This document shows, piece by piece, positions 1 to 64,000 of a stretch of DNA of 64,000 nt. Both the position numbers and the translations under genes were made by a program. Under the pieces are notes generated by a model. It was not told the DNA's origin and did no database searches. It saw nothing but the letters and a program-made list of their open reading frames with translations. The stretch is from Anaerobium acetethylicum. Lineage in GTDB: Bacteria > Bacillota > Clostridia > Lachnospirales > Lachnospiraceae. Each line of letters opens with the position of its first letter. Position 1 is the stretch's first letter. Location: contig NZ_FMKA01000014.1 in the NCBI RefSeq assembly GCF_900096945.1, positions 1 through 64,000 on the forward strand. The letters run 5' to 3'.

Positions 1-155
1 AGATTCAGGCACGAATACTTTTTGCACTTTTTTTGCTGGTACAAAATTTGTGGAAAAGACCTGCTGATTTTCAATCGGAAGCGATTTAATCAGCAGACAC
101 TAAGTATCATATTATATAAACGTTGTCAAAAGGTAGAAGGGGGAGATAAATCATT

Positions 156-368
156 ATGTCATACACAAATTCAAAAAAGGCTGTACTCGCTACTTATGAA
201 ATACTGAAAAAGTATTCCACAGAGGAGCATCCATTGAGTAATTTAAAGATTCAGGAGCATCTTAAGAGTGATTATGAGCTCAAAAAAAAGGTACCTGACA
301 CCATAAACTGGAGTTTATGGTGTCAGGTACCTTTTTTTACTTTTTTATTGTGGACTACCGTTTACTAA
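156..368 (+). pseudogene. Truncated WYL-type transcriptional regulator (N-terminal HTH only), interrupted by palindrome
   Basis: MSYTNSKKAVLATYEILKKYSTEEHPLSNLKIQEHLKSDYEL resembles WYL-regulator N-termini; from about residue 46 the reading frame runs into the palindrome and stops. Confidence 0.6.
290..331. repeat. 42-bp palindrome copy 1 (centre CTGGAG), flanked by A8 and T7, possible bidirectional terminator
   Basis: GGTACCTGACACCATAAACTGGAGTTTATGGTGTCAGGTACC. Confidence 0.95.
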
Positions 369-864
369 TTCAAAATCAAAAAAGTGGATGACAAACCAAT
401 GATAATCCACACAAAATTAAAGTCAAAGATTCGTTCAACAACATGAAGTGAGGGCTGCTGGAATTAAGGGATATAATGTTTGTTATGTAAACAGAAGTCC
501 TAAGATCAAGTCATCTATAGTGATAATACAGACAATGGAAAAAGGAGCTGTTCATCGAAGCGGCAAAAATACTTATCGAAAAAGAACGATTCATCAGATT
601 TAAGAAGAACGTGGAGGACGAATCTATCAGCATAATAGAAATAACAAGGATACAAACAAGAACTCCATTAAGGCAAAGAAGCAAAGAACACTGCTGTATA
701 TCTAGATATATCAAATATGTGTAAATTTATTTTGTGCAAGATGATGAATAAATAAAAAGAGATAACTGGGAAATTGTCGAATTTTATATGTTTTCATTGC
801 TATTGTTAAACAGATAGCATAAAATTATAGTTATGGTAATTTTGTCCATTTGCGGAAGACTCAT

Positions 865-1041
865 ATGGAATACTTTATAACAGCAGAAGCAGCCGAAAAG
901 TGGAACATATCTGGAAGATGCATAACAGTATTATGTGATGAAGGAGGAATTGAAGGGGCATTTAGGAAAGGTAGCAGGTGGTGAATTTCTGCAAATGCGG
1001 AAAAACCAGAAGAGGGGCATAAATTGCGATATAACAATTAA
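865..1041 (+). pseudogene. Small helix-turn-helix DNA-binding protein with internal stop
   Basis: MEYFITAEAAEKWNISGRCITVLCDEGGIEGAFRKGSRW*ISANAEKPEEGHKLRYNN; in-frame TGA at 982-984 inside an otherwise continuous family-like sequence. Confidence 0.6.
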
Positions 1042-1353
1042 TTGATGTTTACAAGGGCTATATGATGGGAGTTCGGTTCCGGAATTTGGAAAAGTTAAAC
1101 GCAATAGTCGATTGTATATATAAAGGCATCACGAGCCTGTATATGTAATTTTGTATAGGACTATGTGAGAACTGAATGGCCGGATTTTCCTGATGAAGAA
1201 GCAGGTACATTTGGGTATGGCGGTGATCATCGTAAACTTTGCCTTGAGTTAACGGAGAAGAAGATTAAGGGAAATAAGCTGATGGGAATCAGTAGAAACT
1301 AAGCAAATACAGATTTGAAATATTATTCAGCTTGAAAATGGGGGTACTGATGC

Positions 1354-3939
1354 ATGTCAGTGATTACGCAGAATAAGCTCTTCGTGGAAGAAGAGAGATA
1401 TAAAGAAGAAGTATATAGAACCTTTGATGGTATGGCATCTTCAGCTTCATCAGAGGTGAGATTAAAAAAGGCATCCATCACACGTGGAAGTTTTGATGAT
1501 AAAGAAGCTTTTATGATGCAGGGGCAATTATCCGGTGCCGAAAAGAGAAGACGTGAGATAGAGCAACTTGTGGGTAAATTGTATGACAGGCCCTATTTTT
1601 CTCATGTAGAGGTATCGATGGAAGATGATGAGTATGACAGAGAACACTATTTCTTGTCGGACTGCGAGTCATTAAATGAAATGGTACCAGTTGGAAAAGA
1701 TGGGTATGTTTTGCCATTTAAGCAGGATAGGGAAAGGCCAATTTCGGGTGCTTTATTTCATTGCTATCAGTCGAAAAAGGGCAGTTCGATATCCTATAGG
1801 GGACCTCAAGGGGATGAGTTTGTTTTTGTTCCACAGTCGATCTGTGATACGGATATTAAAAAGAGAAAGTTATTAAATGTAATACAGCTATATCCCACAC
1901 CGGATGTATCTCAGAATTCTGCAGATGAGTTACTGGAATCAAAATTAAAGGAAAATCGAGATAACCCAACACTACGAAATATCATTTCAACTTTACAGCA
2001 GATGCAGTTTGAAATTATTAAGACAGATACAAAGACCAACTTTGTTGTCCAGGGATGTGCGGGATCTGGAAAGTCTCAATGTTTGTTGCACAGATTATTC
2101 TTTTTAAGAGATGAATTGTCTCAGGATGGCTGGAATGGAGTTCTGTTACTTACGCCTACAAAGTTGTTTAGGCAATATTCAGCTGAGCTTGTTAGAAGAT
2201 ATCAGTTGTCAGATATAGATGACTGTTCAATAGCGGATTTATATATAACGCTATTAAATGCATATGATGTACGATTTAAGGATCGTCAGTATAAATATCA
2301 GCTCACTGAGGAGTATTTACCGAATGGGTATTTATTTGCTGTCTACGAAGAGGAAAATGTCGTCAAAATTGAGCATGAAATTGATAATGCTCTCAGGAAA
2401 TATGTACAGGCCGGTTGTAAGGCATTAGGCATTGAAGAACCTGCTGAGATTACAGCATTGGTTGTTGAGGATATCGTAAAACAATTAGATGAAGAAATGA
2501 AGGCATTTGATATCCGTGAGGAAGCTCTGCAGCAAAATGATGAATATCAGGAAAAGAGAAAAGAGTATGAGCAGTTGCTTAAGGATGTTGAGACTAATAA
2601 GAAAAAAAAGCAACGTTACACGGATGAAATTGAAAGCATAGCTGCCAGGCGCAGGGAGCTGGATCTGCTCGTTGAAACAGTAAATGAGGTTGAAAAAGAG
2701 AAGGCAGACTGGGTACATCAGCGTGAGAAGAGAGTTAAAGATGCGGTCAAAAAACTTGAAGAAGTCAGCAGAAAATTCGAGCGAGGAACAGATTTACAGG
2801 CGCCTGCGAAGTATGCGCAACAGTTGTTCATTGTAAAAAATCTGACTGAGGGTAGAAAGTTTTTAGAAGATGAGGAATATTTGGTCTTTTTGGATGAATA
2901 TATTAGTCAGGCCAAGGCTGAATTGCAGGAGTTTACAAAAGATAAAAAGGTTAAGAATATTATTGATCGATATGCAAAGCGCGAACAGGAAGTTAACGGA
3001 AATCTTGAATCCATTTCAGGCGAGATAGAGGAGATGCTTACCAGAATTGAAGAATATTCTGAATGGTTACGAGAAGCTGCCAGTAATTTTGAAGGTGAAG
3101 AAGCAAGAATTACTTTATTGCGTTCTGAAATGGAAAGAGCCAGGTATTTCCTGGTTCGTTTAGAGAGTACTGTTTTCGAGCAAGAGGTGTGGAATGCATT
3201 GTCGCCTGTCAAAGAGCAGTACGGGATACAGAAAATACAGGTAGAGGAATTAAAGGACGGTAAACATAAGGAGAGCAGAATCTTATATAAATCAGATTTA
3301 CTGTTTTACATTAGAATATACATGAAGCTGCATCCGGATGCTAACTTACCAGGATATAGCCTTATCTGTATAGATGAAGGACAGGATTTACATAGAGCGG
3401 ATTATGATATTTTACATGGTCTATATCCAAAAGCTGTATTTAATGTGTTTGGCGATGTGAATCAAGTGCTCCATGCCACATGCGGCATTAGAGAATGGGA
3501 GCGACAGACTGGAATATCGACGGTCTATCCGCTTACAACAAACTATAGAAATACGGCTGCTATTGTAGAATTTTGTAACGAGCATTTTGATACTCAGATG
3601 GAATATGTCGGAGGCGTAGATAAAAAACAACGCCCGATTGTTGTCACAGATATAGATAACAGTTGGGATCGTATTGCTTCAGAAGATTTGGTAGTAATTG
3701 TAAAGGATAGGGAATCATACGAAGAATTCTGTAAGGATGCAGGAATAGAGACTGATAGCTTTGTGTATTTGGATACAACTTCTGTAAAAAGCACGGAAAA
3801 GCAAAAAGAGTGTTATTCAATATTTGCGGCAAAAGGACTTGAATTTTCAAACGTTTTTGTCTATGCAAAACATATGACAAAAAATCAGAAGGTGGTTGCG
3901 TGTACCAGAGCGATGGGAGGGCTATATTATTATGAATAG
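1354..3939 (+). CDS. HelD/UvrD-like superfamily 1 helicase/ATPase with central coiled coil
   Basis: Walker A GCAGSGKS (2053-2076), Walker B IDEGQD (about 3370-3387), GDVNQ, NYRN, VACTRAM motifs. Confidence 0.8.
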   Translation: MSVITQNKLFVEEERYKEEVYRTFDGMASSASSEVRLKKASITRGSFDDKEAFMMQGQLSGAEKRRREIEQLVGKLYDRPYFSHVEVSMEDDEYDREHYFLSDCESLNEMVPVGKDGYVLPFKQDRERPISGALFHCYQSKKGSSISYRGPQGDEFVFVPQSICDTDIKKRKLLNVIQLYPTPDVSQNSADELLESKLKENRDNPTLRNIISTLQQMQFEIIKTDTKTNFVVQGCAGSGKSQCLLHRLFFLRDELSQDGWNGVLLLTPTKLFRQYSAELVRRYQLSDIDDCSIADLYITLLNAYDVRFKDRQYKYQLTEEYLPNGYLFAVYEEENVVKIEHEIDNALRKYVQAGCKALGIEEPAEITALVVEDIVKQLDEEMKAFDIREEALQQNDEYQEKRKEYEQLLKDVETNKKKKQRYTDEIESIAARRRELDLLVETVNEVEKEKADWVHQREKRVKDAVKKLEEVSRKFERGTDLQAPAKYAQQLFIVKNLTEGRKFLEDEEYLVFLDEYISQAKAELQEFTKDKKVKNIIDRYAKREQEVNGNLESISGEIEEMLTRIEEYSEWLREAASNFEGEEARITLLRSEMERARYFLVRLESTVFEQEVWNALSPVKEQYGIQKIQVEELKDGKHKESRILYKSDLLFYIRIYMKLHPDANLPGYSLICIDEGQDLHRADYDILHGLYPKAVFNVFGDVNQVLHATCGIREWERQTGISTVYPLTTNYRNTAAIVEFCNEHFDTQMEYVGGVDKKQRPIVVTDIDNSWDRIASEDLVVIVKDRESYEEFCKDAGIETDSFVYLDTTSVKSTEKQKECYSIFAAKGLEFSNVFVYAKHMTKNQKVVACTRAMGGLYYYE

Positions 3940-4804
3940 CAGAGCGGAAAAATTCCATCTTCAAAATAAGGAATTGGTACAAAACCTATACAATGGATTA
4001 TGCAGCTTATTAGACAATTTAGAAATGAATACAATGCCAGGCGAAGAAGAAAAAGGGAGCCTGTCTGGTTTGCTGGATTCCTATGCAGAGTCATTAAAAC
4101 GGCATGAAAAATCGAATATGGCTGTGATAAGGCGGGTAAATGCCCCGGGAGCTGATAGTTTTGATGAAAACAACGTAATAAAAGAACTATCAGGACATAA
4201 CCAAAGCATAGAACTTTTGCTAAGACTTGGTCGTGAAAAGATGGTTGATGTTGCGGATAAACTGTTATTGGAAGAAAATGGAAAATTATTAGTAAAATGC
4301 GGATACTGTGAAGAAATAATAGTTGAGAAAACAGGGCGTCGCTATTATGTGCTGAGTTCAAAAGGTGAGAAATCATTTCGAAATAAGACGATAATCAATC
4401 AATTAAGAAAAGACGTCAATTCTGCCATAGTGCCAACAGAAATTATCTTTGAGACAAGCAAGTGGAGCAACATTTATTCGCAAAGAATAGACATGCTAAG
4501 TTTTTATTACAAGAATTACAGGCAAACATCCGATTACATTGCGTTTACTTTAGATGAGTTGAAAGAAATGGTTTTTGGATGTGAAATAGAAGACGGCCAG
4601 GATGTAAGATATACGTTTGCATGTGTATTTGAGAATGAGAGCAAGGATGAAAACGTGAATCAGTTAAAAAGCCTGGCGGGTTCTGGATTGATTGATCAGA
4701 TACTTCTCTTAACTGAATCTGGCGAGCAACAGATGGACTTGGTTATAAAAGACGGACTGGATCCACAACTAATACCAGAGTTATCTTATTTCGTTATGCA
4801 ATGA
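3932..4804 (+). CDS. Uncharacterised protein, winged-helix-like segment; overlaps upstream stop (ATGAATAG)
   Basis: MNSRAEKFHLQNKELV...; ATG 3932 overlaps the TAG at 3937-3939; TGRRYYVLSSKGEKS resembles a wHTH wing. Confidence 0.6.
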   Translation: MNSRAEKFHLQNKELVQNLYNGLCSLLDNLEMNTMPGEEEKGSLSGLLDSYAESLKRHEKSNMAVIRRVNAPGADSFDENNVIKELSGHNQSIELLLRLGREKMVDVADKLLLEENGKLLVKCGYCEEIIVEKTGRRYYVLSSKGEKSFRNKTIINQLRKDVNSAIVPTEIIFETSKWSNIYSQRIDMLSFYYKNYRQTSDYIAFTLDELKEMVFGCEIEDGQDVRYTFACVFENESKDENVNQLKSLAGSGLIDQILLLTESGEQQMDLVIKDGLDPQLIPELSYFVMQ

Positions 4805-4817
4805 TGGGGAGGGACAT

Positions 4818-7800
4818 ATGAGACAATCAGATGCCAGAGTCGAGGAAGTAAAAAGGCAGGCTTTTCAGACAAAGAATAAACTGCTAAATAAACAAATTTT
4901 GTCAGAGGAAGAATGTAAACAGCTTAAAACTGCCATTTGTAATTTAATAGCAGAAGAAATACATGAAACGCATGAAATGCAGGGGGAGCGGAGGGGAATG
5001 GATATTGATGAATTGCTGGCTGAATTCAATGAATATGCGAATCGCTCGAAGAGTATACTTGAAAGTATGCTTGCCTTGGTTTCTCAAGGACGTATACCAG
5101 GTAATGAGGATAGAAAAGAGTTTGAAACGACAATAGAGGAACTTTGTAAGAAATATGACTCAGTGTGTGCAATGGCCAGAGAAGAATTATTAGAGGATGA
5201 GCTTCCGGAGACGGGAAGTCCTGTTTTGGGGTATTATGAGGCTATTAAGAATAGTAAGTCAGCACTGCTTCGTAATCAAATGAACGAGGTCAAAGTTACG
5301 CTTGAAAGGTTTATATCCGTACAATCACTTTTAGAGCAGTATTCATCTGCTTTGGAACCATTTCAAAAACAGGCTGAGACGCTGCTTGAAAGAATTGTAA
5401 GCAGTGAGGTAACTGATTTTTCTGAGGTGAGTGAGGAGGTTGCGGGTCCTCAGTTATTTCTTCGTGCATTAGATTTCGATGACCTGGATTCAGCTGCAGG
5501 AAATGATTTGCTCGATTCATTAGAAGCGTATTATCCATCCCGTGTAGCAAGAGGCCTTTCAAAAGAGAGCTATTTCCTTCCAGGTTCGGATTCGGATGAA
5601 GTTACTCAAACAGCGGAAAATGCGCAGGAAGTGCCTGGGACTTCAACCTCTGAGGAAGGAACAACAGCCAAAGAGGAAAAGACATCCGAAGAGGAGCAGG
5701 CTGAGGAAATAGCTTCAGATATAGAGACTAAAATAGCAATAGCAGATAATGAAACTACTGAAGATAGGAAAGCTTCTGAAGAGGAGAATGAGGAACACTC
5801 GGAATTTACTAAGTCAATTGCAGCCAGAGGGCTTATTTTAGATGAGAAAAAGGATTTTGGTATTTTATTAAGCGATATAAGCGAAGCGGAAAACAAGAAG
5901 ATTTCAGTGAGTGTTTTCTTGAATGATCTTAGAAAGGGAAATGTAAAGGCATTTAAGAGCATAATCCAGCAATTATCCAGATTCGGCCTGATTTCAAAGA
6001 GCATACTGGGCTTAAGATTTCATATGCAGGAAGGCACTGCGGAAAGCAGTCTGGATTTCCTGCAGAAAAAGGGTTATCTGAGAAAGTATAAGCTAATACC
6101 AGGTGGGGAGTTTTATTGTTCATCTCCCAGACTTGAAAAATCGTTAACTTATAAAGATGCGAGCAAGTTTGTTGAAGTAAGGCAGCTTTCTGTAGATACA
6201 ATGGGTGTATTAATTGAGGATAAAGAATCCAGCGCAACCGCGAGAATGGCATTTCTCAATCTTTACATCAATAGTAATAGAAATTTCATTGAGAGACAGG
6301 TAAAAAAGCAGTCGGCAACGAATATACTTTTTGCAGAGGCATTCTTGTACAGGGCTTATGATACAGACCATCCAGAAGAATCTGAAATTTTAGCAGGTGC
6401 ATTCTGGACAGGCATTGAGGAGTGTGACCGCTTTATTGCTGGTTTGGAGAAGCTAATTGAGGGTGCGGAGTCTGTTAACAGACTCATTATTGCATCGGCG
6501 AATAAAGACTTTGCCAAAAACATTGTCGAGGAGATTCAGCGCTGTAATTTCTCAAAACTGAAGAATGTTCCTATCTACTTGTATACAGTATCAGATGATG
6601 TCTACTACTCTTATTACACTGGAAATGAGGCATCGATTGGGGAGATATGGCATGCATTGGCAGACGCTGATCATGAACATGATGATCCGGTGGAATCTGA
6701 TCCGGAGCCATCGTTTGAAGCAGAGAATGAAGATGACCATGATACTGCTCAAGACACAGATACTGAAGGGCAGGGTAAGCCTGAGCGTAAAGCTGTAGAA
6801 AAAACCAGATCGGTATCCGCTAAGAAAGAGTCAGCACAAACAACTAAAATAGCTGAGGCGTATGACACGGAAAGCATGGAAGTGACGCTATGCAGATTGA
6901 TCAATGAAAAGAAGTATTATTGTGCACCCGCTTATGCAAGAGCACGCTCATTAAAGGATTCTTCGATGATCGAATTGTATGACAGAATCGCTTACGCATT
7001 GAATGATCCAATGAAGCGTTGTACATATTCAGCAGATGGTGTGTTTGATTTGATTCCGCAGAGGCATACAGAATTTTCGGACGCATTAGTCGTAGCAATT
7101 GGACTGAGAACTTTTTTCTCTAATCAGGTGCGATACGATTACAATATTAAGGCATTTTACAATGCAATAAAAGAGTATCCGGTATTAAGCACATACCCGT
7201 CCTTAAGTAATGTTGTATATAAACTTGTAGAGTTTAAGGATGCACAGAAAAAGGGGCTGGATGCTTATGCTGACTATAGGGCAAAGAGCATTTCCCAGTT
7301 AGAGGATGAACTGAAGAAGCTTCAAAGGGAAGCAAAGCTTTTCTTTGAAAGCACGATTGCAGTCAAGAAGGTCGAAAAGGCCAATCTGAGAAGATTCCTT
7401 GAGACCAAAAAGCTGCTTTTTGATGTGAATGGTGATATTGGCCAGTATATAAAGGCAGTAGCAGATAATGAGAAGGAGATTCAGCCTTTAATTGTTGAGT
7501 TTCTGCAAGATAATTTCATCAGAGAAGGAAATATAATATCAGAGGATACAATTGATTCTGATCTGCTTTGGGAGTTTATCTTAAACTATTGGGATCAGGC
7601 TGGAGAAAAGATGATGATGAAACTTCGTGCGGACTTAAAGAGCCATTTGCGAAATAACATCGTTAATATTACAACGAAGGCTGTTCAAATCATGATTCGC
7701 TGGTGTAGCCTTGTTGATAAGATTAATGACCAAACGGAGGATGCTAGTTCATTGGCATATAGGAAAATCCGTAAGCCATTGATTGCTGATATTGCGGAAG

Positions 7801-10439
7801 CACTGGACTATATTGGAAAGGATATAAATGCAGCTGAAGTTTCGGACGAGGAAAAAGCAGGTCTTGAAGTAATCAGATATACACTTGATGAGATTGGACA
7901 TTGCATAGATGGTTCGTATGAAGAATATCAGAAACGCTATTTTTATGTGCCATTCCTATTCACGGATGATGTGCTGCTAGATGAGGCTTTTTGCCCTGAT
8001 TTAGATGTAAGGTCATCTGAAATGGTTGAACTTCAGCCGGAATACCGTATATTAGAGCATGCAGGAAAAGTATGCAAGCGTCCGATGGATAGATGTTCGG
8101 AAATCCTCGAGGACGGTGGAGATGATTATGGTTCAGCACGTCTGCTTGCAGAATATATCGAAGCAACGGATGCGACAGCTGATATTGCATCAATAGAGAG
8201 AACTATAGAGGCAGGTGAAGAGTACGCAAAAGAGACAGCTAATCTTAGAAAGGAACAGTTTATAGGAGACCTGGAGCTCGCACAGAGTTATGGCCAGATC
8301 GACAACTCAAATTCCACGGAAGATAAGAAGGAGAAAATCCTTCAGATTGTCGATGCGTGGTATGAGAGCTCTCTTGAAAGTTCTAACTATGGATTCTTTA
8401 AGCGCATTACGGACAGCTACCTTGCAGAAATACGTAAGGAATCCAAGTCTCGTGAAAAGGACCTGATCGAGCAGCTTGAGGCATTTAAGAATACCAGTAT
8501 AAAGGGGATTTCGGCAGAAGCCAAAGAGAAAAAGGTAGCCAGGATCCAGGCGGCAATAAAACAGCAGAATTATACAGTCTCTGAAGATCTTCTGGCGCGT
8601 GTATGGCAGCAGGATGACGAGCATGAAGAAATCATAGAAGAGGATTTCCTGCGTGAGTTCCTTGAAAATTATACTGATTACTATAAGCCTGTTGCCATGA
8701 GCCAGTCAAGTTTTGCCACACTTGTTAGTAGTCGTACCAGAAATAAGGAAGAGCGTGGTGGAAAGAGGCTTGCTGACAATTGGCTTCCGGGAGGAAGCAA
8801 CCTTGGCAAGGATCGTTTGATTGCACTCCTGTCTGGCTTTGGCTTCAAAGTAAACAACAATTCTGTTCAGGCTCAGAGCTCTATTGGAAAATTCGAGAAT
8901 TTCCTGGTAAGGAATTTGGTGGTACAGGGAGGAAAAAGAGAAAACTATACACATCCAATTGCTGCATTTGGTTCAGGTGCATCCCAGGAAGGATTCAGAG
9001 TAGTATGTATAAATGGCAAATATGACGCCGCGGGTTTGATTGACGTAATGAAGCAAATTGGCAATGCGAAGCATACAATGATTTTATTGGATTGTGCGCT
9101 TGATAAGCCTGAGAGACGAATATTGGCCAGAAAGAGCAAGTCGGAACTCGGGGATAAACTGTTTGCTGTCGTGGATAGAACTGTAATGATGTATATGGTA
9201 AGAAATTACGATGAAACCAAGGCAAACAGAATGCTTATTTCATTGATAACGCCATTTGGCTACTATCAGCCATATGTATGGGAATCATCAAATGTCATGC
9301 CGCCTGAGATATTCATGGGAAGAAAACATGAACTTGAAAGAATCGAGTCAGCGACAGGCGCAAATATTGTATATGGTGGTCGTCAGTTGGGAAAATCTGC
9401 ATTGCTTAAGAAGGCAAAGGCAGATATTGATGGTGATGAAAACGGTGATCGTGCAGTTCTTATAGAAATTAAAGGATTGAACTATCAAGAAGCCGCAAAG
9501 AAGATTGGTCATGCATTGTATGACGAAGGTGTTCTGACATCGGACATTACGACAACGGATTGGGATGAACTTGCCAGAGCAGTGAAGAACCGTCTTCAGT
9601 CTGAGAAAAACAGAATACCTTATTTACTCTTACTGCTGGATGAGGCTGATACCTTTATTGAAAGCTGTGAGGAGATAAATTACAGGCCATTTGACTCCTT
9701 GAAGGAAATTCAGAGTATTGGTGTAGGGCGCTTTAAGTTTGTAATTGCCGGACTTAGAAATATTGTGCGCTTTAAGCATGAAGCTGCTCTGGGCAACAAC
9801 AGTGTGCTGACACATCTTGAGGCGATGACTGTAAAGCCATTCCAGCCGGCTGAAGCACGTGAACTTATGGAGATTCCGCTTCATTATTTAGGACTGAAAT
9901 TTCCCAAAGAAAATGAATCGCTCATTACGCTTATTCTGGCTAGTACAAACTATTTCCCAGGTCTGATTCAGATGTATTGCGCAAAGCTTTTATCGGCAAT
10001 GAGAAGTAAGGACTATGCTGGATATGATGAGGCAGATACTCCAATTTATGAAATAAGTGAGGAACATATAAAGAAGGTGCTTGCGGATCCTGAATTTATG
10101 GATCAGATTCGAGAGAAGTATGTAATCACATTGAAGTTGGATGAAGATAACTATTATTACCTGATTGCACTTATTATGGCATTCCTTTATCACAATAACG
10201 GGTACAATGAGGGTTATTCTGCTGATGACATTAAGAATGCTGGTAATGAACTTGATATTGCAAAGATATCAAACCTGGAGGATACAAAGCTGGCTGCATT
10301 TATGGAAGAGTTAAAGGAACTGAATGTGCTTAGAAGTACAGATGAGACACGCTATTTGTTTACGAGATTTACTTTCTTCCAGATGATGGGAACAAGAACA
10401 GAGATAGACAGCAAGCTTGAAGAGTACATGGAGGACTGA
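4818..10439 (+). CDS. Giant (1873 aa) protein with acidic linkers and a C-terminal AAA/STAND-like ATPase
   Basis: GRKHELERI...GGRQLGKSALLKK (Walker A 9375-9398), LLLLLDEAD Walker B; single long ORF. Confidence 0.8.
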   Translation: MRQSDARVEEVKRQAFQTKNKLLNKQILSEEECKQLKTAICNLIAEEIHETHEMQGERRGMDIDELLAEFNEYANRSKSILESMLALVSQGRIPGNEDRKEFETTIEELCKKYDSVCAMAREELLEDELPETGSPVLGYYEAIKNSKSALLRNQMNEVKVTLERFISVQSLLEQYSSALEPFQKQAETLLERIVSSEVTDFSEVSEEVAGPQLFLRALDFDDLDSAAGNDLLDSLEAYYPSRVARGLSKESYFLPGSDSDEVTQTAENAQEVPGTSTSEEGTTAKEEKTSEEEQAEEIASDIETKIAIADNETTEDRKASEEENEEHSEFTKSIAARGLILDEKKDFGILLSDISEAENKKISVSVFLNDLRKGNVKAFKSIIQQLSRFGLISKSILGLRFHMQEGTAESSLDFLQKKGYLRKYKLIPGGEFYCSSPRLEKSLTYKDASKFVEVRQLSVDTMGVLIEDKESSATARMAFLNLYINSNRNFIERQVKKQSATNILFAEAFLYRAYDTDHPEESEILAGAFWTGIEECDRFIAGLEKLIEGAESVNRLIIASANKDFAKNIVEEIQRCNFSKLKNVPIYLYTVSDDVYYSYYTGNEASIGEIWHALADADHEHDDPVESDPEPSFEAENEDDHDTAQDTDTEGQGKPERKAVEKTRSVSAKKESAQTTKIAEAYDTESMEVTLCRLINEKKYYCAPAYARARSLKDSSMIELYDRIAYALNDPMKRCTYSADGVFDLIPQRHTEFSDALVVAIGLRTFFSNQVRYDYNIKAFYNAIKEYPVLSTYPSLSNVVYKLVEFKDAQKKGLDAYADYRAKSISQLEDELKKLQREAKLFFESTIAVKKVEKANLRRFLETKKLLFDVNGDIGQYIKAVADNEKEIQPLIVEFLQDNFIREGNIISEDTIDSDLLWEFILNYWDQAGEKMMMKLRADLKSHLRNNIVNITTKAVQIMIRWCSLVDKINDQTEDASSLAYRKIRKPLIADIAEALDYIGKDINAAEVSDEEKAGLEVIRYTLDEIGHCIDGSYEEYQKRYFYVPFLFTDDVLLDEAFCPDLDVRSSEMVELQPEYRILEHAGKVCKRPMDRCSEILEDGGDDYGSARLLAEYIEATDATADIASIERTIEAGEEYAKETANLRKEQFIGDLELAQSYGQIDNSNSTEDKKEKILQIVDAWYESSLESSNYGFFKRITDSYLAEIRKESKSREKDLIEQLEAFKNTSIKGISAEAKEKKVARIQAAIKQQNYTVSEDLLARVWQQDDEHEEIIEEDFLREFLENYTDYYKPVAMSQSSFATLVSSRTRNKEERGGKRLADNWLPGGSNLGKDRLIALLSGFGFKVNNNSVQAQSSIGKFENFLVRNLVVQGGKRENYTHPIAAFGSGASQEGFRVVCINGKYDAAGLIDVMKQIGNAKHTMILLDCALDKPERRILARKSKSELGDKLFAVVDRTVMMYMVRNYDETKANRMLISLITPFGYYQPYVWESSNVMPPEIFMGRKHELERIESATGANIVYGGRQLGKSALLKKAKADIDGDENGDRAVLIEIKGLNYQEAAKKIGHALYDEGVLTSDITTTDWDELARAVKNRLQSEKNRIPYLLLLLDEADTFIESCEEINYRPFDSLKEIQSIGVGRFKFVIAGLRNIVRFKHEAALGNNSVLTHLEAMTVKPFQPAEARELMEIPLHYLGLKFPKENESLITLILASTNYFPGLIQMYCAKLLSAMRSKDYAGYDEADTPIYEISEEHIKKVLADPEFMDQIREKYVITLKLDEDNYYYLIALIMAFLYHNNGYNEGYSADDIKNAGNELDIAKISNLEDTKLAAFMEELKELNVLRSTDETRYLFTRFTFFQMMGTRTEIDSKLEEYMED

Positions 10440-10441
10440 AC

Positions 10442-11497
10442 ATGAAGAACATCTGGTGGAATCAGGTTACAAATGCAGTCCAATATGTATCGCAGATTAC
10501 GCAAAGTATACTTGATGAGAAGAGCATTCTCATCAGGTATACAAGCTGTATGCCCTGGTACGCAGAACTAGAGTCATCAATAATTGAAGCAGTAAAACAG
10601 CAGAGTTCAGAAAAGAAATTTGTAAAGACTCCTGCGGCAACTGATCCGGGTGCCTATTTGTTAAGAGAATTCTGTAAGCCGGAAAAGAGAGCAACGTACA
10701 GACCAACAAAAGGGTATCCTAAATTTTTTGCGGAAAGTGACGATATCGTTCTTCATGATCGCTATCTGTGGGTACAGATTGATGATGTAAATTGTTTAGA
10801 GAACTGGCTTGCTTTTGTTTCTGAATATGTAAAGGAAAGGGGAAAGAATAAAAATACTGCTGTCTTTATCCTGGAGTGGGCAGGCGATGAACAGGCCAGT
10901 GTGAAGAAGGGGATAAAAATATTTTCGCTTGATGACTTCATTGGAGACTATGACAGAATTGTTTTTGCGGTTTTGGCATCTTCAAGCATTAGAGAAAGCG
11001 CGTTTATCAAGAAGTATATAGCTGAACTAGTGGCTAATGTGGCTGGTAATGATATTGAATTATGTGCGGAATGCATTCAAAATCATAAGCCTTTTCTTGA
11101 GAACCCACTGGCATTCATTAGGATGACTGTTGAAGAGAAAGAGCGCAGCGACGGGACCTGTTTTCGCTATACGAAAACCAGTGAAGAGGTCGAACATTTT
11201 ATATGGCTGGCACAGATAAAAACGATTTATCCCCATTTAGAGGAGTACAGAGAAGAATTTGTTCAAAAGCATTCGAGGGCAATATCAAAGCAACTGCCAA
11301 TTTCAGCATCATATGGTGAGATTTATAATGATCCAAAAGATGTTGAACTTGGAACATTAAAATATATGGCAGATAATGGATGCTTAACTTTGAGTACCTC
11401 TGAATACGAGAATTTGAAAAAATACAAAGATGCCAGAAATAAGTTGTCACATTTGGCGGCTCTATCAATTAATGAAATAAAGGATATGCTGAAATAG
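10442..11497 (+). CDS. Predicted HEPN-domain protein, candidate RNase effector
   Basis: C-terminal KYKDARNKLSHLAALSINEIKDML contains an Rx4H HEPN-type motif (R332-H337, nt 11435-11452); starts 2 nt after the upstream stop codon. Confidence 0.55.
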   Translation: MKNIWWNQVTNAVQYVSQITQSILDEKSILIRYTSCMPWYAELESSIIEAVKQQSSEKKFVKTPAATDPGAYLLREFCKPEKRATYRPTKGYPKFFAESDDIVLHDRYLWVQIDDVNCLENWLAFVSEYVKERGKNKNTAVFILEWAGDEQASVKKGIKIFSLDDFIGDYDRIVFAVLASSSIRESAFIKKYIAELVANVAGNDIELCAECIQNHKPFLENPLAFIRMTVEEKERSDGTCFRYTKTSEEVEHFIWLAQIKTIYPHLEEYREEFVQKHSRAISKQLPISASYGEIYNDPKDVELGTLKYMADNGCLTLSTSEYENLKKYKDARNKLSHLAALSINEIKDMLK

Positions 11498-11531
11498 CAG
11501 TAAAGGGCGTGTATACTAATGTCCACATAAA

Positions 11532-11573
11532 GGTACCTGACACCATAAACTGCAGTTTATGGTGTCAGGTACC
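11532..11573. repeat. 42-bp palindrome copy 2 (perfect)
   Basis: GGTACCTGACACCATAAACTGCAGTTTATGGTGTCAGGTACC. Confidence 0.97.
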
Positions 11574-11602
11574 ATTATAAAAACGATATTTTCCAGGGGT
11601 GA

Positions 11603-13876
11603 ATGATGAACGCTAATGAAATACTGAAAGTATATTTTGGATATGATTCCTTCAGAGAAGGACAAGAAAGTATAATAAGCACCATAATGGCAGGACGAGA
11701 TGCTCTGGCAATAATGCCAACAGGAGCAGGTAAATCTATCTGTTATCAGGTACCGGCATTACTGTTTCCCGGTATTACTGTCGTTATTTCTCCATTGATT
11801 TCCCTGATGCAGGATCAGGTTAAGGCATTGAATGAAGCTGGGATTCATGCAGCATTTATTAACTCGTCGCTCTCAGACTATCAGATTAGCAAGGCTTTAA
11901 GTGCAGCTGCTCAAGGGACTTATAAGATTGTTTATGTCGCACCAGAGCGTCTTGAGAGTTGGGAATTTGTTGATTTTGCCAATAATGCAGATATCTCAAT
12001 GGTAACTGTTGATGAGGCTCATTGTATTTCACAGTGGGGGCAGGACTTTAGACCAAGTTATTTAAAGATAGTTGATTTCGTTAACAGACTTAAGAAGAGA
12101 CCTGTTTTAAGCGCATTTACCGCTACAGCAACTGAAGAAGTAAAGAATGACATTGCATGTATTTTGAACCTCAGAAATCCGAATATTGTTGTAACAGGAT
12201 TTGATAGAGAAAACTTATATTATCGTGTCGAAAGTATTAAAAAGAAGGATGATTTTGTTGTGGGATATATTGATGAGCATCCTGATGAAAGTGGCATAAT
12301 ATATTGTGCCACTCGTAAAAATGTCGATGCACTTCACGAATTGCTGTTTAAAAGAGGTGTCCCTGTAACAAAATATCATGCTGGAATTGATAATGATACC
12401 AGAAAGAAAAATCAAGATGATTTTATTTATGACCGTGCCCCGGTAATTGTGGCAACCAATGCATTCGGAATGGGTATTGATAAGTCGAATGTCCGCTATG
12501 TAATTCATTACAATATGCCACAGAGCATGGAAAGTTATTATCAGGAAGCCGGTCGTGCGGGACGTGATGGTGAGCCATCTCAGTGTGTTCTTCTTTTCTC
12601 AGCCCAGGATATTATGATTAACAAATTCCTGTTAGAACGAAAAGATTTTTCGGAGGTAGCGCTCGAGGATATTGAACTGATTCAACAGCGAGATGCAAGA
12701 AGGCTTCAGGTAATGGAAGGCTATTGCCGAACCACAAGCTGTCTTCGCAATTATATTTTGGATTACTTTGGTGAAAAGCCAGGAGCGCCATGTGACAATT
12801 GCGGTAATTGCCATAGGGAATACCGGGAAGCGGATATGACCAGGGAAGCAAAGTGGGTTATTAACTGTCTTGCTGAAACAAAAGGAAGATATGGGCTCAA
12901 TATTGTTCTTGGAACATTGCTTGGCGCAAATAGGGCACGTCTTAAAGAACTGGGCACAGTGAATTATAAATCATACGGTATTTTGAAGGATAATACTGAG
13001 TCTGAGCTTAGACTTCTGATAAGCCAGATGATTCTTGATGGATATGTTTATCAGACTGAGGATCAATATAGTGTTTTTAGGATGGGAGATATTGCACCAT
13101 TGCGAGATGAGAATAATCGTGTGATGATTCGTATGTATGAGGAGAAAGAGCCTGATAGAAGAGTAAAGTCTGGGAAGAAGAAAAGTATGGATTTTCTTAC
13201 AAGTGCAGGATATGTATTGTTTGAAAAACTGCGCAATCTTCGTCTGGAGATAGCAAGAGAAGAATCCATACCGCCATATATCATTTTTAGTGATAAGTCA
13301 TTGGTTGATATGTGTGTCAGAGTGCCGCAGAATAGATCTGAAATGCTTCAGGTGTCTGGAGTTGGTGAAGCAAAGTTTGACAAGTACGGACAGAGATTTC
13401 TTGATGCAATTAGGGACTATCAGGAGGCGCATCCGGATTCTGTAATCAGCATGAAGGAAGATGACGAGGAGCCATTTACCAATGAAAAACCAGAAAAATC
13501 AAAAAAGAAGAGTAAAAAAAGTGAATTCTTTCTTGCTGAGACTGATATCGATAAATTCAACTATTCAGATTTGTATTATATCAGCGACATCAAAGATGAA
13601 ATGAACCGTATCTGTACAGTGGATAATGTGAAGAAGCTTACTGGAACAAAGATATGGGAATATCTTGTATCAGAAGGCTTGACAGAAGAAGCAGATCAGG
13701 GTGGCATATTTATCAAGAAGCAGACTGAAAGAGGGTTAGCGATGGGAATAAAGACGATTGAGAAGGTTAGCCAGGCAGGTAATCCGTATATGCTTTTAAT
13801 GTATCCGGAAAATGTTCAAAAAATGATCCTGGAATATTTTGTTGGGCCAAGACCGGAGACGGAGGAACAGCAGTGA
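11603..13876 (+). CDS. recQ: ATP-dependent DNA helicase RecQ (DEAH, Zn-binding, HRDC-like)
   Basis: FREGQ Q-motif, MPTGAGKS, VDEAHCISQWGQDFRPSY, QEAGRAGRDG, CDNCGNC. Confidence 0.95.
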   Translation: MMNANEILKVYFGYDSFREGQESIISTIMAGRDALAIMPTGAGKSICYQVPALLFPGITVVISPLISLMQDQVKALNEAGIHAAFINSSLSDYQISKALSAAAQGTYKIVYVAPERLESWEFVDFANNADISMVTVDEAHCISQWGQDFRPSYLKIVDFVNRLKKRPVLSAFTATATEEVKNDIACILNLRNPNIVVTGFDRENLYYRVESIKKKDDFVVGYIDEHPDESGIIYCATRKNVDALHELLFKRGVPVTKYHAGIDNDTRKKNQDDFIYDRAPVIVATNAFGMGIDKSNVRYVIHYNMPQSMESYYQEAGRAGRDGEPSQCVLLFSAQDIMINKFLLERKDFSEVALEDIELIQQRDARRLQVMEGYCRTTSCLRNYILDYFGEKPGAPCDNCGNCHREYREADMTREAKWVINCLAETKGRYGLNIVLGTLLGANRARLKELGTVNYKSYGILKDNTESELRLLISQMILDGYVYQTEDQYSVFRMGDIAPLRDENNRVMIRMYEEKEPDRRVKSGKKKSMDFLTSAGYVLFEKLRNLRLEIAREESIPPYIIFSDKSLVDMCVRVPQNRSEMLQVSGVGEAKFDKYGQRFLDAIRDYQEAHPDSVISMKEDDEEPFTNEKPEKSKKKSKKSEFFLAETDIDKFNYSDLYYISDIKDEMNRICTVDNVKKLTGTKIWEYLVSEGLTEEADQGGIFIKKQTERGLAMGIKTIEKVSQAGNPYMLLMYPENVQKMILEYFVGPRPETEEQQ

Positions 13877-13881
13877 AAAAA

Positions 13882-13923
13882 GGTACCTGACACCATAAAC
13901 TGCAGTTTATGGTGTCAGGTACC
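13882..13923. repeat. 42-bp palindrome copy 3 (perfect)
   Basis: Same 42 nt as copy 2; starts 5 nt after the recQ stop codon. Confidence 0.97.
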
Positions 13924-13938
13924 TTCATTAGGGGGGGA

Positions 13939-13991
13939 GGAAGCGGCCGCTTCACGATCATCAATCGTGAACGGCGACGGCTTCCTTTTTT
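13939..13991 (+). terminator. Intrinsic terminator between recQ and CPBP gene
   Basis: GGAAGC...TTCACGAT-catca-ATCGTGAA...GGCTTCC followed by a T-run. Confidence 0.75.
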
Positions 13992-14000
13992 ATTCATTGC

Positions 14001-15065
14001 TTACTCGCTGTATATTTCTTCCGTTTCATGAGCACCGGCTGCCCTTTTGTTTTCAGCCTTCATACTAGTATCTGTGGCTGGTTTTTCTATAGTAAAGTTT
14101 TCCGCATCTGACAGTACAACATCAGGCATTTCCACACCAGCCATCTCAACAACTGGCTCACCTGCCAGAAAATCGAACTCTGCATTTTTATAGAATCGCT
14201 TCACAACCAGAAAACTGAATATCAAAATTGCAGTTACAACAAGTCCGCCCTCCGGACCAAACACGCCGCCATTTATGGCGTTTTCCTTCGGGTATGTTGT
14301 TGATATAAGTCCCTGCGTATTGGTTCCGCTGACAGGAAATCCAAATACATTTCCCTGGAAGTAATTCCACGTGATATGGTATCCGATACACATCCAGATG
14401 TTTCCTGATTTCAGATACATATAAGCAAATAACAGGCCTACTAAAAATATATTGAAATATGAAACAAAATTGATTCCTGGATTCATGGAATGTAATAATG
14501 AAAAAATGATTGAAGACACGATGACTACAACAGGCACATTTCTTGTCTGGCGCAATGCGGACATGATAAAACCTCTTCCATAGATCTCCTCTGCAAATCC
14601 AACAAGGATAAAGAGAAGCAGATAGACAAAAGTGTCCGTTGAAACCTGTGGTGTCCAGGATGCTACAACTCCACTTCCAGTCATTACGATAACCGCAAAC
14701 ACAATCGACATGGAAACTGCTCCAAAAAGAAGCCCTGCAGTCAGATCTTTTCCATGTTTTTTAATCGAGCCTAATCCCATATTCGATAGCGGACGTTTCA
14801 TGATAAATCTCCAAGCAATCAATGGAGTAAAAATCATGATTAATTCCTGAGCAAACATTAGTATCTTTTCAAATGTACCCATTAATTTCAAGCCGTCCTC
14901 GGTTGTAAGATAAGTAATAGGATTGAAACCTCTGGCGACAGTCACTCCGGCTAATATTAATCCGCCAATAAAAGAACAGACTACTGTTAATGCAAAAAAG
15001 ACTGCCGTTACCCCCAGTATCTTCCAGCCTGAGCGGACTTTCCCCTCATAGTTTTTGAACATCAT
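14001..15065 (-). CDS. CPBP-family intramembrane metalloprotease
   Basis: VGFAEEIYGRGFIMSALRQ and HSMNPG motifs, multiple TM segments. Confidence 0.85.
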   Translation of the reverse strand: MMFKNYEGKVRSGWKILGVTAVFFALTVVCSFIGGLILAGVTVARGFNPITYLTTEDGLKLMGTFEKILMFAQELIMIFTPLIAWRFIMKRPLSNMGLGSIKKHGKDLTAGLLFGAVSMSIVFAVIVMTGSGVVASWTPQVSTDTFVYLLLFILVGFAEEIYGRGFIMSALRQTRNVPVVVIVSSIIFSLLHSMNPGINFVSYFNIFLVGLLFAYMYLKSGNIWMCIGYHITWNYFQGNVFGFPVSGTNTQGLISTTYPKENAINGGVFGPEGGLVVTAILIFSFLVVKRFYKNAEFDFLAGEPVVEMAGVEMPDVVLSDAENFTIEKPATDTSMKAENKRAAGAHETEEIYSE

Positions 15066-15220
15066 ATACCCTCTTTTCTTAAGTTTGTTATAGTAAATCT
15101 GGTTTGTTAAAACCCCCTGTTACATATTTTACCTGTAAATATGATGTAAATCAATAAAAATATCCATATAAAGGGGAATGATACATATTTGCTTTTTGTG
15201 TTGTATAAAAGAGATAGAAA

Positions 15221-15249
15221 TTGACATATTCACTCGTTTTTGGTATACA
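15221..15249 (+). promoter_or_regulatory. Sigma-70-type promoter of GH89 gene
   Basis: TTGACA-N17-TATACA. Confidence 0.75.
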
Positions 15250-15263
15250 TAATATATAGAAAC

Positions 15264-15290
15264 GGATTGTTACTTTAAGTAGGCGAGACC
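15264..15290 (+). promoter_or_regulatory. Ribonucleic antiterminator (RAT) site for a LicT/SacY/BglG-family protein
   Basis: GGATTGTTACTTTAAGTAGGCGAGACC closely resembles known RAT sequences and overlaps the 5' arm of the following terminator. Confidence 0.75.
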
Positions 15291-15336
15291 AGATACTATC
15301 TATGTATGATGCATAGGGCGTATTGGGTCTTTTTTT
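15286..15336 (+). terminator. Leader terminator overlapping the RAT
   Basis: AGACCAGATAC pairs with GTATTGGGTCT, followed by a T-run. Confidence 0.8.
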
Positions 15337-15411
15337 GTATTGGGGGATACATTCTAAAGAAAGTACAATTCGCTTTTTAAAAAGACAGAATTGCGAGAAG
15401 GAGAGGGCGAA

Positions 15412-18400
15412 GTGAAAAAGAGAATCGAGAAGAAACGAAAGGGTCCGAAAAGCATAGGAAAGCAGGTACTGTCAGTATTTCTTTCCCTAAGTATTGCAAT
15501 CGGAGGACTGGCGCTCCCGGCTAAGGCAGAGGCGCAGGAAGCACTGGTCAATATTGCACCCGATGCAACGGCGGGCACCTCAGATGGGGCATACGGAGGC
15601 AGTGTGATTCAGAATGTAAATGACGGAAATGCCTCAACACAATGGCAGACGGCGGGTGTATGGCCAAGTACAGCAGTATTGCAGCTAGATGGAAGCCATA
15701 ACATTTCGAAAGTTGTTGTAAAGATTGGAGGTGCTCCGGGAGAGGAATTGAAGAGAAGCGTAAATGTAACTGTCAGGTATGCACAGAACGGCATTACCAG
15801 TGATCTGATCACGTTCGGAACCAGGAGAAATCCCGTAAATGCAGACGCAGAGCTGACAGTGGACATCCCGGTTTCCGCATCTCATGTTTATGTGTCGCTG
15901 TCGGAGCCGCAGGACACAACGACTGCGACTCCGGGATTCTGGCCTGTGATCAGGGAAATTGAGGTATACGAAAAACAGGATGTCAGTTTATCGGCCTACA
16001 GCAATATTGCAAATGAGGCAGCGGTTTCAACGACCGGATCCAGCAATGGAAGCGAGGCAAACCTTACAGACGGAAATACAGGTACACTGTACAAGTTCCA
16101 TGACGCGGCAATGAGCAGCGAAAAGGAAATCCTGTTATCCTATGGCTCGCCAAGAGCAATGGATGCATTTGGAATTGCATTCGAAAATGTAGGTGCAGCT
16201 GACAGTATTGATTTCGCATTTAGATACAGTATCCTTGCGAGGAATGGCAGTGGCGAATATGACACGATTGTTGCGAATGCAGCTGCAAATCGTACAGCCC
16301 AGTCATCCCAGCAATATAAATTTATTGAAAAGACTTATTCTGAAGTGAAGATCCTGATGCATTCCTGTACAACAAACGGCGGAACGTCATATGGCTGGCC
16401 GGCGGTGGCGGAATTTGAAATATACGGAAGTGCAGAAGCTGCAGACGACAGCAGAAGCATTGCATGGAATAAACCGGTACATGCATCTTCCGGAAAGTCT
16501 CTGGCGCAGAATGTCACGGACGGAAGTGTCACTTCGAGCTGGAGAGGCTCTTATTATCCGGCATATGTAGATATTGATCTGGAAAAAAATTATAATCTGA
16601 ATACGGTAGAGGTATTTACGCCGGAAATCGGCTACTCCCAGTATACGATCTATACAAGCATGGATGGAAGGGATTTTGACAAACTGGCGGAAAAGACAGG
16701 CAGAGAATCTGCAAGTCCGGAGACCGGAGAAGTCTATCAGGCAGACGGGAAAGAAGCCCGCATTGTACGTGTATATCTGGAATACAATTCAAAAGAGACG
16801 GCGGCTGTAATCAATGAAGTGCGTGTGACTGGTACGGAAAGCACAACTCCGGTTCAGGAAACGCCGCCAGTCAATACGGCACAGTTTTCGGATACCGATT
16901 ATGCAGTAAATGCTATGGTAACAGATGCAGAAACCTATAGTGAAGTAAACGGCATAATCGAAAGAAGATTAGGTGCAGAATATAAAAACTGGTTTACCCT
17001 GGAGCTGGCTGAAAATCCAAAAGCAGGACACGACTATGATTACTATGAACTTTCCATGACAGAGGGCAAGGTTCACGTAAAAGGAAATGATGGTGTTTCT
17101 TTGGCAACAGGCATCAATCATTACCTGAAATACTACTGCAATGTAAATGTTTCGCAGGTGGGAGACCAGGTCACAATGCCTGTGGCGATTCCTGCAATTG
17201 ATGGAACTGTTTTCAAAGAAACAAAGGCAGAAGTACGTTATTCCTATAACTATTGCACCTTGTCCTATTCCATGGCATTCTGGGGCGAACAGGAATGGCG
17301 CAATGAATTGGACTGGCTGGCGTTAAACGGCGTAAATGTCGTGCTTGACGCAACAGGTCAGGAAGAAGTCTGGAGACGCTTCCTGGGTAAACTTGGATAC
17401 GAGCATGAAGATATCAAAGACTTTATTGCGGGGCCAGCCTACTATGCGTGGGCATACATGGCAAACCTTTCGGGATTTGGCGGACCGGTTCATGATTCCT
17501 GGTTTGAAGAACGGACAGAACTTGCAAGAAAGAATCAGGAAATCATGCGCAATCTGGGCATGCAGCCGGTACTGCAGGGATACAGCGGCATGGTTCCGAC
17601 TGATATCCAGGACTACGACCCGGATGCACAGATTATCCAGCAGGGAACCTGGTGTTCGTTCCAGAGGCCTGCGATGCTAGTGACGACTTCAGCAACCTTT
17701 GACCAGTACGCGGCAATGTTCTATGAATGCCAGACAGAAGTATACGGTGCAACGAGTGACTATTATGCCACAGACCCGTTCCATGAAGGCGGAAGGACAG
17801 GCAGCATGTCTTCGACTGATATTTCGAAAGAAGTGCTGACATCGATGCTTTCAGCGGACAAGGATGCGGTCTGGATCATTCAGGCATGGCAGGGCAATCC
17901 TACAACAGCATTGCTGAATGGTCTGGATGCCGTGGCAAATGGCAGCCAGCATGCATTGATCCTTGATCTGTATGCAGAAAAGACGCCCCATTATGCGCAG
18001 ACCGGAAGCTCCTATGGCGATACGGATGAGTTCGATGATACTCCATGGCTGTTCTGTATGCTGAATAACTTCGGCGGACGTCTTGGCCTCCATGGCCATC
18101 TGGACAACCTTGCAAACAATATCCCGGCAGCATTTAACAGGTCCGAGCAGATCGCCGGCATTGGCATCACGCCGGAAGCCAGCGTCAATAACCCTGTATT
18201 ATATGATTTCCTGTTTGAAACTGTCTGGCAGAGCGATGCCACACAGAACATGGAAGCAGTCAACCTTGATACCTGGTTGAAAGACTATGCAAAAAGGCGC
18301 TACGGTGCAGAAAGCGAATCTGCATATGAAGCATGGCTGATTTTACAGGATACCGTCTACAAATCGAGTTTAAACAATTTAGGACAGGGTGCGCCGGAAT

Positions 18401-20577
18401 CAGTTGTAAATGCAAGACCGGCACTCAGCATCGGAGCGGCATCCACATGGGGAAATGCGGTTGTCAGCTATGACAAAGCAGAGCTGGAAAGGGCTGCGGC
18501 GCTGCTGCTGGAAGATTACGACAGCTTAAAGAACAGCGAAGGATATCAGTACGATGTCGTGACTGTACTCCAGCAGATCCTTTCAAACAGCGCCCAGGAA
18601 TATCAGAAGAAAATGGCAAGTGCGTTCAATGCAAAAGATGTGGCGGGTTTTGAAGCGCATGCAGGAACATTTATGAGCATCATCGATAAGATGGAAGAAG
18701 TGACCAGTGCAAATGAATACTATCTGTTAGGAAGATGGGTGGAGCAGGCGAAATCACTTGGAACAAATGCTGACGACTTTTCAAAAGAATTGTATGAATT
18801 CAATGCGAAAGCCCTCGTAACTACATGGGGATCTTTCAATCAGGCAGAGACCGGCGGGCTGAAGGATTATTCCAATCGCCAGTGGTCCGGCCTGATCAAG
18901 GATTTCTACAAAATAAGATGGCAGCGCTGGATCAATGCAAGAACAAACGAACTCAAAGGCGCGGCTTATGAATCAAGCATCAACTGGTTCCAGTGGGAGT
19001 GGGAATGGGTAAGAAGCAATTCAGCACAAGGATATACCACGGCTCCGGCAGTAACAGAGCTGAGCGCACTTGGAGCAGAGGTTCTTGAACAATACGGAAT
19101 ACCAAAAAATCCTGCAGCAAATGCCGCGTATGACCTGGCATTAGCAGGCATGACGGCAACAGCCGGAAGTGAACAGGCACCTGGCACAAATAATGCAGAA
19201 GGGCCGGCAAAAAATGTTCTGGACAATGACAACAGTACAATCTGGCATAGCGCATGGAGCGGCGCAGACAGAAATAACTTATGGATCGATATCAGCTTAG
19301 GAGAAAGCAAAACCGTGAATGGTCTGCGCATGCTCCCAAGAAACGGCGGAGGAAACGGAGTCATCACCCAGTATCAGATCCAGGTAAGCAATGACAACGG
19401 AGCAACTTATCAGGAAGCCGCTGCAGGCAGCTGGGTAAATGATGCCAGCTGGAAGTGGGTACAGTTTGATGAAACGGAGGCTACAAACGTCAGACTGTAT
19501 GCGGTGAATTCCTATTCAAATCAAAGCGGAAAGAATTTTGCCTCGGCAGCTGAAATCAGAATTACGGCGCCTCCAAAAGCAGAACGCGCAGTTACAGGAG
19601 TAACGCTTGACACCGCTGCAAAGACCATGACAGCTGCAGGAGAGACCTTCCAGCTGACAGCAACAGTTACGCCTGCAGATGCGGCGAACAAAAATGTCAC
19701 CTGGATATCTGCAAACACAGCAGTGGCAACCGTAAGCGCTACGGGCCTGGTAACAGCAGTGTCCGACGGAACAGCAGTTATTGAAGCGGTTACAGAAGAC
19801 GGAAGCAAAAAAGCAACATGCACGGTAACAGTTGCTGTTAAAAAGCTGACTCCCACAGAAAGCTTTATTCAGAGGCTCTACAGCAAAGTATTCGGAAGAG
19901 CAGCAGACGATGACGGAATGGGCTATTATACGGAACTGCTTGCCAGTGGCGAAAGAACCGGTGCAGAGGTGGGACGTGGATTTATAGACAGTCCTGAATT
20001 TGCTGAAAGGGCACTCAGCAATGCGGACTATGTGGAAGTCCTTTACAGTACTTTTATGAACCGCGCATCAGATGAAGGCGGAAAAGCATACTGGCTGAAC
20101 TTCCTGGACAACGGCGTATCAAGGGATTTTGTATTCAAAGGATTCGTTGAGTCAGCAGAATTCACGGAAATCTGTGCTTCTTACGGAATCAGCAGGGGAA
20201 GTGTGGAGCTGGTAAAATACATGGACAAAAATCCTGCCCTGACCATGTTCACGAACCGTCTCTATGCGGAAGCGTTAGGAAGAGCGGGTGAGGAAGAAGG
20301 CCTTGAATACTATACAAAAGAGATCACACTCGGAAATGTGACTCCTGTACAGGCAGCGAAGAACTTTATATTCTCATCGGAATTTGAAGACAAAAAGCTT
20401 GGAAATGAAGCCTATGTAAAAGTGCTGTACAAGACCTTTATGGGAAGGGAATATGACGTGGCAGGCCTGGAATATCACCTGGACAGGATGCGCAGAGGCA
20501 CGACCCGCGAAGAGATCCTCATGGGATTTGCAGATTCGCCGGAATTCGAAACTATTATGAGTACATTTGGCCTGTAA
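15412..20577 (+). CDS. Secreted GH89-like alpha-N-acetylglucosaminidase with F5/8C (CBM32-like), Big2-like and DUF4214 domains
   Basis: Signal peptide; NAGLU-like core (NYCTLSYSMAFWGEQEWRNELDWLALNGVN..., QGTWCSFQRP); C-terminal FxxRLYxxxxGRxxxxxG repeats; SD GAAGGAGAGG before GTG. Confidence 0.88.
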   Translation: MKKRIEKKRKGPKSIGKQVLSVFLSLSIAIGGLALPAKAEAQEALVNIAPDATAGTSDGAYGGSVIQNVNDGNASTQWQTAGVWPSTAVLQLDGSHNISKVVVKIGGAPGEELKRSVNVTVRYAQNGITSDLITFGTRRNPVNADAELTVDIPVSASHVYVSLSEPQDTTTATPGFWPVIREIEVYEKQDVSLSAYSNIANEAAVSTTGSSNGSEANLTDGNTGTLYKFHDAAMSSEKEILLSYGSPRAMDAFGIAFENVGAADSIDFAFRYSILARNGSGEYDTIVANAAANRTAQSSQQYKFIEKTYSEVKILMHSCTTNGGTSYGWPAVAEFEIYGSAEAADDSRSIAWNKPVHASSGKSLAQNVTDGSVTSSWRGSYYPAYVDIDLEKNYNLNTVEVFTPEIGYSQYTIYTSMDGRDFDKLAEKTGRESASPETGEVYQADGKEARIVRVYLEYNSKETAAVINEVRVTGTESTTPVQETPPVNTAQFSDTDYAVNAMVTDAETYSEVNGIIERRLGAEYKNWFTLELAENPKAGHDYDYYELSMTEGKVHVKGNDGVSLATGINHYLKYYCNVNVSQVGDQVTMPVAIPAIDGTVFKETKAEVRYSYNYCTLSYSMAFWGEQEWRNELDWLALNGVNVVLDATGQEEVWRRFLGKLGYEHEDIKDFIAGPAYYAWAYMANLSGFGGPVHDSWFEERTELARKNQEIMRNLGMQPVLQGYSGMVPTDIQDYDPDAQIIQQGTWCSFQRPAMLVTTSATFDQYAAMFYECQTEVYGATSDYYATDPFHEGGRTGSMSSTDISKEVLTSMLSADKDAVWIIQAWQGNPTTALLNGLDAVANGSQHALILDLYAEKTPHYAQTGSSYGDTDEFDDTPWLFCMLNNFGGRLGLHGHLDNLANNIPAAFNRSEQIAGIGITPEASVNNPVLYDFLFETVWQSDATQNMEAVNLDTWLKDYAKRRYGAESESAYEAWLILQDTVYKSSLNNLGQGAPESVVNARPALSIGAASTWGNAVVSYDKAELERAAALLLEDYDSLKNSEGYQYDVVTVLQQILSNSAQEYQKKMASAFNAKDVAGFEAHAGTFMSIIDKMEEVTSANEYYLLGRWVEQAKSLGTNADDFSKELYEFNAKALVTTWGSFNQAETGGLKDYSNRQWSGLIKDFYKIRWQRWINARTNELKGAAYESSINWFQWEWEWVRSNSAQGYTTAPAVTELSALGAEVLEQYGIPKNPAANAAYDLALAGMTATAGSEQAPGTNNAEGPAKNVLDNDNSTIWHSAWSGADRNNLWIDISLGESKTVNGLRMLPRNGGGNGVITQYQIQVSNDNGATYQEAAAGSWVNDASWKWVQFDETEATNVRLYAVNSYSNQSGKNFASAAEIRITAPPKAERAVTGVTLDTAAKTMTAAGETFQLTATVTPADAANKNVTWISANTAVATVSATGLVTAVSDGTAVIEAVTEDGSKKATCTVTVAVKKLTPTESFIQRLYSKVFGRAADDDGMGYYTELLASGERTGAEVGRGFIDSPEFAERALSNADYVEVLYSTFMNRASDEGGKAYWLNFLDNGVSRDFVFKGFVESAEFTEICASYGISRGSVELVKYMDKNPALTMFTNRLYAEALGRAGEEEGLEYYTKEITLGNVTPVQAAKNFIFSSEFEDKKLGNEAYVKVLYKTFMGREYDVAGLEYHLDRMRRGTTREEILMGFADSPEFETIMSTFGL

Positions 20578-20589
20578 GCCTGAAGGCCT

Positions 20590-20631
20590 GGTACCTGACA
20601 CCATAAACTGCAGTTTATGGTGTCAGGTACC
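20590..20631. repeat. 42-bp palindrome copy 4 (perfect)
   Basis: Same 42 nt as copies 2 and 3. Confidence 0.97.
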
Positions 20632-20698
20632 AGTAGGTATGTCGAGTTATAGTTAAAATATTAACCGTAACTTGACTTTTTAAGAGAAAAAGATTAAT

Positions 20699-20989
20699 AT
20701 GTTATCTATGAATAAATTTAAGTTTTTAAGATCCCCTAATGATCTGAATATGGAAATTGCAAATAGAATGAGTGTCAGGAGAAAGGAGAAGAAAATAACA
20801 CAGGTACAGCTTGCTGATTCTTCCAATGTGAGCTTGGGCTCCGTTAAGAGATTCGAGCGTACCGGAGAGATATCATTATCCTCACTTATTAAAATTGCAT
20901 TTGCCCTGGGATGTGAAAATGATTTTGATGAATTGTTTTCTAAGAAGGGATATTCATCCATTCAGGAGGTAATTGATGAACAAAAATAA
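20699..20989 (+). CDS. XRE-family HTH protein, HipB-like antitoxin without an adjacent HipA
   Basis: ANRMSVRRKEKKITQVQLADSSNVSLGSVKRFERTGEISLSSLIKIAFALG. Confidence 0.75.
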   Translation: MLSMNKFKFLRSPNDLNMEIANRMSVRRKEKKITQVQLADSSNVSLGSVKRFERTGEISLSSLIKIAFALGCENDFDELFSKKGYSSIQEVIDEQK

Positions 20990-21107
20990 ATCGCTAAGTG
21001 TAATGTAAAGAAGGAACCAGTGTTCGAAATGACGATTTCACACTGTTTCCTTCTTTGTTTTTTGTGCATTTAAACATAAGAAAAGCTATAATATAAATAG
21101 TAATAAA

Positions 21108-21117
21108 AACCGATAAA
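21108..21117 (+). promoter_or_regulatory. Probable sigma-28 -10 element upstream of flgM
   Basis: AACCGATAAA, identical to the element upstream of fliW; -35 not clear. Confidence 0.45.
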
Positions 21118-21176
21118 CACTGTGAGGAAGTCAATAAGGGATAAAAATGAAGTGAAACAGGAAAGGGGAGGGAATT

Positions 21177-21455
21177 ATGCGCATTGAGGGATACAATCAG
21201 ATCAACAGCATCTACAAGACGGGACAGGTCAAGAAAATCGAAGCACCCGTTAAGACAGGAGCAACAGATCAGGTCCAGATTTCACAGGCGGGACGCGATT
21301 ACCAGATAGCCAAAAAAGCAGTTGCGGAGACACCGGACGTCAGGGAAGAGCTGGTGGACTCGGTAAAAGCCAAAATTGATGCAGGCACGTACAAGGTGAA
21401 TGCAGATGATTTTGCTTCAAAAGTAATCGAAAAGTACAAAAAGAACATGCTGTAA
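21177..21455 (+). CDS. flgM: Anti-sigma-28 factor FlgM
   Basis: MRIEGYNQINSIYK...VDSVKAKIDAGTYKVNADDFASKVIEKY. Confidence 0.9.
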   Translation: MRIEGYNQINSIYKTGQVKKIEAPVKTGATDQVQISQAGRDYQIAKKAVAETPDVREELVDSVKAKIDAGTYKVNADDFASKVIEKYKKNML

Positions 21456-21556
21456 CAGCATGCAAACCTGACCGGCAGCCTGAAAAGCAGGCTGCCGGTT
21501 GTGGGAAAATAGAGAAAAGAGATAATAAAAGCACACAGAGAAATGAGGTATGAAAA

Positions 21557-22072
21557 GTGGCCAGCCTGATGGAAGAATTGATGGATGTATTAGAAAAGGA
21601 AAGTGCTGAGTATGAAGTTCTGCTGGCCCTTTCGACAGAGAAGACGCCTGCAATCGTCTCGGGCGATATACCGGCGCTTCAGACGATCACCGACAGGGAA
21701 CAGACCGTCGTGTCGAACATAGGCGGCCTGGAACGGAAGCGCGAGGAGATTGTAAAAGATATGGCGATTGTCCTGAACAGGGACAGGGGCAGCCTCAGGA
21801 TTAAGAATATTATACAATTTTTGGAAAACAGGCCCGAAGAGCAGAAGCGTCTTGCCATAGTGCATGACCGGCTCAGCACTGCGGTCAGGGGAATGGTGAA
21901 GATCAACGAACAGAACAGGATGTTGATTGCCCATTCCATGGAAATGATAGAATTTGACTTGAATCTCTTCAGGAGCATGCGACAGGCTCCTGAAGTTGCA
22001 AACTATACACGCGGCGCAAACAATGCGGCCGTGCTTACAGGCAGCAGGGGAAGTTTCGACACGAAACAGTAG
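21557..22072 (+). CDS. flgN: FlgN-type flagellar export chaperone
   Basis: Alpha-helical FlgN-like sequence between flgM and flgK. Confidence 0.8.
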   Translation: MASLMEELMDVLEKESAEYEVLLALSTEKTPAIVSGDIPALQTITDREQTVVSNIGGLERKREEIVKDMAIVLNRDRGSLRIKNIIQFLENRPEEQKRLAIVHDRLSTAVRGMVKINEQNRMLIAHSMEMIEFDLNLFRSMRQAPEVANYTRGANNAAVLTGSRGSFDTKQ

Positions 22073-22089
22073 GAAAATGAGGTAGCATA

Positions 22090-23838
22090 ATGGCAGGAAT
22101 GGGAAGTTTATATACAGGATTATCAGGCATCCAGGCAGGACAGAATGCCCTGAACACAACTGCGCATAATCTGGCGAATGTGAATACGACGGGATACGTG
22201 CGGCAGCAGGTGCTTCAGGGAGATGCGGAATATTTCCGTGCAGGAGAAGCCTCCATCAGCAGGATGCAGGCAGGAATCGGCGTAACCACTGAGGACATCA
22301 GGCAGGTAAGGGACTTCTTCCTGGACAAGGCATACAGGACAGAATCCGGCAGGCAGAGCTTTTATGAAACCGGGTACAGCGTCATCGAGGAAGTAGAGAC
22401 GCTTTTTGGTGAGCTGGAGGGCGTTGCGTTCCAGGGGGCCATGACGGACCTTCGGAATGCCATCTCGGAGCTGGCGAAAGACCCTGCGTCAACAGTGAAC
22501 AGGAGCCTTCTGAAGCAGAAAGCGGTGTCCTTCATCGAGCGGGCAGCTGCAGTGACGGAAGGCCTTTCCTTTTATCAGGAGAACCTTGACGTCCAGGCAA
22601 AAGAGACGATTGCCAGGATAAATGAGCTTGGAAGTACGATCAACAGCCTCAACGGGCAGATCCTGAAAATCGAGGCAGGACGGGTCGAAAATGCAAACGA
22701 TTTGCGGGATGCAAGGAACAGCGCCCTGGATGAACTCAGCACGCTCATAAAGACCGAATACAAGGAGGATGAAAATGGACTTGTAACGGTAAACGCTGAG
22801 GGAGTCCAGTTTGTGACCAAGGATTCTGTATACATGATGGAGGCTGCAGAAGATCCGGCTACAGGGTTCGTGGAACCGACCTGGCCACATCTGAAAGGAG
22901 CCAGGGTATTCGATCTTGAAAGCGGATGCTTTTCAGGCAACAACTCTGATATAGGCGGTCTGAAGTCCCTGATCCTTGCAAGGGGAATAAAGGAAGGAAA
23001 CTATACGGATATCCCCGCTGCGCCTGACCGGGCGGATTACGCATCAGGAGCGGAATATGAGGCAGCCCTGACCCAGTATACAAAAGACAGGGATTACTAT
23101 AACAGCAGCGTAGAGGCTTCCATACTCATGAATACCATGGCCGAATTCGACCAGCTCATCCACGGAATCGTAACGGGAATCAACGATGTTCTCTGTCCGA
23201 ATACGGAAATTGAGGGAACGATCGATGGCGTCACCGGCACCTTTACTGTCCTTGATGAGGAAAAGGCCTCCTATGAGAGCGATGGGACCGTCATGGGAAC
23301 AGAACTTTTTTCCAGGAGCGGCGTGGACAGATATGAACTGAAATCCCTCACTCTGGCCGATGGAACGACCAGGGAGGTTTATTTATACAGGCAGGAAGAC
23401 CCAGGCGACATTCCGTCGCTCTACAGCGTCAAGAACCTGGAGGTAAATCCGGCGGTCCTGAAAGATATAGGGAAACTCCCGCTGACAACAGCAGAAGGCG
23501 ATGTGGATTACGACAAGGCCGGGGCGTTAGAGGACATCTGGAGAAAAGATTTTGCATCCCTCAACCCGAATACCCAGGTCGTGAATACGTTCGGAACCTA
23601 CTACAACAGCCTTGTGTCGGCCATCGCAAACGAAGGCTCCGTATACAGGAGCGTTTCAGAGGCGGAAAGGACAACAATCCAGGAACTGCAGAACCAGAGG
23701 CAGTCGGTGGCGGGTGTTTCCTCTGATGAGGAGCTGGCCAACATGATCAAATACCAGAACGCATACAATGCATCGTCGAGATATATGAACGTTGTCAGCG
23801 AAATGCTCGAGCAGATCGTGAGCAGTCTGGGTGCATAA
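22090..23838 (+). CDS. flgK: Flagellar hook-associated protein FlgK (copy 1)
   Basis: GSLYTGLSGIQAGQNALNTTAHNLANVNTTGYVRQ; C-terminal GVSSDEELANMIKYQNAYNASSRYM. Confidence 0.92.
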   Translation: MAGMGSLYTGLSGIQAGQNALNTTAHNLANVNTTGYVRQQVLQGDAEYFRAGEASISRMQAGIGVTTEDIRQVRDFFLDKAYRTESGRQSFYETGYSVIEEVETLFGELEGVAFQGAMTDLRNAISELAKDPASTVNRSLLKQKAVSFIERAAAVTEGLSFYQENLDVQAKETIARINELGSTINSLNGQILKIEAGRVENANDLRDARNSALDELSTLIKTEYKEDENGLVTVNAEGVQFVTKDSVYMMEAAEDPATGFVEPTWPHLKGARVFDLESGCFSGNNSDIGGLKSLILARGIKEGNYTDIPAAPDRADYASGAEYEAALTQYTKDRDYYNSSVEASILMNTMAEFDQLIHGIVTGINDVLCPNTEIEGTIDGVTGTFTVLDEEKASYESDGTVMGTELFSRSGVDRYELKSLTLADGTTREVYLYRQEDPGDIPSLYSVKNLEVNPAVLKDIGKLPLTTAEGDVDYDKAGALEDIWRKDFASLNPNTQVVNTFGTYYNSLVSAIANEGSVYRSVSEAERTTIQELQNQRQSVAGVSSDEELANMIKYQNAYNASSRYMNVVSEMLEQIVSSLGA

Positions 23839-23867
23839 AACACCACGAGAGAAAGAGAGGAAAGAAG

Positions 23868-25715
23868 ATGGCATCTACATTTTTCGGACTTAATATTGCA
23901 TCTTCAGGCCTGTATACCTACCAGACAGCCTTAAATACCACAGGAAACAATATAGCGAACGTGCAGACTGAAGGCTACACCAGGCAGGAGGCGGTGCAGA
24001 AGGCATCGGAAGCCATCCGTACCAGCCAGAAATACGGGACCCTTGGTTCGGGAGTTGAGACCACGGAAATCAGGCAGATCAGGAACCTTTATTATGACGT
24101 GAAATACTGGAACAACAGCACGAGCCTGGGCGAATATTCCACAAAATCCTATTACATGGCCCAGATCGAGGACTATTTCGAAGAGGTGAATAAGGACGGC
24201 TTCACGGCGGCCTTTGACGAGATGTTCAACAGCCTGGAGGAAGTGAGCAAAAATGCTTCCGATGTATCGGTGCGGAACCAGTTCATCAATTCCGCAGAGA
24301 CCCTGGCGGAATATTTCAACAGTCTTTCCACCGGACTGGGGAACATACAGAAAGACTGCAATGAAGAAATCAAAAACAAGGTGAGCCAGATCAATACCTT
24401 TGCCCAGGAAATCGCATCCCTCAACAAGCAGATCAATGTCGTGGAGCTTACCGGGGAAAATGCCAACGACCTGAGGGACCAGAGAGCCCTTCTCGCAGAC
24501 AGGATTTCCGAAATCGTTCCCATTGAAGTGAAAGAAGGGCGCATGGCGGAAAGCAGTCCGGGCGTCGGGGAAACGGGCGCAACGACCTACGAAATCACCA
24601 TATCGGGACAGTCTCTTGTGGACACCTTCGAATACAACACCCTGGAGACAGTTCCAAGGGAGACACGGGTGAACCAGTCGGACATGGACGGCCTTTACGA
24701 CATACAGTGGTCTAACGGCCTTGACTACAGCATGTCGGGAACCGGAGTGGGAGGCGGCCTGAAAGCCCTCACCGATATCCGTGACGGAAATAATGCAGAC
24801 AACTTCACCGGGAAGATAGGAGCTTTCGGCAGCGCTCCTGCTGAGGATGGACAGGCAGGGACTGTGACCACGGTCAGGATTGAAGGTACGGGATTCACGG
24901 ACATCAACAAGGCGACGCTTCCGGAAACAGGGACCATCGTGCTGAAGAACAAGGAATACACCTACAGCAGTTTTTCCTATGACAGCGCGTCGCAAACCTA
25001 TACCTTTACCCTGACGGAGACCGTTGACAACGCATCCCAGGCGGCAATGCAGGGACGTGATGCCAAAGTGGGCGAGGCCGTGGACTATCTCGGCATACCC
25101 TACTACATGTCCCAGCTGAACGAATTCGTAAGGGCATTTGCAGGAGAGTTCAACAAGATCCACCAGACCGGACAGGATCTGAACGGCAGCCAGGGCGGCA
25201 TTTTTTTCACAGGCGAGGATGCCCTGGACAGCACCAGGGAATATGGGCTGACTGTACAGGCGGGTGAAAATGGGACCACCTACAGCTCGAAGGATGACAG
25301 CCTTTACAGGCTGACTGCGGCAAATTTTACGGTTTCGGCAAAGCTGCTGGAGGATCCGAAGCTTCTTGCATCCACGACGGACCTCAGCCAGGGCATAAAC
25401 GGAAATGATGTCGTTGAAAAGCTTCTGAAGCTCAAAAGCGACACAGTCATGTTCCGCGGCGGATATGCCTCTGAATTCCTCCAGTCGGTACTTTCCGACA
25501 TAGCGGTGGATGCCCAGAAGGCAGACAGCTTCGAAGCGAATTATTCAAATATATCAAAATCCATCGTGAAGCAGCGCCTTTCGGTTTCCGGCGTGGACAG
25601 CGATGAAGAGGCCCTCAACCTGGTAAAATACCAGAACGCATATAACCTCAATGCGAAAATGATAACGGTCATGAGCGAAATCTACGACAAGCTCATAAAT
25701 GAGACAGGCGTATAA
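23868..25715 (+). CDS. flgK: Flagellar hook-associated protein FlgK (copy 2, divergent)
   Basis: FFGLNIASSGLYTYQTALNTTGNNIANVQTEGYTRQ; C-terminal GVDSDEEALNLVKYQNAYNLNAKMI. Confidence 0.9.
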   Translation: MASTFFGLNIASSGLYTYQTALNTTGNNIANVQTEGYTRQEAVQKASEAIRTSQKYGTLGSGVETTEIRQIRNLYYDVKYWNNSTSLGEYSTKSYYMAQIEDYFEEVNKDGFTAAFDEMFNSLEEVSKNASDVSVRNQFINSAETLAEYFNSLSTGLGNIQKDCNEEIKNKVSQINTFAQEIASLNKQINVVELTGENANDLRDQRALLADRISEIVPIEVKEGRMAESSPGVGETGATTYEITISGQSLVDTFEYNTLETVPRETRVNQSDMDGLYDIQWSNGLDYSMSGTGVGGGLKALTDIRDGNNADNFTGKIGAFGSAPAEDGQAGTVTTVRIEGTGFTDINKATLPETGTIVLKNKEYTYSSFSYDSASQTYTFTLTETVDNASQAAMQGRDAKVGEAVDYLGIPYYMSQLNEFVRAFAGEFNKIHQTGQDLNGSQGGIFFTGEDALDSTREYGLTVQAGENGTTYSSKDDSLYRLTAANFTVSAKLLEDPKLLASTTDLSQGINGNDVVEKLLKLKSDTVMFRGGYASEFLQSVLSDIAVDAQKADSFEANYSNISKSIVKQRLSVSGVDSDEEALNLVKYQNAYNLNAKMITVMSEIYDKLINETGV

Positions 25716-25838
25716 GAGACTACAGAATGAGAATAACCAACGGGACTGGTATGTAGGAGACTACAGAATAAGAATAACCAACGGGACTGGTGTGTAGGAG
25801 ACTACAGAATAAGAATAACCAACGGGACTGGTGTATAG
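25716..25838 (+). repeat. Three tandem 41-bp repeats copying the flgL translation start region
   Basis: Units start at 25716, 25757, 25798; flgL start region is the fourth, diverged unit at 25839. Confidence 0.95.
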
Positions 25839-25849
25839 GAGGCAACATA

Positions 25850-27331
25850 ATGAGAATAACCAACGGAATGATGCTCGGGAACTCCCTGACCAATATAAAT
25901 GCAAACAAGACAACTCTGGACATTCTGAACACACAGATGTCGACCCAGAAGAAGATCGCAAGGCCTTCTGACGACCCGGTCGTTGCAATCAGGGCCCTGA
26001 GGCTCAGGAGCAACCTGAACGAACTGAACCAGTACTATGAAAAAAACATCACAGATGCAAATGCCCTCCTGGAAGTGACAGAAGAAGCCCTGACAAACAT
26101 GAGGGACATCGTAAAGGACGTCTACAGCGGCTGCGTCCAGGGATCCAACGGAACCCTCACAGCCCAGGACCGTTCCGCCATTGCAGAGAATTTCCAGGCC
26201 CTGAAGGAGCAGTTCTATGCCGAGGGAAACGCCGATTATGCCGGGAGGAATCTGTTTACAGGATACAAGACTGACAAGGACCTGACCTTCGGAGGCGATG
26301 ACAGCACGGCTTCCTATAGCATAACGGAAACCTTTTCTGCAGATGACGTGGAGTCTGTCACCTGCATTTCCAATGGGCTTGTCCTGGACAAGAACAATCC
26401 GGCGGTGATTGCAGCAGCAGACATGCCGGCAAGCACCACCGTATACAGGATGCGACTTGCTTACAGCGGCCTTGATGGGCTGGCAGGCGGCACAGGCAGC
26501 CTCACCTATACGGACAACGACGGAAATATCCAGACCGTGGCCGTTACCGGCTATGAAAGCGCTTCGGATGAAGCATATCTTGCAACCCCGGCTGGCGGAA
26601 TCAGCTACATTGCCGAGACGGGGGAACTGATTCTGGGAGAGGAAATCAGCAAAACCCTGCGTTCCCTTGAGAAACCTGATTCCATAAGCTTCACTTATGA
26701 AAAGACGGGATTCGATCAGGGCGAATTGAAGCCTGAGCATTACTTCGACTGCCAGGACAAGACGGATCCGGGAAACGTCATCCCATATACGAAGGAAGCC
26801 CAGAGCGTGGAATACACCATAAACTTCAACCAGAAGCTGAAGGTCAATACCGAAGGCAGCGACGTCCTGACGCATAGTGTTGGAAGAGACATAGACGAAA
26901 TCCTGGAATCTATAAACGATGTGACGGCGGCAGAAAAAAAGGCGGCCGATATCAAATCCATGCTGGAAGATTCACAGTACGAAGGCAGCAGGCAAGCCCT
27001 GACCTCCATGCTCGAGGCAGCGGAAAAAGAACTGACCCTGAAATCCGACAGGATGCAGAAGCTCTTCGAAGCCGCCCAGACAAAATTCCAGAATCATGAA
27101 ACAGACATAAACCTGCAGATCACGGACGTGGGCAGCAGGGTCAACAGGCTCGAGCTCACCCAGAGCAGGCTGGCAGCCCAGCAGACCAGCTTCGAGAAGC
27201 TCCAGTCCGAAAACGAGAATCTGGAGCTGTCGGATGTGCTCATCCAGTACACGGCAGCCAAGAACTCCTACGAGGCGTCCCTTACGGCGGCAAGCAGGAT
27301 CGTGCAGAAGTCGCTGCTGGATTTCCTGTAG
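25850..27331 (+). CDS. flgL: Flagellar hook-associated protein FlgL
   Basis: MRITNGMMLGNSLTNINANKTTLDILNTQMSTQKKIARPSDDPV. Confidence 0.92.
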   Translation: MRITNGMMLGNSLTNINANKTTLDILNTQMSTQKKIARPSDDPVVAIRALRLRSNLNELNQYYEKNITDANALLEVTEEALTNMRDIVKDVYSGCVQGSNGTLTAQDRSAIAENFQALKEQFYAEGNADYAGRNLFTGYKTDKDLTFGGDDSTASYSITETFSADDVESVTCISNGLVLDKNNPAVIAAADMPASTTVYRMRLAYSGLDGLAGGTGSLTYTDNDGNIQTVAVTGYESASDEAYLATPAGGISYIAETGELILGEEISKTLRSLEKPDSISFTYEKTGFDQGELKPEHYFDCQDKTDPGNVIPYTKEAQSVEYTINFNQKLKVNTEGSDVLTHSVGRDIDEILESINDVTAAEKKAADIKSMLEDSQYEGSRQALTSMLEAAEKELTLKSDRMQKLFEAAQTKFQNHETDINLQITDVGSRVNRLELTQSRLAAQQTSFEKLQSENENLELSDVLIQYTAAKNSYEASLTAASRIVQKSLLDFL

Positions 27332-27534
27332 AATTCCAGGCTTTCTGAAACGCCAGGAACCATATGGTCCTGCGTGGCTGCTGTCCCTGCGCTTTTCGTG
27401 ATTGCCGCTTCGCTGCACGCGAAAAGAAACCTCGTGCTGCGGCGCTATTGAACAGCTGCCATAAAAACAAAAAAATTAGACAAAAATAAAGGAAATAGTA
27501 GTACAGAATCCCCGGTTCTATGGTAAAATAAATC

Positions 27535-27586
27535 GTAGCTATTAAGAACTCCTGTCTTGCGAGGTGTTTTTATGCTGAATAGCTAC
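27535..27586 (+). other. Stem-loop upstream of csrA
   Basis: GTAGCTATT...AATAGCTAC closing stem. Confidence 0.5.
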
Positions 27587-27657
27587 AATAAGTGGAAGAA
27601 GTATTTCAGAATGTGAGGGCATTCAAAAAGGACGTTAACAGAAGGGCGGTGGGGAAG

Positions 27658-27876
27658 ATGCTGGCACTCTCGAGAAAAAAGAATGAAGCGATTGTCATCA
27701 ACAACAATATTGAAATCACTATTCTTGATATCAAAGGCGATCAGGTGAAAATAGGCATCTCTGCTCCAAAAGAAGTTCCTGTATATCGCAAGGAAATTTA
27801 TTTGCAGATTCAGGAAGCTAATAAGGCGGCGGCAGATGCAGAAGGACTTGATGCTTTAAAAGAACTTCTTAAATAG
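27658..27876 (+). CDS. csrA: Carbon storage/translational regulator CsrA
   Basis: [48 protein letters not shown]. Confidence 0.95.
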
Positions 27877-27887
27877 TAGGAATAAAA

Positions 27888-27921
27888 AAAGGACGAAATC
27901 CCGAGGGTTTTGTCCTTTTTT
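27888..27921 (+). terminator. Intrinsic terminator after csrA
   Basis: GGACGAAATCCCGAGGGTTTTGTCC followed by T-run. Confidence 0.85.
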
Positions 27922-28148
27922 GCTGGATAAAAAAGTGAAAGACAGCACTTTGCGGTTAAGTACTCAAATATCATGCCGATATATAATGTGAGTAAGAACA
28001 AGTTGTTTCTTACTGGTGATGAGGCAAAGTGGCGCATACAGCCAGTATGCATTGTCACAAAATTCAATAGCAGGATTGCAAAAATGCTGAATATCAGATG
28101 AGTGTTGAAAAACACGAAAGTATGATGATTGCAGAATGCGAATGAAAA

Positions 28149-28400
28149 GACATCAGAGCGGACATCAGAGCGGACATCAGAGCGGACATCGGAGCGGACA
28201 TCAGAGCGGACATCAGAGCGGACATCAGAGCGGACATCAGAGCGGACATCAGAGCGGACATCAGAGCGGACATCAGAGCGGACATCAAAGCGGACATCGA
28301 AGCGGACATCAGAGCGGACATCAGGGCAGACATCAGAGCGGACATCAGAGCGGACATCAAAGCGGACATCATGGGGACATCAGGGGTACATCAGAGCGGA
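28149..28400. repeat. About 21 tandem copies of a 12-bp unit, GACATCAGAGCG
   Basis: Near-identical 12-nt periodicity; open in forward frames (TSER/HQSG) and in reverse (MSAL). Confidence 0.97.
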
Positions 28401-28427
28401 AATTAGGTATCAAAGTTTTAGAAAAAA

Positions 28428-28467
28428 GCTGCAAAACTGATTTGGGGTCAGTTTGCAGCTTTTTTTG
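28428..28467 (+). terminator. Intrinsic terminator after the 12-bp repeat
   Basis: GCTGCAAAACTGATTTGGGGTCAGTTTGCAGC then T7. Confidence 0.88.
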
Positions 28468-28618
28468 CGCATTATGCGGTCTGCAAATCCGGACATGCCT
28501 TTTGGTACAGCGATGCAGGGGTCGGCGGTGGAATAAAGTTCCAGGCAGAGGGCGGTATTCATTCGTGTTATGGAGGGAATGAAATCCCTTCAATTAGAAA
28601 AAACGTTTTCCAAAAAAC

Positions 28619-28645
28619 TAAGGAAATCTTCTAAATAACCGATAA
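28619..28645 (+). promoter_or_regulatory. Sigma-28-type promoter upstream of fliW
   Basis: TAAG-N15-ACCGATAA. Confidence 0.7.
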
Positions 28646-28723
28646 ACATTTTGAGAACAACAATCAGGGGCATGAAAGCAGGGGTTATGCGGAAGGCCTG
28701 AACATGAAGGATTAGGTGAGACG

Positions 28724-29194
28724 ATGAGAATAATGACAAAAGCCTTTGGGGAGGCGGAAATTGACGACAGTAAAAAGCTTCATTTTGAGAACGGAATCAT
28801 CGGATTCCCGGACATGAAGGATTATGTCCTGCTGTTCGACAGCGAAGGAGAGGACGAAGGAAAGCGTGCTTCCGTCATGTGGCTTCAGTCGACAGAGGAA
28901 CCGATGCTGGCGCTGCCGGTGATGGATCCGCTGCTTGTGAGCGACTGCTACCAGCCATTCTTTGACGCAGCAGTCCTGTCATCCTTAGGGGAGACCCGGG
29001 AAGATCTGATGGTGCTATGTGCGCTGACAGTACCTTCCAAAATAGAGAACATGACAATGAACCAGAAGGCTCCGATCCTGATCAATCCGGCAACGAACAA
29101 AGCCTGCCAGATTATCTTGGAAAATCCGGAGCTTCAGATAAAATATCCTGTTTATGAAATTTTAAAAAGACGGCAGGAGAAGGCGAGCGCATAG
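28724..29194 (+). CDS. fliW: Flagellar assembly factor FliW
   Basis: Opening IDDSKKLHFENGIIGFPDMKDYVLL and the final LENPELQIKYPVYEILKRR. Confidence 0.92.
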   Translation: MRIMTKAFGEAEIDDSKKLHFENGIIGFPDMKDYVLLFDSEGEDEGKRASVMWLQSTEEPMLALPVMDPLLVSDCYQPFFDAAVLSSLGETREDLMVLCALTVPSKIENMTMNQKAPILINPATNKACQIILENPELQIKYPVYEILKRRQEKASA

Positions 29195-29292
29195 CAGCCG
29201 GAAAAGAGAACTGACAGAAGCAGGAGAGTGCCGCTAACGTAAGGGGAATCTCCTGCTTCATCATGAATGAAAAACGTTAGGAGGAGACATCA

Positions 29293-30807
29293 ATGTCAAT
29301 CAGAATGTCAGGTATGGTTTCGGGAATGGATACCGACTCTATTGTAAAGGAGCTGGTATCGGCCTATTCGACAAAAAAAACTAATCTTGAAAAGGCCCAG
29401 ACGAAGCTGGAGTGGAAGCAGGACGCCTGGAAGGAGCTAAACTCCAAGATATACAAGCTCTACAGCGGCAAGCTGAGCGCCATGCGCCGGGATTCCGGAT
29501 ACAGCATGAAGATGGCTTCAGTATCAGACGAGACAAAGGCTTCCGTTACGGCAGGGAACGGTGTGCCGGTCGGAACCCAGACCCTGGAGGTGGAGAGCCT
29601 TGCGAAATCCGGGTATCTGACCGGGGGAGTGCTCACGCCTGCCAGCGGGACTGTCAGCAGCAGCACGACGCTGGGGGAACTGGGGATTGCGGCGGACACC
29701 TCATTTACCATCAAGGCGGGGGACGGGGCCGAGACGGCAATCGAGCTGAAGTCGGGCACCACGGTTGCGGAGCTGCTGACTTCCATCAGGGCCACCGGGG
29801 TAAATGCCAGCTTCGACAGCACCAACCAGAGGCTTTTTATCAGCTCAAAACTTAGCGGCGAAGCGAACAATTTCACGATTTCCGCAGCAGGAGCGGACGC
29901 AGCGGCGATTGCGGCAAGCACGGCGGCTCTTGAAAACCTGGGCCTGAACGCAGCCGGCGGCGGATTCAAGGTAGAGGGGACGGATGCCTCCATCCTGCTG
30001 AACGGGGCGGAATTCACCTCCCAGACCAATTCCTTCAATATCAACGGCCTCACCATTACGGCTAAGGCGGAGACAGCTGCCGGTCAGGCGGTCAGCATCA
30101 ACACGGCAACGGACACCGAGGGGATATACAAGGGAATCAAGGATTTCCTTACCGAATACAACACCCTTGTCAACGAGATGGATTCCCTATATAATGCCGA
30201 TTCGGCAAGGGGATACGAGCCGCTGAGCGACGAGGAAAAGGAAGCTATGACCGACGACCAGATTGCGACCTGGGAGAAGAAGATCAAGGATGCGCTCCTT
30301 CGGAAGGACAGCACCCTGGGCACTGTTGGTTCCACGATGAAGAATGCCATGGCCCAGACCGTGGAGCTGGACGGCGTGAGCCACAGCCTTTCGGAATTTG
30401 GAATCAAGACCCTGGGCTACTTCGCATCAGATGAGAATGAACGGGGAGCCTACCACATTGATGGGGACAAGGACGATTCGGCGACCTCAGGAAATGAAGA
30501 CAAACTGAAAGCTGCGATTGCAGCCGATCCGGACGGGGTGATCGGATTTTTCAAGGGGCTTGCGACGAACCTTTATGACAAGCTTGATGCGAAGATGAAG
30601 AGCACGTCCCTGAACAGTACCTATAAGATCTACAGCGACAAGAAGATGGCTGCCGATTACCTGGAGTATGAAGATAAGCTGGAGCAATGGGACGAGAAGA
30701 TCGCGGATATGGAGGACTACTATTATAATCGCTTCTCCGCAATGGAGAAGGCCCTTTCAGACCTGGAGGCCAGCTCGTCGTCCCTTGCGTCTCTGCTCGG
30801 AAGCTGA
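29293..30807 (+). CDS. fliD: Flagellar cap protein FliD
   Basis: MSIRMSGMVSGMDTDSIVKELVSAYSTKKTNLEKAQTKLEWKQDAWKELNSKI. Confidence 0.92.
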   Translation: MSIRMSGMVSGMDTDSIVKELVSAYSTKKTNLEKAQTKLEWKQDAWKELNSKIYKLYSGKLSAMRRDSGYSMKMASVSDETKASVTAGNGVPVGTQTLEVESLAKSGYLTGGVLTPASGTVSSSTTLGELGIAADTSFTIKAGDGAETAIELKSGTTVAELLTSIRATGVNASFDSTNQRLFISSKLSGEANNFTISAAGADAAAIAASTAALENLGLNAAGGGFKVEGTDASILLNGAEFTSQTNSFNINGLTITAKAETAAGQAVSINTATDTEGIYKGIKDFLTEYNTLVNEMDSLYNADSARGYEPLSDEEKEAMTDDQIATWEKKIKDALLRKDSTLGTVGSTMKNAMAQTVELDGVSHSLSEFGIKTLGYFASDENERGAYHIDGDKDDSATSGNEDKLKAAIAADPDGVIGFFKGLATNLYDKLDAKMKSTSLNSTYKIYSDKKMAADYLEYEDKLEQWDEKIADMEDYYYNRFSAMEKALSDLEASSSSLASLLGS

Positions 30808-30826
30808 TTTAGGAGGGAATTAGAAA

Positions 30827-31210
30827 ATGGAGTTAAAAAATGCATATTCCGCATATAACAATAATAAGATACTGACCGCATCGCCGGCAGAGCTTACCCT
30901 GATGCTCTATGAGGGGGCAATCAAGTTCTGCAACATCGCAATCATGGGAATCGAACAGGGCGATATCGAGAAGGCTCACAACAACATCGTCAAAGCAGGG
31001 AATATCATCAGTGAATTTCAGACGACGCTGGATGAAAAATACCCGGTGGCAAAGGATTTTGACGCGGTTTACAGCTACCTGATCCAGCGCCTGTTCGATG
31101 CAAACCTGTCAAAAGATGCGGCAGTCCTGGAGGAGGTCCTGGAGCACCTGAGGATGATGCGGGATACCTGGAAAGAGGTCATGGTCAGGTCGAGGGCGGT
31201 TGCTCGGTAG
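30827..31210 (+). CDS. fliS: Flagellar export chaperone FliS
   Basis: AYSAYNNNKILTASPAELTLMLYEGAIKFCNIA. Confidence 0.93.
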   Translation: MELKNAYSAYNNNKILTASPAELTLMLYEGAIKFCNIAIMGIEQGDIEKAHNNIVKAGNIISEFQTTLDEKYPVAKDFDAVYSYLIQRLFDANLSKDAAVLEEVLEHLRMMRDTWKEVMVRSRAVAR

Positions 31211-31249
31211 TGGTGAGGCCAGCAGGATAAGGAAGGATGTGTCCGACAG

Positions 31250-31732
31250 ATGGAAATGATGGGAAACTACATGGATATCATGATAAGAAGCCTGGAAAAG
31301 AAGAACGGGATTCTGGAGCAGATGCTGGAGCTGAATGAGGAGCAGGGCAGGATGCTGGCGGAGCCGAAGCTCGACGAGGAAGCTTTCAGGGAGAGTGTCC
31401 GGAAGAAGTCGGAAATGGTCGAGGAGATCCGCCTGCAGGATGCCGGATTCGAAAAACTCTATGAGCGGGTGAAGTCGGAGCTTCTCAGGAACAGGGACAA
31501 GTACCGGGAAGAGATTCAGGAGATGAAGAGTCTGGTTGCCCTGGTCATGGATCATACCGTGTCTGTCAGAAACCTGGAAGAAAGGAACAAGACGTCGCTG
31601 CAGAACAGGTTCTGGAGGGAAAAGCAGGAGATCAGGCAGGCAAAGAAGACCACGCGGGCGGCGGCCAGCTATCTCAAGAGCAGCGGACTCATGGGGTATG
31701 TGGAGCCGCAGTTTATGGATAGAAAAAAATAG
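31250..31732 (+). CDS. FliT-like coiled-coil flagellar chaperone
   Basis: Helical protein directly downstream of fliS. Confidence 0.5.
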   Translation: MEMMGNYMDIMIRSLEKKNGILEQMLELNEEQGRMLAEPKLDEEAFRESVRKKSEMVEEIRLQDAGFEKLYERVKSELLRNRDKYREEIQEMKSLVALVMDHTVSVRNLEERNKTSLQNRFWREKQEIRQAKKTTRAAASYLKSSGLMGYVEPQFMDRKK

Positions 31733-31763
31733 AAAAATTTTTAAAAAAAGTGGATTTGGGTGT

Positions 31764-31789
31764 TAAGTATCGGCCGGGGATGACGATAT
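31764..31789 (+). promoter_or_regulatory. Sigma-28-type promoter of flagellin gene
   Basis: TAAG-N14-GACGATAT. Confidence 0.6.
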
Positions 31790-32018
31790 AATAGGTAAGC
31801 AGGAGCGGATTGGAGCGTACGGCCAGGATGCTTTTGCAGAAGTTTGCCGATGTGCTGAAAGTAAACATGGCGTTGAAAATTCTTTCGATTTGTTGAAAGT
31901 ATTCATTGATGAAATTCAACAATAAAGCAACGTTATGCTTACAAGGACAAGTAAAAAGCAACAATTCAACAACTATTCAACATGGTGGTAGGTTCAAAGA
32001 GCTTAACTACAAATAAGG

Positions 32019-32028
32019 ACAAGGATGT
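32019..32028 (+). promoter_or_regulatory. Candidate CsrA-binding site in flagellin leader
   Basis: ACAAGGATGT matches the core of the CsrA consensus (ACARGGAUGU); GACA/TGTC can close a loop exposing AGGA. Confidence 0.65.
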
Positions 32029-32060
32029 CTGGAAAACAAAATTCAAGGAGGGATTTTATT

Positions 32061-33278
32061 ATGATCATCAATCACAATATGAACGCTATGAATGCTCATA
32101 GAAATATGGGGATGAACACAATTAACACAGGTAAGTCAATGGAGAAGCTTTCTTCAGGTTTAAGAATCAACAGAGCTGGTGATGATGCGGCAGGTCTTGC
32201 TATTTCAGAAAAGATGAGAGGTCAGATTAGAGGTCTTGACCAGGCTTCGAGAAATGCTCAAGATGGTATTTCATTAATTCAGACTGCTGAAGGTGCATTA
32301 AATGAAACGCATTCAATTCTTCAAAGAATGAAGGAACTTTCTACTCAATCTGCGAATGGTACACTAGATGACACTGTTGATAGAGCTGCTATTCAGACAG
32401 AAGTTAACAAGTTAAATGAAGAAATGGATAGAATAGCTTCTACAACTAATTTTAATGGTAAAAAGCTTTTGGATGGTTCTATTGGTGCAGGAGCTACAAG
32501 TGTAGCGGGATATGATAAGACTTTAACTTTAGCAACAGCAGCAGCAACGGTTACATCGGTAAACGGAGTTGATGCGAAAGCTGCCGATACAATTACATCA
32601 GCTGTAACTGGTTCTGAAGTAACGTTTACATCAACAGATGCAGCAGGAAATGCTACAACTAAAGTTGTGGATATAGCAGATGTTTTAACTGATAAAGAAA
32701 CAGGGGGAACATTTACGGCTGCTACAGGTAAGCAGGGAGTTATTGACCTTACATCAGTTGGACTAGGTAGAATTGAGTTTACGGCTCAAGATGCGACTGC
32801 TGATGCAGCTACACTGGCGGCAGATTTGAATACTTTCTTTACTGCTGGTAAAGCAGTTGTTGGAACCCCTGGAGCAGGTGGTTCATTACAGCTTCAGGTT
32901 GGCGACTCAACTGATTCAGCGCAGAAGGTTTCTGTTGATATATCAAGTATGAGTTCATCATCTTTAGGCGTAGGCGGTCTTGATGTTTCAAGTCAAAGCG
33001 CTGCTACTGCATCTATAGACAAGGTTAAAAATGCTATAAATGCTGTTTCCACTCAAAGAGCTAAGTTAGGTGCAACACAGAATAGATTAGAGCACACAAT
33101 TAACAACTTAGGAACAACTAGCGAGAACTTAACAGCAGCGGAATCAAGAATCAGAGACGTAGACATGGCTAAAGAAATGATGACATTCTCAAAGAACAAC
33201 ATTCTTAGCCAGGCAGCTCAGGCTATGCTTGCTCAAGCTAACCAGCAGCCACAGGGCGTTCTTCAGTTATTAAGATAA
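32061..33278 (+). CDS. fliC: Flagellin
   Basis: [16 protein letters not shown]...[32 protein letters not shown]; ends [23 protein letters not shown]. Confidence 0.96.
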
Positions 33279-33304
33279 TTGATAAGCTTATAAAAGCAAT
33301 AATA

Positions 33305-33335
33305 AGGAGTCAGGGTGAAAACTCTGGCTTCTTTT
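33305..33335 (+). terminator. Intrinsic terminator after flagellin gene
   Basis: AGGAGTCAGGGT/ACTCTGGCTTCT stem with G-T pairs, then T-run. Confidence 0.7.
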
Positions 33336-33356
33336 GTGATTTTTTCGAAAGGGAAT

Positions 33357-33902
33357 AAAGACGCTCCGGTCGCAGGCTCCCTCCGCTAAAGTACCAGGCA
33401 CCATGTACAAAGTGTGAATGAATAATGAATAAAAAATGAACAAGCGAATTGCGGGCACGAAGATGCAGTGGTATCTGCCTCCGTGAACAGATAATGAAGG
33501 TTATTCGGTATCAACAAACAGAACTTCGGGTAAAAGCTACAACACTGATTTTGAAACAGAAAGACGCTCCGGTCGCAGGCTCCCTCTGCTAAGGTACCAG
33601 GCACCATGTACAAGATGTGAATGAATAATGAACAATAAATGAACAAACGAATTGCAGGCACGAAGATGCAGTGGTACCTGCCCCCGTGAACAGATAAAGA
33701 CGCTCCGGTCGCAGGCTCCCTCCGCTAAGGTACCAGGCACCATGCACAAAGTGTGAATGAACAATGAACAATAAATGAACAAACGACTTGCGGGCGCAAA
33801 GATGCAGTGGTACCTGCCCCCGTGAATAGATAATGACGGTTATTCGATACCAGCTAACAGAACTTCGGGTAAAAGCCCAAACCCTGATTTTGAAACAGAG
33901 TT
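33357..33902. repeat. Composite intergenic repeat: three A units (about 136 bp) and two B units
   Basis: AAAGACGCTCCGGTCGCAGGCTCCCTC...GGTACCAGGCACCATG starts at 33357, 33560, 33696; order A-B-A-A-B. Confidence 0.9.
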
Positions 33903-33976
33903 GCAGCTTTTATGTAACTGGTAGCAGAAAAAGCGTGCAAAGACTTGCATGAAGAAAGTAAGTGGGAGGTGATCGG

Positions 33977-34156
33977 ATGGACATAGCAGCATTATCAATA
34001 ATAATGAGTCAGTCAAGAGTACAGGAATCAGCTGGCATTTCGGTAATGAAGATGGCAATGGATACAGGAAAAGAATCGGCTGCCCAGATGACAGAAATGA
34101 TGAAGAACATGGCAGTAGATCCTAATCGAGGACTGCATTTGGATGTTCGAGTATAG
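33977..34156 (+). CDS. YjfB-family putative motility protein
   Basis: MDIAALSIIMSQSRVQESAGISVMKMAMD. Confidence 0.75.
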   Translation: MDIAALSIIMSQSRVQESAGISVMKMAMDTGKESAAQMTEMMKNMAVDPNRGLHLDVRV

Positions 34157-34405
34157 GTATTGATGAAGAGAAGAACGAAAGTTAAAGTTGGAATTATATG
34201 GATATGAGAGTCATGGCGAATATGGTACAGAGAAAGACTTTCTTCGCTCCTTAGAAGTGCAATGCGAAAATTAGAAAAAGGATTTGCCCAAAAAGATGAA
34301 TATGAATGAACGTTATTTCAAAATAAATTAGATCAATAGGTGAGAATAATGATGAAAAAGAGAGTTATAAAATAGAATTCAATACGTACCAAGTTAGTAG
34401 TATCA

Positions 34406-36355
34406 ATGATAGCGCTGTGTGTTCTACCGCTTATTATTTTAGGGATGGGTTCCTATCAGCAATTAAAATCCAAGCTGGATGAAAAGCTAAGATTGACAAG
34501 CACACAGACCTTGTCGCAGATAAATGAAAGTTTGCAGGAATACTTTAATGGAATGACTCAATTGATATCTGTGGCTACGGATAATTATCATATAAATCAT
34601 ATAAATGAAGGCGATCATATAACCTATGCAATCGATTTGCCGAAAAATATGAAGGAAAATAATGCAGATATCCTAAATGTGTATTATGGTCTTGCAGACA
34701 AGGGAATACATATATATCCCGAAACCGAATTACCTGATGATTACGATCCTACAACGAGACCCTGGTATCAGGATGCAGTTGCTAAGGAGGGCAATGTGAT
34801 ATTGACAACTCCGTATGAAGACGCTTCTACTGGAGACAATGTTATCACAATAGCAAAAGCAGTAGTGAGCAATGGCAAGGTTATCGGGGTGATTGCGATG
34901 GATTGCTCATTATCTACTTTGACGGAGAAGATAGGCCAGAAGAAGGTGGGAAATAGCGGCTATATTTTTCTCGCGGACCAGGAGGGCAAGATCATTGCAC
35001 ATCCTAACAGCGAATTGATCAATACGGATACGGCAGCAAAACTGTCATTTTGGTCACAGGCCAAAAAAAATGATAGCGGTTTTGTTGACTATAATTATAA
35101 TGATGAAAATAAATTTGGGGTATTTCAGACGAATGCGATTACCGGTTGGAAACTGGTTGCGACTCTTGATGACGAAGAGCTTACGGATGATACGAAATCC
35201 ATATTAAATACCACGTTCATAATTATTGCGTTGATGGCTTTGATATCAATTGGAGTTTCTGTATTTATTAGTTCTGGAATTTCAAAGAACATATCAATGC
35301 TCATGTATGTGTTTTCGAAAGCATCCCATGGAGACTTTACAGTAACAATTAAGACAAAAACAAAAGATGAATTTAAAGACTTGGCAGAGTCGTTTAATAT
35401 TATGATTAAAGATGTATCAAATCTTTTAGGAAATGTGATCCGTTCAGCGGAAACAGTAGAAGAAACGTCCTCTCATCTGGCCTCTATGTCTTCAGAAGCA
35501 ACACTTGCCGTAGGTGAAGTTGCAAAAGCAATTGACGAAGTTTCCAGAGGTGCAATTACGCAGGCAGAAGAGACGCAGGAAGGTGTCAATGGTATGGAAC
35601 GGCTGTCAGTAAAACTGGATGAAATTAATGGGAATTCCGATGAAATGGATTTGATAGCAAATAATACAAAAGCGCTAAGCTCAAATGGTCTTATCATGGT
35701 TGAAACATTAATTGAAAAGTCCAATAAGACAAAAGCCGCTACGGATGAAGTGAATCGAATTATTGGGGATATGTATGAAAGTTCATTGCAGATCAGTAAT
35801 ATTTCAGACGCATTGGCAGCAATAACGGCACAGACTAATTTATTATCCTTGAATGCAAGCATAGAAGCCGCAAGGGCAGGCGAGGCAGGCAGAGGGTTTG
35901 CTGTTGTTGCCAGCGAAATCAGAAATCTGGCAGAGCAGTCTAAGAATTCGACAGAAGAGATAAAAGCAATTATTGAAGATATTCAGTCTAAAGCTTCTAG
36001 TGTGGCGGAATCGATCAAAGGTACAAACTTTGTTGTCCAGGAACAAGATGTTGCGGTTGTCGAGACGCAGCAAATATTTGATAAAATACTGAACTCCATT
36101 AGTGAGATGGCAAATAAAGTAAGAGAAATAAGGGAATCAATAAAAATAACAAATGAGAATAAATCGGCATTATTATCATCTATGGAAAATATATCAGCAG
36201 TATCTCAGGAAACAGCGTCTGCATCTGAAGAAGTAACTGCTTCCACAGAAGAAATAAATGCAACCATGGAAGAATTCACTAGATATTCTGAAAATCTGAA
36301 AAATGTAGCGGATCAACTTGGCGTAGAAGTTGGTAAATTTGTAATACAAAAATAG
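34406..36355 (+). CDS. Methyl-accepting chemotaxis protein (dCache-HAMP-MCP); upstream N-terminal part blocked by in-frame TAG
   Basis: [10 protein letters not shown] Cache motif; MCP hairpin [40 protein letters not shown]. Confidence 0.9.
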
Positions 36356-36447
36356 GGTCCGAATACGAAGGAAAGACTGATAAATTATAAAAGTGAAAAT
36401 ATGTACAGATGATTCAAATAGCGTCAGAACGAGGGGAATAAAAAAAT

Positions 36448-38142
36448 ATGAAAATAAAGTGGAAAATTGTGTCGGCATCCATAGGGATTATCGTATTATT
36501 GACATTATCAATTGTGTTATTTACTCATGAGAAAGTGAATAGCCTTGTTTTCAGTAAAAACAGTGAGGAATTACAGAATTATTCCAATATGGGGCTTCAG
36601 TTGTTCGAACGGTCGTATGAGGGCAGCTGGTCCATAAAGGAGGGCAGACTTTTTAAGGGTGATATACAGATTAATGAAAATTATGAATTGATTGATGGCT
36701 TTACAAAAGGGAGCCAGGTTCTTGCCACGGTGTTTCAAAATGATATGAGAATCGCGACCAATGTGCAGGATGAAAGTGGAAAGAGAATGATTGGAACGCG
36801 GGCATCTGAGGAAGTGATAGACCAGGTCATTAAACAAGGCAGGCCATATTTGGGCACTGCCAATATTCTTGGAAAGTCCGCCCAGACATATTATATTCCG
36901 ATTAAGGATGAAGGCGGAACAGTAATTGGGATGTGGTTCGTTGGAATTTATACAGATGTGGTTTCGAAAAAGATTGATGATGCAATGATGATCATTGTCT
37001 GTCTGGCAGGCATATTATTAGTGGTCGCTGTTCTTGTAGCATATTTACTTGGGAATACCATTGCCAAAGGTATTAAAAGGATTCAGGACAGGCTGCATCT
37101 TATGGAAGAAGGAAAATTTGATTTCTGTTTTGAAGAAAAGCTGCTGAAGCGAAAAGATGAAGTTGGTGCTATTGCGCGTTCATCTTATAACATGCAGAGC
37201 AAGATAGCGGAAATAATAAAAAACATCCAGATTGAATCTGAGAATGTAAAAGGGATTTCAAGTCAGACTTTTAAGAGAATGGAAGAAGTGCATAGTAATA
37301 TTGAAGATATTTTAGCAACAACAGAAGAGTTATCAGCAGGAATGGAAGAGACATCAGCTTCGACAGAAGAAATGAATGCCTCTGCCTGTGAAATTGAATC
37401 GGAAGTTTCTGACATGAAAGATCGCACATTACGTGGAGAGAATCTGGCGCATGAGATAAAACGGCGTGCAGGAAAACTGAAGGATGAGACAGGGAAATCG
37501 CATCAGAACGCAATTGAAATCTATGATAGGACCAACATACAGTTGCGTGAATCAATCAAGAGGACAGGAGCGATAGAAGAAATTAAGGAGCTGTCACAGA
37601 CTATTCTGCAAATTACAAGTCAGACTAATCTTCTGGCCCTGAATGCCGCAATAGAAGCAGCCAGAGCGGGCGAGGCCGGCAGGGGATTTGCCGTCGTTGC
37701 AGATGAAATCAGAGTGCTTGCAGAAAATTCTAAAAATGCTGTATCAAGGATTAATGATATTACCTATAACGTATCAGAAGCAGTAGAAAGTGTTGTACAA
37801 GATTCAAAAGCATTGCTTGATTTTGTGGATAATCAGGTTCTGAACGATTATGAAATGCTTGTAGATACCAGCAGGCAATACGATCAGGATGCGGATTCGG
37901 TGCAGCAGGTTGTAACAGAGATTCATATAATTGCGGAGCAGTTATATGAAACGATCCAGCAAATGAGACAGGCTATCGATGAAATTACAACCGCAGCGGG
38001 CGAAGGCGCTCAAGGAACAACTGATATAGCAGCAAGAGTAGCAGATATTGCTTCCAAAACAGATGATGTGTTGCATCAATCAATGGAAAATAAAAAAAGT
38101 GCAGAAAAACTGGACGAAATGGCGGGCTTCTTTCTGTTATAG
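36448..38142 (+). CDS. Methyl-accepting chemotaxis protein with periplasmic Cache-type domain
   Basis: [40 protein letters not shown]. Confidence 0.9.
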
Positions 38143-38443
38143 GTTTTAAATAACCTGTCGAAGAGGTTAATAGAAAAACATAAAAATCAGAAAAACTTTT
38201 AATAAATTTTGAAACCGGGTTATCATTTTGGCTGTATTGTGTTATGCTTTTATTTAAAACAAGTCCTAAGGTTTGTGGTTCTGACTGGATATTTCCGGGT
38301 AAAAACCGCAATAAGCAGCAAACATTCCTGGATACAGCAACAGCAGCAATCAGCATCATGGTTATCATTTGGGGATTTGAATATTTTTGTACAATGAAAC
38401 TATACTTCCTGGACCTTGGAAAGCGGATTTCTGAGAAAATGAA

Positions 38444-40138
38444 ATGAGGAATTTGGTGGTAAAAAAAATAAAAAACAATATGGTTATCATCATGATTATC
38501 AGTTTAATCAATATGCTTCTTGTTTTCTTGTTTTATCAAGGCGATCTGATTATAAAAAGAGAAGTATATGGAAAGAATATTGAACATGGAATGACAAAAT
38601 GCGCTGAAGTTGCCAATGGTCTGGACAATATTATTTACCTTGGCGAAAACATTGTTAATTTTATTGATCGGGATTATCAATATTTATCAGACACAAATAA
38701 TCTGGATAGTATGAAAGAGATGTTGATAAATCAGACTTTTGAGTTGATCAACCAGAATGAAAAATATTTTGAAAATCTGTATATAGGGTATGATCAATAT
38801 GTATTCAGTGCTGAAAATGGAGTGTATGAAAACTTTTCGCCTGTCGGAAGGCCCTGGTTCGAGAGTGCACTGGAAAGAGACGGACTGGTTATAACAAGTC
38901 CCTATGAGGATTTTTATACAGGTGAGACGGTGATCACGATTTCAAAAAGAATCGGAAATACTGATGGCGTTGTGGGGCTGGATATCCTGCAAACAAAAAT
39001 ACTGGAAATGTTAAAAAGGGAAACGGAGAGTGCGGATAGTATAAAGTTGGGCTTTATTATTAACCGGGATGGAATTATCATTGCAAGAACGGATGGTGAA
39101 CATACTGGGAAATCAGTTGTTGACAGTTCTCTTGCAAATGCAGATAAGCTGGAACCTTACTATGAACAATTACTGAAGGATGATTCGGGTACAATCATGT
39201 TTGATCAGGAAGGCTACGCTTATGGCCTGGTCCACCAAAAAACCGCATCCGATTGGCAGGTCGTGTATGTGGTTGATAAAGAAGTGATGAGCAGTGAAAC
39301 GATGCTATTAAGGCGTCAGTTTGAAATCTATTTTGTAATATCATTCCTACTGTTAAACTCTGTCGTCATTGTTTATAACTACAAAAGACATAAGGCTATA
39401 AAATTGAAAGAACGTGCAGAAAATGCAGAAAAAAATCTGCTGGAACACAAAAAACAGCTGGAAAATCTTGTGAACGAAAGAACGGAGAAGATACTGCTGC
39501 AATCGAAAAAGTTAGAGGAATTAAATACTGCAGTTATCGATAATTTGGCTGATGTTGTAGAGTTTCGTGATTTGGAGTCAGGACAGCATATCAAACGAAT
39601 GAAGAATTATGTGGAAATTGTCATAAAGAAGGCAATAGAGTTATACCCGGAGTATGCCAGTTACCAGGACAAAATCGGTAAGATATGTGAGGCTTCTGCG
39701 CTGCATGATATAGGTAAGATCGGAATATCGGACCTGATTCTGTTGAAACCAGGAAAACTCACCATAGAAGAATTCGAAGAGATCAAAAAGCATACGATTA
39801 TTGGAGGAGAGCTGGCGGCAAAAATCCTGGAAAAATATGATGCGGATTTAAAAGAGTTTGGCTATCAAATATGCAGATATCATCACGAAAGATATGATGG
39901 CAAAGGATACCCGGACGGCTTGAAAAATGAAGATATACCATTTTGCGCACAAGTGGTTGGAATTGTGGATGTTTATGATGCCCTGATCGAGAAAAGGGTA
40001 TATAAGAAGCCATTCAGCCATGAGAAGGCTATTGAAATGATTGTAAATGGAGAATGTGGGAAGTTTTCGGAAAAGATCATAAACACTTTATTGCTGGTGG
40101 AGGATGAATTAAAAGCGATCGGTCATGAAAATAATTGA
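38444..40138 (+). CDS. Cache sensor HD-GYP domain protein (putative c-di-GMP phosphodiesterase)
   Basis: ASALHDIGKIGI, RYHHERYDGKGYPDGLKNEDIP, GRPWFESAL Cache motif. Confidence 0.9.
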   Translation: MRNLVVKKIKNNMVIIMIISLINMLLVFLFYQGDLIIKREVYGKNIEHGMTKCAEVANGLDNIIYLGENIVNFIDRDYQYLSDTNNLDSMKEMLINQTFELINQNEKYFENLYIGYDQYVFSAENGVYENFSPVGRPWFESALERDGLVITSPYEDFYTGETVITISKRIGNTDGVVGLDILQTKILEMLKRETESADSIKLGFIINRDGIIIARTDGEHTGKSVVDSSLANADKLEPYYEQLLKDDSGTIMFDQEGYAYGLVHQKTASDWQVVYVVDKEVMSSETMLLRRQFEIYFVISFLLLNSVVIVYNYKRHKAIKLKERAENAEKNLLEHKKQLENLVNERTEKILLQSKKLEELNTAVIDNLADVVEFRDLESGQHIKRMKNYVEIVIKKAIELYPEYASYQDKIGKICEASALHDIGKIGISDLILLKPGKLTIEEFEEIKKHTIIGGELAAKILEKYDADLKEFGYQICRYHHERYDGKGYPDGLKNEDIPFCAQVVGIVDVYDALIEKRVYKKPFSHEKAIEMIVNGECGKFSEKIINTLLLVEDELKAIGHENN

Positions 40139-40181
40139 TTTCATTCTAAAGGGCGGGTGTGGTGCCCGCCAAACCCACCCG

Positions 40182-40214
40182 GAACCGGACTTGCGGAACT
40201 TTCGCATCCGGTTC
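40182..40214 (-). ncRNA. Group II intron domain V-like remnant, no RT
   Basis: Reverse strand GAACCGGATGCGAAAGTTCCGCAAGTCCGGTTC folds like DV; triad position reads AAC rather than AGC. Confidence 0.35.
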
Positions 40215-40354
40215 TTCGCTTTAAAGCAGCAGAAATGCCCGGGTAATCGGTCTGTCTGAAGCAGGTAGTGGATAACCTTTCCAAAATTCTCCTTGCATTT
40301 TCCCCTGTTTAGTGTTAAAATATTTAAATCTCACAGGCAAAAAGGCAAAAAGAG

Positions 40355-40384
40355 TTGACGAATTAAAGGTGTTTGTGATATATT
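40355..40384 (+). promoter_or_regulatory. Promoter upstream of rpmG-secE-nusG
   Basis: TTGACG-N18-TATATT. Confidence 0.6.
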
Positions 40385-40472
40385 AGACTAGCGATGGAAG
40401 TAGGTCTTTTTTTTATGCCTAAAAACAAGAAACAATTCAACAAACAAAGAAATTTAAGTGGAGGTGGAAGTT

Positions 40473-40622
40473 GTGCGCGTAAAGATAACATTGGCATGTA
40501 CAGAGTGTAAACAGCGTAATTACAACAGTACAAAGGATAAGAAAGCTCATCCTGACAGAATGGAAACAAAAAAATACTGTAGATTCTGTAAAACACACAC
40601 ATTACACAAAGAAACTAAGTAA
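40473..40622 (+). CDS. rpmG: Ribosomal protein L33 (GTG start; absent from ORF track)
   Basis: [49 protein letters not shown]. Confidence 0.95.
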
Positions 40623-40654
40623 GAAATTAGAAAACTGACAAAGGAAGTGTAGGA

Positions 40655-40861
40655 ATGGGAGAAACTGTAGTTGCAGAAAAAGCCCCCAAAAAGAGCTGGT
40701 TCAAAGGTCTTAAAGCAGAATTTAAGAAAATTTCCTGGCCAGACAAGAAATCACTTGGTAAACAGACTACAGCAGTTGTAGTCGTATCTATCTTCTTAGG
40801 TGTAATTATTTCCGTAATCGATCTGATCGTAAAATACGGAGTCGAATTCCTAGTAAAATAA
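40655..40861 (+). CDS. secE: Preprotein translocase subunit SecE
   Basis: WFKGLKAEFKKISWPDKKSLGKQTTAVVVVS. Confidence 0.95.
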   Translation: MGETVVAEKAPKKSWFKGLKAEFKKISWPDKKSLGKQTTAVVVVSIFLGVIISVIDLIVKYGVEFLVK

Positions 40862-40877
40862 AGGCAAAGGTGATTTT

Positions 40878-41393
40878 ATGTCAGAGACAAACTGGTATGT
40901 AGTCCATACCTATTCAGGGTATGAAAACAAGGTTAAGGCCAACATTGATAAAACAATTGAAAACAGACATCTTGAGGATCAGATTCTTGAAGTAAGGGTT
41001 CCGATGCAGGATGTTGTCGAAGTGAAGAACGGTGCTAAAAAGCAGGTTCAGAAAAAGCTCTTCCCGGGATATGTTCTTATCAATATGATAATGAATGATG
41101 ACACCTGGTATGTTGTAAGAAACACCAGAGGTGTTACCGGATTTGTTGGTCCTGGATCTAAACCGGTTCCACTCACTGAAGCCGAAATGAAACCATTAGG
41201 AATCAGAACAGACGAGATTGCAATCGACTATGGTGTGGGTGACAGTATTATCGTTACCGGAGGAGTCTGGAAGGATACCGTTGGTATGGTTCAGACAATC
41301 AATCAGCACAAACAGTGCGTTACAATCAACGTTGACCTGTTCGGCCGTGAAACGCCGGTAGAAATAAGTTTCACAGAAGTTAAAAAAATGTAA
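40878..41393 (+). CDS. nusG: Transcription termination/antitermination protein NusG
   Basis: WYVVHTYSGYENKVKANI...FPGYVLINM. Confidence 0.97.
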   Translation: MSETNWYVVHTYSGYENKVKANIDKTIENRHLEDQILEVRVPMQDVVEVKNGAKKQVQKKLFPGYVLINMIMNDDTWYVVRNTRGVTGFVGPGSKPVPLTEAEMKPLGIRTDEIAIDYGVGDSIIVTGGVWKDTVGMVQTINQHKQCVTINVDLFGRETPVEISFTEVKKM

Positions 41394-41423
41394 CAAAGTA
41401 AAAGCGTCCGGTATTGCCGGATC

Positions 41424-41451
41424 GTGGGAGGGAAATCCCCGCAAACACCAC
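41424..41451 (+). promoter_or_regulatory. Candidate L1-binding mRNA motif upstream of rplK
   Basis: GTGGGAGGGAAATCCCCGCAAACACCAC, two stems with asymmetric loop. Confidence 0.55.
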
Positions 41452-41472
41452 ATTATTTAGGAGGTGCCTAAA

Positions 41473-41898
41473 ATGGCAAAGAAAGTCACAGGTTATATCA
41501 AATTACAGATCCCTGCTGGAAAGGCAACACCAGCTCCACCAGTTGGTCCTGCACTTGGACAGCACGGTGTAAACATTGTACAGTTCACAAAGGAATTCAA
41601 TGCTAAAACAGCAGATCAGGACGGAATTATCACTCCTGTAGTTATCACTGTTTATGCTGACAGAAGCTTCAGCTTCATCACAAAAACTCCGCCTGCAGCT
41701 GTATTACTTAAGAAAGCCTGCAACCTCAAATCAGGTTCTGCAGTTCCTAACAAGACAAAAGTTGCTACAATTACAAAAGCTGAAATTCAGAAAATCGCTG
41801 AATTCAAAATGCCTGACTTAAATGCAGGAAGCCTTGATGCAGCAATCAGCATGATCAGCGGAACTGCAAGAAGCATGGGTATCACTGTAGTAGAGTAG
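41473..41898 (+). CDS. rplK: Ribosomal protein L11
   Basis: [35 protein letters not shown]. Confidence 0.98.
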
Positions 41899-41968
41899 CG
41901 GATGACCATTGAGTCTGAATATGTTTTTGAACTTAATGCAGAACTAAAAAAGGAAACATCAAACAAAC

Positions 41969-41997
41969 GTGGGAGGGTTTGCTCCCGATAATACCAC
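41969..41997 (+). promoter_or_regulatory. Candidate L1-binding mRNA motif upstream of rplA
   Basis: GTGGGAGGGTTTGCTCCCGATAATACCAC, same architecture as the pre-rplK motif. Confidence 0.6.
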
Positions 41998-42012
41998 TAG
42001 GAGGTTATTTAT

Positions 42013-42705
42013 ATGAAACGAGGAAAAAGATACGCTGAGGCTGCTAAATTAGTAGACCGCGCAACTCTTTACGATACAGCAGACGGTATTGCATTAGCAA
42101 AAAAATCTGCAGTAGCAAAATTTGATGAAACAATCGAAGCTCACATCAGAACAGGCTGTGATGGACGTCACGCTGATCAGCAGATCCGTGGTGCAGTTGT
42201 ATTACCACACGGAACTGGTAAGGTAGTTAAGATCTTAGTTTTCGCGAAAGGCGATAAAGTTGCAGAAGCAGAAGCAGCTGGAGCAGATTTCGTAGGCGGA
42301 GAAGAATTAATACCTAGAATCCAGAACGAAGGCTGGTTTGATTTCGACGTAGTAGTTGCTACACCTGACATGATGGGTGTTGTTGGTCGTTTAGGACGTG
42401 TACTCGGACCTAAAGGATTAATGCCAAACCCAAAAGCTGGTACAGTTACTATGGACGTTACGAAGGCAGTTAACGACATCAAAGCTGGTAAGATTGAGTA
42501 CAGATTAGATAAAACAAACATTATCCATGTGCCAATTGGAAAAGCTTCATTCACTGAAGAAAAATTAGCGGACAACTTCCAGACGCTTATCGCTGCAATT
42601 GTCAAAGCAAAACCATCAGCAGTTAAGGGACAGTTCTTGAAGAGTGTAACACTTACTTCAACTATGGGACCTGGCGTAAAACTTAACCCTGTTAAGTTCC
42701 TGTAA
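42013..42705 (+). CDS. rplA: Ribosomal protein L1
   Basis: [15 protein letters not shown]...[15 protein letters not shown]. Confidence 0.98.
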
Positions 42706-42715
42706 TAATTTTGTG

Positions 42716-42744
42716 TTGACATCTGCAATATAGAATGTTATAAT
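42716..42744 (+). promoter_or_regulatory. Promoter of rplJL operon
   Basis: TTGACA-N17-TATAAT. Confidence 0.9.
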
Positions 42745-42754
42745 TCAAAACTGT

Positions 42755-42922
42755 GGAACGCAGTTAATGTGTTCTGCAGTTGTAAAAGCAACAAACTGCC
42801 GTAGACAGTAGGTGCCGTAAGGCATAAGTTTGAAACGCCTACCGAGGATATGATTTCTGATAAGAATGAATTCTAAATCCTCTTTGTCTTAGGAGCAATC
42901 TGAAGATAAAGAGGATTTTTTT
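42755..42922 (+). ncRNA. Ribosomal protein L10 leader with terminator
   Basis: CTGCCGTAGACAGTAGGTGCCGTAAGGC...CCTACCGAGG then AAATCCTCTTT...AAAGAGGATTTTTTT. Confidence 0.85.
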
Positions 42923-42971
42923 AATCTTAGAGGCGACCGGCAGAAAAATCTTATAAGGAGGTGCACCATTA

Positions 42972-43460
42972 ATGGCAAAAGTAGAAATTAAGAAACCTAT
43001 CGTAGAAGAAATTTCTGAAAGCATCAAGGACGCACAGTCAGTTGTATTAGTTGACTACCGTGGACTTACAGTAGAACAGGATACGAAATTACGTAAACAG
43101 TTAAGGGAAGCAGGTATTACTTATAAAGTTTATAAGAATACAATGATGAACTTTGCATTCAAAGGAACTGCTTTCGAAGCTCTTGCTCCACATTTAGAAG
43201 GACCAAGCGCAATCGCAATTTCAACTACTGATGCGACAGCTCCAGCGAGAATCTTAAATGATTTCGTTAAAACAGCTCCAGCATTAGAATTAAAAGCAGG
43301 CGTTGTAGAAGGAAAATACTACGACGAAGCAGGCATTAAAATTGTTGCTGCTATTCCATCAAGAGAAGTTCTTCTTGCGAAGTTACTTGGAAGCATGCAG
43401 TCACCAATCACAAACTTTGCTCGTGTTATCAAACAGATCGCAGAAGCAAAAGAAGCTTAA
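42972..43460 (+). CDS. rplJ: Ribosomal protein L10
   Basis: VLVDYRGLTVEQDTKLRKQLREAG. Confidence 0.97.
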   Translation: MAKVEIKKPIVEEISESIKDAQSVVLVDYRGLTVEQDTKLRKQLREAGITYKVYKNTMMNFAFKGTAFEALAPHLEGPSAIAISTTDATAPARILNDFVKTAPALELKAGVVEGKYYDEAGIKIVAAIPSREVLLAKLLGSMQSPITNFARVIKQIAEAKEA

Positions 43461-43590
43461 TCTGGCAGCTTAAGACAGATGACGGGGTCTGGACCATAAG
43501 TCCTGAAGAACCCGGAAAAACAGTAATCACAATAAGAAACGGATAACCGTTCTATTGTCAAAACAAAAAAATAATCGGAGGTACAATAAA

Positions 43591-43962
43591 ATGGCAAAAT
43601 TAACAGCAGCAGAAATGATCGAAGCAATCAAAGAATTAACTGTAGTAGAATTAAATGATTTAGTAAAAGCATGTGAAGAAGAATTTGGTGTATCAGCAGC
43701 AGCAGGTGTTGTAGTTGCAGCAGCTGGCCCAGCAGCAGAAGTTGAAGAAAAAACTGAATTCAACGTAGAATTAACTGAAGTAGGCCCTAACAAAGTTAAG
43801 GTTATCAAAGTTGTTCGTGAAGCTACTGGCTTAGGCTTAAAAGAAGCTAAAGAAGTTGTTGACGGAGCTCCAAGCATCGTTAAAGCTGACGCAGCTAAAG
43901 CAGAAGCAGAAGAAATCAAAGCTAAACTTGAAGCAGAAGGCGCTAAAGTTACTCTTAAGTAA
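43591..43962 (+). CDS. rplL: Ribosomal protein L7/L12
   Basis: [34 protein letters not shown]. Confidence 0.98.
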
Positions 43963-43983
43963 TTAAAGCCTTTTTACATTTGG

Positions 43984-44024
43984 AAATGCCTGCATTCCGG
44001 CCTGGCCGGTTGCAGGCATTTTTG
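43984..44024 (+). terminator. Terminator/attenuator between rplL and rpoB
   Basis: AAATGCCTGCA...CCGGCCTGGCCGG...TGCAGGCATTTTT. Confidence 0.85.
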
Positions 44025-44179
44025 CGTTATAAGAGCATGTCCAGTGAAGTTGGTCCATGCCCCTGTAATGCAAAACCCTCCGGGGGATGTGCAGTCGGGC
44101 TTTTGGTATATGATTGGCTGCCACGGGAGTTGAAGCGGCGAATCCACTTTTTGTGATTTCATTTGCCAGCCGAAGCACA

Positions 44180-44312
44180 GCGATGCAAAACATGGCTTGA
44201 TGAGCAGCTTTATGAAGACGTTGGTACTTAGGCCGCGTATTCTGCGGCCTTACGTACCACTACGCCTTCATCTAAGTGAGAGCGCGCTGCGAATAAACAT
44301 GTTTTGCATCGC
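44180..44312. repeat. Long hairpin-forming repeat, copy 1, between rplL and rpoB
   Basis: Terminal 15-bp IR GCGATGCAAAACATG/CATGTTTTGCATCGC; homologous in reverse complement to 52168-52296. Confidence 0.9.
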
Positions 44313-44338
44313 GTCCTGTAAGAAAAAACAAAAAAGCC

Positions 44339-44367
44339 TTGACAGGTCTTGTGCTTTGTGTTAGCAT
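44339..44367 (+). promoter_or_regulatory. Promoter upstream of rpoB
   Basis: TTGACA-N17-TAGCAT. Confidence 0.65.
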
Positions 44368-44471
44368 GGAGAATGCACTATTGTGGTGGCATATGCCTAA
44401 GAATGAATGCACTAGTTTAGTCTATCAAAATAACTGCATTTAATATATAAAAAACAAGGGGTGAAACGTCA

Positions 44472-47400
44472 ATGGAGAAAAACAGAATACGTCCTGTAAA
44501 AAGTGGTAAAAGTGTTCGGATGAGTTATTCAAGACAAAAAGAGGTACTCAAAATGCCTAACTTAATTGAGGTTCAGAAGGATTCCTATCAGTGGTTTCTG
44601 GATGAAGGTCTCAGGGAAGTTTTCGCAGATATCTCTCCAATATCCGATTATAGCGGACATTTAAGTCTTGAATTCGTGGATTTTGTTTTATGTGAAGATG
44701 ATGTGAAATATTCAATCGAAGAATGTAAAGAGAGAGATTCGACTTATGCTGCGCCGTTAAAAGTCAAAGTAAGACTGTACAACAAACAAACTGACGAAAT
44801 TAATGAGCATGAGATCTTTATGGGTGACCTGCCGTTAATGACAGCAACCGGAACATTCGTAATCAATGGAGCTGAAAGGGTTATCGTAAGCCAGCTGGTT
44901 CGTTCCCCGGGTATTTATTATGCAATAGGTCATGATAAGATTGGTAAAACATTATATTCATCAACTGTTATTCCTAACAGGGGTGCCTGGTTGGAATATG
45001 AAACAGACTCCAATGACGTTTTCTATGTTCGTGTTGACAGAACCCGTAAAGTACCGATCACTGTTCTTATCAGGGCGTTAGGCTTTGGTACGAATGCTGA
45101 AATCATTGAATTATTTGGCGAAGAACCTAAGATAATGGCGAGTATCACAAAAGATACTTCAGACAGCTATCACGAGGGTCTTTTAGAGTTATACAAAAAA
45201 ATCCGTCCAGGCGAACCGCTTACTGTTGAAAGTGCAGAGAGCCTTATCACCAGCATGTTCTTCGATCCGAGAAGATATGACCTGGCCAAAGTCGGAAGAT
45301 ATAAATTCAACAAAAAGCTTGCTCTGAGAAACAGAATCAGAGGACATATCCTTTCTAATGATGTAATTGATACGACTACTGGAGAAATCCTTGCAACAGC
45401 AGGAACTGAAGTTACGCTTGAACTGGCAGATACAATCCAGAATGCAGCTGTTCCTTCTGTAATGATTCAGGGAGAAGAACGCAATGTGAAGGTTATCTCC
45501 AATATGATGGTAGAGATCACTAATTTTGTCGACTGCAATCCTAAGGAATTAGGAGTTACGGAAGAAGTGTTCTATCCTGTTCTTGCTAAAATCCTGGAAG
45601 AAAATGAAAGCCAGGAAGACATTTTTGATGCAATCAAAAAGAATATCGCTGAGCTTATCCCGAAACATATTACGAAGGAAGACATCATTGCTTCTATTAA
45701 CTATAATATCCACCTTGAATACGGAATCGGAAATGCCGATGACATCGACCACCTTGGAAACAGAAGAATCAGGGCGGTAGGTGAACTGTTGCAGAACCAG
45801 TACAGAATCGGTCTTTCAAGACTGGAACGTGTTGTAAGGGAAAGAATGACGACTCAGGATCTGGACGGAATTTCTCCGCAGTCCCTGATCAATATCAAAC
45901 CAGTAACTGCAGCTGTTAAGGAATTCTTCGGAAGTTCCCAGCTTTCACAGTTCATGGATCAGAATAACCCTCTTGGTGAGCTTACTCATAAGAGACGTCT
46001 TTCAGCGCTTGGTCCTGGCGGTCTTTCACGAGACAGAGCCGGTTTCGAGGTTCGAGATGTTCACTATTCCCATTATGGAAGAATGTGCCCTATCGAAACA
46101 CCTGAAGGTCCTAACATCGGTCTGATCAACTCCCTTGCTACCTATGCAAGGATCAATGAGTACGGCTTCATTGAAGCGCCATACAGAAAAATCGACAAAA
46201 CAGATATCAACAATCCTGTTGTAACTGAAGAAGTTGTTTACATGACAGCGGACGAAGAAGATAACCATCACGTGGCACAGGCGAATGAGCCTCTGGACGA
46301 AAACGGACACTTCAAGCACAACAGCGTTTCGGGCCGTTACAGAGAAGAAACACAGGAATACGAAAAGGGCGCATTCGATTATATGGACGTGTCTCCTAAG
46401 ATGGTATTCTCAGTTGCGACTGCGCTTATTCCATTCCTTGAAAATGATGATGCTAACCGTGCCCTCATGGGATCGAACATGCAGCGTCAGGCCGTTCCAC
46501 TTCTTATTACAGAAGCACCGGTTGTAGGTACAGGTATGGAACCAAAGACGGCTGTCGATTCAGGTGTATGCGTTGTTGCCCGTAAATCAGGCGTTGTTAC
46601 AAGATCCACTTCAAAGGAAATCACAATCAAAAACGACGATGGAAGCAGAGATGTTTACCGTCTTACGAAATTTGCACGAAGCAACCAGAGCAACTGCTAC
46701 AACCAGAAGCCGATTGTGTTTAAAGGCGAAAAAGTCGAAGAAGGCCAGGTTATCGCTGATGGACCTTCCACACAGAATGGTGAGATTGCCCTTGGAAAGA
46801 ATCCGCTGATCGGATTTATGACATGGGAAGGCTACAACTATGAAGATGCCGTTCTGTTAAGCGAAAGATTAGTACAGGAAGATGTTTATACATCAGTACA
46901 TATAGAAGAATATGAAGCAGAAGCAAGGGATACCAAGCTCGGACCAGAAGAGATCACAAGGGACGTTCCTGGCGTCGGCGATGATGCTTTAAAAGACCTT
47001 GATGAAAGAGGTATCATCAGAATCGGTGCCGAAGTACGTGCCGGTGACATCCTTGTCGGTAAAGTAACTCCTAAGGGAGAGACAGAACTTACTGCAGAAG
47101 AAAGACTGCTCCGCGCAATCTTTGGAGAAAAAGCAAGAGAAGTAAGGGATACTTCATTGAAAGTGCCTCACGGCGAATACGGTATTGTTGTTGATGCAAA
47201 AGTATTTACCAGAGAAAACGGTGATGAACTTTCACCTGGCGTTAACCAGGCAGTCTGCATCTATATCGCTCAGAAGAGAAAAATCTCTGTTGGTGATAAG
47301 ATGGCCGGCCGTCATGGTAACAAGGGTGTTGTTTCCAGAATTTTACCTGTAGAAGATATGCCGTTCTTACCTAACGGACGTCCTCTTGATATCGTGCTGA

Positions 47401-48317
47401 ACCCTCTGGGCGTTCCTTCACGTATGAACATCGGTCAGGTTTTGGAAATCCACTTAAGCCTTGCGTCAAAAGCATTAGGATTTAACATTGCAACTCCTGT
47501 ATTTGATGGTGCAAACGAAGATGACATCATGGATACTCTGGAACTTGCAAATGATTATGTAAACCTTGAATGGGAAGAATTCAAGGCGAAATATGAAAAT
47601 GATCTTCTTCCTGAAGTAATGGACTATCTCTGGACAAACAGAGCCCATAGAGCTGAATGGAAAGGTGTTCCGCTTTCACGTGACGGTAAAGTCAGACTGA
47701 GAGACGGCAGGACAGGAGAATATTTTGACAGTTCGGTAACAATCGGACACATGCACTATTTGAAACTGCATCATCTTGTTGATGATAAGATCCATGCACG
47801 TTCAACAGGTCCTTACTCACTTGTAACACAGCAGCCGCTCGGTGGTAAAGCACAGTTCGGTGGACAGAGGTTTGGTGAAATGGAAGTTTGGGCACTGGAA
47901 GCTTATGGTGCTGCATACACGCTCCAGGAAATCCTGACAGTTAAATCTGATGATGTGATCGGACGTGTTAAGACTTATGAAGCAATCATCAAGGGAGATA
48001 ATATTCCTGAACCAGGAATTCCGGAATCATTCAAGGTTCTTCTTAAGGAACTTCAGTCTCTGGGACTTGATGTCAGAGTATTGAGAGAAGATCGTACAGA
48101 AGTTGAAATTATGGAAACGATAGATTACGGCGATGCTGACCTGAATACCATTATCGAAGGTGACAAGAATGTTGGTTTTGAAGAGAGTAGATCATACGGA
48201 GCACTGGGCTTCAAAGAACAGGTCTTTGAAAATGAAGAGCTTGTAGATTTTGAAGAACCGGAAGACGACGATGAAACATTTTTTGAAGACGAAACAGTTT
48301 CTGACGATGATATGTAA
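44472..48317 (+). CDS. rpoB: DNA-directed RNA polymerase subunit beta
   Basis: [44 protein letters not shown]. Confidence 0.99.
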
Positions 48318-48342
48318 TTTCAAATAGAAGGGAGTGCCATAG

Positions 48343-51300
48343 ATGCCGGAAACAACAAATAACGAAACCTATCAGCCGATGACGTTTGATGCGATTAAAA
48401 TCGGATTAGCTTCCCCTGAAAAAATCAGGGAATGGTCAAAAGGCGAGGTAAAAAAACCGGAAACTATAAATTATAGAACCTTAAAACCTGAAAAAGACGG
48501 TCTTTTCTGTGAAAAGATCTTCGGACCAAGCAAGGACTGGGAATGTCACTGCGGTAAATACAAGAAAATCAGATATAAAGGTGTAGTATGTGACCGATGC
48601 GGCGTTGAAGTAACCAAAGCCAACGTCCGTAGGGAACGTATGGGCCACATCGAGCTTGCAGCTCCAGTTTCACATATCTGGTATTTCAAGGGTATCCCCA
48701 GCCGTATGGGTCTTATACTTGACCTGTCTCCAAGGACGCTTGAAAAGGTGCTTTATTTCGCATCCTACATCGTACTTGAAAAAGGAGAGACAAACCTCCA
48801 GTACAAGCAGGTGTTGAGTGAAAAAGAATACCAGGAAGCAAGAGATACTTATGGAAATAAATTCAGGGTCGGAATGGGAGCGGAATCCGTACAGGAACTT
48901 CTCCAGGCAATCGATCTTGAAAAAGAGGCAAAAGAACTGAAGCACGGTCTCAAGGATGCAACTGGACAGAAAAGGGCAAGAATCATAAAGAGACTGGAAG
49001 TTGTTGAAGCTTTCAGAGGTTCAGGAAACAAGCCTGAATGGATGATCATGAATGCAGTCCCTGTAATTCCGCCAGACCTTCGTCCGATGGTTCAGCTGGA
49101 TGGCGGACGTTTTGCGACATCCGATCTGAATGACCTTTACAGAAGAATCATCAACAGAAACAACCGTCTGCAGAGGCTGTTGGATCTTGGAGCTCCTGAT
49201 ATCATCGTAAGAAATGAAAAAAGAATGCTTCAGGAAGCAGTTGATGCCCTGATCGATAACGGCAGAAGAGGAAGGCCTGTAACAGGACCTGGAAACAGGG
49301 CACTGAAATCACTTTCAGATATGCTGAAAGGAAAATCAGGACGTTTCCGTCAGAATCTTCTCGGTAAACGAGTCGATTATTCAGGACGTTCGGTTATCGT
49401 CGTAGGACCGGAACTTAAGATCTACCAGTGCGGTCTTCCGAAAGAAATGGCTATCGAATTATTCAAACCTTTTGTTATGAAAGAATTAGTGGCAAACGGT
49501 ACTTCGCATAATATTAAAAATGCTAAGAAAATGGTTGAAAGGCTTCAGCCTGAAGTGTGGGATGTATTAGAAGATGTCATCAAAGAACATCCGGTTATGC
49601 TTAACCGTGCACCTACTCTCCATAGACTTGGTATCCAGGCTTTTGAACCGATCCTTGTTGAAGGTAAGGCAATCAAGCTTCATCCGCTGGTATGTACTGC
49701 ATACAATGCCGATTTCGATGGTGACCAGATGGCTGTCCATCTGCCTTTATCAGTAGAAGCACAGGCAGAATGCCGCTTCCTGCTGTTGTCACCAAACAAC
49801 CTTCTGAAACCTTCAGATGGTGCTCCTGTTGCCGTTCCTTCACAGGATATGGTTCTTGGTATCTATTACCTTACACAGGAAAGACCTGGAGCTAAAGGAG
49901 AAGGACATTTCTTCAAGAATCTGAATGAAGCAATTCTTTCCTACGAAAATGAAGGAATAACACTTCACTCCAGGATCAATGTCAGGTCAGTAAAAACGGA
50001 TGCTGATGGAAATGAAGTTATGGGAGTGATCCAGTCGACTTTGGGACGTTTCATTTTCAATGAAATTACGCCACAGGATTTAGGCTTTGTTGACAGGACC
50101 AATCCTGAAAACTTATTCAAGTTAGAAGTTGATTTCCACGTAGGAAAGAAACAGTGTAAACAGATACTTGAAAAAGTAATCAATACTCATGGCGCAACAA
50201 AGACTACTGAATTTTTAGATGATCTGAAAGCTATGGGTTACAAATATTCTACAAGAGCAGCAATGACAGTTTCTATTTCTGATATGACTGTGCCGCCTGA
50301 AAAGCCACAGATGATCCAGGAAGCACAGGATACGGTTGACAGGATTACAAAGAACTACAAACGTGGTCTTATTACTGAAGAAGAGAGATATAAAGAAGTT
50401 GTAAACACCTGGAAAGATACGGATGATCGTCTGACGACCGCCCTGCTTACAGGACTTGATAAGTACAACAATATCTTTATGATGGCGGATTCCGGTGCCC
50501 GTGGTTCTGACAAGCAGATCAAACAGCTTGCCGGTATGCGTGGACTTATGGCGGATACATCTGGCCGTACAATCGAGCTCCCTATCAAATCAAACTTCCG
50601 TGAAGGTCTTGACGTACTGGAATACTTCATGTCAGCCCATGGTGCCCGTAAAGGTCTTTCCGATACAGCCCTCCGTACAGCGGATTCAGGTTACCTGACA
50701 AGACGTCTTGTTGACGTTTCGCAGGAACTGGTTATCCGTGAAGTGGACTGCTGCGAAGGAAAAGAAGCTCCGGGAATGTATGTAACTGCATTCATGGACG
50801 GAAATGAAGAAATCGAAAGCCTTCAGGAAAGAATCACAGGAAGATATTCCTGCGAAATCATCACAGATGATGAAGGAAAAGTAATCGTTAAGGCAAATCA
50901 TATGATTACACCGAAACGTGCAGCCGCAATTGTCAAGACAGGCGTTGAAATGGTTAAGATCCGTACAATCCTTACATGTAAATCCCATGTAGGCGTATGT
51001 GCGAAATGCTACGGCGCCAACATGTCAACAGGTGAAGCTGTACAGGTAGGTGAAGCAGTAGGTATCATTGCAGCCCAGTCTATCGGTGAACCGGGTACAC
51101 AGCTTACGATGCGTACATTCCATACGGGCGGTGTTGCCGGCGACGATATCACACAGGGTCTTCCCCGTGTCGAAGAACTTTTTGAAGCCAGAAAGCCAAA
51201 GGGTCTTGCTATCATCGCTGAATTCGGCGGTGTTGCAAACATCAAAGATACAAAGAAGAAACGTGAAGTTATCATTACTGATAATGAAACCGGAGAGATG

Positions 51301-51996
51301 AAGGCATATCTGATTCCTTATGGTTCAAGAATCAAGATCCAGGACGGCGTTACATTAGAAGCGGGCGATGAGCTTACAGAAGGTAGCGTTAACCCACATG
51401 ATATCCTGAAGATAAAGGGTGTTCGTGCGGTACAGGATTACATGATTCAGGAAGTTCAGAGAGTTTACCGTCTCCAGGGCGTTGAGATCAACGATAAGCA
51501 TATCGAGGTTATCGTTAGACAGATGCTTAAGAAAATCAAAATTGAAACAAACGGCGATTCCGATCTTCTGCCTGGAACATTGGTTGACGTTCTTGATTTC
51601 AATGACATAAATGAAAAATTGATTGAAGAAGGCATGGAACCAGCAGAAGGAAAACAGGTAATGCTCGGTATCACCAAAGCATCCCTTGCAACCGACTCCT
51701 TCATGTCAGCAGCATCCTTCCAGGAAACTACAAAGGTTCTTACGGAAGCTGCAATCAAAGGCAAGATCGATAACCTGATTGGCCTCAAGGAAAATGTTAT
51801 CATCGGTAAACTGATTCCTGCAGGTACAGGTATGAAGAGATACCGTTCTGTAAAACTTGATACAGATACAAAAGAAATCGAGCTTACGGAAGATTTGCTG
51901 GAATTTGAAGAAATCGAGAATGGATTCGATGAAGAAGAGCTGATGCTCGAAGAGGATTTCGCGCTCGATGATTCAGAGAACGATGCTGAAGAGTAG
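48343..51996 (+). CDS. rpoC: DNA-directed RNA polymerase subunit beta'
   Basis: [25 protein letters not shown]...CDRCGVEV. Confidence 0.99.
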
Positions 51997-52049
51997 AATG
52001 TTGATACGGTAATCCGGAAGGAAGACCGAATAGTGAGCAGATCATATTG

Positions 52050-52086
52050 ACAAGCCGGACATTTTGGTGTCCGGCTTGTTTTTTTT
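52050..52086 (+). terminator. Terminator after rpoC
   Basis: ACAAGCCGGACATTTTGGTGTCCGGCTTGT then T-run. Confidence 0.9.
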
Positions 52087-52103
52087 GTTTTTGGGAGTAG
52101 AGT

Positions 52104-52356
52104 GTCAAAAGCCCATTTACAAAAGGGGGTTCGTCAATTTGCACAGTTTTTTGTAATGAGGACGTCATACAAAACGTGTTGATTCGCAACGCGCTCTCGC
52201 TTAGATGAAGATGTAGTGGTACGTAGGGCCGCAAAACACGCGGCCCAAGTACCAACGTCTTCATAAAGTTGCTCATCAATTCATGTTTTGTATGACTGTG
52301 TTGTAGCTGGCAACTGTGCAAATTGACGAAGCTGAACGTTGTAGAGGGCTTTTGAC
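52104..52356. repeat. 253-bp long imperfect inverted repeat, copy 2 (full length)
   Basis: Nested IRs: GTCAAAAGCCC/GGGCTTTTGAC, GTCAATTTGCACAGTT/AACTGTGCAAATTGAC, GTCATACAAAAC/GTTTTGTATGAC. Confidence 0.92.
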
Positions 52357-52604
52357 GCGCTAATCTTTATAGGAAATTCCTTGGAATTCCTATAAATCAA
52401 AAAAGCTCCGTGAGGAGACGCATGACGTGTAGTCGGGCTTGTATTATTTGACTGACTGGTGCTAGTGATTCCTCTGTGTGAAAACGACAACGGTTACTTT
52501 CGTTTTGTTTTCACTTGTTGCATTTTAGTTGTTAATAGGGTAGAATATATGTATGGGATAAAATTTGCAGGTTTCAGATACTATACATAGATTGGAGCGG
52601 GGAT

Positions 52605-53369
52605 ATGATGAAAAAAAGGATGGATTTTATTATTCAGGAGCTTGAAGAAAAAGGTAGTGTGCGTGTGGCGGATCTGAGCAGACAGCTTGGGTGTTCGGAA
52701 GTGACGATCCGGAATGACATCCAGAAGCTTGAAGAAAGAGGACTTCTTGTCAGGACGCATGGAGGGGCTGAAAGTATCGGGGCTCAGCTGAATATAGCTT
52801 TTGATGGCGGGAATGTATACAAAAATGGAGATAAAAAAAGGAGAATTGCTGAAAAGGCATATACATACATTGAGAATAACGATACAATCATTCTCGATGA
52901 TGCCTCAACAAGCTACTATCTGGCGAAGTGTATAAAGGAGAATGCCTCAAAGCACCTTATTGTGATTACGAATTCCCTTGTTGCGGCAGGTATGCTGGCT
53001 GATGTGAAGCATGTGGATCTTTTTATGCTGGGAGGCCAGGTTGGTGGAAAACTGGCATCCACAATGGGGGATGTTACGGCAAGATATCTGGAAGAATGCC
53101 ATGCGAATAAGGCTTTCATCAGTGCTCACGGCATTAATTTCGATGTCGGTATTACATCTATAGGTTCGCCCCAGATGCAGGTGAAAAATGCGATTCTCAG
53201 GGCCAGCAATGAGGTGTTCCTGCTGGCTGACAGCAGCAAATTCGGAGGGGGATATATACTTACCGTATGTCCGCTCTCGAGAATTGAGCGTATCATTACC
53301 GATGATGAGATCAAGCCTGAATATATGAAAAAGGCGGAAGAATCAGATGTAAAACTTGATATTGTGTAG
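52605..53369 (+). CDS. DeoR/GlpR-family transcriptional regulator
   Basis: IIQELEEKGSVRVADLSRQLGCSEVTIRNDIQKLEERGLLVRTHGGA. Confidence 0.93.
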   Translation: MMKKRMDFIIQELEEKGSVRVADLSRQLGCSEVTIRNDIQKLEERGLLVRTHGGAESIGAQLNIAFDGGNVYKNGDKKRRIAEKAYTYIENNDTIILDDASTSYYLAKCIKENASKHLIVITNSLVAAGMLADVKHVDLFMLGGQVGGKLASTMGDVTARYLEECHANKAFISAHGINFDVGITSIGSPQMQVKNAILRASNEVFLLADSSKFGGGYILTVCPLSRIERIITDDEIKPEYMKKAEESDVKLDIV

Positions 53370-53473
53370 GGCGGGATATTCGTGTATAATTCATTTAGAA
53401 TATCATGCTTATAGAAACGGGATTTATGCGCAGCGTCATGTTGCGCCTGTCCTGGTTTAGATAACAAAAATAG

Positions 53474-53521
53474 AGACCGGAATTCAATTTGCTAAAGAGA
53501 AATTGAATTCCGGTCTTTTTT
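53474..53521 (+). terminator. Terminator after deoR-type gene
   Basis: AGACCGGAATTCAATTT-gctaaagag-AAATTGAATTCCGGTCT then T-run. Confidence 0.92.
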
Positions 53522-53536
53522 GTTTATAGGAGTGGA

Positions 53537-53662
53537 GTGTCAAAAGTTCATTTGCAAAATGGTATTAGTCAATTTACACGGTTTTTTGAATGAGGACGTG
53601 ATACAAAACATGTTGATTCGCACCGCGCTCTCGCTTAGATGAAGACGTAGTGGTACGTAGGG
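53537..53662. repeat. Half copy (copy 3) of the long inverted repeat
   Basis: Homologous to the left half of 52101-52226; ends abruptly 7 nt before the tpiA stop codon. Confidence 0.88.
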
Positions 53663-53669
53663 TTGCTGA

Positions 53670-54458
53670 TCAGATGGCGATATTCTGGCTGTAATGCTTC
53701 TGTGCATCCCGGATCAGCGTATTGAATGCATCCGCCTCCCATGCGCTTCTGCCGACGAAGAGCCCGTCTATGGATGGCTGGACGATCAGATCGTTTGAAT
53801 TGCCGGGATTGACGCTTCCGCCATAGAGAACGGGAATTTCCTCTGCGGCCGTTCCGAAAATCTCGAGCAGACAATTCTTGATGATCCGATGTTTCTCTTC
53901 GGCATATTCGACGGTTGCCGGTATTCCGTTGACGCCGATTGCCCAGACTGGCTCATATGCAACCAGGATTCGGGATATATTTTCCGGTGAAACGTTGTGG
54001 AATCCGACTTTCAGCTGTGTCCGGATAATTTCATCGCTAATGCCGTAATTTTTTTCGTCCAGAGTTTCCCCTACGCATAAAAGAGCGGTGAATCCATGCT
54101 CCAGTGCGGTCTTTACCTTCAGATTTTCAGTTGAATCCTTTTCACCGAATATGTGGCGCCTTTCTGAATGGCCGATCATTACAAGGTCCAAAGCCAGTTC
54201 CTTGAGCATGAGAGGGGAAATTTCACCAGTGAACTGTCCCTGGTCTTCCCAGCATATATTCTGGGCTCCGAGCTTGACCAGGTTCCTGTCGATGCACCCT
54301 GCAGCGCTGCTCAGGGATGTGTAGGATGGAATGACGAACAGTTCCATGTCATTTCTGCTGATGTTGCTTGTAAGGTCTGCCAGTTCCTGCAGATAAGAAG
54401 TGGTGTCTTTGATGTTTTTGTACATTTTCAGGTTTGTACCAAAATATAATTTTTTCAT
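53670..54458 (-). CDS. Triosephosphate isomerase family protein
   Basis: GTNLKMYKN, IGHSERRHIFGE, AYEPVWAIG, LYGGSVNPGN. Confidence 0.92.
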   Translation of the reverse strand: MKKLYFGTNLKMYKNIKDTTSYLQELADLTSNISRNDMELFVIPSYTSLSSAAGCIDRNLVKLGAQNICWEDQGQFTGEISPLMLKELALDLVMIGHSERRHIFGEKDSTENLKVKTALEHGFTALLCVGETLDEKNYGISDEIIRTQLKVGFHNVSPENISRILVAYEPVWAIGVNGIPATVEYAEEKHRIIKNCLLEIFGTAAEEIPVLYGGSVNPGNSNDLIVQPSIDGLFVGRSAWEADAFNTLIRDAQKHYSQNIAI

Positions 54459-54818
54459 ATGGCTGCCTCCGTGGCTGCTGTGGGAAAACAGCAGTGTTAT
54501 AATTTTTGTTTTCGTTGAGATAAGTTTACATCCTATAGAAAGAAAAGGCAAGCTAAAACGAAAACAAACATAAGTTAAAAGATAGAGTTAAAATATTAAA
54601 AGAAAGCCATAGAAAGAATAAATGAAGAAAAATATAGCAAAACGCACAATAAACAGTCGATAAAACTAACATATATGACCAAAATGCAAAAAGTACTTGT
54701 AATACAAGATGAAATGGTATATATTAAAAACAGTTAAACGAAAGCAAAACGCAAGTTTGCGAAAATCAAAAGAAGTGAAAAAGTATAAACTCGAAAAGAA
54801 ATGAAAAGGAGAATTGCA

Positions 54819-55838
54819 ATGGGTAATGAAATGTTTAAACCTGTAACTGCCATAACAATGGGTGATCCGGCTGGAATTGGACCGGAAATAGTGGTTGGCA
54901 CAATGCTCGACCAGGAAATACATGACTGCTGCAGACCGTTTGTAATCGGCAGCATCGACGTGCTTGAGAAAGCGGCAAAAGTACTGAATAAAGACCTGAA
55001 ATACAATAAGATCTCTGATCCGTCAGAAGCGGAATATAAAATGGGTACTTTGGATGTTCTGGAAACCAAAGACTACGATACTGATACTCTTGAATGGGGT
55101 AAGGTTCAGGCACTCGCCGGCCAGATGGCTATCGACTGGATCATGAAATCCATCGAACTGGGTATTGATGGCAAGGTTGATGCAGTTTCTACAGCACCTA
55201 TCCATAAGGGAGCTATCAAGCTGGTAGGGATAAAGGAACCGGGACATACGGAAATCTATCAGAATGTTACGAATTCTCCTTATGCGCTTACAATGTTTGC
55301 GTGCCACAAGTTAAGAGTATTCTTTGTAAGCCGCCACATGTCAGTCATTGATGCCTGCAGATTTGCAGACAAGGATAATGTTCTTGAAAATATCATAAAC
55401 ATCAACAAAGAACTACAGAAAGTCGGAATTGAAAATCCGAAAATCGCAGTGGCGGCATTAAATCCACATGGCGGAGACAACGGACTTTTTGGAAGAGAAG
55501 AAATAGACCAGCTCGAACCGGCTGTCAGAGCAGCTCAGGAAATGGGGATCAACGCAGTCGGCCCGTGTCCTGCGGATTCAGTTTTTCATATTGGAAAGTC
55601 AGGATGCTATGACGCGATTCTTTCGCTTTACCATGACCAGGGACACATCGCCTGCAAAACATTGGATTTTGAAAAATCGGTAACCCTGACCTTCGGTCTT
55701 CCATTTATCAGAAGTTCGGTAGATCATGGAACCGCATTCGATATAGCGGGAAAAGGAATTGCAGGAGAAGTGAGCTTGATCGAATCCACAAAAGTAGTTG
55801 CCGAATATGCGGCGCGTATGCGTAGCAGAGCGAATTAG
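54819..55838 (+). CDS. pdxA2: 4-hydroxythreonine-4-phosphate dehydrogenase family (PdxA2-type)
   Basis: ITMGDPAGIGPEIV, LNPHGGDNGLFGREE, YHDQGHIACKTLDF. Confidence 0.9.
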   Translation: MGNEMFKPVTAITMGDPAGIGPEIVVGTMLDQEIHDCCRPFVIGSIDVLEKAAKVLNKDLKYNKISDPSEAEYKMGTLDVLETKDYDTDTLEWGKVQALAGQMAIDWIMKSIELGIDGKVDAVSTAPIHKGAIKLVGIKEPGHTEIYQNVTNSPYALTMFACHKLRVFFVSRHMSVIDACRFADKDNVLENIININKELQKVGIENPKIAVAALNPHGGDNGLFGREEIDQLEPAVRAAQEMGINAVGPCPADSVFHIGKSGCYDAILSLYHDQGHIACKTLDFEKSVTLTFGLPFIRSSVDHGTAFDIAGKGIAGEVSLIESTKVVAEYAARMRSRAN

Positions 55839-55885
55839 AGCAGATTAAAGAGCGAAACATGATTTCTTTCAGGGAGGAAAAAGTT

Positions 55886-57238
55886 ATGCCATTAATTGGA
55901 GCAGTAGCAGATGATTTAACGGGAGCAACCACGACAGGCGTCCTGCTTGCCCGTTCTCGTGCAAGAACAGCAGTATTTTTCAATGAAGAGGCTGCGGAAA
56001 GTGCGGAAGATGCAGCGCAGCTGGATGCGATTCTGGTAAGCAGCAACAGCAGGCCGCTTCCGGCCGGCGAAGCATACGAAAAGGTAAAATCGGCAACACA
56101 GGCTTTACAGCGTATGGGAGTCAGATATTTTACAAAAAGGATAGACACCACCCTTCGAGGCGGAGTCGGAGTGGAAATCGATGCGATGATGGACTGCATC
56201 GGAAATGACGTGGTAGCGGTCGTCGTTCCGGCAATGCCCCAGTCAAGGAGGATTCTGGTTGGCGGGTTCTCGGTGATCGACGGAGTTGCGCTGATCAAGA
56301 CTCCGGTTGCACAGGATGTGCGTACGCCGGTGCGTGAAAACTATATTCCGAGACTTCTGGCAGGACAGACGAAAAGAAATGTAGGCCTTGTGAAATTGGA
56401 TGCGGTTCTTGCAGGAACAGTATGCATCAAAGAAGAACTGGCAAAAACCAGAGCGGACGGAAATGAAGTAATCGTTGTGGATGCCATTACCCTTGATGAT
56501 GTGGAAAAAATAGCAAAAGCCTGTGTGGAACTGGAATGGAACGTTCTTGCAGTCGATCCCGGCGCTTTCACCTCCAAACTGGCATACTGCAGAGGCCTCA
56601 TACAGCAGGAAGAGGCGAATATCCCTGAAGAAACAGGCGAAGACCTGAATAAAACGGTGCTGATTGCTGCTGGAAGCGCAACGCCTGTTACAAAGAAGCA
56701 GATGGAAGTGCTCTGTGAAGATCCGGAAGTGTTCAGGATCAGCATTGACCCGGTCAGGCTCATAGAAGGCGGGGATGACGCAATAGACGAGGTTGCAATT
56801 GCCGTTGAAAAGATTGTTGGATATCTGGATGCGGAAATGCTTCCGAAAGCAATCCTGATGGAAACTGCGCTGCATGGTGAATTGCTCGATCTGTCAGAAG
56901 AAGATGCAAAAAGAGGATATGCGGACGGCATGAGTGCCGACAGGATCAATTCCGGACTTGGAAGGATCACATCGCTTGTTCTGGAAGAAGCGGGCCGCGA
57001 AAAAGTGGCAGGTTTATATACGACAGGCGGAGATACCATGGTTAACGTGTGTTTTCAGCTTGGCGTGAAATGTCTCGAAGTAATCGATTATGTGATTCCA
57101 CAGACGGATGTCTGCAGGCTGCTTGGAAATTACGAAGGCCTTCCTATTGTTGGAAAGGGTGGCCTCACCGGAACTGAACAGTCGGGCGTTGAAATCGTAA
57201 AACGACTATTCAGAGAAGCGGCAAGGCAAGTAGGGTAA
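55886..57238 (+). CDS. Four-carbon acid sugar kinase (DUF1537 family)
   Basis: MPLIGAVADDLTGATTTGVLL; TTGGDTMVNVC; PIVGKGGLTG. Confidence 0.9.
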   Translation: MPLIGAVADDLTGATTTGVLLARSRARTAVFFNEEAAESAEDAAQLDAILVSSNSRPLPAGEAYEKVKSATQALQRMGVRYFTKRIDTTLRGGVGVEIDAMMDCIGNDVVAVVVPAMPQSRRILVGGFSVIDGVALIKTPVAQDVRTPVRENYIPRLLAGQTKRNVGLVKLDAVLAGTVCIKEELAKTRADGNEVIVVDAITLDDVEKIAKACVELEWNVLAVDPGAFTSKLAYCRGLIQQEEANIPEETGEDLNKTVLIAAGSATPVTKKQMEVLCEDPEVFRISIDPVRLIEGGDDAIDEVAIAVEKIVGYLDAEMLPKAILMETALHGELLDLSEEDAKRGYADGMSADRINSGLGRITSLVLEEAGREKVAGLYTTGGDTMVNVCFQLGVKCLEVIDYVIPQTDVCRLLGNYEGLPIVGKGGLTGTEQSGVEIVKRLFREAARQVG

Positions 57239-57256
57239 TATGAGGAGGAAGAAAAA

Positions 57257-57721
57257 ATGAGAATTGCAATAGGATGTGATGAGGCGGCGTACAGTCTGAA
57301 GGTTGAAATTATGAAACACCTGGAAAGCACAGGCGTAGAATGTGAAGACTTCGGCGCTGAGGCAGGAGAAATCATCCTTTATCCTGATGTGGCTGTCAAT
57401 GTTGCAGAGGCAGTTGCCAGAGGTGAGTTTGAAAGGGGGATCCTTGTCTGCGGAACCGGAATCGGTATGGCGATGACGGCGAACAAAGTACCTGGAATAC
57501 GTGCTGCTGTATGTCACGATCCGTTTTCGACAGAACGGTCCCGAAAGAGCAATGATGCGCAGATTATGTGCATGGGAGAGCGTGTGGTAGGCGTGGAACT
57601 GGCCAAATACCTGGTCGATATCTGGCTGAAATGTGATTTCGCCGGCGGCGGATCAGCACCTAAAGTTGACAGGATCATGGAATACGAAAAAATGTATCAG
57701 GAAAAAGAGAGAGCTATCTAA
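57257..57721 (+). CDS. RpiB/LacAB-family sugar-phosphate isomerase
   Basis: MRIAIGCDEAAYSLK...GILVCGTGIGMAMTANKVPGIRAA. Confidence 0.92.
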   Translation: MRIAIGCDEAAYSLKVEIMKHLESTGVECEDFGAEAGEIILYPDVAVNVAEAVARGEFERGILVCGTGIGMAMTANKVPGIRAAVCHDPFSTERSRKSNDAQIMCMGERVVGVELAKYLVDIWLKCDFAGGGSAPKVDRIMEYEKMYQEKERAI

Positions 57722-57748
57722 TTAAAAAGCCCATAGGAGGTTACGATT

Positions 57749-58801
57749 ATGAATGAATCGAAGAAAGAAAAGGATTTAGACCTGCTTAACAAAATGAAAA
57801 AAATACCAGGTGGCCTTGTAATTATCCCGTTGGTATTAGCTGTGCTGCTTGCGACACTTTTTCCGCAATCCTTTCAGGTAGGCGGTTATGTAACTGCATT
57901 GTTCTATAACGGCAATGCTGCCATGATGGGTCTGTTCCTGATCATGTGCGGATCCACCATTAATGTAAAACAGGTAGGGATGCCTTTATATAAGGGTGTG
58001 GCGCTGACTGGAATGAAATTTTTTCTCGGTATAGCTGTTGGCCTTATTGTCGGAAAGCTTTGCGGACCTGCGGGCTTCCTTGGACTTACGCCTTTTGTCA
58101 TGATTGCAGCGATTACGAACTCCAATGGTTCGTTGTTTATTTCTCTGTCATCACAGTTTGGCGATTCGACAGATACAGGCGCTATTTCAATCTTATCATT
58201 AAATGACGGACCGTTCTTTACTTTGGTTGCGTTGGGTGCTACCGGACTTGCGTCCATTCCGATTTCAAGCCTGATTGCAACTCTGATCCCGCTTCTCATC
58301 GGTTTTGTATGGGGTAACCTTGATAAAGGCTTCCGTAAAGCATGCGCATCCGCACAGCCGATTATCACCTTCTTTATGACGATTGCAATCGGATCAAAGA
58401 CAGATCTGAAGACTATCCTCACAGCAGGGGCGTCAGGTATCATACTTGGTGTGATTTCGGTTTCTACCTCAGTAATCTTCTTCTATGTATTTAATCTGTT
58501 GCTGAAAAAGAAGGACAGAAATGCAATGGGAGCAGCTATTGGGACAACAGCATTAAACTCAGCCATGACTCCTGCGGCAGTTGCTGAAGCGGATCCTTCA
58601 ATGGCCAGATACACAGAAATGGCTACTGCACAGTGCGCAACAGCTTCCATCATCACACTTTTCTTCTGTCCATTCATAGTAGCATTCTTTGACAGCAGAA
58701 TGAGGAAAAAACAGCAGGGCATCTATTCGCCTGAAGGATGGGCTTACGATAAAAGCTCGGATTCGGCAGCGGTAGGAAGTGCCCAGGCGCAGCAGGCATA
58801 A
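57749..58801 (+). CDS. 2-keto-3-deoxygluconate permease family transporter (KdgT)
   Basis: KIPGGLVIIPLVLAVLLATLFPQ..., multiple TM segments. Confidence 0.9.
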   Translation: MNESKKEKDLDLLNKMKKIPGGLVIIPLVLAVLLATLFPQSFQVGGYVTALFYNGNAAMMGLFLIMCGSTINVKQVGMPLYKGVALTGMKFFLGIAVGLIVGKLCGPAGFLGLTPFVMIAAITNSNGSLFISLSSQFGDSTDTGAISILSLNDGPFFTLVALGATGLASIPISSLIATLIPLLIGFVWGNLDKGFRKACASAQPIITFFMTIAIGSKTDLKTILTAGASGIILGVISVSTSVIFFYVFNLLLKKKDRNAMGAAIGTTALNSAMTPAAVAEADPSMARYTEMATAQCATASIITLFFCPFIVAFFDSRMRKKQQGIYSPEGWAYDKSSDSAAVGSAQAQQA

Positions 58802-58855
58802 TCGTAACCAGGTATCATATGATATAAATTAGTAATATTGTTCGGGGGTAAGCCA

Positions 58856-59353
58856 ATGAAGATAAATGTAAAAATGAAAGCGGAATTCATATATGATCTG
58901 CTACTTTTCCACACATATTCCAAATTTTCGGGATTTGTTATAAATGTCCTTGGATTTGCGGTTATGGTAACTGGTGGTCTCATGCTTGGAACGGATAAGA
59001 TAGGAGTTAGCCAGGCTCTTATGTACATGGCTGCGGGTGTGCTGTTTCTCTCGTACACGCCGTTTACGCTGAAAAGCAGGGCGAAAAAGCTTGTAAAAGA
59101 ACAACGGTACCAGTCTGAAATCGAATACAGATTTGATGAAGATGGGATCAGCGAAGGGATGATGGGGAAAGAAAACCATTATACCTGGAGCCAGGTGGAA
59201 AAAGCGATATCCACACCTAAAAACATAGCTTTTTATGTGGGAAATGAAGAAGCGCTCATTATTCCAAAAGAGAGTTTCGGGGAGCATTTCATGTCAGTAA
59301 TGAAGCTTATCATCGACAATGTTACAATTGATAAGATTTATATAAGAAGATAA
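58856..59353 (+). CDS. YcxB-like family membrane protein
   Basis: Two N-terminal TM segments; EIEYRFDEDGISEGMMGKENHYTWSQVEKAISTPKNIAFYVGNEEALIIPKESF. Confidence 0.7.
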   Translation: MKINVKMKAEFIYDLLLFHTYSKFSGFVINVLGFAVMVTGGLMLGTDKIGVSQALMYMAAGVLFLSYTPFTLKSRAKKLVKEQRYQSEIEYRFDEDGISEGMMGKENHYTWSQVEKAISTPKNIAFYVGNEEALIIPKESFGEHFMSVMKLIIDNVTIDKIYIRR

Positions 59354-59393
59354 AATAAAAAGTTGATTCAATTATATGCCAGATAGTTGTTAA

Positions 59394-59437
59394 AAAACTG
59401 CCAGAGGACGGAAAAACGTCATTTGGCAGTTTTTTTG
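59394..59437 (+). terminator. Intrinsic terminator
   Basis: AAAACTGCCAGAGGACGGAAAAACGTCATTTGGCAGTTTTTTT. Confidence 0.85.
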
Positions 59438-59681
59438 TTATGTGTAAAGCTGTCCCATAAGATGAAAAATGCTTAGTATGGAAGCATGCTCGTATTTCAT
59501 TTTGCATAGGGAAGGAGTATAATTATTAAAGAAAAAGACCTTGCAATGTTAAAAATTCTGGTTTGCGGCAGAAGTAACCTTGTGGATATGTCCGGTTGCC
59601 TGTTTTGTAAAAGAAATGTTGGAAATGCTGGACGTGCAGCTGTTCATGCGGAATGCATGGATTAAGACGGGAGGTATTGTC

Positions 59682-60512
59682 ATGAAAAAGATAAGAAAAA
59701 TGCTGAGCCTGGTAATCACAGTGTGTATGGTTTTCGTGCTTGTATCATGCGGCGGAAACGGTGACAAGGATGCGGAAACAACTGATGACAAAGAGACGGA
59801 AGAAAGCACGGGGGCAGAAGAGGAAGACGCGAAAGAGACTGATGACGGAGAAAATGGAGAGGATGTCGATGTTGATTTCGGGAAAGGTGTGGAATGGCCG
59901 GAAGAATCCATGGGAGACCTGCCTAAGCCTGATGTCAGGGTGACGGCAATAATAAAGGATGAAAGCTCCGGGCAGTGCGTTGTCACATTTTCTGAAATGT
60001 CAGAGAAAACTGCCGCTGAATATATCCAGCAGCTGAAAGACCTTGGGTTTGGAAACGGCATGGAAATGGCGGGCGAGGACAGTGTCATATTCAGCGGAAC
60101 CAAAGTCGACGGCAGTGTGACATTCGCCTACTATACGGAAAACGGTGGGGGAACCATAAGCTATGGTGCGATTGAGACTGAAGAAGTTGTAGATGACACG
60201 AAGGATGCGGCGCCGTGGCCAGCTGAGCTGATGGGCGGTGCACCTGAACTGGCGGGCAGGATTACGGATATAACAAATGACAATGACCGTTATATCACCG
60301 TATATCTGGAGCGTGTTGAAAAAGCGGATTTCGAAGCGTATCTGGAAGCGCTGGAGGCGGCTGGATTTTCTGTTGATAAGGATAAGACCAGCAGCCTGGA
60401 TGATATGGACTACAGGGCCTATAATGAAGCAGGGGACTGGATTCGCGCACATCTGCGTATAGAGGGCAGCGGGAATAAGGCGACTGTAGAATTTGAAAAA
60501 GCAGACGAATAG
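59682..60512 (+). CDS. Putative lipoprotein of unknown function with two related repeats
   Basis: Lipobox LVSC after MKKIRKMLSLVITVCMVF; repeated WPxExMGxxPxxxxRxTxI segments. Confidence 0.75.
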   Translation: MKKIRKMLSLVITVCMVFVLVSCGGNGDKDAETTDDKETEESTGAEEEDAKETDDGENGEDVDVDFGKGVEWPEESMGDLPKPDVRVTAIIKDESSGQCVVTFSEMSEKTAAEYIQQLKDLGFGNGMEMAGEDSVIFSGTKVDGSVTFAYYTENGGGTISYGAIETEEVVDDTKDAAPWPAELMGGAPELAGRITDITNDNDRYITVYLERVEKADFEAYLEALEAAGFSVDKDKTSSLDDMDYRAYNEAGDWIRAHLRIEGSGNKATVEFEKADE

Positions 60513-60527
60513 TTGTAATAAAATAAC

Positions 60528-60556
60528 TTGACATCCTGATTTTAAATAGCTATAAT
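60528..60556 (+). promoter_or_regulatory. Promoter of rpsL-rpsG-fusA
   Basis: TTGACA-N17-TATAAT. Confidence 0.9.
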
Positions 60557-60678
60557 ACTTTAGTGTGTATGAAACTGCTCAAGAGTTAGAAATAGTTCGG
60601 CGGCAGACTGCATATGCTCTATTCAGGTTGAATTGAATAAACAGCAACCACAGACAATTTTTGCAGGAGGTGAAAAGA

Positions 60679-61101
60679 ATGCCAACATTTAACCAGTTAG
60701 TAAGAAAAGGAAGACAGACAGCTGAAAAGAAGTCTACTGCACCAGCTCTTCAGAAGGGATACAATTCTTTAAGAAAGAAATCAACAAACGTATCCGCACC
60801 ACAGAAAAGAGGAGTTTGTACAGCAGTTAAAACAGCTACTCCTAAAAAACCTAACTCAGCTCTTAGAAAGATCGCCAGAGTTCGTCTTTCAAACGGTATT
60901 GAAGTTACAAGCTACATCCCAGGTGAAGGACATAACCTTCAGGAACATAGTGTTGTTCTTATCAGAGGTGGCAGGGTAAAGGATTTACCAGGTACAAGAT
61001 ACCATATCGTCAGAGGAACACTTGATACAGCAGGTGTTGCTAAGAGAAGACAGGCACGTTCTAAATACGGTGCTAAGAGACCAAAAGACGCTAAGAAATA
61101 A
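60679..61101 (+). CDS. rpsL: Ribosomal protein S12
   Basis: [13 protein letters not shown]...[18 protein letters not shown]. Confidence 0.98.
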
Positions 61102-61277
61102 TAAGTATCACAGAACTATAAGTGCCGGAATTTAGAAATATTGCCCCTGTAGGTTGCAGGTTTAATATATAAAGAATACCGTGCGCGAACACATAGGCAG
61201 ATGTGAGTACCGAAGATTTAAGAAAACCCCCGGTGTAGAATATGCCGTGAGGAAGAATTATTAAGGAGGGAAGTACC

Positions 61278-61748
61278 GTGCCACGTAAAGGACATACTCA
61301 AAAAAGAGACGTATTAGCAGATCCGTTATACAACAACAAAGTAGTTACGAAGCTTGTAAATAATATCATGTTAGATGGTAAAAAAGGCGTAGCTCAGAAA
61401 ATCGTATACGGAGCATTTGACAGGGTTGCAGCTAAAACCGAAAAACCAGCTCTCGAAGTATTCGAAACAGCTATGAACAACATTATGCCTGTACTTGAAG
61501 TAAAGGCTAAACGTATCGGTGGAGCAACATACCAGGTACCAATCGAAGTAAGACCTGAAAGAAGACAGGCGTTAGCACTTCGTTGGCTTACATTGTATTC
61601 TCGTAAAAGAGGAGAAAAAACAATGGAAGAAAGATTGGCTAACGAAATCCTTGATGCAGCAAACAGTGCAGGCGCTGCAGTTAAGAAAAAAGAAGATATG
61701 CACAAAATGGCAGAAGCAAACAAAGCATTTGCTCACTACAGATTCTAA
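61278..61748 (+). CDS. rpsG: Ribosomal protein S7
   Basis: [36 protein letters not shown]. Confidence 0.98.
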
Positions 61749-61928
61749 ATTTTCTGAATGCTGGATGCTGCCTTGTGCGGCATCTGTATATAGAAATGCG
61801 TCAAAGGCAGCCGGTTCCGGTTTTGGAATCTGCTGCTTGATGACGTTAATTTATGACAGAAAACAGAACGGCCCGCGGCCGTGTGATAAAATGCAGAAAG
61901 CTTCTTAAAGAAGTAAGGAGGAAAAACC

Positions 61929-64000
61929 TTGGCTGGAAGACAATATCCGTTAGAGAGAACCAGAAATATCGGTATCATGGCTCATATAGATGCAGGTAAG
62001 ACTACTCTTACAGAGCGTATCTTATTCTATACCGGTGTTAACTACAAGATAGGTGATACTCATGAAGGTACTGCTACCATGGACTGGATGGAACAGGAAC
62101 AGGAAAGAGGAATCACAATTACTTCAGCCGCTACAACATGTCACTGGACTCTTCAGAAGGAAGCTAAAAAAGCTCCTGGTGCTGAAGAACACCGTATCAA
62201 CATCATTGATACTCCAGGACACGTTGATTTTACAGTTGAAGTTGAACGTTCATTACGTGTACTTGACGGCGCAGTAGGTGTATTCTGTGCTAAAGGTGGC
62301 GTTGAACCTCAGTCAGAAAATGTATGGCGACAGGCTGATAAATATAACGTACCTCGTATGGCATTCATCAACAAGATGGATATCCTTGGTGCAGATTTCT
62401 ACAATGCTGTAGATATGATCAAAACAAGATTAGGAAAAAATGCAGTTCCTCTTCAGTTGCCAATCGGTAAAGAAGATGAATTCAAAGGAATCATCGATCT
62501 CTTTGAAATGCAGGCTTACATCTACAATGATGAAAAAGGCGAAGATATCAGTATCGTGCCAATTCCTGAAGATATGAAGGATGAAGCGGAAGAATACAGA
62601 CTGAACCTTGTAGAAAAAATCAGTGAAACTGATGATGATTTAATGATGATGTATCTTGAAGGTGAAGAACCTTCAAATGAAGAATTAAAGGCTGCTTTAA
62701 GAAAAGCTACTTGTACCTGTACAATTATTCCTGTGTGCTGTGGAACAGCTTACAGAAATAAAGGTGTTCAGAAGCTTCTTGATGCTGTACTTGAATTTAT
62801 GCCAGCTCCTACAGACATCCCGGCTATCGACGGCGTTGATGACGAAGGAAATGCAGTTGTAAGACATTCATCAGATGAAGAACCATTCTCAGCATTAGCA
62901 TTCAAGATCATGACTGACCCGTTTGTTGGTAAGCTTGCATTCTTCAGAGTTTACTCAGGTACATTGAACTCAGGTTCTTATGTACTGAATGCTACCAAAG
63001 GCAAAAAAGAACGTGTTGGCCGTATCCTTCAGATGCATGCGAACAAAAGAGAAGAATTAGATAAAGTTTATTCAGGTGATATCGCAGCGGCAGTTGGTTT
63101 TAAAACAACTACTACTGGTGATACGATCTGTGATGAAAAATTCCCGGTTATCCTTGAATCAATGGAATTCCCAGAACCAGTTATCGACGTAGCTATCGAG
63201 CCTAAGACTAAAGCAAGTCAGGGCAAGATGGGTGAAGCTTTAGCGAAACTTGCTGAAGAAGATCCTACATTCAGAGCTCACACAGATCAGGAAACTGGAC
63301 AGACCATCATTTCAGGTATGGGTGAACTTCATCTTGAAATTATCGTTGACAGACTTCTTCGTGAATTCAAAGTTGAAGCAAACGTTGGTGCGCCACAGGT
63401 TGCTTACAAAGAAACATTCACAAAAGCAGTTGATGTTGACAGCAAATATGCAAAACAGTCAGGTGGACGTGGACAGTACGGTCACTGTAAAGTTAAATTT
63501 GAACCAATGGATGCAAATGCAGACAAGATATTCGAATTTGTTTCAACAGTTGTTGGTGGTGCGATTCCTAAAGAATACATCCCGGCAATCGGACAAGGTA
63601 TTGAAGAAGCTTCAAAAGCTGGTATCCTTGGCGGTTTCCCTGTTCTTGGTATCAAAGCGACTGTATATGACGGTTCTTACCATGAAGTCGATTCAAATGA
63701 AATGGCATTCAAGATTGCCGGTTCATTAGCATTTAAAGATGCTATGCACAAAGCCGGAGCTGTATTGCTTGAACCGATTATGAAAGTCGAAGTTACAACT
63801 CCTGAAGATTACATGGGCGATGTTATTGGTGATATCAATTCACGTCGTGGACGTATCGAAGGTATGGAAGACATCGGTGGCGGCAAGATGATTAAAGCGT
63901 TTGTTCCGCTTTCTGAAATGTTCGGGTATTCAACAGATCTCCGTTCAAGAACGCAGGGACGTGGTAATTATTCAATGTTCTTCAATAATTACGATCCAGT
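61929..64000 (+). CDS. fusA: Elongation factor G, TTG start, truncated by window end (absent from ORF track)
   Basis: (TTG)[35 protein letters not shown]; open to the window end. Confidence 0.97.

Follow-up and report, generated by a model that had tools for sequence, protein, structure and literature searches.

The window analysed here is the first 64,000 nucleotides of contig C10 (NZ_FMKA01000014.1) of the 4.6-Mb draft genome of Anaerobium acetethylicum. An ORF check of the window showed that all five ORFs described in an earlier, sequence-only reading of this DNA are present at the coordinates first given, intact and on the plus strand (Table 1). Four of them, designated o1 to o4, form a unit that spans positions 1354 to 11497, and its tight packing was likewise borne out: the stop of o1 and the start of o2 overlap by 8 nt (ATGAATAG, 3932-3939), o2 and o3 are separated by 13 nt, and o3 and o4 by 2 nt. 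This packing is conserved and not a product of chance, because both the gene order and the 8-nt o1/o2 overlap recur in Butyrivibrio proteoclasticus P6B7. The GC content of o1-o4 (0.37-0.41, versus 0.44 in the later part of the window) fits an acquired cassette, which we count as weak evidence. The region from 1 to 1353, at the contig start, looks like decayed genes; it holds no ORF of more than 70 aa, and its one 70-aa frame runs through a palindrome.

Table 1. Genes, motifs and repeats at the o1-o4 locus (positions in the window)
Feature	Position	Strand	Description
o1	1354-3939	+	HelD-like SF1 ATPase, 861 aa, helicase motifs intact, coiled-coil insert
o2	3932-4804	+	290-aa adaptor-like protein
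o3	4818-10439	+	giant ATPase, 1873 aa
o3 aa about 390-640	5985-6737	+	o2-like module (hhalign)
o3 Walker A, GGRQLGKS (K1526)	9375-9398	+	invariant alignment columns
o4	10442-11497	+	351 aa, P-loop-less AAA+ (inactive-STAND-like) domain and C-terminal HEPN-like domain
o4 HEPN-type motif, RNKLSH (R332, N333, H337; residues 332-337)	11435-11452	+	all three residues invariant across 67 homologues
Palindrome, 42 bp	11532-11573		o4-recQ boundary; very stable hairpin, -35 kcal/mol; outside the system
recQ	11603-13876	+	757 aa, housekeeping-type RecQ, judged outside the system

The fifth gene, recQ, had been counted as part of the set, and the palindromes had been taken as marks of an island. Neither assignment survived. 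The recQ product scores 716 bits against NCBIfam TIGR01389 (cut-off 640) and is thus an ordinary RecQ of the housekeeping type; recQ is absent from all other o3-o4 loci examined, including the Butyrivibrio set, and a RecQ of 67% identity in the relative G008 stands in a different context. It was therefore rejected as a member of the system. The 105 nt between o4 and recQ include a perfect 42-bp palindrome of the form GGTACCTGACACCATAAACT-N2-AGTTTATGGTGTCAGGTACC, further copies of which lie at window positions 290-331, 13882-13923 and 20590-20631. Its half-site occurs genome-wide 93 times in forward and 87 times in reverse orientation (backward control, 0); the palindromes cluster on few contigs and are often terminator-like. 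The sequence is a genome-wide REP-like repeat that is dispersed over the genome and does not mark this locus. Elsewhere, the same genome contains another RecQ-like frame, interrupted by two in-frame stops (G000:C22:36773-38617), and RecQ fragments (G000:C53:87-367).

The o3 protein is laid out as an N-terminal module, acidic linkers, a long helical region, an alpha/beta domain and a C-terminal ORC/Cdc6-like AAA+ domain, which ends in a helical and winged-helix-like part. A Foldseek search with an AF2 model of aa 674-1873 (pLDDT 85.5) returned ORC1, Cdc6 and archaeal Orc2, and each of the 11 o3-family members scanned has matches to Pfam AAA_22 and ATPase_2. Both the Walker A motif and the Walker B motif (DEAD, D1608/E1609) are invariant across the family alignments and lie within the C-terminal 576 residues. 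By its modelled fold, o3 is an ORC/Cdc6-like (STAND-type) AAA+ ATPase.

The full o4 chain (AF2 model, pLDDT 96.2, pTM 0.88) retrieved Apaf-1, ORC subunits and RFC/clamp loaders in Foldseek, i.e. AAA+ folds and no HEPN, and a PDB sequence search with o4 returned nothing. Of the 67 o4 homologues, 66 lack Walker A. The last ~105 residues are all-helical in this high-confidence model and contain an R-N-x3-H motif, which conforms to the R-x4-6-H motif of the HEPN superfamily; E267 and R270 are as invariant in the 67 sequences as the motif itself, and the motif is retained in the partners from Agrobacterium, Salinibacter, Streptomyces and viral contigs. Single members of the o4 family match Pfam HEPN_RiboL-PSP (E 0.0021) and HepT-like (E 0.0099), both weakly, five match HEPN_Swt1 (E 0.062) and some also match DUF4145; the window o4 itself has no Pfam HEPN match, and no single HEPN model is strong in any member. 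Taking the weak Pfam matches and the invariant motif together, we consider it likely that the C-terminal domain is HEPN-like and a putative RNase, and the earlier description of o4 as a HEPN-motif protein holds in this form.

When the o3 ATPase alignment was scanned against 84,980 species genomes, at least 485 relatives were found. Among the best 80 of these, a full-length o4 homologue lies directly behind o3 in 70 loci, with a median o3/o4 gap of -4 nt and 96% of the gaps within 60 nt. Several of the remaining 10 loci stop at a contig edge, and about six have no BLAST match for o4. For o3, a BLAST search with composition-based statistics had missed some homologues. Within the family, o4 is carried by 5 of 200 genomes (own included) and is adjoined by an o3 homologue in all five, and in the other four of these neither o1, o2 nor recQ stands alongside the pair. 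At class level, o3-o4 was found in 4 of 391 genomes, again including its own. The conserved core of the operon is thus the two-gene pair o3-o4, to which o1-o2 is a rare local addition. Co-occurrence across genomes, which could be expected of the genes of one system, is strong for o3-o4 but weak for all four genes (two genomes).

The distribution of the pair is patchy (about 1-2% of the sampled genomes), and for this reason we see no sign of a housekeeping role. It recurs in Spirochaetota, Rhodothermota, Pseudomonadota, Actinomycetota and viral contigs, among other places on the Agrobacterium Ti plasmid, on plasmids of Salinibacter, Azospirillum and Streptomyces, and on two viral contigs. In each of these six cases, the o4 profile recovered the partner (E values from 5e-7 to 3e-23; unrelated, non-homologous controls, E of at least 0.2). 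The matches across phyla arise mainly through the HEPN-like part, which is the best conserved segment of o4 at this distance. In the o4 tree, a Spirochaetales sequence nests with Lachnospiraceae (support 99/99), which is consistent with horizontal transfer. No o3 was found in sequenced phages. The o4-like partners of Agrobacterium (L007:13215-14804) and Azospirillum (L010:14223-16130) have an extra C-terminal AAA_33 (polynucleotide-kinase-like) domain.

The four genes together were found at one other locus, in Butyrivibrio proteoclasticus P6B7 (L021), in the same order and with identities to the window of 59% (o1), 35% (o2), 60% (o3) and 68% (o4). At the other 79 of the best 80 loci (from at least 485 o3 relatives), o1-o2 are absent. 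There was no other o1-type protein in 200 genomes, all further matches being below 100 bits, no other convincing o2 in 392 genomes, and no o2 on the viral contigs; o1-o2 without o3-o4 was not seen in the sampled relatives. The SF1 motifs of o1 (GCAGSGKS, DEGQD, GDVNQ, NYRNT and KGLEF, at residues 234, 674, 700, 730 and 827) are intact, and so are those of the Butyrivibrio protein, which has GDVDQ in place of GDVNQ. The best PDB match of o1 is B. subtilis HelD (6wvk, E 6e-14). Its score against NCBIfam HelD_BACSU (66.1 bits) is below the cut-off of this equivalog (419), and PADLOC GajB matches the helicase core only (E 6.5e-10). The identification of o1 as a HelD-like SF1 ATPase was therefore confirmed, though below the HelD cut-offs.

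For o2, no family was found in PADLOC, Pfam or NCBIfam. When aligned by hhalign with o3 aa 390-640, it gives a collinear match with a score of 31.0, while 100 column-permuted controls reach at most 18.2 and other o3 slices and reversed o2 score 11-17. The kinship is suggestive only, because full-length o2 against full-length o3 gives nothing and the relation appears only slice against slice, with controls. Given a modest E-value (5e-4, for one comparison) and an o2 profile of only two sequences, we regard it as probable that o2 represents the wHTH-like plus alpha/beta module of o3 as a free-standing copy.

In Butyrivibrio, a type III RM pair and then a complete DISARM cluster (DrmMII 570, DrmD 1473, DrmA 1078, DrmB 276 and DrmC 310 bits) stand ahead of the unit, which begins 33 nt after DrmC. 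Vsr, a McrB-like AAA protein and a DUF2357/PD-(D/E)XK protein come next on its 3' side. RM, DISARM, the four-gene unit, Vsr and the DUF2357 nuclease pair form one run on one strand (L021, L103). BrxD/SngB-like ATPases lie near the pair in one of two other Lachnospiraceae-type genomes, in E. ramulus the pair is located behind an apparent Cas9-Cas1-Cas2 CRISPR locus, as read from gene sizes and order, and on the Agrobacterium Ti plasmid ThiF and patatin genes come after it. A general enrichment of o3-o4 in defence islands is unsupported by the immediate neighbours, however: among the 111 proteins scanned, these are mostly housekeeping and rarely defence genes, which makes a solitary cassette the usual state of the pair.

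Comparison with the family libraries (PADLOC 2023, Pfam and NCBIfam) named only o1 and recQ; the window o2, o3 and o4 had nothing above cut-off. The operon had been put forward as a candidate undescribed defence system, and this proposal is supported, as PADLOC names nothing in o2-o4 and the four genes recur within the DISARM/RM/nuclease island of Butyrivibrio. The absence of a confident match to a named system stands at the level of sequence, but an architecture predicted in 2021 matches closely. The part of the work of Kaur et al. (eLife 2021, Fig. 6C; PMC8195603) that deals with nSTAND2 predicts a counter-invader system in the form of a mobile two-gene operon, in which both proteins are of the STAND/ORC type and have an arginine finger; one NTPase is active, and the partner with eroded NTP motifs is fused to an effector, often HEPN, or else GT4. 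Likewise, o3 and o4 are adjacent and both of the STAND/ORC type by AF2 and Foldseek, and an ATPase with invariant Walker A and B motifs is combined with a partner that has lost Walker A in nearly all homologues and carries RNx3H. On the other hand, the Pfam family PF20702 has no match in the own genome (E up to 1), none at E < 0.5 in 11 o3-family ATPase segments and none in 399 genomes of the phylum Bacillota, where the controls likewise had no match. In addition, the passages on nSTAND2 in that paper describe neither a partner of 1.9 kaa nor an addition like o1-o2. Since the architecture fits closely but the Pfam model fails, we liken o3-o4 to nSTAND2 without counting it among the members of that system.

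In BREX, BrxC and BrxB/BrxF similarly combine a large ORC/Cdc6-type ATPase with a P-loop-less inactive STAND partner (PMC12839542), which is also the composition of o3-o4. However, PADLOC and Pfam detect no PglZ, methylase or BrxL at o1-o4, and thus not the combination of BrxC and PglZ. The ATPase is C-terminal in o3 and N-terminal in BrxC, HEPN resides on the o4 partner, and the sole BrxC match is sub-threshold, helical and at E 0.09. HelD is an SF1 ATPase that recycles RNA polymerase; the alignment of o1 with HelD takes in the N-terminal part and the two motor halves, but o1 has a longer central coiled coil and an operon context. With Gabija, the locus shares an SF1 motor within a defence operon, but the window o2-o4 contain no match to GajA (OLD/TOPRIM), and o1 matches HelD better than GajB. 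As in Avs and other STAND NTPase sensors, a STAND-type switch would drive an effector, but no Avs model matches, and here the effector resides in o4, a second protein that has an inactive AAA+ domain of its own. Membership of o1-o4 in Gabija, BREX, Shango or DISARM was rejected, as the diagnostic partners are absent in the PADLOC and Pfam scans; DISARM is a neighbour in Butyrivibrio and lies outside the four-gene unit.

With moderate confidence, we interpret o3-o4 as a two-component STAND-type immune switch in which o3 senses and o4 is predicted to cut RNA. The pair is probably a conserved, unnamed immune-type module and a so far undescribed anti-virus alarm, most likely an abortive-infection switch. 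The computational support consists of the conservation of gene order, the folds, the motif conservation, the patchy spread across phyla and one complete defence-island context. In such a switch, the variable N-terminal and helical parts of o3 would detect a signal derived from the invader, and nucleotide exchange in o3 would lead to assembly with o4, whose P-loop-less AAA+ domain may dock into the o3 ring by analogy with ORC-like active/inactive pairing. The assembly would then dimerise and activate the HEPN domain of o4, which, judging from its motif, would cut RNA and halt the growth of the infected cell. The same active/inactive-pair logic is proposed in the section on the nSTAND2 operon of PMC8195603 and, for the inactive STAND proteins of BREX, in PMC12839542. 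Here, as in Butyrivibrio, the o1 motor and the o2 adaptor may form an extra front end; in what is the weakest step of the model, they would probably feed a second signal, such as the state of a nucleic acid or of a transcription complex, into o3.

If this interpretation is true, PADLOC 2023 misses a defence system in hundreds of gut and environmental species, and since o3-o4 often lies outside defence islands, the pair cannot be found by guilt-by-association. It would also be a testable bacterial case of an ORC-like active/inactive ATPase ring that gates an RNase, with apoptosome-like logic, and whether a HelD-like motor can serve in immune sensing could be tested directly on the four-gene form. 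To a more far-reaching version we assign a low probability: here, o3-o4 would be a widespread unnamed immune family (hundreds of species in at least five phyla) with a dead AAA+ subunit carrying the RNase, and the four-gene form would link the pair through o2 to the HelD-like motor, so that the transcription-complex state on invading DNA triggers immunity.

HEPN proteins are also known from toxin-antitoxin systems, where they are functional components. Together with the solitary position of most o3-o4 loci between housekeeping genes and the presence of some pairs on plasmids, this would agree with a role outside antiviral defence, in which o3 restrains o4 and the two act as an RNA-cleaving switch of a stress or plasmid type, either toxin-antitoxin-like or in RNA processing. 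We regard this as unlikely, while giving it some weight, since o3, a giant STAND-type ATPase, is modular, varies in its N-terminal half and has a length that is disproportionate for an antitoxin, and since some loci are found in defence-island contexts.

Two further alternatives concern parts of the immune switch. The rarity of o1-o2, which are missing at nearly all o3 loci and in the sampled relatives, would be explained if they were an independent helicase module that merely lies beside o3-o4, the four genes not being one system. However, the order, the 8-nt overlap and the tight o2/o3 spacing are kept at 35-68% identity in two genera, o2 resembles an o3 module, and in the sampled genomes no o1-o2 was seen apart from the pair; we therefore give this a low probability as well. 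A lower one still applies to the idea that o4, through its HEPN-like domain, reads RNA or other nucleic acid without cleaving it and that killing occurs through another step (the o1 motor or o3). Inactive-STAND parts are proposed as nucleic-acid sensors in the part of PMC8195603 on such proteins, and the kinase-like AAA_33 of the Agrobacterium and Azospirillum partners could act instead, but the motif residues R, N and H never vary among 67 homologues, and the HEPN part is the best conserved across phyla, both of which argue against a mere reader.

Some relatives of the pair were noted in other surroundings. An IMG/VR contig (L131:4788-11320) carries it as proteins of 1845 aa and 332 aa, the latter with RNALAH, close to genes resembling phage tail genes. 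In Brasilonema (L008:7516-18111), a relative of the giant ATPase is followed by a PLD-like and helicase protein, and in Burkholderia (L012:7906-17243) by a 922-aa protein that differs from o4, which suggests that the partners of the giant ATPase are exchangeable.
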